Shown: positions 1 through 64,000 of the stretch, in pieces
Layout of the letters: every line of letters begins with the position of its first letter
Numbering within the stretch: the first letter of the stretch is position 1
Assembly: GCA_905250025.1 (NCBI GenBank)
Contig: CAJNOJ010000011.1
Coordinates: 439,287-503,286 of the forward strand
Origin: Adineta ricciae
Taxonomy: Eukaryota > Rotifera > Eurotatoria > Adinetida > Adinetidae
DNA: 64,000 nt
Direction: 5' to 3'
The notes under the pieces: generated by a model
Databases searched by the model: none
What the model saw: only the letters and a program-made list of their open reading frames with translations
What the model was told of the DNA's origin: nothing
Program-made: the position numbers and the translations under genes

Positions 1-327
1 ACTTAGTAATTCAGCCAATCGTTCAACAACAGCCACTGATCGATGTTGACCTTCTTCACATCCAACTGCTACTGATATCGATGAACTTTTACGATTCGAG
101 ACAAAGTTCATCAATTGATCCATAATGGATTTGATCATGTTTTCATATTCCGGCATAGATAATAGTTCGTTTTGGATACGTTTATGACGTCCATCATACC
201 GTTGATAGTTTTCAACATTTGTCATTGGTAAATGACGAATAGAATACAATAAATCCATATCTTGAGAAACACCAAAAGAGTATCCGAATGAACACAGTTT
301 GATGGTAAACTCATTAATCTGAGCCAT
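1..327 (-). CDS. RapZ C-terminal-domain-like protein, N-terminal part, cut by window edge
   Basis: The frame is open from an ATG at 327 down to base 1 (109 codons), so the gene continues off the window. The start reads MAQINEFTIKLCSFGYSFGV. It then shows a DLLYSIRHLPM stretch and a VGCEEGQHRSVAVVERLAEL stretch. These match the FGFKYG, DVRFLPNP and IGCTGGQHRSV blocks of the C-terminal half of bacterial RapZ, a nucleotide-signalling and RNase-adaptor family. The N-terminal P-loop kinase half of RapZ is absent, so this is a stand-alone C-terminal domain. The role in an animal is unknown. No intron is needed in the visible part. Family assignment is by motif recognition. Confidence 0.7.
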   Translation of the reverse strand, partial: MAQINEFTIKLCSFGYSFGVSQDMDLLYSIRHLPMTNVENYQRYDGRHKRIQNELLSMPEYENMIKSIMDQLMNFVSNRKSSSISVAVGCEEGQHRSVAVVERLAELLS

Positions 328-2857
328 GATAAAGAATACAATGATAGGATGATAGTTGTGTTCGATCCGAATTTGAATCGCATATTTATAAATAAATTCG
401 TCGTACTATTTCTACGAATATTGACGAAAGAAAGACACAAATTGCGCAAGTACGGTGATACACTGACTCATACAAGTGTCATGACTGCTGCAATGTGCCA
501 CAACCAGTCAGAACGAAATGTGTTAAAATCAATCAATCATAGGAGAGCACAATCTCGATCTTAAGTCAACTTATTTTGCTCCTGTTTATATTCATAATAA
601 TCACATTCGTTCAATATTTAAGAACGATTTTCAACGGAAAACTGAATATGAAAATAATCGTGTCTGAGTGTATTACAAATAAGATTTCATAAATAATACG
701 ATTTTTCTCGTTTACTTCTAATTCTTCAGTGACGTCAGAGTATTTCCGCGGGCGAATGTTGTTCAATCGAGTAGAAGAATTCAAAGAAGTTTTTTTTTAT
801 CGTGCTCAATAAACCAAGGCGGCTAGGTACTTGTGGTTTTTATTTTTCCCGAACGATTTTCAAATCAACTTCGCTTTTTATAAACTACGTCATTTTATCA
901 AAAACTTCTACTGAGTAACTCGTACAAGATCAGAAGGTGGCGGAAGTGTTTATTCTAAAACTTTTCTTCGTCTTACAAGAATATCAAGGCTAACGATAAA
1001 ACTCCCAATAGTAAAAGTTCGCCAGCTGACGACACTCATTTTTCTTCTTTCCTATTCATATATATACATGAGTTCTTGATCGAGTTTAGATGATTTGTAG
1101 CAACAGGAGACGGAAAAAGAAGTATGTAGGAAAAGTAGCACACATCTGATTACATATATGCCCAGCAAGCATACTCTATTCTACGTGTGTGTTTGACGAG
1201 AGATTACAAGTAACTTAGTCGTATGAAGAATATAACATATCTGATGAATTGCAGTGAGTAAGAAGGCAGTTTTCCTCTTCATCAAACTTCGAATAATCTC
1301 CGCCAATTATTTTATCCTTCGACATCAGTCCATCTTTCCATTAATCTCATCAAATTCTCATCATATCAATCATATTCGCTTTCGTTTGACATTTATTTGC
1401 ACTAAATATCTATAAACCATTCAGTATTACTTTTTCTACATGATGAATATTTTCCACTGCAAGGAACAACATACCCAAAGATCCTCAGTTCAATGGGTAA
1501 TCTTTTTCTTCTTTCACAAGTATATGTCATCGAGTCTGCAAATCTGGAACACGTTAGATATGTAAGTTCTTATCTAATTTTCTGAAGGTAAGGAACTCAT
1601 CATATTAATGATGATCGTTGATAAAAATACTCTCTCGACAACTTCTCTATACCGAAAGGGAATATGACATTTTCCTCTGTAGTATACCTCTAACACGTTG
1701 GTTCGTTTCAACTCTATTAGATATCTACGTAACACAGTCGAGTAAGTAGGACAATGTGTGAAGGCATCTTTAGAAAATCATCAATGACCTTTGTCGGGAG
1801 CGATTAGTTTAGTCGAACTATCCTTTAGTATTTTCGACATTTATGTAATTAAATGTCTTTTCTGTTTCGAATAATAACTACCGATGTCAGAGAATAGACA
1901 AACTGACAGAGTACTTCTGTTCAATTTGTCTCATTTGCATATTGTTGCAGACCGATTGTTGTGTGCAATTGAACGTACCAAACAACATTTAGTACGACAT
2001 ATATATATGAGGAAATCTCTCGAGTGAGTTGCAACGATCAAGGCAATGTTAATAGAGAATAAGATTAACTAAACTTGTCTAATATTCCTCGCTTTTTTTT
2101 TCTTCCGATTTGCCAACTTTATGGCTTGTCATTTGATTATATGTGATCGACCTTTTTACCCTGGTGGAGATCTGTTGTGACTATGTAAAAAAAAAAGAAA
2201 TATTTTGCTTGCATAGAAGTGCGTTTATATTTATGACAATTGATGACGACGGGAAAAGTTTGGAAGGAGAGAAAAAAAGGAGGAAAAGAGAGAAAAACCA
2301 AGTACGTATAATGACGACTAGAACTATAACTAAACAGAGAATGAACCGGCGGTGACGTCGTCAAAGAATAATGAACGAGAGAAGAAGAGACATTGTTTTT
2401 TCTGAAGACTGACTAAAAATGGTGTTTCTGTTTGTGTGCAATAAATAATTGCTTTTTTTCAAAATATATTTGACGAGAAAAGGGAGAAAAGCAGTATATT
2501 GTCAATTTCATGATAATAGTTGTGTGCCTCTCTGAACAGGTAAGTCTCTGCTGACAATTCTCGTCGAAGTCAAGATCAGCAATGTGTAAGCGAACATGTT
2601 TTGCTCTTCTGACTGGTATTAATTGTTAATATGAGCAAAGAGAAAAATTTTAACAATATTTTTTCTTGCCGTATACATTAGCTTTCTCATTTCCATACAA
2701 GAAAATCTTTTCTTTTCTCTCGCCGAGTCCTAACGCCTTGTCTTCTTTCTTCTAGATTACAAATCGAAGCACATGCGCATAGTTTTTCTCAATAGGATAT
2801 TTTCTAATCACTCTATCGATCAAAATCAACTGTGAATGAGCTAAAGTAAGTGACGAA
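328..2857. other. gene-poor interval between RapZ-like gene and two-TM gene
   Basis: AT-rich sequence with no coding region I can support; short open frames here lack codon structure or homology. A perfect TGACGTCA (CRE/ATF consensus) lies at 730-737, about 400 bases upstream of the divergent RapZ-like start. A donor-like GGTAAGTC near 2538-2545 and an acceptor-like TTCTTCTAG ending near 2756 would be compatible with a 5' UTR intron of the downstream two-TM gene. Confidence 0.4.
730..737. promoter_or_regulatory. CRE/ATF palindrome
   Basis: The exact 8-base palindrome TGACGTCA is present. It sits upstream of the minus-strand RapZ-like gene. An isolated match to a short motif is weak evidence of function. 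Confidence 0.25.
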
Positions 2858-2926
2858 ATGCCTCACAGTCGAAGTAAATCATTTGCCGATTTAGATATTC
2901 ATCATGCTTTTCTTTCGTCGCCGTGA
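2858..2926 (+). promoter_or_regulatory. upstream ORF overlapping the two-TM gene start
   Basis: An ATG at 2858 begins a 22-codon frame (MPHSRSKSFADLDIHH...) that ends at the TGA at 2924-2926, so it overlaps the ATG at 2904 in a different frame. If 2858 lies in the mature 5' UTR, it would reduce initiation at 2904. If a splice acceptor (ATTTAG, ending about 2893) is used instead, the uORF is removed from the mRNA. Confidence 0.3.
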
Positions 2927-3236
2927 TACATTCAGTCAATCGAACTTGACAGATCAAGAACGATGCATCCATGCTTGTCTATTCTTCGCCTTTTTATTGC
3001 TGACAATAACCATTGTTTTATTCTATTTTGCAGCAACGTACAAAGGTACTGATGATCAACGATTGTACTATTATCTTGGCGCTGGTATCAGTCTGACTTT
3101 TCTTCTCTTAATTACGTTATGTACAGTGATGTATATTCGTCGATTCTATGGCTCAGTAATGTCGCCATCACAACGTCAAGGAATTATATTGGAATCGGAT
3201 CATGAAAGTTCCAAATATTCAAGTCAACATCCGTGA
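2904..3236 (+). CDS. small protein with two membrane segments, unrecognised
   Basis: A 110-aa single-exon frame starting MLFFRRRDTFSQSN. Two hydrophobic segments are visible, at about residues 26-46 (HACLFFAFLLLTITIVLFYF) and 57-77 (YYLGAGISLTFLLLITLCTV). They are separated by a short polar loop and followed by a basic YIRRF and a Ser-rich tail, which looks like a TMEM-type hairpin topology. An AATAAA at 3287-3292 lies 50 bases after the stop. An upstream ATG at 2858 opens a 22-codon frame in another register that overlaps this start. Function is not recognised. Confidence 0.6.
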   Translation: MLFFRRRDTFSQSNLTDQERCIHACLFFAFLLLTITIVLFYFAATYKGTDDQRLYYYLGAGISLTFLLLITLCTVMYIRRFYGSVMSPSQRQGIILESDHESSKYSSQHP

Positions 3237-4353
3237 TTTTCGACGAAACTTTCCAAATAGTTTGAAATTGAACTTCTATTTCTTGAAATAAACAAAACTA
3301 GTTACGCATTCTACTTGAAAATCAACATCAAAGTTTCCCATGCACGGATCGGATACATTGATAGAATTATCTATGTCTTAGTAGTCAATGATTTTGTCCG
3401 AGAAAAGTAAATAACTCAATTCAGAAAACTTGACTTGCTTCTATTGTTTAAGTGTTTTCCTAATGTTTCTGTTGCTAGCAGCTATAATTAATGGTGACGA
3501 AATCGATGTAATTGTGTAAAAATCGTCTGAGAGATTGTAGAGGAAAAAAAACGACTTTTCTTTGTTCCATTAGTGCGTTGCGTGATTGTGATGAACTTAA
3601 ATCGCTCGTAGGCATATGTCATTTGCTTTTCTAATCAATAAAATATTTAAATTGTGACTCAACAAGCTAATCTTCGATTTTTCTGATCTACGATAGAAAA
3701 GCAGTCGTAGGAGTCGAGCGACTGGTTGTTCTGACTCTGACAATCAGATTATTTGTTCATCTTTATGATCAATATTTTCGTCTCGAAAGTCAATATTTGG
3801 ATGTGAGAATGATAAATTACAAAAAACATTCGTTATTCTGCTAATTGTTCGCTACTCGGTTATCATCATTGCATTGAATTTCTTTCTCAATTCTGCGATG
3901 TACTCCATTGAAATCCATAATACTTTCTTTTCAGCGAGTTACGCAAAAAATGAAAAGTGACTATTTCTCTTTGTTCATTAACTCTCTGTCGACGCTGAAG
4001 AATGATTAATGAAGTCATAAACGTAAGTAGTTTTTTAGGGCAAGTTTAGTTCTGTTTTGTTGACGATCAAGGACGCGAACGACCTCTTTCGAAAAGTTTT
4101 CGATTCGAGTAGACTTTTGATCGACAATAATTTACCAAGTTTACCTGCTTTGGATCTTTCACAATTTATTTTATTTATTCTTGTTAGCTAAGTGAGTAGA
4201 TTTCAAATACGATTTTGGTTATCATCTGTATATGTACACGCGTGTTTTTTTTTATTAAGAGAAAAAAAAAACGATTTTTCACTAGGGCAAAAAAGAGAAG
4301 AAAAAGATTTGTGCCAAACCTTTTTCTTCTCTCGGGGTGTTAAGTAAAGTGGT
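3237..4353. other. intergenic interval with a 13-bp perfect hairpin
   Basis: No coding region is supported. A perfect inverted repeat, AGAGAAGAAAAAG at 4294-4306 and its complement at 4320-4332 with a 13-base loop, sits just beyond the stop of the minus-strand gene ending at 4354. The two-TM gene and that gene converge here. Confidence 0.5.
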
Positions 4354-4782
4354 CTAAAAGTTCTGATGTAGAATAGAAGAAATCACTTTCTTATCACGTT
4401 CATTCGAAGCGAAATTTTTCATAAAGGCATTTTCGTTCGTATTGCTTTTCGTCTCTGACTTCGTCACGTTCCAATTCTTAGTCCACACGTTGTGAAAGAT
4501 CGACATCAACTGAGATATTTCACCCGTTTTACTCGTCAATTGTGAACAAAATGCTTTCCATCGTTGATCCGGTTCGATCGGTGTTTGTACTCGATCGAGC
4601 TTCTTCAATCGATCAATAATACGATAATCATTCGATTTCGTATAATTATCTTTATTGCCTTGTGTTGCCGGAGTTTTCAAGCGCGTTTCAAACAATTGCC
4701 AATGTCGACTATCCACTTCCTGCCGGATTTGCGCACTGGATTTTGTGACGAATGATCGAGATGGTGAAGTCATACTTGACAT
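4354..4782 (-). CDS. hypothetical protein, 142 aa
   Basis: Single-exon frame beginning MSSMTSPSRSFVTKSS and ending SSILHQNF. It is polar and basic, with no signal peptide, membrane segment or recognisable domain. A Trp-containing central part (QRWKAFCSQLTSKTGEIS, then HNVWTKNWN) looks like folded coding sequence rather than chance. A TTTCTAG acceptor-like site lies about 9 bases before the ATG, as for several other genes in this window. I do not recognise the family. Confidence 0.55.
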   Translation of the reverse strand: MSSMTSPSRSFVTKSSAQIRQEVDSRHWQLFETRLKTPATQGNKDNYTKSNDYRIIDRLKKLDRVQTPIEPDQRWKAFCSQLTSKTGEISQLMSIFHNVWTKNWNVTKSETKSNTNENAFMKNFASNERDKKVISSILHQNF

Positions 4783-5498
4783 TGTTATACTAGAAAGAAA
4801 TCAGTTCATATTTATGTAACAAAGGATTGCATGTATAAAAATCTAGATTAGATTTCTCCTTCTCTCGCTCCTCTACCCTTGAATGTAAAAGTTTCTTTTT
4901 TTTTCTTAAAGAAAAAAAAGATACAAAGCACTTTTATCGAGTGAGACATACGAAACCGAGGAAGTCACTTTTGTGCAGAAGAAATGAATATGATGCTGTA
5001 TATTGTCGTTGTTTTGTTCTCTTTCTATCTTATTTTGTTGTGTACGACTCGAAAAGTTGTCGAAACGAAAAAAAAACACATCATGGTAGTGAATATTTTA
5101 TTATCTTGCATACTAATGTGATGTGCCTCGACGGATGAGAGGAGAACAAGGGACGGACAATTTGATAAATGTTAAATTTTAAAAAAATTGAATAAATAGT
5201 TTAAACTAACCTTGAACGCGTCAATTTTGCAGTTGTTAATGCCGTCACTACTGAATTCGCCACGATTGGCACACCTTTTTCCTTTTTTCCTTCCCCTTTC
5301 CTTCTTTTATGTATGCAATTGACTCAAAGAAGAAGAAAAAAAACCGTGTAATGTGTATAAAATCAAACAAGCCGTAGAAAAGAACGAAAGAAATAACATT
5401 TTATAGGTGTGCTATCTGACTTTTATCTAATCGATCAAGCATACAATAACTGATTCATGAAAATACAATGATCAATAACAGGCGAAGTTTTTTTCTAG
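4783..5498. other. intergenic interval between divergent genes
   Basis: Contains A and T tracts and near-palindromic T/A runs around 4890-4920, and no supported coding sequence. It ends in TTTTCTAG immediately before the mannose-6-phosphate receptor ATG. Confidence 0.4.
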
Positions 5499-6489
5499 AT
5501 GAATATCATGCGCGTAGCGTTTATTCTGATTGTCTATTGTTCTTTGGTCTGTGGAGATTGTAATTTCCATGCGGATACACATATGCAACCAATCCAAGAG
5601 ACAATGAAGAAATGGAAAATCTATGGAACGGAGTAAATTGTTAATAAACATGTTATGTTTCGGTCATTGAGATGATTTCAATTTAGAATGACAGTATCGA
5701 GCAATGAAGTGACTTATTCGATTGGAATTTGTAGATCACCTAGCAATGCGGCAAACGACACCGCTATTGTTCAAAAAGGAGCGAATTTTAGTTTTGTTAT
5801 TGGCCGGTTGGATCCTGTCAATCTTGTTTCAGGAGGTGTTAAAAGCATATTTATAAAAATGAAATTTCATTTTCGAAAATTTTAGACGGTTGGATACAAT
5901 TAACATATGAGAAAGGTGATCCTTATAACAATATATGTGATAATGTGACTCGGCAAGCGTCGATTATGTTTATATGTGGAACGAACATGGTAAGAGAAGT
6001 TTAATTAGTTTAAACTTGGAGTTTATTTTGAAATCTTTCCAGACTACTATTACAATTCGTCAGCAGAATACATACGCTGATATACATTGTAACTATATGT
6101 TTCAATTACAAGTTCCTGAAATGTGTCCACCTGTTGTTATTGTCGAAGAATCAAAGAAACTAAGTGGCGGTGCCATTTTTCTTATTATGTAATGTAAAAC
6201 ACTCATCTTTTTTTCTTTACTAAAGCGGGCCTTTCTTCTTTTTTTTTCTAGAGTTTTCAGCATTGCAGCTGCCTATTTAATCCTCGGTGGAATTTATATG
6301 CACGTCAAACGTGGTGCTCGTGGTCTGGATCGTATTCCTCATTTAAATATGTGGCGTACATTCGGTGGTTTAGCAGCGGATGGCTGTGATTTTTGCTGTC
6401 GTTGTGATCGGCCATCGCCGCGTGCTGGTTACTTTCTCGACGAATCAGGACCAGACTTTCGTGGTGATGATGACATTCTTTCTCCATAA
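5499..6489 (+). CDS. M6PR: cation-dependent mannose-6-phosphate receptor-like protein
   Basis: Five exons (5499-5632, 5687-5835, 5886-5989, 6043-6188, 6252-6489) sum to 771 bases, or 256 aa. The N-terminus MNIMRVAFILIVYCSLVCGD is a signal peptide. The luminal domain has spaced cysteines, as in MRH domains. One TM segment (FLIIVFSIAAAYLILGGIY) follows, then a cytoplasmic tail with DRIPHLNMWRTFGGLAADGC, which matches the vertebrate CD-MPR tail blocks FPHL-W and LVADGCDFVC. The tail ends DDDILSP, close to the acidic di-leucine end of CD-MPR that binds GGA sorting adaptors. The family carries phosphomannosylated lysosomal enzymes from Golgi to endosomes. A TTTTCTAG acceptor abuts the ATG. Confidence 0.85.
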
Positions 6490-6763
6490 TAATCTATGAT
6501 CTTCAAACGCAAAAGAAAATTCTCGCTTCAAACTTGACAACAAAATTCTGCATCAAATCATTCGGATCTGTTCTCTTTGTTTTTAGTTTAAATTTTGTCT
6601 TTCATAATTTATTTCATTTTATGTTCAGTGTTTGTTCTTCTTATATATATGTATCTTCTCGTATACTCACATATATAACGTGAATTACATAACAAAATAA
6701 ATCTCAAGCGTGAAAAGAACGATTTTTGTGTTGTGAAATATCTCTTCTTTTTCAGTTTTAGTT

Positions 6764-7982
6764 ATGACTGAAGATAAAACATTAAAAGCTATTCAATATC
6801 AACGTGGATCATTACAAATCTTAGATCAATTGAAATTACCTGATATATCGGTCTATATTCCAATTCAAACAGTAGCCGACGCATGGAAAGCAATTCATAC
6901 AATGTCAATTCGAGGTACAATGAGAAAGACACGAACAAAGAGAAGTCTTCTATGAGTATCATTACTTGAATTGCGTTTCTTTTTCAGGTGCACCAGCTAT
7001 TGCAGTATGCGGAGTGTTGAGTCTTGCTGTCGATCTTCATCATTCACGATCAAAGTTCGAGTCAATTGCATCTGTTCAGCAGTATGTCATTGATGAATTG
7101 AATTATTTGGTCACTGCGCGGCCGACTGCAGTCAATATGACCGATGCAGCTAAGACAATCATTGATTATTTAATTCCATTGAGTGCCAAACATCAAAGTA
7201 TCCCAGAATACATTGATGAATTGATTGCCTTTATTGAACAGTTTCTTGAACGTGATCTCGCTGATAATCGTGCAATAGGTCGACATGGCGCTGAACAGAT
7301 TCGACTAACAACTGCAAATCCAAAAAAATTAACGATATTAACACATTGCAATACAGGCTCATTGGCAACCGTTGGTTTTGGCACTGCACTGGGCGTTATT
7401 CGACAACTGGCCGCGAACGGCGACCTTCAAACAGCTTATTTTACTGAAACTCGACCGTACAATCAAGGTTCAAGATTAACTGCATACGAATTAGTGCATG
7501 ATCATATTCCTCATACAATGATTTGCGATTCGATGGCCGGACTTCTAATGCGAACACAACCCGTTCATGGTGTCGTTGTCGGAGCGGATCGAGTAACAGC
7601 TAATGGCGATACTGCCAACAAAATTGGTACTTATCAATTAGCTATTCTCGCTAAGTACCATGAAATCCCGTTTTACGTTGCTGCGCCAACAACCTCTATT
7701 GATTTAACTAAAAGAACCGGTGACGAAATTGTTATTGAACAACGGCCTTCGAAAGAGATGACAAGTATTAAAGGAGTGAATATCGCTGCTGAAGGTATTG
7801 CTATCGATTGATGGAGTTAAGTTTTCTATTTGTTCAGTTATTTAGGTGTACAAGTCTGGAATCCGGCATTTGATGTGACACCAGCTCAACTGATAACCGG
7901 CATCATTACTGAGCATGGCGTGTTTAAACCCGATGAGCTTGAAGAGAGATTATTAGCTTTAAAAAATAATAAAAGCTCTTGA
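6764..7982 (+). CDS. MRI1: methylthioribose-1-phosphate isomerase
   Basis: Three exons (6764-6914, 6988-7794, 7846-7982) total 1,095 bases, or 364 aa, the usual length. The enzyme converts 5-methylthioribose-1-phosphate to the ribulose form in the methionine salvage pathway (eIF2B-alpha-like fold, cytosol). Visible signatures are RGAPAIA, the [10 protein letters not shown] loop with the catalytic Cys, [17 protein letters not shown] with the catalytic Asp, and the C-terminal [10 protein letters not shown]. The exon 2-3 junction restores EGVQVWNP. The TRMT61A start follows only 93 bases after the stop on the same strand. A CTTTTTCAG lies just upstream of the ATG. Confidence 0.95.
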
Positions 7983-8075
7983 GTCGCATTTTATTTACAA
8001 ATTTCGATGTTGTACGAATAGTTTCAAACAATTGAGGATTGAAATTTGTTTCAGATAACACTGAGCAAAAGGATA

Positions 8076-9296
<1,221 letters not shown>

Positions 9297-9429
9297 ATTT
9301 CTGTGTTATGCTTTTCTCTTTTCTTTCTGATAACAATAAACATCAGAATACGTGTTGCTCGACCCTTTGTTACGAGAATATCAATCTTTGATTGAATGAT
9401 GTCAACTGACGTTGTATATTATATTTAAT

Positions 9430-9464
9430 AAACAAACAAACAAACAAACAGAGAGAGAGAGAGA
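9430..9464 (+). repeat. simple repeat (AAAC)n then (GA)n
   Basis: About five AAAC units pass directly into seven GA units in the gap between the convergent TRMT61A and CDK2AP1 3' ends. Confidence 0.8.
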
Positions 9465-9533
9465 CATAAGAAAACTAACAGATATGATGTTTTGAGTTGA
9501 ATATATACACGCAATTGATCATAACTAGAGATA

Positions 9534-10016
9534 TTAAGGTCGGCTATTGCGATCACATTCAAGTTGACATTCTCGAACTAGAACACGAGCTGATGCAATA
9601 GCGCGTCTTAAACGTTCAGCCGAGTTTTTGCTTCCAGCATAGGTAGGCTTGATATCTTTACCCATTTCTTCGATAACGTTGAGTAATTGAACGTATTTGG
9701 TTTGTTGCATAATTCGTTGCTGATGTTGCTGCGCTTGAGTGAGCTGTTGTTGAACAGCTGGAGGAATTGGGACATATTGGTGGGATTGTTGCTTAATTTG
9801 TTGGTGATGAACAGGATTGTGCGATACAACAGGCGCTGCTGCTGCTGCTGCTGCTACTGTCGCTGAGGATGGTGGAGGTAAGAGTGGCGAATTTCGACCA
9901 GCTGAACCTTGTAACATACTCGAAGGTCCGGCTGGATTGAGAATGGGTCGTGATGGAGCGACTGGAGATTGTTGTTGAGGTTGTTTACGAATTGATAAAT
10001 CCATTGTTAAATCCAT
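9534..10016 (-). CDS. CDK2AP1: CDK2-associated protein 1/2 (DOC-1 family, NuRD subunit)
   Basis: A 160-aa single-exon gene. The C-terminal 60 residues ([53 protein letters not shown]) match the conserved helical DOC-1 domain of CDK2AP1/2 ([22 protein letters not shown] in human). The N-terminal 95 residues are low complexity: Pro/Ser-rich, an eight-residue Ala run and Gln-rich patches. CDK2AP proteins are small dimeric subunits of the NuRD chromatin-remodelling complex. The start at 10016 gives [11 protein letters not shown]; a second ATG four codons later is possible. Confidence 0.92.
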
Positions 10017-10392
10017 TTAAAATGTATTGAATATAAAAGTCTTTCCTAGATGATTTCCAAAACGAATACTCTGATGATTATTAGAAATTTATACAGGTGC
10101 GTGTGACTTCTTCGTTCGATGATAGTCACAACCGAAAGAGAAAAAAAGAAATAAATAAATTAATCAAACAAGAAAGAACATGAACGGAAATCAATTCGGA
10201 CGCGATCATTGGTCGAGATTTTCTTTCCTTAGTTGTGTACGTTAAAGTCACCGATAGTTGTCGTTAATAATCATAAATAATGACCGAAAGTTTTGTACTC
10301 AAAAGGAAATCTTCTTACACTATATTTTTTTTCAAAAGCAAAACAAACGATATTCATTACAAAAACACAAGATAATAAACTATACAATTCAC
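10017..10392. other. intergenic interval
   Basis: AT-rich sequence between the CDK2AP1 start and the KCNQ stop, both on minus. It must hold the CDK2AP1 upstream region and the KCNQ 3' UTR. No further feature is recognised. Confidence 0.4.
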
Positions 10393-12093
10393 TCATGCTC
10401 TGGTTGTTAATTCTTCACCGAGAGCTGCTGTTCGATTTACACTCGGATCTTTCTCTTCATTTGTTGATCGTTGACATAATTCTTCCAGTAAAGCAATAAC
10501 TCGATTCGTTTGTTTTTCCAGTCCAGCTAACTTCGTTTCTAATCGTTGCACTTTCGCATTCAGCGTCAACTGTTCGCGTTCTTTATCCGATAGAACGATC
10601 GGATAGGATTTGGGTAAACCTAATGTTTGATCTAAACGACGTTGGATATCAGCGAGAGTATACATCACTTTCAAATTGCCTTGAGCATTTTCGTCCATGA
10701 TATCTTTGAAATTGTAGGGTTTATGTGCTTGACGAAATTTTCTTTTCGCAACATGGTATTTGATAATTCTTATCATTCGAATTGCCACACGTTGACTTGT
10801 ATCTAGATCTTCCGCTTTTTGCACTTTGCGCCAAGAGATTTTGTCTAATTGTACTCCGCTCGTTGATGAATTATATGGTTGAGGACCGTTCCGTAAACGT
10901 AGTGGGCTTTGTATATTGTCAGTAACACTGACTGCGAATGTCGAACCAGCATGACGATTGTATTTATTCATTCGTTTGGTTTCGATACGATAGATACGCC
11001 AGGTCGAAACTAAATTCGGGCGACGCGCAGCGACCATACGCCACCAGTTCTGAATGAGAGTTGCGGCAGCGGGCACCAGCCGATTGAACTGTTTCTCACG
11101 TTTCTTCTGTTCGACTTTTAGAGCAAATCCCGAACCAATAATACCCGATGGTAACGTCCAAAATGCGACGCCACAAATACATAAACATGATGTGATCATT
11201 TTACCGATATAAGTTCGAGGATATTTGTCGCCATAACCGATCGTTGCCTAAAATTTCCGAAATACTTTTCAAAGATTTTCAATCTCTTCCGTGGAAGTTC
11301 TTACCATTGTGACAATCGCCCACCAAAGGGTATCGGCAAAACTATGAAACATATCTTCACTAGGTGGTTTTGTTTCATCCTTTTCGACTAACCAAATTAA
11401 ATAAGCCACAACAATTAAAAATATGAAACAAAAGTAGAGTGTAGCAATCAACTCATAACGATGATCATAAACAACTGAACCAAGTAGACGCCACGATGTC
11501 AAACGTCGATCGACGTGCAAAAAACGAAGAATTTGAAGAATACGAACATATCTCACCAGTTGAATACTGAATTGTGTGTTATTCATCCCCATGCATAGCA
11601 GAATTGCATAACCACTGATGACAAATAGATCAACAATGCACATGGCTTTACGCATAAATAACAATCGACCATGTCGACCACGGTATTTACTCCGACAACC
11701 AGATGACCAAACACGTATGATATATTCGATAACAAAGAGAATAAAAAGTACGAATTCGATCCAGAATAAAATCGAATATGATTGTTCGACATAGACAGTT
11801 AAGATTGAACTGTATACTAGACAACCAATGACAACAACAAAGACGGAAAAGTGATAAAGAAAGCAGAGAATTCCACATGGTCGTTCGAGGAAATTATAAA
11901 CACGAGCTTGAAATGGATTGTGTAAACGTTTCAATGAAACATGGTGACTTAATGGTGAACCATAATCTGTTTCTTCATCACAACCATTCGTCTGCAAAGA
12001 TGCACCACTAATCTCTCGTCGAAGTTTTGTTGGCGATGAAAACGAATTTTCATCAGTTGGTACTGGCATAAAACGATGCGTGGTATCATTCAT
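10393..12093 (-). CDS. KCNQ: KCNQ (Kv7) voltage-gated potassium channel
   Basis: Two exons (12093-11305, 11247-10393) give 547 aa. The junction restores WWAIVTM|ATIGYGDKYP, the pore helix and K+ selectivity filter. Upstream are S1-S6 with an Arg-bearing S4 (VRYVRILQILRFLHVDRR) followed by the KCNQ-typical WRLLGSVVYDHRYEL. S6 ends LPSGIIGSGFALKVEQ. The C-terminus has helix A with an IQ-like AATLIQNWWRM (calmodulin site), helix B RMIRIIKYHVAKRKF, and a terminal coiled coil (VQRLETKLAGLEKQTNRVIA) for tetramer assembly. It is shorter than vertebrate Kv7 because the A-B linker and tail are short. Acts at the plasma membrane. Confidence 0.95.
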
Positions 12094-13104
12094 GTTTATC
12101 TTACATAACTACATCAAACAAAAACAGAGCTTCTCACATGTAAAGACATGGAATTTACTTGTTAGAGATGTAGATAATACCGATGCGTTATTGTTTCTAT
12201 GCAGTACTATATTGAAGAATGATGATGTTGCATCCATGAATATATGTTATATGTGTGTGTGTGTGTCGGCACCGCACATTCGAAACCTTCACTATCGAAA
12301 TACAAATCTCTCTCCCCCTTTTTTCAATTCTTTTTCTTCTCGTTCGTACGACGCGTGTCGACGGTACTCAATGTTGTAGCATGTATACTTGAGCAAGATT
12401 TTTCGCTAGCAAGAAGAGAAGAAATGAGACTTATATATCGCATTTCTCTGTTCGATTCTCTTCTCGAATGTATATGAAAATGAGAGAACAACAAAATAAG
12501 AAACATTTTTCATAGGTTATAGTCCGACTATAGTTCTAATACTCGATGCATTTTAGATTCGTTTCGCTCTGTGACATTTATTCGCTAGGCTGACGTTGAA
12601 GAAAAATGTATCTGTGTTATTTTAATAGTTTCGAAACAGCAACAAACAAATCAGTTTTAAGTACTTGCAAGAAGAATCACTGATTTATTCGATGATAAGG
12701 CGAAAACATACAGCTGCAAGAATTCAACTCATATTAAAAGTATTTTATTACGCTTTGACGATAAATTGCCTCGATTAAATATCCATTCAAAAGTCATTTA
12801 TGACTTTTAAACAGCTTCACGAATAAACTAATTGATTCTTGATATCATAGAAATCCTACATAAGCAAAAATGCACTTTCTATATATAGTAAATCGAACCG
12901 CTATGATTGCCTGTTGAAGTCGCGAAAATGATAGAAATTCAGATGTGTAATTTTCGTTCGGTGAATGTTATTGAAATGAAACATGAATATTCCCAAGATC
13001 ATAACAAAACTATGATCATTGTCGAAAAACAGAAAACTTTAACAATAACGTTAATACAAAGATAACAAAAACAAATTGAAACGATTCAATTTGGTCGTTT
13101 TCAT
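12094..13104. other. intergenic interval upstream of KCNQ
   Basis: About 1 kb of AT-rich sequence with a (TG)n tract near 12251-12267. No gene is supported. It contains the KCNQ promoter side and the 3' flank of the DDX21-like gene. Confidence 0.4.
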
Positions 13105-15917
13105 TTATTCATCGTCGTCGAACTTGATTTTCTTTCTGTTCGTTTCATTTGCACCAAAGCCATTTTCGTTATTACCGGTGAAGCTACGCTTCATACCACG
13201 ACCGTCGAAACCGTTGGATGATGGCCGACCCTTTTTCGGTTCCGGACAATCAAATGATTTGTGACCAGTTTTACCACAATTGAAACAACCACCGCCACCT
13301 AATAGACATACTGGTTGTGCTTAGAGGATAGACTTGTATTATTAGAAGGACTTACCGGATCTGCGTTGAGATTGTTCACCATTGGCATCGGGACATTCGA
13401 ATGACTTGTGACCTTCTTTATGACCTAAATCAAATTATTTAGCATGAAACTTAAGAGAATGAAATATTTACATTTGAAACAAGCATCTAAAAGTAAAGAA
13501 GATATGAGTAAGATGAGGATTTCAATTTAATTTTTGTCGTACTCGATCGATCGCCATTGCGATTACCAGCATAACTTCCACCACGTGATGGTCCGCTGCC
13601 ATTACGTGAAAATCCTCGATAACCACCGGTTCTCGACGAATCATCAAGTGGTGGCAGTTTTTCAATGGCTTTCATTTGAATTCTCGGACTGTCTTTCCAA
13701 TAACTTTGCAATTGTTCGTCCAATTCACTTGGAATATCGAATACTGCGCTCTAATCAAAGCAAATTATTTGTTTTCCCATCGAATCTTCTCTCCAAATTC
13801 GATGTTTACATACTCGATAATCTGGTGTAAATGCAACTTGCGAACATTTACCTTTTGCATCAAAATCTTCACCAAAGCATTTACGTAACATTACAAATAC
13901 CAAACCTGGACCTTTTAACTCATCGGTAACTGTTAGCATATATGTGGTGTAATTCTAAATAATCAAATTAATGTTAACAAGTGAAAGGAAACGAAATATT
14001 TCGTTTACTTCTTTCTTGGTGAGAAGAGATCGAGGAACGATGTGGGTTGTACCGGATATGCACGCCAATGCAGCTGATAGAGCGTCGAGTGCATCACGTG
14101 TCTCGAGGATTTTCTCGGCTGCTTCACGAAAATGAGCTTTTGCGGCATCAGTTACACTATCGAGTGCTCTGGAAAATATTAATGAATAGATAAGACACAA
14201 TGGCGAAGAAAGATTACTTTGCTGCATCAGCGGACGATGCACTGAGAAGATCTGCTGTTCCTGGTGGTTCAATACGTGTGAATTTAATTCCCTAAATATA
14301 GCAAAGAACTGTAAAACTGAGTTAAGAATGACTGCGTTCATACTGCTTCGATTTCGACACGTTTAAGGTCACGTGTTTGATTCGATTTGTATAAACAAAT
14401 ACATTTTCCTTGTGCACCAGCTCGACCTGTTCGACCTGAGCGATGTATATATGATTCTACATCCTACAATTTAAAAAGAACTATAGGCATCGTTCAATGT
14501 AATGATGCTCTTACTTTAGGAGGAGCTGTAACAAGTACAAGGTCAACTTCCGGAATGTCCAGACCACGTGCAGCGACATCAGTTGTTATCAGTAAACGGT
14601 ATTTACCTTCACGAAATTTCTAAACATCATTACATAGTGTATTTGCTCAACTAAACAAATTCTACTGAACCTTAAGTACTAATTCACGTTTGTCTTGAGG
14701 AATATCACCATGTAAGACATGTGCTTCAGCTTTGATGTCATGGCTGACTGACAGTTCGTCCGCTTCCTTTTTGGTTTCGCAAAAGACGATCGCACGACCA
14801 TCGAGTGTACTGCTTGAATAGATTTGCACGAGAGAATTGATCACACCAGCTCGATCTTGATATGTGCAAGACACTGCCAGATGCTAAGTGAGCGACACAC
14901 ACACACACAGATAAGAAATAAAATTTCATGAAATATAAATTTACTTCAACATTTGCTGATGTTCGTTGTGCTCCTTTGACTAAATCAATTGTAACAAAAT
15001 CCTTCGACATGTATTTCTTTGTGGTTTTATGCACCCAGTCTGGCATTGTTGCCGAAAACACAATGAATTGTGGTTTCTTTTCCTGTTCTAAACAATCCCA
15101 AATCAAATTTTAACATACGAATTTCCATTTTTCGGAATTTTCATTACTTGCTGTAAACATGTAACCAAGAATTTCTTCAACATCGTCAATAAAACCCATA
15201 TCGAGCATTCGATCGACTTCATCCAGAACAACATGTTTTACTTTGCTTAAATCCAGTCTCTTCTTTTCGACAATATCTTTCAAACGGCCTGGTGTAGCAA
15301 CAAGGATATCGCATCCGTTTCGAATACTATTCTCTTGATCTTCGTATTTCTTTCCACCATAGATCGTTACGACGGATAAATCACTAACAATCGATTGAAA
15401 ATCATCAGAGATTTGCTTAGCTAAAACATCAAACATTCCGCGTTAAATTTTTGTTTCTCCATCCTACTTACTCAATTCTCTTGTTGGTGCTAAAACAAGA
15501 GCACGTGGAGCTCTTCCACGGACTAATTTGACTGATGTGTCATTTTGGAGAATTTCAACAACCGGTATGGCAAATCCCAAGGTTTTACCAGTACCTGTAT
15601 ATGCCTGAACTAAACAATCTTTTTGCTCATAGACGTGTTTGTAGCTTTCTGCTTGAACGGGAAACAGAAAGCTAATATTTCGATCTAGAAAAACACAGAA
15701 GAATTCATTTGGTGTTTGAAATGTTTTCAGAATTACCTTTCAGTTTTTTAATAGTTTTCTTCGAAATATTAAAATGTTTGAAATTTCCTTTTTCCTTGTC
15801 TTCATCCTTTAAATGCATATGTGTTGTTGATGAATTGTCTCCATTGGTTGTCATCTCATCATCGCCATTCTCTTGTTCATTGTTAACGACGATTTTATCT
15901 TGATTTCTGAGTTTCAT
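13105..15917 (-). CDS. DDX21: DDX21/DDX50-like DEAD-box RNA helicase with two CCHC zinc knuckles
   Basis: Fourteen exons sum to 2,109 bases (702 aa): 15917-15737, 15684-15472, 15420-15148, 15087-14945, 14883-14671, 14619-14515, 14463-14344, 14291-14218, 14168-14009, 13954-13814, 13750-13543, 13486-13472, 13424-13356, 13298-13105. Helicase motifs are visible: [22 protein letters not shown] (a DEAD variant, as in DDX21), [20 protein letters not shown] and [15 protein letters not shown]-type RNA-binding domain follows, then an Arg/Gly-rich segment and two CX2CX4HX4C knuckles ([14 protein letters not shown] and [14 protein letters not shown]). The tail is Lys-rich. DDX21 works in nucleolar rRNA processing. 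The knuckles are not part of vertebrate DDX21. Exon 12 is only 15 bases. Confidence 0.9.
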
Positions 15918-16179
15918 TTCGATTTATTTTCTTCTTCTTATGTAAATGATGAGATCTAAAATTGAAACCAAACGAATTCTAACCCTAGGTAAGATAAAAA
16001 ACAGATTCACCAAAGTTTATTCTTCGAATACTACAAACGAGAGAAGAGAAAAAAAATAGAAATTCTTTGCCTATATTCATCTTGAAACATGCAATCAAAT
16101 AGAAATTCGAACGAAAGACTATCGGACGGAGAGATGCAACGAATAAGTAAAAATAGAAAATAGAGGGATTTTAAAGGAA

Positions 16180-18694
16180 TTATAAATATTTGCGAATATA
16201 TTCAAACACACGTTCTTCCATATAAATACGCTCATCAAGTTTTCTCGGCATGTGTCGTTCATCAGGAAATAGAATTAATTCGTATGGTTTATTCGCTCGT
16301 ATCAATGCGTTGACAAGACGAGCTGTATGACGAAAATGAACATTTTCATCGATTAGACCATGTATAAGCATCAAATGTCCTTTCAAATTATTTACATGGT
16401 ACATGACACTTGAAACTTCGTATCCATTTGGATTTTCTTCAGGTGTACCCATATATCTTTCGGTATAATGAGTATCATACCTACAAAAGAATACGCTTAT
16501 ATGAAATTTTGCTACAAATATCTTACCCATCCCAGTGTGTCACTGGTGCACCGGCAATACCCAATTTGAAAACGTCACTTGCACGAACTAAGGCCATCGC
16601 AGACATGTAGCCGCCGTAGGACCATCCGTATATGCCAACACGATTCTCATCGGTGATACCTTGTTTGATAAGATGGCGAACACCATCGATTTGATCTTCA
16701 AGCTCCAAATGGCCCATGTCATATTTTATTACACTTTCGAAAGCGACACCACGATTCAAACTACCACGATTATCGAGTCGTAAAACAACGTAACCCGATT
16801 GCACTAAACGTTGACAACGCATATCACTTCGAAGTGACCAAGAATTAACAACACTAAAAGAAGAGAATGATGCTTTCCTAACATAGACAGATCGTCAGAT
16901 TTACCGCTGGAGATGTGGCCCTCCATAAACGGATACCAATGTAGGATAAGGTGTTTGATATTTGCCTGGTTCATCATCTGGCTTATATAATGCACAGTAA
17001 AGTGTATTGTTATTTCGATTTTGTATAGAAAATAAAGTTGGTTTAATAAAATGAAATTGGTCTATGGTTGGATGTTGTTTTTGTATGAAATGATCGAATA
17101 TTTTGACAATCTCTTTCTTGTTAACATCCAATAATCTAATAATTGGCTGTTGGTCGATAGAATTCCACTGTGTTACGCAATATTGATATGTTTGATTAAA
17201 ACAATAGACTATATGGCAACCGGATTCTTGTGTAATTCGTTCGACTTGTGGTATTTCATCCTTATAATTGACACTATATAGATGAACTTCAAGTGGAGTT
17301 TCTCGATTAGCTAAAAAGTAAACAATGGAGTTCGTTTCATCGATGTCAACAATTTGCTGCACGACCCAGTTTCCACTGGTTAACAGTTTGATTAGTTTTC
17401 CCGTCTGTAAATCGCGCAACTCTAAATGCATAAAACCGGTTCGTTCACTAGCCCATATGAATTGTTCAGGTGTGTTCTTCAGTGTATAAAATAGATCATG
17501 CAGATTAATCCATGATTGACTTGTTTCTTCGAGTAATCGCTTCAGTTTAGATGGATTTCGAAGATCATATTGATATAACTCTAATCTTGTTTGCTGACGA
17601 TTTTCTATCTGTAAAGCGAGTGAGTTATCAGGAAAGAATTGTACACGCGGTATGTAATAGTCATCGAATGAGCTCAAGTCCACCCAATGTACATTTGGCC
17701 CATGTTTTTGATCGTTACTGGTGAGATCGATGATACCGACAGTTACTCGAACATTTTCTTTGCCAGTAAATGGATAACGATGTTCTTCCACCTAAAGTAT
17801 TCAAAAATAATAGTGGAATCAGATTTGAAGAAAGATCCTCAAACATACATATTCAGGATCATCAGAACCTGAATGTGATATGCGAAAAACAGGTACGTTT
17901 GATTCATCAACTTGAGTGAATGCAATCAAGCTCGAATCATCCGACCACCAGAACCCATCATTTCGATCCATTTCTTCCTGGGCGATAAATTCCGCAAGGC
18001 CATTGGTTTTATTTGGACAATTGCGTGCATCAAATGTCAATTGTCTTGGTTGAGCACGCGGATTCGATGGTAACGTCGATATACAATAAAGTTCACAATC
18101 TTGAACATATGCAACGAATTTTCCATCAGGTGATAATTTAGGATCAAGTATGGGAGTCTGGTACGTTCCACTAACCAGCAATCGAAGTTCTTTTTTGTCA
18201 TGAATATACAAATCACTGGCAATAGGGATGAGCATTATCCATTGTGTTTTATCTTTTGTCCATTGATAACGTGTTATGCCAGTTATTAATTGACGTTGAC
18301 GCTAAAAATGAAAGATGCACAATATACTCGAATGTTTTCATTTTATATACACGTAAAAGTTTAGAATTAGTTCTGTTTGCTTTGAAAGTTCGTTATGGAT
18401 TTAACTCTCTCTCTCGAAGATGAGAAAAAACACACCTACTTCACGTCGAAATTTTTCTTCCATTGAAAAATTATCTTCCATCACTTGATCAGCATCATCA
18501 TCGGGCGCAGCATAGATAAATTCTCTATTAGTTCGTAGATTAAATGCATACAATTGCCTAATTAATGATTGATTCAGTGAACGAAGATAAGTGATAATAT
18601 TATCATCCGGACTGAAGTGGATTGATTCGGCTAGATCATAACCAGGTTGAGGAATTAATGCTACATCTCTACTGGTTATTCGTTTATAAGGCAT
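16180..18694 (-). CDS. dipeptidyl peptidase (S9B prolyl oligopeptidase family), plant-type
   Basis: Five exons (18694-18440, 18301-17849, 17791-16905, 16853-16527, 16480-16180) sum to 2,223 bases, or 740 aa. A beta-propeller N-terminal part is followed by an alpha/beta-hydrolase domain. The nucleophile elbow is GWSYGGYMS, the acid is in [19 protein letters not shown] and the His in [27 protein letters not shown] supplies the Glu pair that binds the substrate N-terminus in DPP4/8/9. Segments such as [11 protein letters not shown] with ITRYQW, and the C-terminal [20 protein letters not shown], resemble plant DPP-like proteins more than animal DPP8/9 as I know them. There is no signal peptide, so it is probably cytosolic. 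ATTTCAG abuts the ATG. Confidence 0.88.
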
Positions 18695-18880
18695 CTGAAA
18701 TATATGTATATAGAGAGAGAAAAAATATCATTGCACGACGATAAAAGAATAATTCGTGATTAGAGTGCAAATGCTGGATTTTTAAGTACTTAAATTCAGA
18801 AGGAAGAGAAAAACTATCGAACGTTAAAATATAGTGAGAAGAAACAAATGAAATATACATGTAAAGTCGTTCAATTCTCT

Positions 18881-21800
18881 TTAGTCACGTTTTTTCTGTT
18901 CCATGTTGCTTTGCGATTGTTCGTAGGAGGGCGGCATTTGTGGAACGTACATTTGACCGCCATAGGCATTGTTTTGATAAGCTGGTTGAGGTGGATACTG
19001 TACCGGTGCTGATGGTACTTCCGGATATTGTGGAATGAATTCTGCCCGTGGAAGACCGGTGGGTTGGCGTTGGTAAACACCTTCATAAGGTGCTTGGGCT
19101 GGCGAAACATACATCGTTGTCTCTACAAACAGAAGTAGATCGTATCAAATCATATTCAGCAATTTTTAATCTCACCTGCAAAATGATTATTTGATGATTG
19201 TGCTGCCTGATATGACGGTGGTGGAGGTTCATACAGATTTTCTGCTGCCATGCTGTAAGATCTAAAATAATTCGAAAGAATGCTTAACCAACGAATCGTG
19301 GAGAAAAGTCGATGGTCATTTACGGTGGTGCTTGGTTTTGTCGATGAACTACAAAGAAAAAGAGTACAATAATTTATGAAGCGTCTCATTTGACATTAAA
19401 GATGACTCACAAATTGAATTAACCTCACGTAATGCTTTACTAGCATCAATAGCACCACCAGATGAATAGGTTAATTGAAATTTAACTTCACCTTGAAATC
19501 CACCTGTAAGAAACGAAAGAAAAATGAGAGAAATGTCAATCATAACGATTGTTCTTATCAGTTAATTGCTCCAATGGAATATAAAGATAAAACGAATCGA
19601 GAAGAAAGAGGAATCGAGTACTCAACGATGATGGCGATTAAACAACAAACGTGGAGTTTTATTGCGTTCATCTGTATTCTTAATATCCGAATAACATTTG
19701 AAATAGAAGCTGAAATTGATTACTATCGATATTTACAACAATTTGGTTATACGCCAAACGTTGAAGGTCGACGGTTATTCAGTATTTTGGCTAAATCATC
19801 TTATACAGAAGGAATTCTTAAATTACAACGTCTTTACAAATTGCCAGTGAGCTCTTTTTTCGGAATTAAGTTATTTTTCTCGAAATAGCAAATATAGGAA
19901 ACTGGTCAATTCGATGAAATAACGACAAATTTTATGCGAAAATCGCGCTGTGGTAATCCTGATCTCGGCACCTATGACTCAATCGGGCGTCCTGTGAACA
20001 TCGATGTACCTGAACAAATATCCGCCAACAATGTTCAAAGTCGATCAGGTAACGCAAAAAGTCCGGTACATTCGTCAGCGCAAACATCTATTTGGCCAAA
20101 AAAACACTTAAGATGGTACGTAGAAGAATATCCTACAAAACAACAGTTTATCCCATCTAATGAACAAATTCGTCGTATATTTCACCAATCGTTTGCTGAT
20201 TGGCAAAAATATTCCGGATTAACCTTTGAAATGACCACATTAAAAGATATGGCCGACATCAAAATCCAATTTCGTTCTTTAAATCACTCAGATGGTTATC
20301 CATTCGATGGACCGGGAAAAACCTTAGCACATGCATTCTATCCTACAAGTGGCGACATACATTTTGATGATGATGAATCTTTCACCGACAAGTATACGAA
20401 TAATCACGAAGAATATACGCTAAGACTGATCGCCGCACATGAAATCGGACATGCGCTAGGCTTATCACATTCATTCGATCAAGATTCATTAATGTATCCT
20501 ATCTATCAACAGTTTAATGCAAGCTATGAATTGTCTATTGATGACCAACAAAGTATTCAAGCTCTATACGGCGCACCACAAATTCAGCTGAAGCCAACAT
20601 TACCAACGTTCGTCACATCAAAGCACTCATCTGATATTATACCTAGTGACAATTGGTGCTCAGGTCAATTCCAAACGGGTTGCGAAGGACCAGATGGAGA
20701 ACTCTACCTCTTTCGAGAGAATCAAGTATGGCGATATCAGGCAAAGAAAAGACGATCATGGGATCCTCAGCCACGGTTAATCAGCGAACGTTTTCCATTG
20801 TTAACTGACGCAACGATTACCGCGTGCGTAAAATCATCCCTTGGCTACACATATTTATTTCGAAACTATCGAATGTGGAAAGTGAAAACGCATTGGGCTA
20901 TCGATGGACCTCATATCCTATACGGCAAACACTATCCACAAAATCCACGTATTGCTCTCCTACATCAAAATTCGATTTATTTGATACGGAATCGTCTGAT
21001 CTATCGATTGAACGAATACGATCATAATCGAGAATTAGAAATTCGTACAATCGATTCAATACTCTATCCACCACCGGAAGAATTTATTCGATCGGGCTTC
21101 ACGTATTCAAAACATCATTATATCTTCACAAAAAGATTAGTTTATGTCTATGACTCTACATATGGAAATCTTCTACCAGGTTATCCGAAATCTATTACAA
21201 ATGGTTGGTTTGCATGCGAAGGCGCGTCTGAATCACCAAATTGGAAGAAAAAAATGACTTCAACGATGCGGACATCACCATCAAATTCGTATCGAAAACA
21301 CGATCATGAAGACGATGAGTACGCTCATCCTTTTCACCATCATCACCACCATTCACGCCACTATCACCATCATAATCGATTTCGTCGACCATGGTTCGAA
21401 CATCGACCACCTTCTCCTCCTCCTGAGTATCGCCGTCGATGGCAAGATTGAAATATATACTTAAAAATCTCTTTCTATTTTCTGTAAGCACTCAATCAGG
21501 CTCTTAATATCACATTCAATCGAAAATAACTAGAGAAAAGTTTCAAGCACACTCACCGTTCGGATGTGCTGCAGCAATGCCAGAAATATAATTAGCACCA
21601 AAAATCGGTTGTTCAACACGTAAGTTTTTCATGTACATAAAAGCCACGGCAAACGAGAGTAAATTATCTCGTTGATCATCGCTGAGGAAGATCATTCGAT
21701 GAGTTGTAACGAAAACCTTGCCCTTATGTTTACCACGGAAAACTTCACTATATTGACGACTAGCATCATCGAATGCTAATGTCACATTCTTCGAATGATT

Positions 21801-21910
21801 AACAATTCTAAAAGTGATATTGATGATTTAGGAAAAGGATTTTTGGTGATTTACTGTTCGCCTTGGTAGAGCAAAAGACCACCTTGATAATGTGCTTGGT
21901 TGATCGACAT
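18881..21910 (-). CDS. WBP2: WW domain-binding protein 2-like protein
   Basis: Six exons (21910-21855, 21807-21557, 19503-19411, 19348-19324, 19261-19176, 19122-18881) sum to 753 bases, or 250 aa. The N-terminal GRAM-like domain contains GKVFVTTHRMIFLSDD, QPIFGANYISGIAA and, after the large intron, GEVKFQLTYSSGGAID, matching WBP2 (GANYIKGTV, TFTAGGAIEF). The C-terminus is Pro/Tyr/Gln-rich with PPxY motifs (PPPPSYQ, PPSYEQ) that bind WW domains. Known WBP2 acts as a transcription coactivator with YAP-type partners. Exon 4 is a 25-base microexon. The second intron is 2,053 bases against about 50 elsewhere, because it contains a complete metalloprotease gene on the other strand. Confidence 0.92.
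19628..21451 (+). CDS. secreted matrix metalloprotease with hemopexin domain and His-rich tail
   Basis: Two exons (19628-19846, 19898-21451) give 590 aa. A signal peptide (MAIKQQTWSFIAFICILNI) is followed by a peptidoglycan-binding-like prodomain and the cysteine switch MRKSRCGNPD. The catalytic domain has HEIGHALGLSHSFDQDSLMY, the HExxHxxGxxH zinc site with Met-turn. A Pro/Thr linker leads to a four-blade hemopexin-like region beginning at CEGPDGELYLFRENQVW and ending GWFACEG. No furin RXKR site is apparent after the prodomain. The last 50 residues are His-rich (two runs of up to six His). The gene lies wholly inside WBP2 intron 2 in antisense. An earlier ATG at 19574 is possible but would bury the signal peptide. 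Confidence 0.93.
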
Positions 21911-22366
21911 TTTGATGTTTATATGGAAACAATTATGAAATAACTTTGACTTTTGAGATCAAAATCGAATCGTTATCGTTGTAGTGCAAATAAATTTCGA
22001 CGTGAGTAAATAATCCAGATTTTATTTTGTGTAGAAGAACGAAATTTCCTACAGGTCGAACAAACCACCAATGTTATTCAGCCTCTGTTTTCACTAAATT
22101 TTTTGTTCGAAAAACGGAAATAACTGTCGAATCACTTTTTCGCCTCGTCATATCTGGTCTTGTTATGAAAAAAAAAACAATAAATTAAGTTGTGAACAAT
22201 CGGCGACATCTGTCCTGTGAGAAACTCGCCGATAGTCGCAAATGAAAAACTCAGAATAGTTCCGAGAGAAACCAATTTAATAGTTCAATACATAACAAAT
22301 TTATAAAAAATAGATGATCGTTTATTTAATAAAATGAAGAGGACATATTGCTTTCTCTTTTATTAA
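21911..22366. other. intergenic interval
   Basis: AT-rich gap between the WBP2 start and the RASEF stop; both genes are on minus. It includes an AATAAA-like 3' signal region for RASEF near 22325. No gene is recognised. Confidence 0.4.
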
Positions 22367-25300
22367 TTAATCACCACAACAACTCGACTTCTTTCGCGTT
22401 TGCTTATCCAAATCTATTCCTGCCGTACGAAAACGCTCTAGATCTTCGTTGCATTGCATATCTCTACAGTAAGAAAAGATTTATTTTTACCCTCTTGAAA
22501 AGAAATTTTCTATCGTTACATACCGTGCTAATTCATACAATGTTTCACTGGAGTTAGTTCCATCTTTCGCACTGGTTTCGATAAATAATGCTTTATACAT
22601 CTAGAAAACGTGATGCCATTCATCGAATATATTGAATATTTATACAGTTGCGAAACAAACCCTGGCTAATTTTTCACCTTCAGCTTTTTCAATGACACGT
22701 TTGCCTTCAGCTCGCATTTGATCTCGAAGATCGATTTTATTAGCAACGATCATCACAGATACCTTCTTCGGTGTAGAATCGGTGATTGTGTCGATCCATT
22801 CACGAACATTCAAGAATGACCGTTCATATGTCGAATCGTAGACGAGAATTACACCATCACATCGGCGAAAGTATGACTTAGCAATACTACGAAATCTGTA
22901 GTAAATCAATCGTTTATTAGCAGTGAAATTTATCTCGCAAATATCTTAACCTTTCTTGTCCAGCTGTGTCCCATAATTGAAGTGCGACGCGTTTACCATC
23001 GACTTCAATTTCCTTGTTTTGAAAATCGACACCTAGTGTAGTACTTGCGCTGGTTTCGAATTTTTCTTTACATAGACGCATAATTAGTGCGGTTTTGCCG
23101 ACAGCAGCATCACCGCAAAATACTACTTTGAACATACGACTAGATTAAAAATAAATAAGATACGACAAGCAAAAAGGATGACAAGACGTTACTCAAATGG
23201 AAGATCTCGTATGGTATCCGGTGTAGCTGATCTATCACTTTGTACTCCTGTAGATGCTTGTGCAATCGGATTTGCTCGTTTTAGCGCTCGGTGTTGTGAC
23301 ATTCGTTTTGGATGGCTTCGATCAAGTGGAAATTGCTAAAGATCCAGGAGTCTAGAAATTAACTAGGGTGAGGAAAATGTATTTGCTCTACCTGTACAAA
23401 AACATCATCTGAATCTGAATAATCATTAATGCGTTTGGTCAGCAATGGTCGAAATTGTTTATTGTTAAGCGATGTTTGTCGATTGAGTTTCGAATCTCGT
23501 TCTGATTCTGCTTCAGTCGCATCTCGACCTGTTGTCAATGACAATCCACTATCTATATTAAATAAAACCACATTCATGAATATTTCCTTTCAAAAGAATG
23601 TTTTGTAATTCAAGCATAAATATGTTTCGATTAATCGCATTGGATGGAGGAAAAGAAATTTGTTAAAAACAACATTGATTGATTTCTGTTATATGCACAT
23701 GCAAACAAACCGTTCATCGTACTATTGCCATCGGCAGATGAGTTCGCCTTATCGATAGTTGCTAATGATGAAAATTTGTTTGAGGATATATCCGTCGCCA
23801 AGTTTTTCAATGTCCCAGCTCTATTGTTAATTATACCTATTTCATCAGTCGAATCTAGATCAAATGAATCGAATCTTCGTGCATTGTTGCCCGGTGTGTA
23901 TGACGGTGATGGACTATCGCAAAGGAAAATGAATAATGTTTATCATTCATCTTTATTAGAGCAATCATACCTGTCTAACTTATTATTATTCCAATAGTTG
24001 CCTAATGTTGATCCAGCTGTAGATACTAGTCGTCCTGCCGGAAGAGAATTCTGTAGAAACGAAGAGAGGCATGTGTTGTTAAACTGACTAAATTAATCTT
24101 ACGGTTTTCAGAATGGTCGAATTTGTTTTATTCGCTTCAATATGTGCACGTAAAGAGTCATTTTCATCACGAAGTTGTTTATTAACTTCCCTAAGAACAA
24201 AAATAGGTACATAATTTCCGATGAGTGAATTATTTTCCACTCAAAGTACATACACTAAGTGTCGAACGTTCGTTTGTAATGACTCTTTCTCTCGATGATT
24301 ACCCGATGATGATTGTTTCTCTCTGAAAAAAAATCATCGATTAAAACATATTCTGGTCTACATATCAGTTTCGATATTTACTGTAAGAGCAAACTCTGCC
24401 GTTCATTGAGTTGTGCTTTCAATGATTGAATATCACTTTTAAGGATCGCATTGGTAGTCAATGTATCGTTTAAAGATGCGTTCAGAGTTTGATTTTCTCC
24501 GGTCAATTTTGCAATTTCTTCACGTAATGAAATAGTCGAAGAATCATCTTCGCTTTTTTGTGCAGAATAACGCTTTTCGATCTACTCAAATAAAAATGTA
24601 GATTCATCGTTGACCTTTTGTCTTCAAGTGAAATTTTACCGTTTGTAATCGTTGAATTGTCAGTTTTAAATCGCTGATTTCACTTTGAGCACGTTGTTGA
24701 ATCAATTCGCGTTCTTGTTCGAATTTTTTTCGTTCCTGATCAAAAGAAAAGTTCGGTGTTTCTGCAGAATTACATCAAATATCATTTACAGTATCTCGTA
24801 TCTTCTCCTCAATCTCCCGCATGTCTTGTTCTTGTTCCATTTCGATATTTCTCAAATATCTTTCATGTGTTTCTTTTTCACTAGATTGAAAAGCAAAGTC
24901 AACACACATCGTTGAGATTCGATTTCGACTTTCGAACATTACCGCTTATAAGAATCTTCTAATCGTTTGATTTCCTTGCGATATTTGAGCATATCACAGA
25001 CAAACACTTCAAGAATCGATTGAAATTGTTGAGTTGCATCACTTGAACCATTACGAAGTGTTTCATAAAACTCGAATATTTGCTCTTGACTAGAAAACAA
25101 AAAAAACAAATCTCTGTATGAATCATCTTCTGGTGATTGTATATTGAAAGAAACCCGAAAAAGAGATGATCAACATTTGCTGATTGTTCAACCGTTTTAA
25201 ACGAAGCACTATAAACTGTTTACACTCGTCTACATACTTCGAGAAAATATCGTCGTTCGACATTTTGTGATTAGCTACGTCCATTGAATACTAGTAACAA

Positions 25301-26020
25301 ATAACGAAATGGCTAATTTGTCTATCTGCACACGTTGTTATTATGAAAAAAAATAATCAAAATCGTTTCGTCTGCGACATCATCGATATAGTCATTTATA
25401 ATACTCTATTTTTTTTCTTGCCGCTTTCGTTCTCGTTCTCTTTTCATCTTCAACGATATGCACAATTTCGTATACATACGTGTTTACTAAAAAACAACAC
25501 AACCTGGTTAGACATACGCAAAAGTAATGCGACTTTTTTTACTAACGTACATTAGAAGTGTGGGTGATTGTCAACTTAAACGCGAAGGAAAAACGTTACA
25601 GTTACTAATAAATGCATGGGTGGTAATATGCACGAAACGACTTATAATAATTACACACATAATGATATGAGAGGTAAACTTTGCGCCAACTCATGTACAA
25701 CTGTCATAAGCAATACGAGGTGTATATCTGATTTCTTTATGATAGGCATACCACGCAAGATCGTTGAAGATTTCGTTGAGTTGAGCATGGGTCACGATGT
25801 CTTTCGTCTTAGTCTGCCGTGAGTGATCATTGAGGCCAAGGAGTTCTTGTAAAGATATTCGATTGTCACGGTCTATATCGTATTCATCGAATATTGTGTC
25901 GATTTCTAACGGCGTCAGGTTAGGACACGCTTGTTGAAGTTTGTTCCTATCGATATAACCAGTTCCATCTGTATTCAACATTTGAAAAATCGTATTCATA
26001 TCATCGGTATTACCCATCAT
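22367..26020 (-). CDS. RASEF: RASEF (Rab45)-like large Rab GTPase with EF-hands and coiled coil
   Basis: A multi-exon gene reading from 26020. The first exon encodes an EF-hand pair; the second loop, [12 protein letters not shown], is canonical and the first ([13 protein letters not shown]) is weaker. Mid exons (about 25.27 to 24.1 kb) encode long Glu/Lys/Gln coiled coil. A Ser/Asn-rich linker (24.0 to 23.2 kb) precedes the Rab domain: GDAAVGKT P-loop, TLGVDFQNK switch [20 protein letters not shown] switch II across an intron, NKIDLRD and ETSAKDG. The C-terminus KKSSCCGD carries a di-Cys prenylation motif. Human RASEF has the same order. The Rab exons are certain. The link to the EF-hand exon across 25.3-25.75 kb is inferred from domain order. 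Confidence 0.85.
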
Positions 26021-26575
26021 GTTATATACAGATCACATTTATTCGCGGAGAAAGTTTTCGAGAATGTTTTTGTGACAATGAATGTCGACAACCCATTGCA
26101 CCAGATGGATTTTTATATTCTACAACGAAAAAAAGGAATCTATCGACAACAAGGGCACAAATAAATATCAATTATAGGCATTTATAATTTACGAGTCGCA
26201 TATGAATAAAGGCAACACATTTCTCTACTTCGATAGTGCCATAATCGAGGTAGACCATGAGTAGAATCAACCTATTTATCGATAGTTTATTATATACGCA
26301 AACGAAAGCAAAACACTGCAACAATCCATTGTACTATATAAGTCATATAGACTGTCGAAAGTTAAAGTATATTAACACTCCGAACACATAGTTTATTAGA
26401 ATAGAATTTAAAGGATGAGCTTACGAATGGTATACAAACATTTGCTTTGGTTAATTTTTGAAATGAATTGACATCTGCTATCAACTAGAGAGAAAATATT
26501 GTTCTTTATTTATTATTTATTATATGTTTTTGTTTTAGATAGGAATGAGAAAAACGTTGACAGTATAAGTCTGCT
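26021..26575. other. intergenic interval upstream of RASEF
   Basis: AT-rich, with no coding region recognised. It holds the RASEF upstream region and the 3' flank of the minus-strand Tctex1 gene. Confidence 0.4.
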
Positions 26576-27136
26576 TTATTCTGTATAGACGATAAATGCT
26601 GTGGCAACAGCAATCATGTCACGACCGAAATTCGTTCGAACAGTAAGTGATCCATCCGTGTCTCGATCCCATAAACATCTTGATGCAATTGTTATCTCTT
26701 GATGTATCTGTCGATTCGGTGCTGCTTGCACAATTGATACAACGACAATAATTTTATATCGTGGAGTACTCAAGTACTCCGGTTTGAGAACGCGTCGTAA
26801 TTGATGAGCCAAATCTCGTGCAAGATCGACACATAATTTCGGTTCATATCGAATACTTTTTGGTACTCGATTACAGCGCCGATTCAGTTCTAATTGCAGA
26901 ATTTTTTGTGCACGACAAAAATCGAACTTTTTCTGTGGACCAAGAGCATACGTTGGCATTAGAAGTATCGGAACAGTTGAAGTAACATCCGAATATGTTG
27001 TACTAATTTCTCGTTGCCAATTTTTGCCATACAAAGGAACAGTTAGATTAGTTGATGTTTGCTGATCATTTGTTTGTTTTGTAACTGTAAAAACTCGTTG
27101 CAGTAACGTACGAGGTGTTATACGTTTCGCTGCCAT
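26576..27136 (-). CDS. Tctex1-domain dynein light chain-like protein
   Basis: A single exon of 186 aa, starting MAAKRITPRTLLQRVF. The C-terminal 100 residues form a Tctex1 domain: LCVDLARDLAHQLRRVLK, then YKIIVVVSIVQAAPNRQI, ITIASRCLWDRDTDGSLTVR and TNFGRDMIAVATAFIVYTE. The first 80 residues are a family-specific extension, as in the longer members TCTEX1D1/DYNLT5 and TCTEX1D2/DYNLT2B of ciliary and cytoplasmic dynein. The exact orthologue cannot be decided by eye, so no symbol is given. Confidence 0.9.
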   Translation of the reverse strand: MAAKRITPRTLLQRVFTVTKQTNDQQTSTNLTVPLYGKNWQREISTTYSDVTSTVPILLMPTYALGPQKKFDFCRAQKILQLELNRRCNRVPKSIRYEPKLCVDLARDLAHQLRRVLKPEYLSTPRYKIIVVVSIVQAAPNRQIHQEITIASRCLWDRDTDGSLTVRTNFGRDMIAVATAFIVYTE

Positions 27137-27637
27137 ACAAAGCTATGTTTATTTCTATTTGTTGCTGTTTTTTCCCGAAGTTTGTCTTTAAATATTGATC
27201 GTTAGTCATAATCACTCTTTTATTCAATTGAACATGCAAGAAATTCAATGATTAAACATCTGCGTTTGTCAATCACTCATTTTCTTCTTAGTACTGCTTT
27301 ACTACACAATAAATCTGGCGAAGCGGCTGCTTTTTTTCTCTTCTCTCGTTCTTTTTGATGCTATTGTCGTTACGCAAAATTCTCTCAACAACAGAAAAGA
27401 AAGAAAGAAAGATAGAGCTGAACATGCACAGGTAAACGAGAAGAAAGAAAAAAAATGACGAGGTTGCGGTCGATAGAAAGTGAATGACTGACTAGTAGGA
27501 CAAGAACGTCTGCATCCCAACGAACACGGATATAGAAGAAAAAGAATCTGATAAAAAAAAGCTACTCCCGACAGTAATACGTCTCACAGAATATCTTAAC
27601 AACGGAAGTTTTTTTTTTCAGAACAACTTCCACTCAT
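27137..27637. other. divergent intergenic interval
   Basis: Lies between the minus-strand Tctex1 gene and the plus-strand PACT gene, so it is probably a shared promoter region. Purine-rich A/G runs occur at 27392-27460. The sequence ahead of the plus gene ends in TTTTTTTTCAG, about 17 bases before the ATG at 27638. No coding region is supported. Confidence 0.45.
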
Positions 27638-28976
27638 ATGGCTTCAATTCAACAGCAGCAAGTTCCACAGATACAATCCACTACTATCACCATGACTAAT
27701 TCGCCCCAGATTGATTGGAAAAAGCGTTGTGAACAACTACAAATCGAATATCAACTTGAGCTTAAACGTATTCACCATCATTATGATCGAGAACTTCGAG
27801 AAAAAGTCAATGGTAAACTTTTCCAGAATCAAAACGAACAGAAACTTGTAAATTTAATCTATTTTTTAAGAAGTTCGTCTTCGATTAAAACATGAATACG
27901 ACCAACAAATTGCCGAGCTTCGTGCACGTCTATCCGAGCAGCACGATTTACCAAATATGAGCTTAAACCTGGATCAAAGTTTTGGTGATCAAATACGAGA
28001 ACAAGTTCGTCTTGCCGAAGAACACGATCGTTATGAAGATGAGCAACATCGGCGGTTGCTATCACAACAATCAAATGATAACGAACCGTTCAAACGACTT
28101 ATCAATAAATTACATTCCGAAGGTAAATAAATCGTATAAACACATATACGTCGTCAATGATTTTTCATGATTCTCAAGTGTCAATAGAGTTCGAATAATT
28201 ATTAAACTGCACACATTCTGATTTCTTTAGGTGTTCAAGTATTGTCATTAACCGAGCTTCTTGACTTGCAAATCCAAGGAACAAATGTCAATTTAACAAA
28301 TTCGATGCAAAAACTACATGAAGAAAACGCCTCTCTTCGCTCGTTGATTGCTAGTGTGAATGCAAATGGAAGTAGTCAGACGTTAATCGAATGTCTTGCA
28401 GATATATTTCGATGTGAACAAGAACGTCGTTTGAGTGAAATTCAGGAACAAGAAAAAAGTAAAGACTTAGAAGAAGAAATTCATCAAATGTGTGAGTATC
28501 AACGTCAAGCATTAGGTAAATTATTATCACAAAACCGTCTTTCCATTATCAATGAACTCGAACAAACCAAGAAAGAATTTAACTATCTAAAGGAACACTT
28601 CGAGCAGATCAAACAGAGCCAAAATCAATCGATTCATATCAACTCCCATCGTTTAAATAAGTTTTATTTGAAATATTTACGTTGTGAAGCTTATCGAAAG
28701 GCATTGATCTATCAAAAACACTATTTACTCGTCTTGTTGACTGGCTATGAAGATACGGAAACATATGCGCTGAATGAAATACGCCGTTTAACCGGAGATC
28801 CCAAAAGCGACGTATTCAAATACGATAAAATGGGATTCATGCCCAAACAACCCTTTCCTCAACGTGCTATGAATTATCGTTTTCGTTTTCGGTGCTATGT
28901 TACCGTTGTTATCGGAATTATACGAATGCGTTGGCTTGTGAAGAAATGGACACGAAAGATAGCGGCAATTCGATGA
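27638..28976 (+). CDS. short pericentrin/AKAP9-like protein with C-terminal PACT domain
   Basis: Three exons (27638-27812, 27871-28122, 28231-28976) sum to 1,173 bases, or 390 aa. Residues from about 25 to 270 are coiled coil rich in Glu, Gln, Leu and Arg. The C-terminal 100 residues match the PACT centrosome-targeting domain: FYLKYLRCEAYRKALIYQKH, YLLVLLTGYEDTETYALNEI, then basic RFRFRCYVTVVIGIIRMRWL followed by VKKW. In pericentrin and AKAP450 this domain anchors the protein to the centrosome. At 390 aa it is far shorter than vertebrate pericentrin (over 3,000 aa), as if only the anchor and a short coil were kept. An unlinked upstream part cannot be excluded. Confidence 0.85.
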
Positions 28977-29427
28977 AGAGATTTGGTTTTCGTATTTTTT
29001 TATCGATGTAAATCAATAGATGTTAGTTGTAGGAAAGATAACAATAAAAACAAAATCTTTTTCATCAAACCGTAAAAAACCTAAATCATGCGATGCTATT
29101 TCAGTTGACCATGGAACTCAATGTCAGCAAGTCTGGCAGTTATTGCTACTATGATGCTCTGTCATTTTGTCTAACTATTCTTTTGACAATCGAAGGCTAA
29201 GCTCTGGAGAGAATTTGTTACTAAGATTCTTCAGATAATGACGATAGCGTACGTGCTGAGGGATATCTCGCATACACACGTCAATACTCTATCATTTCGA
29301 AAAGAAATATAAATGAGTTAGATAAGATAGGATTTGATCTTTTGTTTTCGATACTTGATATTCTTCACTTGACTATTTAGATCCAAAGCATACTGGGGAA
29401 TTTGCTTTACATTTCGAATTCTCGATT
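28977..29427. other. intergenic interval
   Basis: Holds the 3' flank of the PACT gene (AATAAAAACAAAATC near 29042) and the upstream region of the LURP-one gene. No coding sequence is recognised. Confidence 0.4.
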
Positions 29428-30151
29428 ATGGCTCGATTTGTTTTTCACTTGTTAGCTTTACAATTGGTGTTTATTGCCGGTGCATTAAGCCTTTTTTCAT
29501 CAAAGAAGGTCGATGATGCAGTAAAATATCAACTTCAACAAAAGGTTCTTACACTTGGATCATCGTATACGATCAAGGATGATAAAGATAAACCAGTTTA
29601 TAAGGTAAAATTTCAGATAAAAACTGTTTTGTTATAAACAGAAGGTCAATTCCTTTTAGGTTGGATTCAAACAATTAGGTTTAGGTAAACATCTTCAATT
29701 AACTGACGTTAGTGGCCAACAAGAGTTCTATTCAAGTAAGAAGTTTAGAAAAGCCGTTATTTATACTTCCGATTATTTTAGTTAAACACATTCTCAATCC
29801 GCTTGGCTTAGCTAAGTATGAAATTCGTCAGAACGATAAGGTCATTGCTGATATAAGGTAAACAATTGAATGAATCCTTGAACTAAAATTTTCAAGTGTA
29901 ATTCTAGTCGAAAATTTAATTTCATTGGCGGCAAAAAGTTCTCCGTTAAATCGAAACATGGTACATTCAAAATCGAGGGCAATTTCCGTTCTCGTGAATT
30001 TAAAATTAAAAAAGACCATGTTCTTGTGGCAACCATTTCAAAGAAATTCTTCTCCGTTGGTGACAAATATGGTGTTAAAATTAACCGAGGTCAAGATGCT
30101 CCATTCATTTTAGCTTTGGCTATTGTCGTTGATGAAGTAGCTCATGATTAA
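29428..30151 (+). CDS. secreted LURP-one/YxjI (Tubby-like C-terminal) family protein
   Basis: Four exons (29428-29604, 29660-29735, 29782-29857, 29908-30151) sum to 573 bases, or 190 aa. The start MARFVFHLLALQLVFIAGAL is a clear signal peptide. The rest is a run of short beta strands: KYQLQQKVLTLGSSYTIKDD, PVYKVGFKQLGLGKHLQLTD, YEIRQNDKVIADISRKFNFI, FKIEGNFRSREFKIKK, and the terminal DAPFILALAIVVDEVAHD. This resembles the LURP-one-related/YxjI fold, whose members usually end in a hydrophobic helix such as ALVVALDEI. Family function is poorly known. A signal peptide on this domain is unusual. Confidence 0.75.
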
Positions 30152-30489
30152 AGCATTTTTATATGAACTAGACGTTGGTTTTCTATTATACCCTTTTTTT
30201 GTCATGCAGTGCACCCTTTTTTCCTGATTAATTGTCCATATCATGAATAAATACCATTGGTTTCATTTAAGTAGCCTGAAAAACTTTCTTACGTTTTCAC
30301 GAAGTCTGTGGTTGCCGACAAGTCGATTTACGTAGATCTTGTCTAAGATTTTCTTGAGGTTTTTTCTAAATCAACAGTTACAAAAAAAAATATTTCGATT
30401 TCATACAAAGTGATCACCATCTGACGATAATAATAACAAGAAAAAGGGAAAAGAACAGGAATAAGCTTAATACACAAAAGATACACAAA

Positions 30490-30780
30490 TTAAGTTTTAG
30501 CAGCTGGTAATGGATCTGCTCGAATTCTTGACAAGTCCATGTTTCGATCCATGTCTTCGTCTATCTCACCAATTAAAGCGACATTATCACCACGAATTAT
30601 ATAAAGACCAAGCAGAACTTGTTCGACGCCGCTAGCTGAAGAAAATACACGTTCATGACTATCGTCTAAGATTATATTAATCGCTTGATCAAAGCCACGT
30701 AATGTTCCAATAATGATTCGACCATCTCCTGTGACGATATTCACCAATTTATTGACGTAAGCATCGAGCACCTGTGCCAT
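30490..30780 (-). CDS. LSM8: U6 snRNA-associated Sm-like protein LSm8
   Basis: A 96-aa single exon, full length for the family. Sm1 motif: VNIVTGDGRIIIGTLRGFDQ. Sm2 region: LGLYIIRGDNVALIGEID. The SSASGVEQVLLG stretch matches LSm8 (SSSQGVEQVVLG in human), which separates it from LSm1. LSm8 defines the nuclear LSm2-8 ring that binds the 3' end of U6 snRNA in splicing. Confidence 0.96.
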   Translation of the reverse strand: MAQVLDAYVNKLVNIVTGDGRIIIGTLRGFDQAINIILDDSHERVFSSASGVEQVLLGLYIIRGDNVALIGEIDEDMDRNMDLSRIRADPLPAAKT

Positions 30781-32079
30781 TTTTCTTGTTTTATTATCGT
30801 TTGTTTGATTGCTTTCAAACTAAAAATGAAATTTCAATTTCCAGTGAATAAACTAACCAACCACGCACTATAAACTCTGGCTAACCAATAGCTAGTTTCT
30901 TTCTGTACAGTGTTCTGTGACTAAAAAATTTTTCAAAGATATTCTTCCCGTGCTCGATATTCGATGTTGGTCGTTTCTTTTTTTTCAGCAAGTATTTTGA
31001 GAAAGTTCGCAGCTCAGTGAGAGAGGTCGCTAATAGCAGCAAGTGCACTTGCAACATACACAGATTTTGACGAATATATTGTAGTAATTATGTTCGGTAT
31101 AAACATTAGTTCAAGAAAATACCTGAGGTATATTTTTGAGAATATGTTAAGATTTGTATCCTTTTCGTTTCCACAAATCGAAACATCCACGACGATTTTT
31201 TACATTATTTCTTTTGCCCATTTTAATGCAGAGCTGACCCCATACGTCAGTAGTGGTTTTACAATTATCCAAGAGAATAATTTGATCGATTGAAAGTGAA
31301 TACAATGTGCTGTTTTGAACTCGTCATCATCAAATCGAGGTTGACGTGGCATCGTTGAAAAGATCTAAATTTCCTTGGCTTTTTACAATTCACATAATAA
31401 AAGGTATAGATTTACTTACTGGAAACTATTTGCTAATACTCTAACTACTTTTAAGCTTTACTCGCGTCTTTTATTAGTTATGCAGGTAAGATAAAGGTAT
31501 ATGTATACTTAACTACGGAGAGTTCGTCTAGTGAGTTCGTTTTCTTCATATGTTCAGGTATATTTGTACTTGCTCTGCATTTAAAAGTAGATATCATTTT
31601 ATTATTCGTGTTTTGTTTAATGTCATTTAAGTGTTCTTTTCTACATCAACTTATCATGTTTCTTTTGGTAATTGAACAGAAAATATATTATTCCATCCGA
31701 CACGTTTACATCAACATCATTTAGATGAACCGAAATTTTTTTAATTTTACAAATAACAACCAGCGCAATAAATCAAACTCTTCAAGCTAAAATAGATATG
31801 CCACACAAGATTGATCCTTATTCATTTCTATAGTTAATTGTTATCGAGCACGTGCTGCTTTTACTATATCGACTTTCACCAACAATTGATCAATGTACTT
31901 GTAAAGTCAATCAAGTCATTTCACTGATCTTTACACTGTGCAGATATTGAATATATATCTCAATTTTATGAACATCGTCTGTTTATCGTAGACATCAACA
32001 AAGTAACGCGAGTTCACATTCGTATATCATTCAAAAAAGTTCAGCTATTCATACATTCATTATCATAAATTAATATACT
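30781..32079. other. gene-poor interval
   Basis: AT-rich, with short chance frames only. No gene, RNA or repeat is recognised. Confidence 0.4.
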
Positions 32080-32325
32080 CCAGGTCGATCATTCCGGCGA
32101 CTGGATCCGTTGAAATCTGGGTCGGTTCTGGTACAGCTCTTCTCGATTCCGGCACAGTTTTCGCCGATTCCAGCAAGTTCCGGCAGGTTCCTTGCCCCCG
32201 GATTCCGGCCAGAATTGCACAGAAAATATCCAATCAGTTCCTGACCGTTTCCAGCTCGAAGTTTGCAGGAAACGGTCGGAAAACGAACCTAACCGGCCAG
32301 AACCGACCGTGCCATAATAACCTGG
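32080..32325. mobile_element. GC-rich palindrome-ended element (MITE-like candidate)
   Basis: A sharply bounded 246-base GC-rich block in AT-rich flanks. Its ends pair as nested inverted repeats: CCAGGT at 32080-32085 with ACCTGG at 32320-32325, and GGTCGGTTCTGG at 32120-32131 with its exact complement at 32297-32308. An internal hairpin pairs GACCGTTTCC (32243-32252) with GGAAACGGTC (32268-32277). Degenerate TTCCGGC units recur inside. No clear target-site duplication is visible. A small non-autonomous DNA element or a captured palindrome fits; origin by transposition is an inference. Confidence 0.4.
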
Positions 32326-32388
32326 GTTAAACTCCTCGTTTATCATACTACAAATTGCTCTTCGACTTCGAAAAGTGAAATTTATATG

Positions 32389-33216
32389 AAGAGAATGTTT
32401 TCATCCATATTACTGATTATATTTGTTACTAATACATTGATCATTTTAACAAATGTCACAGCAACTAATGTTATTATTGAAACTCAAAAAAAGAATAGCT
32501 TTGCACAATATTGGTATGTATTTTGAGCAACTTGAGAAATTTATCGTCCATATACTTATACCTTTCAATGATTTATGTCTTACTTCACCAACTTTAGATG
32601 TCTGTGAGTATGTACAATCAAATGGTCCTAGCATCTTAGAAATTGGAACTGCTCGGTCATATTCGAAGCCTGTATCTTCAATATACGATATGAATAATAT
32701 TTCCCTTATAATGCTAGACATGAAGTTGATAAAATTGTTCAAAAAGCAAAATCTATTTTATACTTTAAGAATGACAAGTTTTACCTACCCAGTTATGCAA
32801 AAAAAAACACCAGTCGACACTTCCATCATCTCCACCAATGATAACCGTCAACAAATAATTTATCGCTCGAAAAATATTGCAACATTAGTTCTAGAGCAAA
32901 TGCTCAATAGTAAAAAAAGTATTCGACGTTTTAAATGATGAACGAATAGCAGAACTTTTACCATTAGTCGATTTAGCACATAACATTAAGCTTGATATTA
33001 CAAATATTGAAGAAAGCAAACAGAATTTTATAAATATGATTTTCGGACAAACCGTCTACGCGTTGAATCATGTTCTACAAAAATGAATCATAATCTTCAT
33101 AACGGGCCGCAATGTTTTGTTGTCTCGGCTATTTTTCGTGAAATTTCTAATGATAGCTCATCTATTTATCAAGTTTATCGTTTAACACCATTACCTATAC
33201 TTTTAAATGGAAATCA

Positions 33217-33248
<32 letters not shown>

Positions 33249-34030
33249 CTAGCCTGCCGAAAGTATTTGGAATTAATACAAACGAAAGGAATGTTATATT
33301 ATGGAACAATGACGAACTATCGACCAATTGCATATTGTCCTCAGTCAGATAATGCCGTAAATATCCAATAACGATTCTTTTATCATCTATACCTTGTCTG
33401 AATGAATTGATTGATACTGAATTTGATATGAAAAGCAGCAGCTGTGATGTTGTTGAATCAAAACATAGTCAAATCGGTATACTTAATATTGTAAACAATA
33501 TATGGTACATCAATTCACTTGATCAATTATCTAATTGTAATATGCATTCATTTTTATCGTCATCAACAGATAAACAATTCACTACATACCCATTATCTGT
33601 ACAATTACTTTGCTTGCGTCCGATTCAATGCTCGACTATTCGGTTACCACCAAAAAAAAATGTATTGATATTAATATCATATTGAAGCCTAAACAAAATC
33701 GACACACAAGACAACGAATCATCTTTACCATTCCACTTTCTGAAATTACTACTAGACTTGTTTCTATATACAAAACTGCATGTAAACTTACTTTTGCAAA
33801 TATTAAACATGATATAGATTCGGAACGATCATCTATCCAAAAATTACGGGAAGAATTCGGTAATCTATTCAAATTGATACTCTTTCTGCTGTTATCTACT
33901 GTTATATTGTCAATCTTGAAGGTTTACAAACGTAATGAAGCTTAGCAAAACGGCGATATGCAAAAGCTACTGAATCGATTAAAGAGAGATTTCATACACG
34001 TTTGACACCACATTATAATGATTTTTAGGC
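32389..34030 (+). pseudogene. broken coding remnant with envelope-glycoprotein-like layout
   Basis: A run of open segments in different plus-strand frames suggests one decayed coding sequence. A signal-peptide-like hydrophobic start lies at 32389-32450. The main frame then changes near 32500, runs to a stop at 32938, and resumes in other frames through 33.0-33.9 kb. A hydrophobic membrane-anchor-like stretch lies near 33865-33925, just before a stop. An (AT)13 tract at 33217-33242 interrupts the region, and several in-frame stops occur at 33.3-33.7 kb. The order signal, Cys/Asn-bearing ectodomain, C-terminal anchor resembles env-type glycoproteins of retrovirus-like elements. No gag, pol or LTR was found. 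Assignment is tentative. Confidence 0.35.
33217..33242. repeat. (AT)13 microsatellite
   Basis: Thirteen uninterrupted AT units lie inside the broken coding remnant. Confidence 0.9.
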
Positions 34031-34433
34031 ACATAATGTAGAGATATGCTTTTATGTAGTAATACATAGATTCACTTCGTCAGTAGCATCCGGTCCTTAT
34101 AAGGGTGTATGTATTCGATATCCTAAAACGCACACATAACATTTTCCCATATCATTGTATTTCTCTTTCGAGATTTTTCAATAAAATAACATGTTCGTTT
34201 ATCTACACATATATTCTGACGAAAACAAAGTCGTCTAGTCAAACTCAGCAAAAGAAATGATACTCGTACACAAATTCATGTCAGTTAAAAGCAGATAATT
34301 GACATAACTGTCATGCATTGAACTTCGAAATAATCTTTCTTTTCCCGTTAATTCATTGATCAAGTCAACAAATGAACCAATTCAACTTTACAAATAATTT
34401 ATTAATTTAGAAAAACAACGAAAAGCTATTTAC

Positions 34434-34937
34434 GGAAAAAATAGCTAACTCTTTCATTCTTGCTGTTGTCCAAAGCCCATTTTAATTTCAAATGTTCGTT
34501 CTAAAAAAGTGATCTTCTCAATATTCATGTACCAGTAACAAAATCTTACTTTTTGCCTCTTTTCGACAACGATACTCCTTCATCGACTTTGGAGTAAACC
34601 ACACTCTCTAAACAAAAAAAAATCGAATTCTAACAACATAAAATAGCAAACAAACATACTTTACAACTACAGCCATTTCGTATACATTTAATTCCACACC
34701 GGAACAAAATATACTAACCACCACCATTACCACCTTGAACACCCACTCTCCGTTTGATGATCACCAGTTACCTTGACACCACTACCCGCACCACCACTCA
34801 CCCCGAATCTATCCACAACAGTCACCGGCTAAAAAGAAAACTCTTTTTTTTTCCTGAAACAAACAAACACTCACTCTTCCAAAAACATCCATAACCACCA
34901 TCACATAAATCAAAACGACGACACCAAACTTCAGCAT
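34434..34937 (-). CDS. tentative small secreted peptide gene
   Basis: The ATG at 34937 opens MLKFGVVVLIYVMVVMDVFG, a good signal peptide, ending at a GTGAGT donor. TTTTTAG|CCGGTG then starts a frame PVTVVDRFGVSGGAGSGVK, which is Val/Gly-rich. Further GT-AG pairs are visible, with an exon-like block near 34522-34588 that is rich in Lys/Arg and contains KR pairs. I could not settle the frame through the last exons. A short secreted or peptide-precursor gene is plausible, but the 3' structure is unresolved. Confidence 0.25.
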
Positions 34938-35385
34938 ATTGAAAGCGAAAGAGATTGATTTTCGAAGAATGTGACAAATAATCGCTCAGACGGCAATTTA
35001 TATCTTCGTTCCATCGTCTATGTTCATTGATCTATCACCCGCTTACAACAACGTCAACACAGAACAATCAATAATGACCTTCGTTCAGTGATCATCTTTT
35101 TTTAACAGTTACGTCCGACTGTCGGTATATGGTCCATTGCATACAAGTAGAACGCAACTCAATAAACAAAATTCTACCATGCAAAAACAACTCAAACAAT
35201 ACACGATAACCACCCAATTGACAACCACAAATTCTCGCTCTTTCCCTCGATGACGAGAAAAAAATAGACATAACCATCTGTACATACATCCACTAATCAC
35301 TCTATTCACAAATATCAACTAGGAGAGTGTGTCTCTGTCCAGAGCGTTTTCCTGTCTTTCGGGCCAACTGTGTGTGATTCAGAAT

Positions 35386-35640
35386 TCAATTCTGCAATCG
35401 AACAGACTTTTTTTTAAAAGAATTCACTTCGAGAAAATTTTCAATCGCAGTGTGGTAGCTAATTGGTGCTAGCTTGTCATCCAGAAAAATAATTTTTTGG
35501 TCACTAAGGAATCCAATGTCCAATCTATGACCACAATTATGGTGTTTTTCGTATTGGTGAATTTTGCTTAGTGTATTTTGAAACCAATCGGTTTCAGTCC
35601 TAAATGGTGGTAACTTCACACCGATACAAAGTTTGTTTTC
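35386..35640 (-). other. orphan open frame without a good start
   Basis: An open stretch of about 80 codons with protein-like composition (KLPPFRTETDWFQNTL, IGFLSDQKIIFLDD) but no ATG and a stop shortly upstream. It could be an exon of an unresolved gene or a decayed fragment. It lies in the gene-poor stretch that also holds the broken remnant. Confidence 0.2.
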
Positions 35641-35943
35641 TGTTAACTCTAACCTGCGTCACAGTGTCTTATTTGCTTTTCAAAGGGTTTCAATGTGCTC
35701 AGCACTGGGAGAATTCCTCCAAAAAAAAGGGCCAGCTAGTCTAACGGATAGACGTTACCTGTAAAATAATTGCTTCAAAAATTCCAAAACCTTCCAATAT
35801 GTCGAAATGCTTGAGAATTAAATTAGTTTGAATATTGAACCAACTCATACACTTCATTTCATGTTTATAAATCAGAAAACCTTGTACGGTCTTTTCTTCC
35901 CTTTGCTTAGTCAACAATTTTATTTGATAACAAAACAGATAAA

Positions 35944-37610
35944 CTATGCTAAACCTTTTTGCTCTCTCCATTTATTTATAACATCCTTGATCAACGTTTC
36001 TAATAGATCTGGCTTATGAAACACGAAATATTTATCAGTAGTATCTACTATTCGATGTTGAGCTTGGTTACGGAATAGCTGTGTGCGAAGATATTCTTGA
36101 GAATCATCCCATATCTATAAATGATGAAAAGCTTAATTTTGAAATCTTTTTCTCCAAGCCATGCTTACTTTATTTAAATCGTTCGGCAGGCTTTTATCAT
36201 ACTGACGTCGATTAATGATTGTCACTGAAACATTCGATGGAAAAGTTTTCATTCGCCAAGCTAATCTAGAATCAATGACTATCAAACGCCTTGAATTCGC
36301 ACTTCATGCTAATATCATACTTCATTTGTGAGAATGTTTCATTCATGTGAAAATGCTCTCGAATTGCTGAACTAATATGAGCAGCATTGCAGAGTAAATG
36401 TTTCTGAAATAAACAAAGTAATAGCTATTAGAACTCAATGTTAGTATAGTTACTTGTCGATGATTGATATTGATATTATCATCTTCGATTTCATTAGATG
36501 TTCTTAGTGTTAATGGGATGTCAATCATATGTGTTAAAACAAGCATACGATTGACACCAATGGCTGCTGAAAGTTGCATAGCATGTAAACGTGGAATTAT
36601 CCTATCATACCTAGAAAACATTATTGAGTTGAAATGGTTATGTTCGAAGAAGACAAAGCATACCAATAATCTTTCCATTGTTGATTATCAAATAAGGTTT
36701 CAACTAACGGATCAATTAAAAACAAGTGACTGACATCACTAAATCGACGAGACAATACTTATAGTGTATATTCGAGGAAATCCGTAGAATTTGCTTACAA
36801 TTCGTACATTTGAGTATAAAAACGAGCTACAATGGCCCCAAGATCACTACCGACAAGAATAAATGGCTTTGGCTGTTGACTTGTAGCTGTTACAAGACGA
36901 TTGAGGTCTTCAGACATTCTATTGAGACAAGCATTGATCATTATTCTCTGCTTTTATTTAAAATGCTAACTGTTTACTTTTCGACGGTGTGATCCATTCC
37001 ACGATGTTTTGATATTTTCGCATCTTTCTCGTCTGATTCTATAGTAAATTTAACTGTTGTTTCAGTTTCACTATTTGAAATCAAAATCTTACGTTCTTTG
37101 ACCGTTTTCGATGGCGGTGAATCACTCATTCCTAATCCAGTGCGATCATAAATACATACCTCAAAATATTAAGTTTTGTATTCATATCAGAGAAAATCGA
37201 CTTAACTCACTGTAGTTTTTGCCTTGAGTTTTTCTTGCAAAGGAATCCAGACATCAGAATTCATACCCGTTGGTGCGTCGAGAATAACTACCGAAAACAA
37301 GATCTTTTACTCTATTTTGTATGTACATGTTGATCGGTCCTACCTGTCGGTGCACCTTGCCCTCGACAACGTAAAAACAACTTTTGACCATATCCAATAT
37401 CATATGGTAAACCTGAAATGATCTTTAAGAAGAATGACCTTAACCGTACATTATTTTCTTACCATGTTGTGCTAATAAAGGTGCTTCACGTTTTAATGAG
37501 GCATAATTGATCAACGGTGGCACAATGATTATAAACAGCAGTAATTGCCCTAATTTCCATACTGTCTGAACACATGTTTTCGATAAACTTCGAACAGAAA
37601 TAACAACCAT
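35944..37610 (-). CDS. membrane-anchored alpha/beta hydrolase with Asp at the nucleophile elbow
   Basis: Ten exons (37610-37463, 37412-37344, 37287-37211, 37159-36978, 36918-36799, 36738-36664, 36610-36454, 36403-36321, 36265-36169, 36114-35944) sum to 1,179 bases, or 392 aa. One N-terminal membrane segment (LGQLLLFIIIVPPLINYASL) precedes the hydrolase core. The core has LFLRCRGQGAPTVILDAPTG, CIYDRTGLGMSDSPPS (the region after strand 4) and the elbow FILVGSDLGAIVARFYTQ. The elbow has Asp where serine hydrolases have Ser, as in epoxide hydrolases and dehalogenases. A late His is in QAQHRIVD. The linker after SDSPPS is a polar insert. Substrate is unknown. Confidence 0.82.
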
Positions 37611-38152
37611 GAGGTAATCTATAGTGTTAATGTAAAACAACAGAGAGATTTAATGATTTTCATCTAAATGCTATTAGTCAGTGATGATTTTGATTGAATC
37701 GCCTTCTTTCCATACATATTTCAACTTTTTTTTCAGATATCAACTAATGAAACATGTGCGCCACCAGATGTTTCAATGGGGTTTTCTTTGTCGACATTCT
37801 CCCGTTTCAGTTAATGTGATGATCCATCGTTGTCTTCAATTTTTCATAATATGATAAACAACAAAAGGCAAGCAAACAGATTATTTAGACGTGTTTATAT
37901 ATCTGTCTGACATTATCTTATAAAAAAGACAGACGAAAACAGCAGAAGACAATGTTATATGTCATGAAATAAGAAAAATAAGACAATACATACAAGCTAA
38001 GTGTTTGTTTTCTTTTCGATATACATCAAACGCGTCACAGTACGAACAAATACAAAATGAAAACAATCAAATCCAAAGCCCACATACACAGATATGTACA
38101 CTAATCAAATGGAATTAAAAGAAAAGAAAAAAAACAAAAAACTTTGATTTTT
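37611..38152. other. intergenic interval upstream of the hydrolase gene
   Basis: AT-rich. No coding region is recognised. It holds the hydrolase upstream region and the 3' flank of the HMGB gene. Confidence 0.4.
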
Positions 38153-38351
38153 TTATTTATCACTCTCGGATTCAGGATGATTAATATTATCTTCGTGATG
38201 TTTTAAATGATTGGTATTGACCGATGTTAATGTTTGATATGTTGCCTACAAAAAGATCGATGAGAAATCTTCTTTTCCAATGTTTTCATTTTACCTGGTG
38301 TGGTTGAACATGATGTTGCGGCTGTAAAGTTTGATATTGTTGCATTTGCAC
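38153..38351 (-). CDS. possible alternative 3' terminal exons of the HMGB gene
   Basis: Two exon-like blocks, 38351-38295 (VQMQQYQTLQPQHHVQPHQ) and 38245-38153 (ATYQTLTSVNTNHLKHHEDN then a Ser/Glu/Asp end and a stop), have good acceptors and a donor. They are in phase 0, so exon 6 of the HMGB gene (ending 39014, phase 0) could splice to them instead of to 38961. Gln/His composition matches the upstream gene. They could also be a remnant or a separate transcript. Confidence 0.45.
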
Positions 38352-38850
38352 CTAGAAAACATGAGTATCTCTATAAAATCGAATCAGTTCTATTCGAATA
38401 GCTTAGCACACGTATACACACACATATAGACATCGGAAACAGAGCGGGAAATCAATACTTACCTTTGAGAAAAGGAGCAAGACTGGGTAGAATTCAGTAC
38501 ACTTTCACGTATGTATATCATGTTTTTCTATCTTTGTGGTATATTATATGTATATACGAAACAAGAATAACAAACAAAAATTTATTGACAACACAATTAT
38601 TTTTTCAAAGAAATGAAAAAAACGAAAACCGGAAGAAATCAAATGTCGACTTGCATGGTTCCTTCTTCTCCTTCTTATTGTTGGCAACTTTATCGCAAGA
38701 TTGATTATCTATTTACAGAGTTCTTTTGAGAGCCTGAGAGGGAGAAAGATTTGATGATTTTATGTATAGACGCAATGTTTTCTACTCGAAATTGAAGACA
38801 GAAATCGAATGTATATATGTGTGTATTTATGCGCAATCTAGTTCTACTGT

Positions 38851-40214
38851 TCATTTATATCCTACATTGTTATGTGACATTGGCAATGAATAACCATTGT
38901 AATGACGAAAGAGAGGTGGTGTTAATCCATTATCTTGAAAGTTGTTCATTTGAGTAAAAGTCTAAATTGGAAAAATCTATCATTGGAATCAATTATCTTT
39001 CGAACGATTTTACCTGCGGTTGAAACGTTTGCATCGAAGCAAATGTCGGTAGTTGATAGGAGGAAGATGAATACTGTTGTTGTTGCTAAAAAGAAGTTGA
39101 ATTATCTATCAAGGAATGACTTTAAAAAAAAAGTAATCTACATCTTGATGGATTCGAATCTGTTGTTCGGAATGATGCTGTTGTTGTTGTTGTAGTGGTG
39201 GTGGTGGTAATACCTGAGTAGTTGAATTTGATTTCGCTTTTTTATTTGCTAATTTGAATTCATTCATTTCCTATCAGGAACAAACAATTCATCAAAGAAG
39301 AATGAAGTTTATCTTAACGAACTTTTTCATATCGTTCTTTATCTTTCTGTGCTGCTTCTTCGTACGTTTGCTTTCCATCAGGTAATGTATGATTCCATCT
39401 GTCACCTAATTCCTTTGCAATTTCACCCACTGATAAACTCGGATTTAATGCTTTCAATTTCGGTCGTTCTTCTTTACAATAGTGAAAGAATGCCGATCTG
39501 AATGTTAAAATGAAAATCAATCGTGTGATTCAAGAGAAAAACAGAGAATCCTCGCTTACAGGGGTCGTTTGGGTGCTAATGGATCCTTTTTCTTTTTCTT
39601 CGTTCGCTTTTCACCAGGTTGATAGACAGCCATTTCACGTTCGAATCTTTGTTTATCAGCTTCAGCTTGTGCAGCAAATTTTGTTTTATCATTTTCTGAC
39701 ATTGTCTAAATCGAAATAACAATATCAAATAAGTAAATAAAGTGCATGAACTATTCAAATCAAATCCTCGACTTAATCCGATTTTATTCTCGTCTGTCCT
39801 TCATCAAAAGAGTATGAAAACGGTCGTTTGTAGTTTCAATTTAACTTAATCGAGGAAGATTGTCAAGATCAAAGATCTATGATAACTTACCTTCCATTTT
39901 TCCGCACATTTCTTTGAAAATTCACTAAAATTGGCGTTTTCATTGGGATACGCTTTTCGATGTTCATCTCGACATTTCTGCACGAAAAATGTATAGGCAC
40001 TCATTCGACCTTTCGGTTTCTGAATTTCTTTTGGCGGATGATGTTGTTCACGATTCTGTACTGGTGTGGATGCAAGCATATGATGAGTCGGATGTTGTAT
40101 CAATTGTGATTGATGTTGTTGCGGATGATAGCTAGACAAGAAAAGAATTTAGAAGAAAAACATCTCTTTTCCATTTCATCGACTTACTACATCGACATTT
40201 GGGGCGGAAGCTGC

Positions 40215-40246
<32 letters not shown>

Positions 40247-40300
40247 CTGTTGCTGCTGTGGAGGTGCTATCATTGATTGATAGTATAATGCCGAAGTCAT
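38851..40300 (-). CDS. HMGB/DSP1-like protein with two HMG boxes
   Basis: Seven exons (40300-40188, 40131-39891, 39705-39560, 39497-39323, 39270-39142, 39085-39014, 38961-38851) sum to 987 bases, or 328 aa. The N-terminus is Gln-rich (about 17 Gln in a row). Box A is [20 protein letters not shown] to AEKWKTMSENDK; box B is [20 protein letters not shown] to [19 protein letters not shown] basic [10 protein letters not shown] linker lies between them. The C-terminus is Pro/Gln/Ser-rich instead of the acidic tail of vertebrate HMGB1. Gln-rich flanks plus two boxes are the layout of Drosophila Dorsal switch protein 1. It bends DNA and acts as a chromatin architectural factor. Confidence 0.9.
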
Positions 40301-42337
40301 GTTTTAACATATAATTATACGGAATTACATGTAGGAGGAATCGATCTGTAATCGAAATAATTTTTAAAACTATTATCATTAATAATAGTCTCATCATCAT
40401 CGATGCGTAAATAGGAAAGAAAACCTTCGGGAAATTGAACAGATTTTTCTCTTTTTTTTTTCTTTCATTCGTTGTTTGTAGAACGATGATGATGATGAGA
40501 CTCACGTGATACACACATATGTTCGGCAAGCGAGAGAAAACAAATCGTATCGAAGAACACGCGGAAAGTTGAATATATATTTTCGAAAAAAAAATAGATA
40601 GTTTCGAAAGGAAAAGGAAAACGGCATCTTGAGTGATGGCATGGTAATGTATGTAAACGAAAGGTCTCCTTTTCTTTCTCCCCTTTTCTAATCGCTCTTC
40701 TTTCTCTCTTTCTCTATGCTAGTCTCGGACACATCAACGCATATTATTATTTCTTGTTTCGTTCGTAAAAGAAAAATAGAAGAGAAAGAGAGAGAGAGAA
40801 GGGAAAAGAGGATTGTTCTGTTCTAGGCAATCGAAGAACATGCCCTCTTCTTCCTCGTTCGTTTTTTTTTTGGTGTGGCTCGTACGAGAACAGAACAGAG
40901 AAAGAAAAAACTCAATTAATCGGGAGGCATTGATAGGTTTGAATAGTTTGCCGGACATGTTCGCCAAGGGTCAAGTAAAGAGAGAAAAGAGAGAAGAGAA
41001 GAGAAGAGCAAATAAATGAATGACCATGATGATTTATCGCCTATTGATTTTGGGTCAACTATGAAATATTTCTTTTGGAATCGACAATTAAACAAATAGA
41101 ATTCCCTTTAATCATCTCAAATATTTTAATGAAAAGAACAAATGTCATTAATAACTAGTAAAGGTTATGTGAAATGTAAACAAAGCAGAAAACTTCAGCA
41201 AAGATGTCAATGAATAAATATCTCTCTATGTATTTTTTTGTTGGTCCAACTGATAATGACAACTACTTGACAAATCATTATCGAGTCTTTCATCGTACGT
41301 ATGTTCGCTCATTCAAAATCAATTAGTAAAAGACAATTTATATGCGAACATCATACATTCAAGTGTTCGACACGAGCAATTATGCATTGACAAAAGAATG
41401 TCAAGTGATTCGATGAATAGATAGATAAAAAAAGGGAGAAATACAAGAAAAAAGAACAAGATACTGATACAAAACACAATTGTTCTAACTATTAAACAAT
41501 AGAAGAAGAGAAAAAATGCGCTTTTACTATTCGATCAATATTTACCTGTCCTCGAAATATTTTTTATTTAAATAATGAAGAAAAAATTTTTTTGAAAATT
41601 GAAACATGAGAGAAAAAAGTTCGATCAATCGATGCTGATTGATTTCTTTCCGTTCGTTCGGATTTCATTGGCTGCAGTCGAATACCAATCAGCGAAAGGA
41701 TACAATGCATTACTATGATATCGATTTCGATAAAACAGATTGTTTAGGATTTCTCTCAGACCAAAGTGATTGGTTTTGTCACAGATTTCGTCGATCCGAA
41801 ACCGATCCTGAGAAAGAAATTCGTTTGCAAAGTCGATAAAACTAGATGTTTTTTTGTTTTTCTTTAGATATCGATAGAAAATGCGTCGATTTTCCATTTC
41901 TTCGATCATTTACAACGCGTGAAAAAATCATCCATCAAATTAAGAGAAACATAATTGCATTGCGTAACTGATTTACTTGATTCATCGAATATTTTTCTAC
42001 AATGCACCATTAGGTCAAAAACATTTCCTTTTGGAGAAACGATGCTCATCAATTACGAGTAAATCTCTTGATTTTTTGCTCTCATTAAATATCAAATTTG
42101 CCGGTTAAATGTTAAAAACATTCATTGTTAGATTTTAATGAATCGAAGAAATGTCACGAGATTATCGTTATTTACAATGTTCATTGTTTAACAGATGAAA
42201 ACATCACATATGATTGAAAAGACAAAAAGTTATGATCTAATTCATAGGATGAATTTGTTTTTTTTTCTTCTAATAAATAAATCTGTTCAACATAAATCCG
42301 ATCGTGTTTGAAATCTTTATAGATCTGATATTGAATC
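40301..42337. other. divergent intergenic interval between HMGB and MITD1
   Basis: About 2 kb, AT-rich, with AG-rich runs at 40775-40812. One ATG-led frame of 94 codons on minus (41909-41625) starts MIEEMENRRIFYRY. It has no recognisable domain and I cannot confirm it as a gene. The rest is likely promoter and UTR sequence for the two flanking genes. Confidence 0.4.
41625..41909 (-). CDS. uncertain 94-aa open frame
   Basis: ATG-led frame with polar, aromatic-rich composition (LFYRNRYHSNALYPFADWYS). No signal peptide, TM segment or domain is recognised. It may be chance or an exon of an unresolved gene. Confidence 0.22.
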   Translation of the reverse strand: MIEEMENRRIFYRYLKKNKKTSSFIDFANEFLSQDRFRIDEICDKTNHFGLREILNNLFYRNRYHSNALYPFADWYSTAANEIRTNGKKSISID

Positions 42338-45300
42338 ATGAGTGATACGGCAGCCATCGAATTATTGAAACGAGCCGTACAACTCGATAGTGAACAAAAA
42401 TATCCTGATGCACTGACTTGCTATTCCGAAGGCGTTCGGATGTTATTAACTGCTGTGAAAGGTAATGAAACCTACTTGGTTGTCGGGTTATTTCAAGATT
42501 AGATCGAGGTTTTACGTAGATATTCCATCCAGTGAAGAACGAAAACGAAATGCATATCGACAAAAGATCACCGAATGTATTGATCGTGCTGAGAAACTCA
42601 AAGATCTGGTTGAGCAACAGAAAGGTATTGTAACATTGCTTTTTCGATTATTCTGCGTGTAAGAAAAGAGTAGGTGTAAGAAAATACACAGAAGTCGGGA
42701 GATAACATAACGTTTTATCAGATTCATTGTCATTTCGTTTTAAACTGACGTTATTCGTCATACACGATAAAGTTCTTTTGAAGAAGATTATGTTTGAAGT
42801 AATCTCGATTGCTCTGTACATATTATCGAATGTTGTTATTCTTAACGGACAATATGTTCAAACGATGTTAATGCAAGAAACATGCGTTCCGGTGACGGTG
42901 ACTCTTCGTTGTTCAAACAATTATGTCGCTGTTGTCCGAAGTGCGTTGCACGGCGTGGCGCAAGTCGCCGGTTCATGTTCGTATCAGCCTGGAGACTGTA
43001 TTGTTGATTCGATGAGTAGTGTAGCATGTTTAACCGATTCTATTCAATGTTCAATCTATGCTACTCGAAAGAAACTTCCTCAATGTAATGATCAATACAG
43101 TAGTTACTTTCGTGTTGTCTATGATTGTGTACCAATATCGATGGATGATTCATTGAAAGAATATCATGTATGTCAGAATGGTACTGAGATAACTACGGAT
43201 CATGGGATTCTTCGAAGTCCTGGTTATCCATCACAGTTTCAATTGACACCGGTCGAATGCGTTCGTACAATACACATTCCACAAAATAAAAGTTTACGTT
43301 TATGGTTAACTGATCTTGCTATTGACTCAACGAGCACAAACTGTGCGAATGATTACGTCTACGTTGTTGATAACGTTCAAACATACAAACAATGTGGTAC
43401 AAAACGATATGCGTATCCGTATCTCTGCTCCTCAGCAGTCGTCATTCAATATTTTGTTCAACATGATTTTGATAGTTATCGAGGAATGCGAATGTACTTC
43501 GAAATTATCGATCGACCCGCACATGATAGTTGCCCGGCAGTAACTGTCACACCAGTGCCAAGCATAACAACACCGATTTCAACTTTCGAACCAGGAACCA
43601 CAACGAATACACCAGTCTACGTTCTACTTGGTATTGCATCACCAATACGTAGTTTTCAAATCTGTCCAAGTGAATTTTACACGATTAAATGTCCAAATGA
43701 TTATCGCATCGCGGTGACAACAAATCTGTTTGGTGTCACTCCGTCTGATCAGTGTGAACCACATGATGCAAATCGTCATTGTGTTGTTACCACTGGTCCA
43801 ACATTTCTATGTCGACAAACTTGTGTTTATATGTATCCTGGTAATGAAATTCTTTCATCATGTAATAACAAAACTGCTGCTTATCAATATGTTGAATACC
43901 AATGTGTTCCAGCAAAAACTGCTCTCGTCTCTTCGAATGTTCCATGTTCCGATAGTGAATCGAAGTACAGCATTCAAATCGACCGCAATGGTCGTTTTCA
44001 AAGTTATAACTATCCTCAGCTAACGCACATGACCTGCACATATCGTCTCAAAGCCAAACCCGGTCATATTATGCATATTTATGCATTAGATATAAGTTTG
44101 AACAATTACAATCCGAATTGTCGATCAAATACAGTCACATTTGTCGAAGATGATGATACTCAAGTTGTCAGTTTTTGTGAAGAACGAAGTAGTAGCTTGA
44201 TCTATTCCAGTTGTTCCAATGAACTTGATCTACGCTATGTTGTTACCGATGATTTGCAACCGTTTTCCTATGGTATTGAACTCTATATCGAAAGTCAAGC
44301 ACGACCATTCGATTGGACTTGTGGTGGCGCTTCGTCCACGTCAACTCAGTCAACAACAACTCGAACAACACCCGCACGACCTAATGCAACATCAATCACT
44401 AGTCTTTCATTGATGACTGCACTGGATCCGGTTGAATACGATATATGTTTCAATGAAACATTAGTTGGCATATGTCCATACGGATTCACATTTCTCATTG
44501 TGAATGCTTATTATGGTGTTAAAAAACAAATCTCGAACAAATGCGGTTTTGTACAAGATGATTGTCTTCAAGAAGCTACGTCAACCGTTACGCAGTGCCA
44601 TACTGACTCGCCGAATTGTTATTTATCGTATTTGAATAAGCGCCGACTAGCTCATTGTTCAGATAATTATGCAGATTATTTGCATATTACTTATCAATGC
44701 GTGCCGAGTTTCCCCACAAGTCCCACATCCAGTTTGATTATTTATGGTATTTGTAATACAACGGATCGGATAACAGATACAAATGGAATATTAATAAGTC
44801 CAAATTTTCCTAATTATCAACAGACTAATAAAGAATGTAAACGAGAAATAGTAGGAATACACGACAGAGCATTGAAAATTTGGATTAATGAAATGGCTAT
44901 TGCCAGTGATAATCAACGTGATACAGGTAATGTGTAATCTTCCGTGTATTTCAGGTAAAATGATCGAGTCTCTATTGTTTAGGACATTCGGATGCGCCAG
45001 ATTTGACACTTCATAAAACAAGCAATCTTGGACTAGATTATTATTCAACTATTCGCGATGCATGCATAGATAACTATCTAATTATTGATACTGCACACAT
45101 TGTCTATGTCTACTGTGGCATACGAAAGCTAGTTCTTGAACCTCTTTGTACAACAAGTGTCATTATTCAATACAAAACAAGTGCACTATCGAATCTCTCG
45201 TACAAAGGTTTCAAACTATATTTCGAATGGATCGAAAAACCAATGGATATATTTTGTCAAGGTACGCCTTCAACTTACAATCCATCTCTATCAACTACAA

Positions 45301-48300
45301 CCTCTGTGTCAGAGTCCTTACCGACATGGGCACAAAATCTCGATGTTTCTTATCCTCTCAATAAACATGTCTGTCTTGGCACGATGGAAACCTTACAATG
45401 TCCACGTGGCAATGATTATGCGCTAGCAATTCGAAATTCAAATTATGGGGTCACCGGAACGGGTTTATGCGAATTCCCATCATTCTCTCATTGCCGTCAA
45501 GAAGCATCCTTAGGTTTAACTTGTCAACATACCTGCTCGGTGGAATATCTCATACCTAAACCATTATCTCAATGTAATAATCAAAACGGTGATTATCTGA
45601 AAATAGAATACGAATGCATACCAACACGTTTACCAAATCATGAAAGCCCACTTGACATCTGTGCATCTATACCAACTGAAACTGTTGCTATTGACAAAGG
45701 TATGATGGTAAGTCCACAGTATCCAGCGCTGAGTAGCGGCCACAGCTGTTCGAAAAGAATCGAAACTCTACCAAGTAAATTATGGATGGTCTATCTTGTT
45801 GATTTGTTTTTGGAAAGTGAAGACGATTTTGGTGGTTGTATGGATACATCGTTAACAATTTATGATGGAAAAGATAAGATTGTTCTGTGTGGTTTGCAAC
45901 AGCCCGGACTAGTTCTCTTCAGTTGCTCTAATATCGTTCAATTTGACTTTATCTCAAGTCACCAAGCACTTGGCTATCGGGGTTTCAAAGTTTATTTTAA
46001 AACGATCGACATACCTATCGGGTGGTCATGCGTACCGAGTGGATTTAGTACAACTACGAAACGAACAACAACTTCATCGTTATTTCCCTTGACGACTCTC
46101 ATTCCGCCAAGTTTTCAAAGTAAGTTAACGATATTACAAAACTTGAAACAAATTCTTATTTTTCTATCGAATCAGTTGTTGCCTACGGTGGATTGACTAC
46201 TCCTGGAGTCCGACAATATTGCCATTTTCCATTTATTTATCAAGACGTTCAACATACGAGCTGTGTTTCTAGTATACCACCATTTCCAACACCAGAACAA
46301 ACGGTATATGATCCATGGTGTTCAGTAACTGGCAATCTTGACACTGATGAAAAATGGGGATTCTGTGATATCGGTGTGACAGATTCTACATTTTATGACT
46401 TATGTCGAGGCCAATTACGAAGTCTTAAATGTCCATCTGGTTATGTGATTGACATTATTACAGCGGATTATGCAGCAAAAACTGATGAAGCAACAGATGC
46501 TAACGCATGCTTTTACGATGAAAACGATTGTTTTCAAAGTGGTTCATCCATTATAGAAAATGCATGTGCCGGTCGAACATCTTGCACAGCGTATCATTAT
46601 TCGAAAACGTTAGCAGCATGTCAAAATCGACCATCTGCTTATTTACATCTTGGTTACACTTGTGTTCCAAATACTGTTGAAAATATTACTACTTATGACA
46701 TATGTAATAATCAAATAAAGCCGACCGGCGATATTCGTCGTGGATATCTAACTTCACCGAACTTTCCCAATTCGAAAACGAATATCAATTGTACATATGA
46801 TTTGCATATTTTAAAACCTCATCGCGACATTTATCTTTACATTATTGATATGGATTTGAACATGCCGAATTTAGTTGAACAGAATTGCAACAAAGATCGA
46901 TTGATTGTCAATGCTGATGGTAGTGTTACTGAATGGTGCGGTCGATCACCCACGAATCTTCTTCTACGAACATGCCATGCATCTTTATCTTTACAATTAA
47001 TCCGATCAACGGATGCCAAAGGACGTGGAATAAAATTATATTTCGAATTTCGACAACGAGCACCAACTGAAATCTGCGAAGAAGTTATTACACCCAGTCC
47101 TCGACCAACCTTGTCCCCGCCATTACCAACTGTTCCATCGCGTCCGAATTATTTTCCCGATCCATCCCCTCGAATGATCAAAACTCTCTGCTATCCAGAT
47201 GTTTCCGCATTGCTGGGTGCAAATAACGTTCAGTGTCCATCCGACTACATCATCGTTATCCATCGAGCATTCTATGGCAAGGGTAATCAGTGTGCTTATA
47301 CGCCAGGTGATTGTACAAGCGAAGCTGGCAATGTCCATCGACTATGTTCAGGAAATCAAGCATGTTCAGTATCATTTCTAAGCATATTCAACTTAGCGGA
47401 ATGCGATGAAGCTATTGCAAACTATCTTTCTATCCAATATCAATGTTTACCAACAGCAACAATTGTTCCAACGATTGCTGATGCTTGCAGCAATCCGAAT
47501 GATCAGCTAACACCAATAAGTGGACTGTTACAAAGCACGTCCTACCCGAATTACACTCAGACTCAGTGCGCTAATACAACGTTAAGCGCACCAGAAGGTT
47601 CTAATCTTGTTATTTACATCTATTTGATTGATCTTGACATCGATGTACCTGACACTCAAACCGGTCAATGTAACAATGATTATCTTCTAATGTCGTATCA
47701 ATGCAACAATGACTGGTACAATATTAGACTCTGTGGTACACATTATACAGAAGTTTTATTTGATACATGTTCACCAACGGATGCAATATTAATTTCATAT
47801 AATTTAACAAGTTCCAAGCCACAATCGCGACGTGGTTTCTCCTTTCTCTATCATCTTCTACCAGCATCGATTCGAACAACACCACTAATTACGTCAAAAG
47901 CAAGTACATCAATTACAACTACAGAAATGATCATTGGGCCTGGTCCAGTCAGCACAGCTATATCTCAATCGACTGCATGTGTGCAACAAAACATGCAATT
48001 AAAATGCAATCCAAACTATGGCCTTGTTCTACATAAGATTGATCTTGCTGTTAGTCGTACTGGTAGTTGCAATTATTCAACAGATGATTGTTTCGAAGAA
48101 CGAACGTACTTGCATGGTACTTGTGGCGGTCAATCATCATGCTTTATATTTGTTCCGTTGCTCAGTCTAACGAAATGTAATAACTCAAAGTCGAATTATT
48201 TCTATGCAGAATACCAATGCATCCCATTAAAACCCAAACTTATGGTTGACATTTGTTTATCAACAACTGAACTGCAAAGTGTCAAAGGCGGTGCGATTAT

Positions 48301-50603
48301 TCAAACGAAAGGTTATACATCGGAAAACAGGAGATGTCATGTTCAATTACAATCGGAAAAATCTTTAGCCAATCCTTCTCATAAAGCATTTGCTGTTTAC
48401 GTTCTTATGCTTGATTTACCATTTCGAGCATTTCGTGAACAAGGGACACAATGTTATGACAACGATCCGTATATCGAAATCATTGATACACAAATAGGTA
48501 CAACACGTCTTTGTGGAAACATGCATACACGTCAATTATTTGACACTTGTTCTGATACAATTGAAATTCGCTATAATAATTTCAATATTGGACTAGCTGA
48601 TCGATATAAAGGTTTTCAATTATATGTTGAGTCAATCGAGAAGAAAGAATGCTCGCAATTTGTTACAACAACTCCAGTGAAACAGCGAGAACCATTTGTT
48701 ATCCACCAAGAAACTGTTTGTGAAACAGCTAGTCAAATTAGTTTTTCGTGTACAGTAAATCATGGTCTTGTCTTTCTTCAGTCGTATGAATATGTGACGA
48801 GTGATCCACAAGCATGTAATATCAGTCAACAAACTTGCCACTATTTGTCTGAACAACCACAGGCACTCTGTTCTGGTCAGCAAATTTGTTCTTATGTTCA
48901 TACAATTCCAATCGGCCCCCATTTGAACACATGCCAAGGAATTAAAGGCGATTTACTTCAATTTTCGTATCAATGTATTCCAATGAGACCAACAGAAGTG
49001 TATCCAAAAGCAACGTTTTGTGACGATCAAATCATTACGTTCAGTCGAGGTTTTATCGATACACCGAAATATCCAAATACATATGGAAATGGTCAACAAC
49101 AGTGTAGTCTACGTATCGTGCCAGCAAATGCTTCTGAAAGTGAACAACTTTCAATCTTTCTTTACATTATCAACTTATCAATTCGTGATTCATCAACAAC
49201 GAATTCAACGTCATCAGCAATTGAGTGCTATGATTCGATTACATACCGCGATGGACAGACGAGCGAAACATTATGTGGCCTTATCGATCAACCTGTACTA
49301 AAACATCAGACAAATCAAAACTATTTGGAATTAACCTTGAATATAACCGAGTCTCACTCAAATATATCATCCCAATGGTATGGTGCACGATTGTTTTTTT
49401 TCGTTGCAAACCATTCCCGTCCTTTTGAAACAACAACTTTTGTCTCAACTGCGTTCACATCTACACAAACAGTAACAACAAAGCCAATCGTAGATATGAC
49501 TACAAAACCGACATTGAAAGGTCCTAAATACGGGCCCATGATTGCTGGAATCGTCACCGGACTGGTCGTTCTATTGATAGTAGCCGCACTTGCTTTTGTA
49601 TATTATCGCCGTCGTTCGTTTAAGCCGCCCATTGAAACTCCATTAGTTGAATATCGGAAAAAACCTAATTTGACTGATGAGAATACAACTGATGAGTCGT
49701 CAGAAAAACGTTGCAGTAGTATTCCGACATCATCGTTAAGAGGTTCAGCTATCCCATCGTTTACTAGTCCATTTCGTATACGAAAGATCACCGATGATTG
49801 ATATTAACACTTCTTGTTGAATAAATTTTTCCTCTTTGACTTTCGAAAATAAAGAAAAAAATAGATTCATTGATTAGTTTTATTCGTTTTAGCTAAAACC
49901 TATCATGAACAAATCCAAATAAAAGACGGTTCAATCGGCAATAGTTATGAGAAAATTTTCAGTCGTTTTCTCAACGACAGCGTAACGCAGATTACTGTTC
50001 AAGATCCATACATACGAGCTTACCATCAGGTCTTGCTTCGATTTTCATATTCATTTAATATAATCTTGTTTAGATAAGCAATTTCGTACGTTTCTGCGAA
50101 GCTGCGATCAAATCATCAGCGAATGTCAAACAAATTGAATTGATAACAAGTGCGGAAACGGTAGATTCCATGCAAAGTTTCGTTTTGTAACCTTGTCTTG
50201 TCGCTTTTCATTAGAATGACCAAGCGAAAAGAACTCAAATTGAACAGCTAAATGAATTCAAAGAACATCTCATGAAAAGGCATTCAATAGACTTGACAAT
50301 CAATTATGTCACTGGATTGCATGATCGAGAAATCAGGTAATATCCAAGGAAACTATTTCCAACTATTTATCTAGTGTTGGTTTTAGGTTAAACGACGGCT
50401 GGATAATCAAGATCGGTCGCGGACTTGATTTTTACAAACCGCCTGAATGTCAGTAGAATGAATCTCGTTTTTTTTACAATATTGATTTGTTTTGTTTTAT
50501 TGTAGGTAAACTTTCCATTGGATACTATGATCTCGATCTACGTCCATGTCACCAAACTACCATTGATATTTTTCATATTGAACGATTGCAAGCATCGTCG
50601 TAG
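42338..50603 (+). CDS. MITD1: MIT domain-containing protein 1, split by a 7.3-kb intron holding another gene
   Basis: Seven exons (42338-42461, 42520-42624, 49893-50029, 50074-50181, 50215-50336, 50387-50448, 50506-50603) sum to 756 bases, or 251 aa (human 249). Exons 1-2 encode the MIT domain ([20 protein letters not shown], then [19 protein letters not shown]). Exons 3-7 encode the PLD-like C-terminal domain: [56 protein letters not shown] and [22 protein letters not shown]1 binds ESCRT-III and acts in abscission during cytokinesis. Phase 1 is kept across the long intron 42625-49892. That intron contains the whole lectin/CUB receptor gene on the same strand. Confidence 0.92.
42790..49801 (+). 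CDS. 2,299-aa type I membrane receptor: eight lectin-like/CUB pairs plus a fibronectin type II domain
   Basis: Three exons (42790-44926, 44983-46119, 46176-49801) sum to 6,900 bases. A signal peptide ([20 protein letters not shown]) is followed by eight repeats. Each repeat is a SUEL/galactose-binding-lectin-like Cys-rich domain (pattern C..L.CP..Y.I.I..A.YG, then C....DC, ending YQC-P) and then a CUB domain (opening G-L-SPNFPN type, ending RGFKLYFE type). Ser/Thr/Pro linkers separate the pairs. Between pairs 4 and 5 lies a fibronectin type II domain ([16 protein letters not shown] then WCSVTGN and WGFCDIG). One TM segment ([20 protein letters not shown]) and a 60-residue tail with YRRR end it. 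AATAAA signals at 49820 and 49848 precede MITD1 exon 3. A cell-surface or adhesion role is inferred. Confidence 0.9.
49820..49853 (+). terminator. two AATAAA polyadenylation signals for the nested receptor gene
   Basis: AATAAA occurs at 49820-49825 and 49848-49853, between the receptor stop (49801) and the acceptor of MITD1 exon 3 (49892). The nested gene therefore has its own 3' end signals inside the MITD1 intron. Confidence 0.6.
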
Positions 50604-50735
50604 AAAGCTCATGTATTGTCTTGTAAATTCTCATTTTTTTTGTAATTCTTTATTCGACTGACAAGAGTTTGATATTTATTTCACTCAATAAACATCTAGT
50701 ATATTGTTTTCTTATATATTTTTGATCAAATTTAG

Positions 50736-51590
50736 ATGGAAAATTTCCGCATAGGTTTTATTGGTGGTGGTCGTATCGTTCAAGCGTTACTCGAAGGACT
50801 TGAACAAGCAAACTATTTGCAAAATATGAGCATTTGGATCAGTTGTCCATCAGCAGACAATGAAAATTCATCATTAAAATGTTACGGCAATCGTATACGA
50901 ATGACAACATCGAATACAGTCTTATGTACCAATTGTGATATTGTTGTCTTCGGTGTTAAAGCTAAACTAATCAAATCGATTTGTAGCGAACTTGTAAAAA
51001 CAGTGGACAACGCCAGTTTGGCGCAGGTATTATTTGTCTCAGTCATTCCTGGTTTAACTATATCAACAATAGCACAATGGCTACATACACAAGAAAATAT
51101 CATTCGGATTATGTACAATGTTAACGTTGCGAAATGTAATGGATCCTATGCTCTGTCATCATCGAAAACCAATGAGAATGATTCACGTCAAATCTATTTA
51201 AAATCGGTTTTTGATAAAGTTGCGTACTTTGCTGGAAATGTTACCGAATCCGAATTGGATATCATGTGCGCACTGATCGGCAGTGGTCCGGCTTTCTTCT
51301 GTACAGCCGTGGAAGGTTTAGCTGATGGCGCGGTGAAAGCTGGTCTATCACGCCAATTAGCAAATACGCTAGCTGCTCGGACAATGCTCGGTTGCGCTGA
51401 TATTCTTGTCACGTCGTCAAAGCATCCAGCAGAACTTAAGAACGATATATCCACACCCGCTGGTACGACAATATATGGTTTGCATGAACTGGAGAATCGA
51501 GGTGTGCGAGGTGCATATATGGATGCACTGATGTCTGCATTCAATCGTGCACAAACGATGGCTGATCAATTAGCTCGAGACTTGAAATAA
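50736..51590 (+). CDS. PYCR: pyrroline-5-carboxylate reductase
   Basis: A 284-aa single exon. The enzyme reduces pyrroline-5-carboxylate to proline with NAD(P)H, the last step of proline synthesis. The N-terminal Rossmann motif reads IGFIGGGRIVQALLEG. VVFGVKAKLI and SVIPGLTISTIAQWL follow the family pattern, as do RIMYNVNV (usually RVMPNTP), ALIGSGPAFFCTAVEGLADG, AVKAGLSRQLA and the conserved ISTPAGTTIYGLHELE near the C-terminus. Which vertebrate PYCR is closest cannot be told by eye. CAAATTTAG abuts the ATG, and TMEM70 follows after 32 bases. Confidence 0.95.
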   Translation: MENFRIGFIGGGRIVQALLEGLEQANYLQNMSIWISCPSADNENSSLKCYGNRIRMTTSNTVLCTNCDIVVFGVKAKLIKSICSELVKTVDNASLAQVLFVSVIPGLTISTIAQWLHTQENIIRIMYNVNVAKCNGSYALSSSKTNENDSRQIYLKSVFDKVAYFAGNVTESELDIMCALIGSGPAFFCTAVEGLADGAVKAGLSRQLANTLAARTMLGCADILVTSSKHPAELKNDISTPAGTTIYGLHELENRGVRGAYMDALMSAFNRAQTMADQLARDLK

Positions 51591-51622
51591 AGTTTTAACA
51601 CATTGTTTGCTTTTTCTTTTAG
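51591..51622 (+). promoter_or_regulatory. 32-base intercistronic spacer with splice acceptor
   Basis: The stop of PYCR and the ATG of TMEM70 are separated by 32 bases that end in a pyrimidine tract and AG (GCTTTTTCTTTTAG). There is no AATAAA and no space for a promoter. This is what a trans-splice acceptor in a dicistronic unit looks like. Confidence 0.6.
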
Positions 51623-52417
51623 ATGATGTTATCGATTCTTCGAAATCTCACTCTTTCTCAGTCGGCGAGTTCTGTTCGGTTCACATGTTTGGTTCGTCTA
51701 GCTGGTTCCTTCTCACAGAAGCAGCAAAAAGATGATTCATTGAAAACCAAGGACATCTTCATCGATCCAAATCTGACAAAATCGTTTGAGAAACTGAGAA
51801 AAGGTGATTTCACTCCTGAACCAATCAGCACAGATACATTAAAACATCTTCGTGGCTATCCACCAATCGGTGCCACGCATGACACTGAAGCACCAAAACG
51901 TGAAATTGTTCGTCAAGAATTCCTTGGTAAACTCGTCTATATTGGCAAATTAGACAAACCATTTCGTGCAGCAAAATCTCTATCCCTAGCATCCAGTGTT
52001 GGCGGTGCTATATGCTATCCGATCATGATATCAAAGATTCTCGAAGACACATCCATAATCATGGCAATCGCTTACACGGTTGTCTCTGCAACATTTGTTT
52101 TATTAACGCCATCGCTGATACAGATGATTTGCAAACGATATTTAACATCGTTATATTATCATGAACAAACACAACAATTTACGGGATTTTACAAGAATTT
52201 CTTTATGATGGAAAGACAAATTAAATTTCGTGCAGAAGATGTTCAAGTACCGCCGATAACGGGCATGTTTACATCAATGCTGATCAATAACCAACCATTC
52301 TTCATCAATCATGATGATTTCCTTGATAAACCCATCCTAATGAAAATGTTGGGTTATGATAAAGAATTTGATTTCAGTAAATACACAAAGGATCTTTCCG
52401 AAGAGAAAAAAAACTGA
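51623..52417 (+). CDS. TMEM70: TMEM70, mitochondrial ATP synthase assembly factor
   Basis: A 264-aa single exon. The basic, Ser/Leu-rich N-terminus (MMLSILRNLTLSQSASSVRF) is a mitochondrial targeting sequence. LGKLVYIGKLDKPFRAAKSL followed by two membrane segments (SLASSVGGAICYPIMIS and IIMAIAYTVVSATFVLLTPS) and the matrix domain YLTSLYYHEQTQQFTGFYKN are the TMEM70/TMEM186/TMEM223 signature. TMEM70 helps assemble the c-ring of ATP synthase in the inner membrane. AATAAA follows the stop near 52437. Confidence 0.85.
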   Translation: MMLSILRNLTLSQSASSVRFTCLVRLAGSFSQKQQKDDSLKTKDIFIDPNLTKSFEKLRKGDFTPEPISTDTLKHLRGYPPIGATHDTEAPKREIVRQEFLGKLVYIGKLDKPFRAAKSLSLASSVGGAICYPIMISKILEDTSIIMAIAYTVVSATFVLLTPSLIQMICKRYLTSLYYHEQTQQFTGFYKNFFMMERQIKFRAEDVQVPPITGMFTSMLINNQPFFINHDDFLDKPILMKMLGYDKEFDFSKYTKDLSEEKKN

Positions 52418-54441
52418 AGTTCGGTTTTTTATTCATAATAAATGAAAACTTAGTGAATAATTTTTCTTTTGTCTTGTTCACAAGATTGCAAATGAATGCT
52501 CATTTATTTCCTATAGCAATTCTCTTAAGTGTGCATGCGTCAAATCGTCATGAACTGTTCGATTTCACTTGTATTATCTAATTGATACCTTCTTCTTGCA
52601 TAAAAAATAAGACACTCTTTTTAATTGAAGACTTGCTCCTTGCTTCATCAAACAATTGCTGCAAATTCATGCAAGAAAAGACTGTCAATACGATAACAGC
52701 CTAGTTCATATAGTTTTAAAAGTTACAATCAACACTGATAAATGGATAAGACACAATTGTTACGTCTCATCCAATCTATCAATTCATAGGCTTCAAGGAA
52801 AACATAGAAAAGGTCCAATGAAAATTTTCGTTTGGTTATTACATACGTAGAGACGGGAAAAGTGCCATTGTGTGAGTTGTCATTTATGCCAGGTCAATAC
52901 AGGTTTTGACGACAACGAACAAATAAATATCTCGATGTCCGAATCATCAGCAAAACCTGCACTTACAGCCCATGAGGTAGCTTCGTTTTTTCTCTATCGA
53001 TTAATGTAGATGGCCGTCAGCTTGTCTCCAGAACACACTGTTTGTTTAGATGTCATTTGCCGAGTACTTGTGCTATTCAGCTGGTGAAATTTTTTCTTCA
53101 AGTGAATCTTGTCGATGCGGTTGGTGATGGTGACGAGTGAAGAAAAGTTGTAACTTTCCTTTTGTTCCATTTTAAAAGACAAATGGTTAACGTTTCTAGA
53201 TAACTTGACAAAAGAATAAAAATTTAGAATGAGGAGAAGAAAAAATGAAGAAAAGAATAACAGAGAGAGAGAGAGGAAGGCAAAGAAGAAGAAAAGAAGG
53301 CGAGAAACAAGAGACAAAGGAAAAGAAATGATTGTTTAAAACACTTGATATTTGATATAATAGAGTATTTTGTTTATTTATCTGTTTGTTTCTCTCATTC
53401 ATGAGTGATGTACGAAGCAAAACTTTCCTTTTTTCTCAGTTTCAAACACATCTTACCACAAGCGAAAGAAATCATTCTTCTTCGTCATCTTTTCTGATCA
53501 TCAACTAGTCGAAGCGACAAAAACCCATAAAACTGTCGTGTACGTCAACACACAACATATCTAATAGCCGGCACAAGTCTAATTTCTCTAGGGCTGCTTG
53601 GTCGACATGCATGTCTAACTATATGAGTATGTGTTCTTCAGTACCGCTTCCAGTTGTAGCTGGCAAGGTGATAGGTAGTCTAATAGAATAGAGTGAGAGC
53701 AAGTCTTTAGAGAATTGTCGTCGTTGTTGTCGCTCGTCTCGAAACATAAAAATGAGTTTCCGTTTCTTCTTCCTTTCATTTTTTTTTCTCTTCTCCTTCT
53801 TACAATGTCTTATATATATGTATGTATGCTCGTCGCGCATTCTCAGTGAAGTTTTAACACTTTAAGATAGTAATGACAAAAAAAAAGAAACTTTCTGCAT
53901 GATAGACTCACTTCGTTTTCTTTTACATCACTGATTGTTGCACTAGTTGAATGAGTAGCAAACTTTTTCTTGACAAATTTTAACGCACAGTCTCTTCCTT
54001 ATATAGATGAGTGCTTGAAATACTCATTACAGAGAATAAACTTCAATTTTCTTTTCTTTTCTTTCCCTTTTGAACAAATCCAATCAATTCGAAATACGTT
54101 TCATATCATTAAAATATTGACATTCGACAAATACAACTGATAGTTTGTTCCTTGTTCCGTTTGAAAAGATATTTGCCGTTCGAAAACAAAAAAAAATTAT
54201 CATCAGACAATATTGACACTCTTCATAATAGAGATCGCATTCAATTGACCTATTGTTATTTTAAAGAATAATGGTTGTCTTCGTTTTATTGATTCTCTCT
54301 TACATCTGTATTACAACAAATTTGTTGCACACGCACACATACACACAAATGGAGAAATAAAGGGTTTACAAGAAGATAGTCTATACAAAATATGATATTC
54401 TGTTTTCTTTATTAACATAGAATTTGTTCAATCAAAAATAT
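52418..54441. other. gene-poor interval between convergent TMEM70 and SPT16 ends
   Basis: Two kilobases of AT-rich sequence with purine tracts (53230-53330) and A/T runs. No coding region or RNA gene is recognised. Confidence 0.4.
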
Positions 54442-58816
<4,375 letters not shown>

Positions 58817-59458
58817 CTAGAAAATCCATGTTTAAAAATCGACCGTATGGGTATGAGAAAAAATGAAAATGTCTTGAATGCCCAAATATATTCGATGGCA
58901 AAAGCACCTACCTCGTACTAGTTAATATGGTAAAATGAAATGAAACAGCTATAAATGAGCATACGCAACAACAATGACAGACACACAAAAGGACAATTTC
59001 GTCATTGGCTGAAATACATATTAGTGTTCGTCCAATACGATGACACACTGCAAGCGAAGAAGTTTTAAGTTATTAGTATTATTGTTTAAGTATAAAATGA
59101 ATTGGGTTTTTTTATATCGTAATAAACAATTTTTCGATTATTATCGAAAAGATCATCAGCTGAGGACATCTGTCGCCAGTTGCTACGGATCGTGCATATA
59201 CCTACTATTACAATCCAGTGGCAATCTAGCTCGTATCGAAATCTCGGTGAGGCATAGACACTATTTTAAGTAACGTGAGTCATCTAATCATCGCATTTCG
59301 CTAGTCGTTTTTATAAGCGACGGAGAAATATTCGTTTGAATTGACTTTTGTTGTAGGACGAAAGGGTAAAGACAAATGGATATGATTTAAATGAGTTTAT
59401 TTCAAAGAAATAATGTCACAACAAATGTATTCTGTTAGGAACATCGGTATTGAAGTGA
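58817..59458. other. intergenic interval upstream of SPT16
   Basis: AT-rich; no gene recognised. It contains the SPT16 upstream region and the 3' flank of the secreted repeat gene. Confidence 0.4.
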
Positions 59459-61234
59459 TTAGTTAGCTGATGGTAAAACATTTTGAATACCATTAAGAAT
59501 ATTTTGAAGTGTTTCTTGAAGGACAGCTGGAATTTGATGAAGATCAGTGTTGAGAGCATTGACATTGTTCAATAAATTCAACAAGGAAAGAACTGTTGAA
59601 ATTGATGTACCTTGGGGTAAAAGATGTGAGATGGTTGAGAGTAAGTTAGCATTCTGACCAAGAGCGCCCAAAATGTTATTGCGGCTTGTTGCTAAAGAAA
59701 GATGTAGTATTTGACAAAAGAGTTCGACTAACTAAAGACAACAGTAATCAACATACGTTGAACATGTGGTGTGACGAGACCGATCAATTGATCGACAATG
59801 ATTTGTGTGGCTTGACCAGCTCCACCAACAAGGGTTGTTAAAGTTTGGTTGAGTAAAACTGGAATTTGGTGAATGTCATTGTTAAGTTGGTTGACGTTGT
59901 TCAACAAGCTGAGGATGGAAAGAATGCTGGAGATTGAAGTACCTTGTGGTAAAAGGTGACTAATGGTTGAGAGTAAACCGGCGTTTTGACCAAGGGCACC
60001 CAAAAGGTTGTTACGGCTGTTGGTAGCTACAAAAAAATCAATATTTTTTAAAATATTGTCTGAACTGTCAAGGGAAGAAATTTACCATGTGGTGTGACGA
60101 GACCAATCAATTGATCGACAATGATTTGTGTGGCTTGACCAGCTCCACCAACAAGGGTTGTTAAAGTTTGGTTGAGTAAAACTGGAATTTGGTGAATGTC
60201 GTTGTTGAGTTGGTTAACGTTGTTCAACAAGCTGAGGATGGAAAGAATACTGGAGATTGAAGTACCTTGTGGTAAAAGGTGACTAATGGTTGAGAGTAAA
60301 CCGGCATTTTGACCAAGGGCACCCAAGAGGTTGTTACGGCCTACAGCATAGATCATTTTCAATGAGAAGAAAGCGTTTTCTCTCACGAAATAACTTACTT
60401 TGGTGAGCTGTTCCAGAAACAGCACCAATTAATTGATCAACAACGATTTGACTAACTTGACCTGTTGAATTGAGGATGCTGGCAAGTGTTTGGTTGATCA
60501 AATGAGGAATTTGATGAATCTAAATGAACAGATTTCTTTCGATCAATGTAATAGAATCCGTGCATACATCATTTGATAATTGATGAACGTTGTTGAGTAA
60601 ATTTACGATTGATAAAACTGTTCCCAAATCAGTACCATGTGTAGCTGAGGTCAATGATTGTAAAAGGTTGCTACCAGAAAGAAGGGAGCCAAGTGAGCCC
60701 AATGGGTTGCTTCGGCTTGCAACACCTACTCATACAAACAGTGATTATCTGTCGCCTATGCATCTCGAAAGATATACCAGTGTTTTTGCAAGCTGAAAGA
60801 CTTGGACAACATCCACCAACTGGAACTGGAGCTGGTGTACCATCTGGACAGACTAAAAAGACCATTGTGCACATAGTGAAAGCGCAGTTTGAGATGGCTA
60901 TAACGAAACACAAACACATTTAATGCAAAGAATATTGAATCAAGCTTTGAATAACACACGTTTGATTGGTTTGATTGGTTTGATTGCATTATTGTTACTG
61001 TCTTTGCAAGCGCTTAATGATGGACAACATCCACCGGCTGGAACTGGGGCAGGTGTGCCATCTCGACAGACTTTAAGATCCATGGTGCAAAGAACATTAG
61101 CACAGTTTGGTTGAAATGCTTTAAGAAAGGAAAGAACGATGCTTTAAATCTATCTTACTCTAACTGAGTAACTTACCAATGGAAGTACCATATGCAACAC
61201 CAAGAGTAACAAGTAAACAGATGAGAGCTCTCAT
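59459..61234 (-). CDS. secreted repeat protein: two Cys-rich modules and four Leu-rich hydrophobic repeats
   Basis: Eight exons (61234-61177, 61118-60999, 60897-60778, 60725-60568, 60519-60399, 60340-60086, 60026-59757, 59691-59459) sum to 1,335 bases, or 444 aa. Exon 1 is a signal peptide (MRALICLLVTLGVAYGTSI). Exons 2 and 3 are both 120 bases and encode two copies of a module with pattern NCA..xCTM....VC.DGTPAPVP.GGCCPSLSAC. Exons 4+5, 6, 7 and 8 each encode a repeat of about 70-85 aa: LLGALGQNAGLLSTISHLLP, QGTSISSILSILSLLNNVNQ, LNNDIHQIPVLLNQTL, then QATQIIVDQLIGLVTPH. Repeats 2 and 3 are identical in protein over more than 80 residues. NQTL gives N-glycosylation sequons. I do not recognise the family. 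TTTGCAG lies 14 bases before the ATG. Confidence 0.85.
59757..60340 (-). repeat. tandem duplicated exons (repeat units 2 and 3)
   Basis: Exons 60340-60086 and 60026-59757 are near-identical over about 250 bases, with only a handful of mostly third-position differences. This points to recent duplication or gene conversion. They encode repeats 2 and 3 of the secreted protein. Confidence 0.9.
60778..61118 (-). repeat. tandem duplicated 120-base exons (Cys-rich modules)
   Basis: Exons 61118-60999 and 60897-60778 are the same length and phase and encode homologous 40-residue modules sharing DGTPAPVP and GGCCPSLSACK. They are more diverged from each other than the two helical repeat exons are. Confidence 0.9.
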
Positions 61235-61948
61235 TGTAGAAGGTTTCGACTGCAAAGAAAAAACACAACATCAAATCGAATATTTTCAACTATACTGCTA
61301 TCTCACCTTCGATAAATCAGGTTAGGGGATAAAAGCTATAATCAGCAAATATATATATGTGTGTTTACTGCTCTTTATAGTCGTCTTCATGGTCTTTATC
61401 TCCAACTGACATGATTCTCAGATCAATTGCTGATATTTGTTGCTGTTTTTCTCTCGAGTTACTCTGGTTAACTCATCGAATATATGTTTGTCTTTAGAAC
61501 GCCTACGTTTCATTTCTGTACTCTGAATAAATATTTGCTCAGTAGACTATCCAACGCGAGAAACGCGCGCCCGGTAACCTAATCTATTTTGTCCATAGAT
61601 CCAAAGATTTTTCATATCAGAACAAATTCAATAAAACTTCGAATAACAAACATTGTTTAAGGAAAACTATGCAAGTTGAAAGGACAATTCTTTGACGTCT
61701 TATTCCTGCTCGGAATATAGCGACATCAATACTCAACCCTCCTTTCTCGACGGATAGACATATCACATTAACCAATGTCAGAAAACGTCGGACGATGAGG
61801 ACGTTTTCTGAAAAAAGAACACATACAACAAGAAAAATGACCTCACATCGATATTCTCTTATGTGTAGAACATTCGTTGATCTTGGTTTTTTTTATTTAT
61901 ATCAGTCTACTATTGTAGATTATTTCAAGCTTTTGATCACAGATCAAA
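61235..61948. other. divergent intergenic interval with a 12-bp perfect hairpin
   Basis: A probable shared promoter region for the secreted repeat gene (minus) and eIF3j (plus). A perfect inverted repeat, TCAGAAAACGTC at 61778-61789 and its complement at 61800-61811 with a 10-base loop, lies about 140 bases upstream of the eIF3j ATG. No gene is recognised. Confidence 0.45.
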
Positions 61949-62644
61949 ATGGCTGACCAATGGCCCGATGAGATTCCGCCAAACGCTCAAGTAAACGACG
62001 ATGAAGATGTTGCTGACGACTGGGAAACAGCATTAGACGAAAAAGTTTGTTCATTCGGAAATCAACTTCCGTATTTTCATTTGTTTATTCTTTAGCCTAA
62101 ACAATCTGATGTTGAAGAAAAACCAAAAACAACAACAGTAGCTAAATCAAGTAAAAAGAAATCCGAAGAGTCTCAAAAACCGAATAAACAAGCCGGTAGA
62201 AATACTCCACAGGAAGAATTAGATCAAAACAAGCAAAACGACGAAGATGAAAAATCAGAATCAGCTGATAAAGCTGGAATAGTTCGATCACTCAATGATA
62301 TAGACCTATATAAAAGAGAGGAGTTTCTTGATTACAGTCATCGTTTGTATACTCGTTTAAAACCCATATCTACTTCCGAATTCTATCCCGAATTCATCGA
62401 CCAATTTCTTCGTGGTATTACAGAACCGATGTCAATCGACGATGTCAAACGTTTAGCTGCGTCATTGCAAGCGATAACTATACGTAAACAAGGTGACGAA
62501 CGTGAAAAGAAATCAAAAGCCAAAGCAAAAAAACAAACGAAACCACAATTGAGAACTGGTCGTCAATCGGATTACGGAGCGTTCGGCAATGGTGATAACG
62601 ATTACGACCAAGATAATGACTACGATGATGAGGATTTTATGTAA
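61949..62644 (+). CDS. EIF3J: eukaryotic translation initiation factor 3 subunit J
   Basis: Two exons (61949-62044, 62096-62644) sum to 645 bases, or 214 aa. The acidic N-terminus MADQWPDEIPPN with DDWE matches the Trp/Asp N-terminal region of eIF3j that contacts the 40S decoding site. A charged Lys/Glu middle follows, then the helical core DLYKREEFLDYSHRLYTRLK and MSIDDVKRLAASLQAI, a Lys-rich stretch and the acidic end YDDEDFM; human eIF3j ends YEDFM. eIF3j controls mRNA entry to the 40S subunit. Confidence 0.9.
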
Positions 62645-63474
62645 AGAATTCAGTTATGTTTGTTTCTATTTTTAAAAGAAAGAATAAATTGCATAACAAA
62701 CACATTTCGTTCGATTTATACTGAACATGTCAGGCATAGCATTGCCAGCAGCCTATATCCTTGCTCTGTTCTAATGTGACGACGCGTCATTGTTGAGGCA
62801 CATCAAATAAAAAAGGAAAATGGCGACTAAAACGATAACGATTATTGATGAATGTATATAATTTATTCCATCGTATTATATCTTCATACATTGAAATCTG
62901 TGGATCGGAATGAAAGATTTCATTGTGTGTTACTCGAGTGTTCGAAAAAACTTCTCTCTGTCCGAATGTTTACATTTCGAGTGAGCTACAGATACATCCG
63001 TCACATTGCACTTTTCATTGTTCAGTAGCGCATGTGTGCGTTGTTGCATGAATGAGAGAAAGATGTTTTTCCTAGGCTTGTATGTCAGATTTTTCGTTGA
63101 TTTTGTTATTCCTTACGTTCCGGACGCATGCGCACTCATGTGATCAATTGAAAACAATGCGGATGATTTTGTCTTGACCGTCTGTGAATATTCGCATTCG
63201 AAATATAATTTCTGAGTTTCGTCTCAGTTGTGTTTTATATTGAAACCTTGATTTATTTTTTTCCTTCGTGTGTTTTTTTTTCTTCTTCTTTTGGCTACAT
63301 CTGATGAGATGAGGTCGACGGCAGATGTCGTATTCTGATTTAAGGCAAAAACAAAAATACGAGTTGTATTCTTCTCCGAAAGTCTTTAATCCTTTGCTGA
63401 CATTTATCTCGAAAACTTTTTTTCTTAGATCAGCTTTTTCCCAATGATTGATAATCGTGAATATTCTTATCGTC
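62645..63474. other. intergenic interval
   Basis: AT-rich; it starts with the eIF3j 3' flank (AATAAA near 62684). No coding region is recognised. Confidence 0.4.
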
Positions 63475-64000
63475 ATGAATTTGCCGTCATCGTCTATCAC
63501 TAGAGATGATCATAACGAAAAATTAAATAGAAGAGAAAAACTTTCATTCAATCGATTCCTCTCATTTCATGAAAATACGTTATCGTCAGTGGAAAATTAT
63601 CGCCGGTCACTAAACGAGGTAAGTTCATTAACGACAAAATCGATCTACCGATGATTTTTCTCAAACCTGTTTTTTGTTTACTTATTTATTTACTTTCTTT
63701 TCCTAGTCTATATCAAATTTGAGTGAAAACAATAAAGATCATCTCGACGAGATATTCTCTTTTGAATGCACTCATTGCTGGAAAATCTTCGCCAGTGAAT
63801 ACGGTTTCAATTATCATATGAACATGTATCATCCAAGTCAATCGGTCGTGTGTTCTGATTGTAACGTTACATTTCGTTCACATCGGGCGTTGAAGAATCA
63901 TCAACAACGCTTTCATTTCAATTATTCGCAAAATCTTCCCGATTATCATCATCTTTCCTCCTACTTATTTTTGGCTTTTTCAACTCAGCAATTCTCCTTT
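63475..64000 (+). CDS. C2H2 zinc-finger protein, N-terminal part, cut by window edge
   Basis: Exon 1 (63475-63618) starts MNLPSSSITRDDHNEKLNRR. Exon 2 starts at 63707 (SISNLSENNKDHLDE) and is open to base 64000. Two C2H2 fingers are visible: CTHCWKIFASEYGFNYHMN with MYH, and CSDCNVTFRSHRALKNHQQR with FH. It is probably a DNA-binding transcription factor. The family cannot be told from this part. Confidence 0.8.

Follow-up and report, generated by a model that had tools for sequence, protein, structure and literature searches.

A gene on the minus strand of the window (the whole 64,000-nucleotide stretch of Adineta ricciae DNA analysed here) joins short Cys-rich modules to hydrophobic repeats behind a signal-peptide-like start, which raises the questions of whether the two kinds of module belong to one product, to which family that product belongs and what it might do. 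The gene itself is real: one minus-strand gene carries both module types (Table 1), in the order signal peptide, two Cys modules and four Leu/Asn/Ser/Gln-rich helical units. All of its introns are of the GT-AG kind and lie in phase 1, except for a single phase-0 intron inside the first helical unit. One relative of its product, P0102, carries the source name Secreted protein.

Table 1. Exons of the window gene, with positions counted from the first base of the window
Feature	Position	Strand	Remarks
Whole gene	59459..61234	minus	eight exons, seven introns
Exon 1, signal peptide (MRALICLLVTLGVAYGTSI)	61177..61234	minus	ends in phase 1; signal peptide judged from sequence
Exon 2, Cys module 1 and linker with IKPIKPIKP	60960..61118	minus	159 bases; donor GTGTGT; exact identity to P0002
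Exon 3, Cys module 2	60778..60897	minus	120 bases; phase 1-1
Exon 4, front part of first helical unit (F)	60568..60725	minus	phase-0 end at ..QLSND
Exon 5, rear part of first helical unit (F)	60399..60519	minus	starts IHQIP
Exon 6, middle helical unit M1	60086..60340	minus	
Exon 7, middle helical unit M2	59757..60026	minus	protein identical to M1 over 84 compared codons
Exon 8, terminal helical unit (T) and stop	59459..59691	minus	

A preliminary description of the locus had proposed a complete secreted protein of 444 aa, with its two Cys modules on same-phase exons of exactly 120 bases each. We reproduced this model, and the gene, its signal-peptide-like start, the module order and the shared phase all hold; the 120-base length holds for exon 3, whereas that of exon 2 needs revision. 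In the 444-aa model, exon 2 uses an earlier donor and ends at 60999. With the longer exon, the window gene corresponds letter for letter to P0002, a 457-aa A. ricciae database protein that is itself a gene prediction, and on this identity exon 2 most likely comprises 159 bases and the 457-aa form is the main product. The linker from Cys module to Cys module then has 19 residues, the same length as in P0005, a close, transcript-like relative (369 aa on a 1265-base contig); in the Adineta proteins P0001, P0004, P0007, P0102 and P0117 it measures 12 or 13 residues. The 444-aa model leaves 6 residues. Because short linkers do occur in the family (5-9 residues in 24 of 54 linkers, exactly 6 in four of them), the shorter splice form may be produced as well.

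Whether relatives combine the modules in the same way was addressed by a family search with the 444-aa protein, in which scoring was confined to the 7991 candidates with most words in common. It yielded at least 90 relatives. Of the 69 rows other than the 21 organism-named ones (see below), 67 sit on contigs no longer than 2015 bases, and in 44 of these 67 one open frame starts with Met and spans at least one Cys module together with two helical units. Since the window gene has seven introns, short contigs with an uninterrupted frame are most simply spliced transcripts, and both module types would most simply belong to one messenger. Separate genes for the two modules, an outcome considered in the preliminary description, are thus not borne out for the family. 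We likewise give next to no weight to the idea of a decaying or mis-joined gene, with the two module types on separate genes or with no expression at all: the shared frame in those 44 contigs, the silent nature of all seven changes between the M exons (see below) and the identical database protein P0002 speak against it, and what speaks for it is a homoeologous copy that has lost its helical part.

This copy came to light in the searched assembly (130 Mb, 1033 contigs), which contains at least one gene with helical units and, on contig 37, at least one additional locus with Cys modules. The latter lies in a homoeologous region whose order follows that of the window. DNA identity amounts to 65-69 percent across aligned stretches of 478, 777 and 5034 columns, and some shorter stretches are more alike. 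As in the window, an eIF3J-like frame, recognised by eye, adjoins the copy. The neighbours in the window itself are eIF3 subunit J at 61950-62644 on the plus strand (PF08597 match on 62096-62641) and the FACT subunit SPT16 at 57500-58900 on the minus strand (PF14826 match on two exon-sized frames). The contig 37 copy (L010 4740-5180) encodes a signal peptide and two Cys modules followed by a stop, and what is likely to be a relic of the terminal helical exon follows ~1.2 kb further on (L010 3505-3561; 19 residues, E 0.012). P0117, an A. ricciae database protein of 104 aa, corresponds to this copy with several residue differences. In A. vaga P0007, which we infer from sequence to be the counterpart of the contig 37 copy, the helical part is kept and the first Cys module is alike to that of the copy. 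Given the loss of the helical part from contig 37, Cys and helical parts can be lost apart; P0087 and P0115 are further Cys-only members of the family.

As to the distribution of the family, all 21 organism-named rows among the at least 90 relatives are bdelloids (Adineta, Rotaria, Didymodactylos). A profile of two helical units matched at least 36 proteins among the matches listed (about 8000 candidates scored), and a Cys profile matched 29 proteins, 13 of them at E below 1e-3; the organism-named proteins among those 36 or more and those 13 again come only from Adineta, Rotaria and Didymodactylos. By taxonomy, A. ricciae, Rotaria sordida and Didymodactylos carnosus are bdelloids, representing the orders Adinetida and Philodinida. 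Among the matches listed, the named relatives found, at E up to 1e-3, are bdelloid rotifers only. A scan of prokaryote genomes and viral contigs confirmed no family member. P0123 (an ENA contig) and P0124 (a MERC sequence) are more distant six-Cys relatives (E 8e-7 and 4.9e-5), which we do not take as an occurrence outside bdelloids. Some JGI relatives bear misleading source names (riboflavin transporter FmnP, endonuclease III-like) that are evidently automatic errors.

The Cys module is compact, with six Cys in 39 residues, and its spacing C-X4-C-X6-C-X12-CC-X5-C recurs in 127 of the 133 family modules caught by our search expression. In the window gene, the two Cys exons are ~78 percent alike over their first 112 bases. 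Family proteins, fragments included, have from 0 to 6 such modules as found. Repeated CTxDxKxCPDG-like stretches, which bear a striking resemblance to the beginning of the rotifer module and lack the CC pair, occur in P0126-P0131 and P0136 at E 0.019 or worse; P0127 is labelled Patescibacteria and P0136 Dojkabacteria, and two others of this set carry PF27023.

Three kinds of helical unit can be distinguished, namely first (F), middle (M) and terminal (T), arranged as F-M(n)-T. Their number is three in P0004, four in P0002 and P0007 and seven in P0001 (all Adineta proteins), and P0102 of A. steineri has one helical unit plus a terminal tail. The four helical repeats of the preliminary description are indeed present in the order given there. 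The first, however, is split over two exons by the phase-0 intron at SND/IHQIP, and the QIIVDQLIGLV-like helix said to end each repeat is found in three of the four, whereas the terminal unit lacks it and ends in QNILNGIQNVLPSAN. M units and Cys modules sit on symmetric phase 1-1 exons and can therefore be duplicated without a break in the frame. The most distant relative found among the matches listed, P0114 (on an 869 bp ENA contig), has a signal-peptide-like start and a single helical unit and is devoid of Cys modules. It scored E 0.012 in the two-unit profile search, the four sequences that it matches best in this genome are the window gene's own helical units (E 6e-5 to 0.011), and it could show the ancestral form.

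The composition of the helical region was determined for the 73 of the 90 relatives that have a recognisable F unit (23,074 residues). Leu (20.6 percent), Asn (11.0), Ser (10.5) and Gln (9.4) prevail, next to Gly (8.9) and Ala (6.2); Lys (0.5), Arg (1.0) and Phe (0.3) are rare, and Tyr and Trp are at about 0. Per protein, 72 of 73 have no Trp and 72 no Cys in this region, 30 have no Lys and 32 no aromatic residue. The helical part of the window protein has a GRAVY of +0.33, no Lys, no aromatics and 13 charged residues in 344. We regard this composition, low in charge and all but free of Cys, Trp and Tyr, as the strongest hint to a possible role. The scarcity of Lys and Tyr argues against Lys- or dityrosine-type cross-linking in the helical part. 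Every one of the 225 F and M units scored contains an N-x-T sequon, in which x can be Q, E or H, and Q-x-T takes its place in all 82 of the T units scored, where only units fitting the search expression were scored and the others left uncounted. The T unit, which keeps the T of the sequon without its N, may keep it for structure rather than for sugar.

How are the units maintained? Between the two M exons of the window gene, 7 of 255 aligned bases differ, all of them silent third-position transitions, giving a synonymous divergence of ~0.12. This bears out the preliminary description, which had noted identical protein over more than 80 residues with few silent differences. If all changes are transitions, seven silent changes out of seven would arise without selection with a chance of ~0.0009; the M units are under purifying selection. 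The M and T exons of the gene are ~71 percent alike. In a tree of units from 19 proteins, hand-chosen for spread and read by eye without support values, the F units form one clade and the T units another, while M units group by gene in 15 of 17 proteins (exceptions, P0003 and P0014). Scored by plain identity, the best M match lies within the gene, or ties with one elsewhere, in 22 of the 52 proteins that have at least two M units. Near-identical relatives depress this count; the other proteins compared also include fragments and badly cut units (P0035, P0041). We read this as middle units evolving in concert between fixed ends, an interpretation of the sequences for which simple counting gives weaker support than the tree. 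When the introns between repeats were compared, shuffles reached the observed score in 58, 3 and 103 of 300 cases. The pair with 3 of 300, the introns after M1 and after M2, appears somewhat alike, which fits a tandem duplication that carried an intron along. Conversion may account for the likeness of the M exons, or selection may have preserved it since an older duplication. With symmetric phase-1 exons able to duplicate and homogenised middle repeats, the secreted modular protein put forward in the preliminary description is supported.

The statement that no family with this combination is known proved too strong. PF27602 (PF27602.1), a newer Pfam accession, is attached as a precomputed label to 25 of the at least 90 relatives, P0002 included. 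Because six of the 25 show no Cys module, PF27602 marks the helical part. In a Pfam copy without PF27602, no family reached its cut-off on the window protein; NCBIfam gave nothing near cut-offs on P0002 and four relatives, and a PDB search with the window protein gave nothing convincing. The top search results of the bdelloid and rotifer protein literature contained no description of the gene or family, and no mention of I4U23_006792, I4U23_026460 or PF27602 was found in the literature searched.

Several described proteins nevertheless invite comparison. VWC (PF00093) and single-domain VWC proteins resemble the Cys module in being short, with a CC pair and with Pro and Gly between the Cys. VWC has ten Cys per domain and SVWC eight, whereas the rotifer module has six (133 of 133 caught modules). 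PF00093 matched 2 of 21 modules, hand-chosen from 112 distinct ones, weakly (best E 0.0098), and was absent from the matches of the whole window protein. This weak likeness, together with Cys-rich secreted modules that are gained and lost, would be in keeping with a secreted defence protein whose Cys modules bind microbes and whose greasy helices disrupt or trap them. We find such a function decidedly improbable for a protein with almost no positive charge in its helical units and strongly conserved F and T units, encoded in a genome where one helical-unit gene was found (a lower bound).

Spidroins and other silks are known for conserved ends and homogenised, Gly/Ala-rich internal repeats of variable number. 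The rotifer protein shares the conserved terminal units, the homogenised internal repeats and the variable repeat number, but lacks Gly/Ala repeats, and its caps are versions of the repeat itself; no spidroin model was among the Pfam matches of the window protein. A further likeness is to the Dictyostelium spore coat N-terminal family (PF04562), which scored 19.0 bits on P0117 (E 0.0024), short of the curated cut-off of 22.3, and 12.6 bits, also below cut-off, on the N-terminal part of the window protein; several unrelated families score similarly and are likewise sub-threshold. We know of no helical units like the rotifer ones in Dictyostelium spore coat proteins or in the avian eggshell-membrane protein CREMP. 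Both, like the rotifer protein, have repeated Cys modules; theirs belong to extracellular coats and start C-X4-C-X5-C according to the available part of PMC3068167. The spacing given there for CREMP, C-X4-C-X5-C-X8-C-X6, departs from the X6, X12 and CC-X5-C of the rotifer module.

AlphaFold modelled the Cys modules of the full chain with a pLDDT of about 73-93 and the helical part as nearly all helices with a pLDDT of about 34-68. A single helical unit predicted alone gave three helices (mean pLDDT 62), and a fold search against solved structures returned no significant match. The models give no picture of how the units pack. The predicted helices, along with the very high Leu content, the lack of Lys and aromatics and the GRAVY of the helical part of the window protein, would also suit a surface-active or lipid-binding secreted protein, whose units open at air-water or membrane interfaces, as do those of latherin and apolipoproteins, and wet or shield the drying body surface. 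This we judge unlikely, as the helical moments of the units are modest (0.18 to 0.30), Asn, Gln and Ser are many, and middle units that evolve in concert are rather a mark of structural polymers.

Bdelloids are known for desiccation tolerance, and LEA proteins are hydrophilic and charged. An anhydroprotectant that drying induces and that acts outside the cell, as a secreted equivalent of LEA or SAHS proteins, would accord with the presence of the family in both bdelloid orders seen. The window protein, hydrophobic and almost uncharged in its helical part, is unlike LEA proteins, and its Pfam matches, among which no family reached cut-off, included no LEA family. Genes of unknown function, some of them bdelloid-specific, figure in the responses of A. 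vaga (PMC10809525, available part), and the window gene could be one of them. The parts of PMC10809525, PMC11258130 and PMC12220480 available to us, which deal with bdelloid expression, contain no recognisable mention of such a gene and no link from it to drying; the genes of unknown function in PMC10809525 and PMC12220480 appear there under other numbers or none and could not be mapped to the window gene. On balance, protection against drying seems to us a quite unlikely function.

What, then, might the protein do? We propose an extracellular structural protein of bdelloid rotifers, N-glycosylated and able to self-associate, with its helices as the packing elements, and put the chance of this at a little short of even. 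Going by sequence features, it would probably go into the making of an external coat, mucus or glue. The six-Cys modules would each close three disulfides and form rigid heads for docking or cross-linking, and the nearly uncharged, aromatic-poor, Leu/Asn/Ser/Gln-rich units would be N-glycosylated helical blocks that pack against one another, both in the same chain and across chains. The F and T units would cap the start and the end, chain length would follow from how many M units there are, and the product would be an extracellular film, mucus, glue or egg coat by a use of repeated modules as in silks and eggshell-membrane proteins. A structural role is the most likely one because the signal peptide, the disulfide modules, the interchangeable exons and the homogenised middle units come together. 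We further count in its favour the module order, composition, sequons, unit number, tree, purifying selection, the confident prediction of the Cys modules and the sub-threshold spore-coat likeness. Against it, the low pLDDT of the predicted helical part weighs on the claim of self-association, and the lack of a significant fold match on the structural reading as such; the A. ricciae homoeolog persists as a Cys-only gene, so that the helical part is not always needed; and the spore-coat likeness is, after all, shared in strength with unrelated families. The preliminary description had guessed at a matrix, cement or stress role: matrix or cement would still be a guess from sequence, and nothing in the analysis ties the gene to stress. 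Its observation is sound once the splice site and the unit description are corrected.

More doubtful, in our estimate, is the wider claim that bdelloids possess a secreted polymer of their own, with disulfide heads, homogenised and glycosylated helical blocks, caps made from the same block and no relative found outside the family, which could be a main protein in their mucus, glue or egg coat, or in a film sealing the drying animal. The helical unit has no described relative that a profile or fold search could find. The gene, whose ends are fixed, whose symmetric exons can be exchanged and whose middle copies stay alike, is a clear case of how a repeat protein is kept up, in animals long thought asexual. 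Should it encode a coat, glue or drying-film protein, it would provide a direct handle on bdelloid surface biology.
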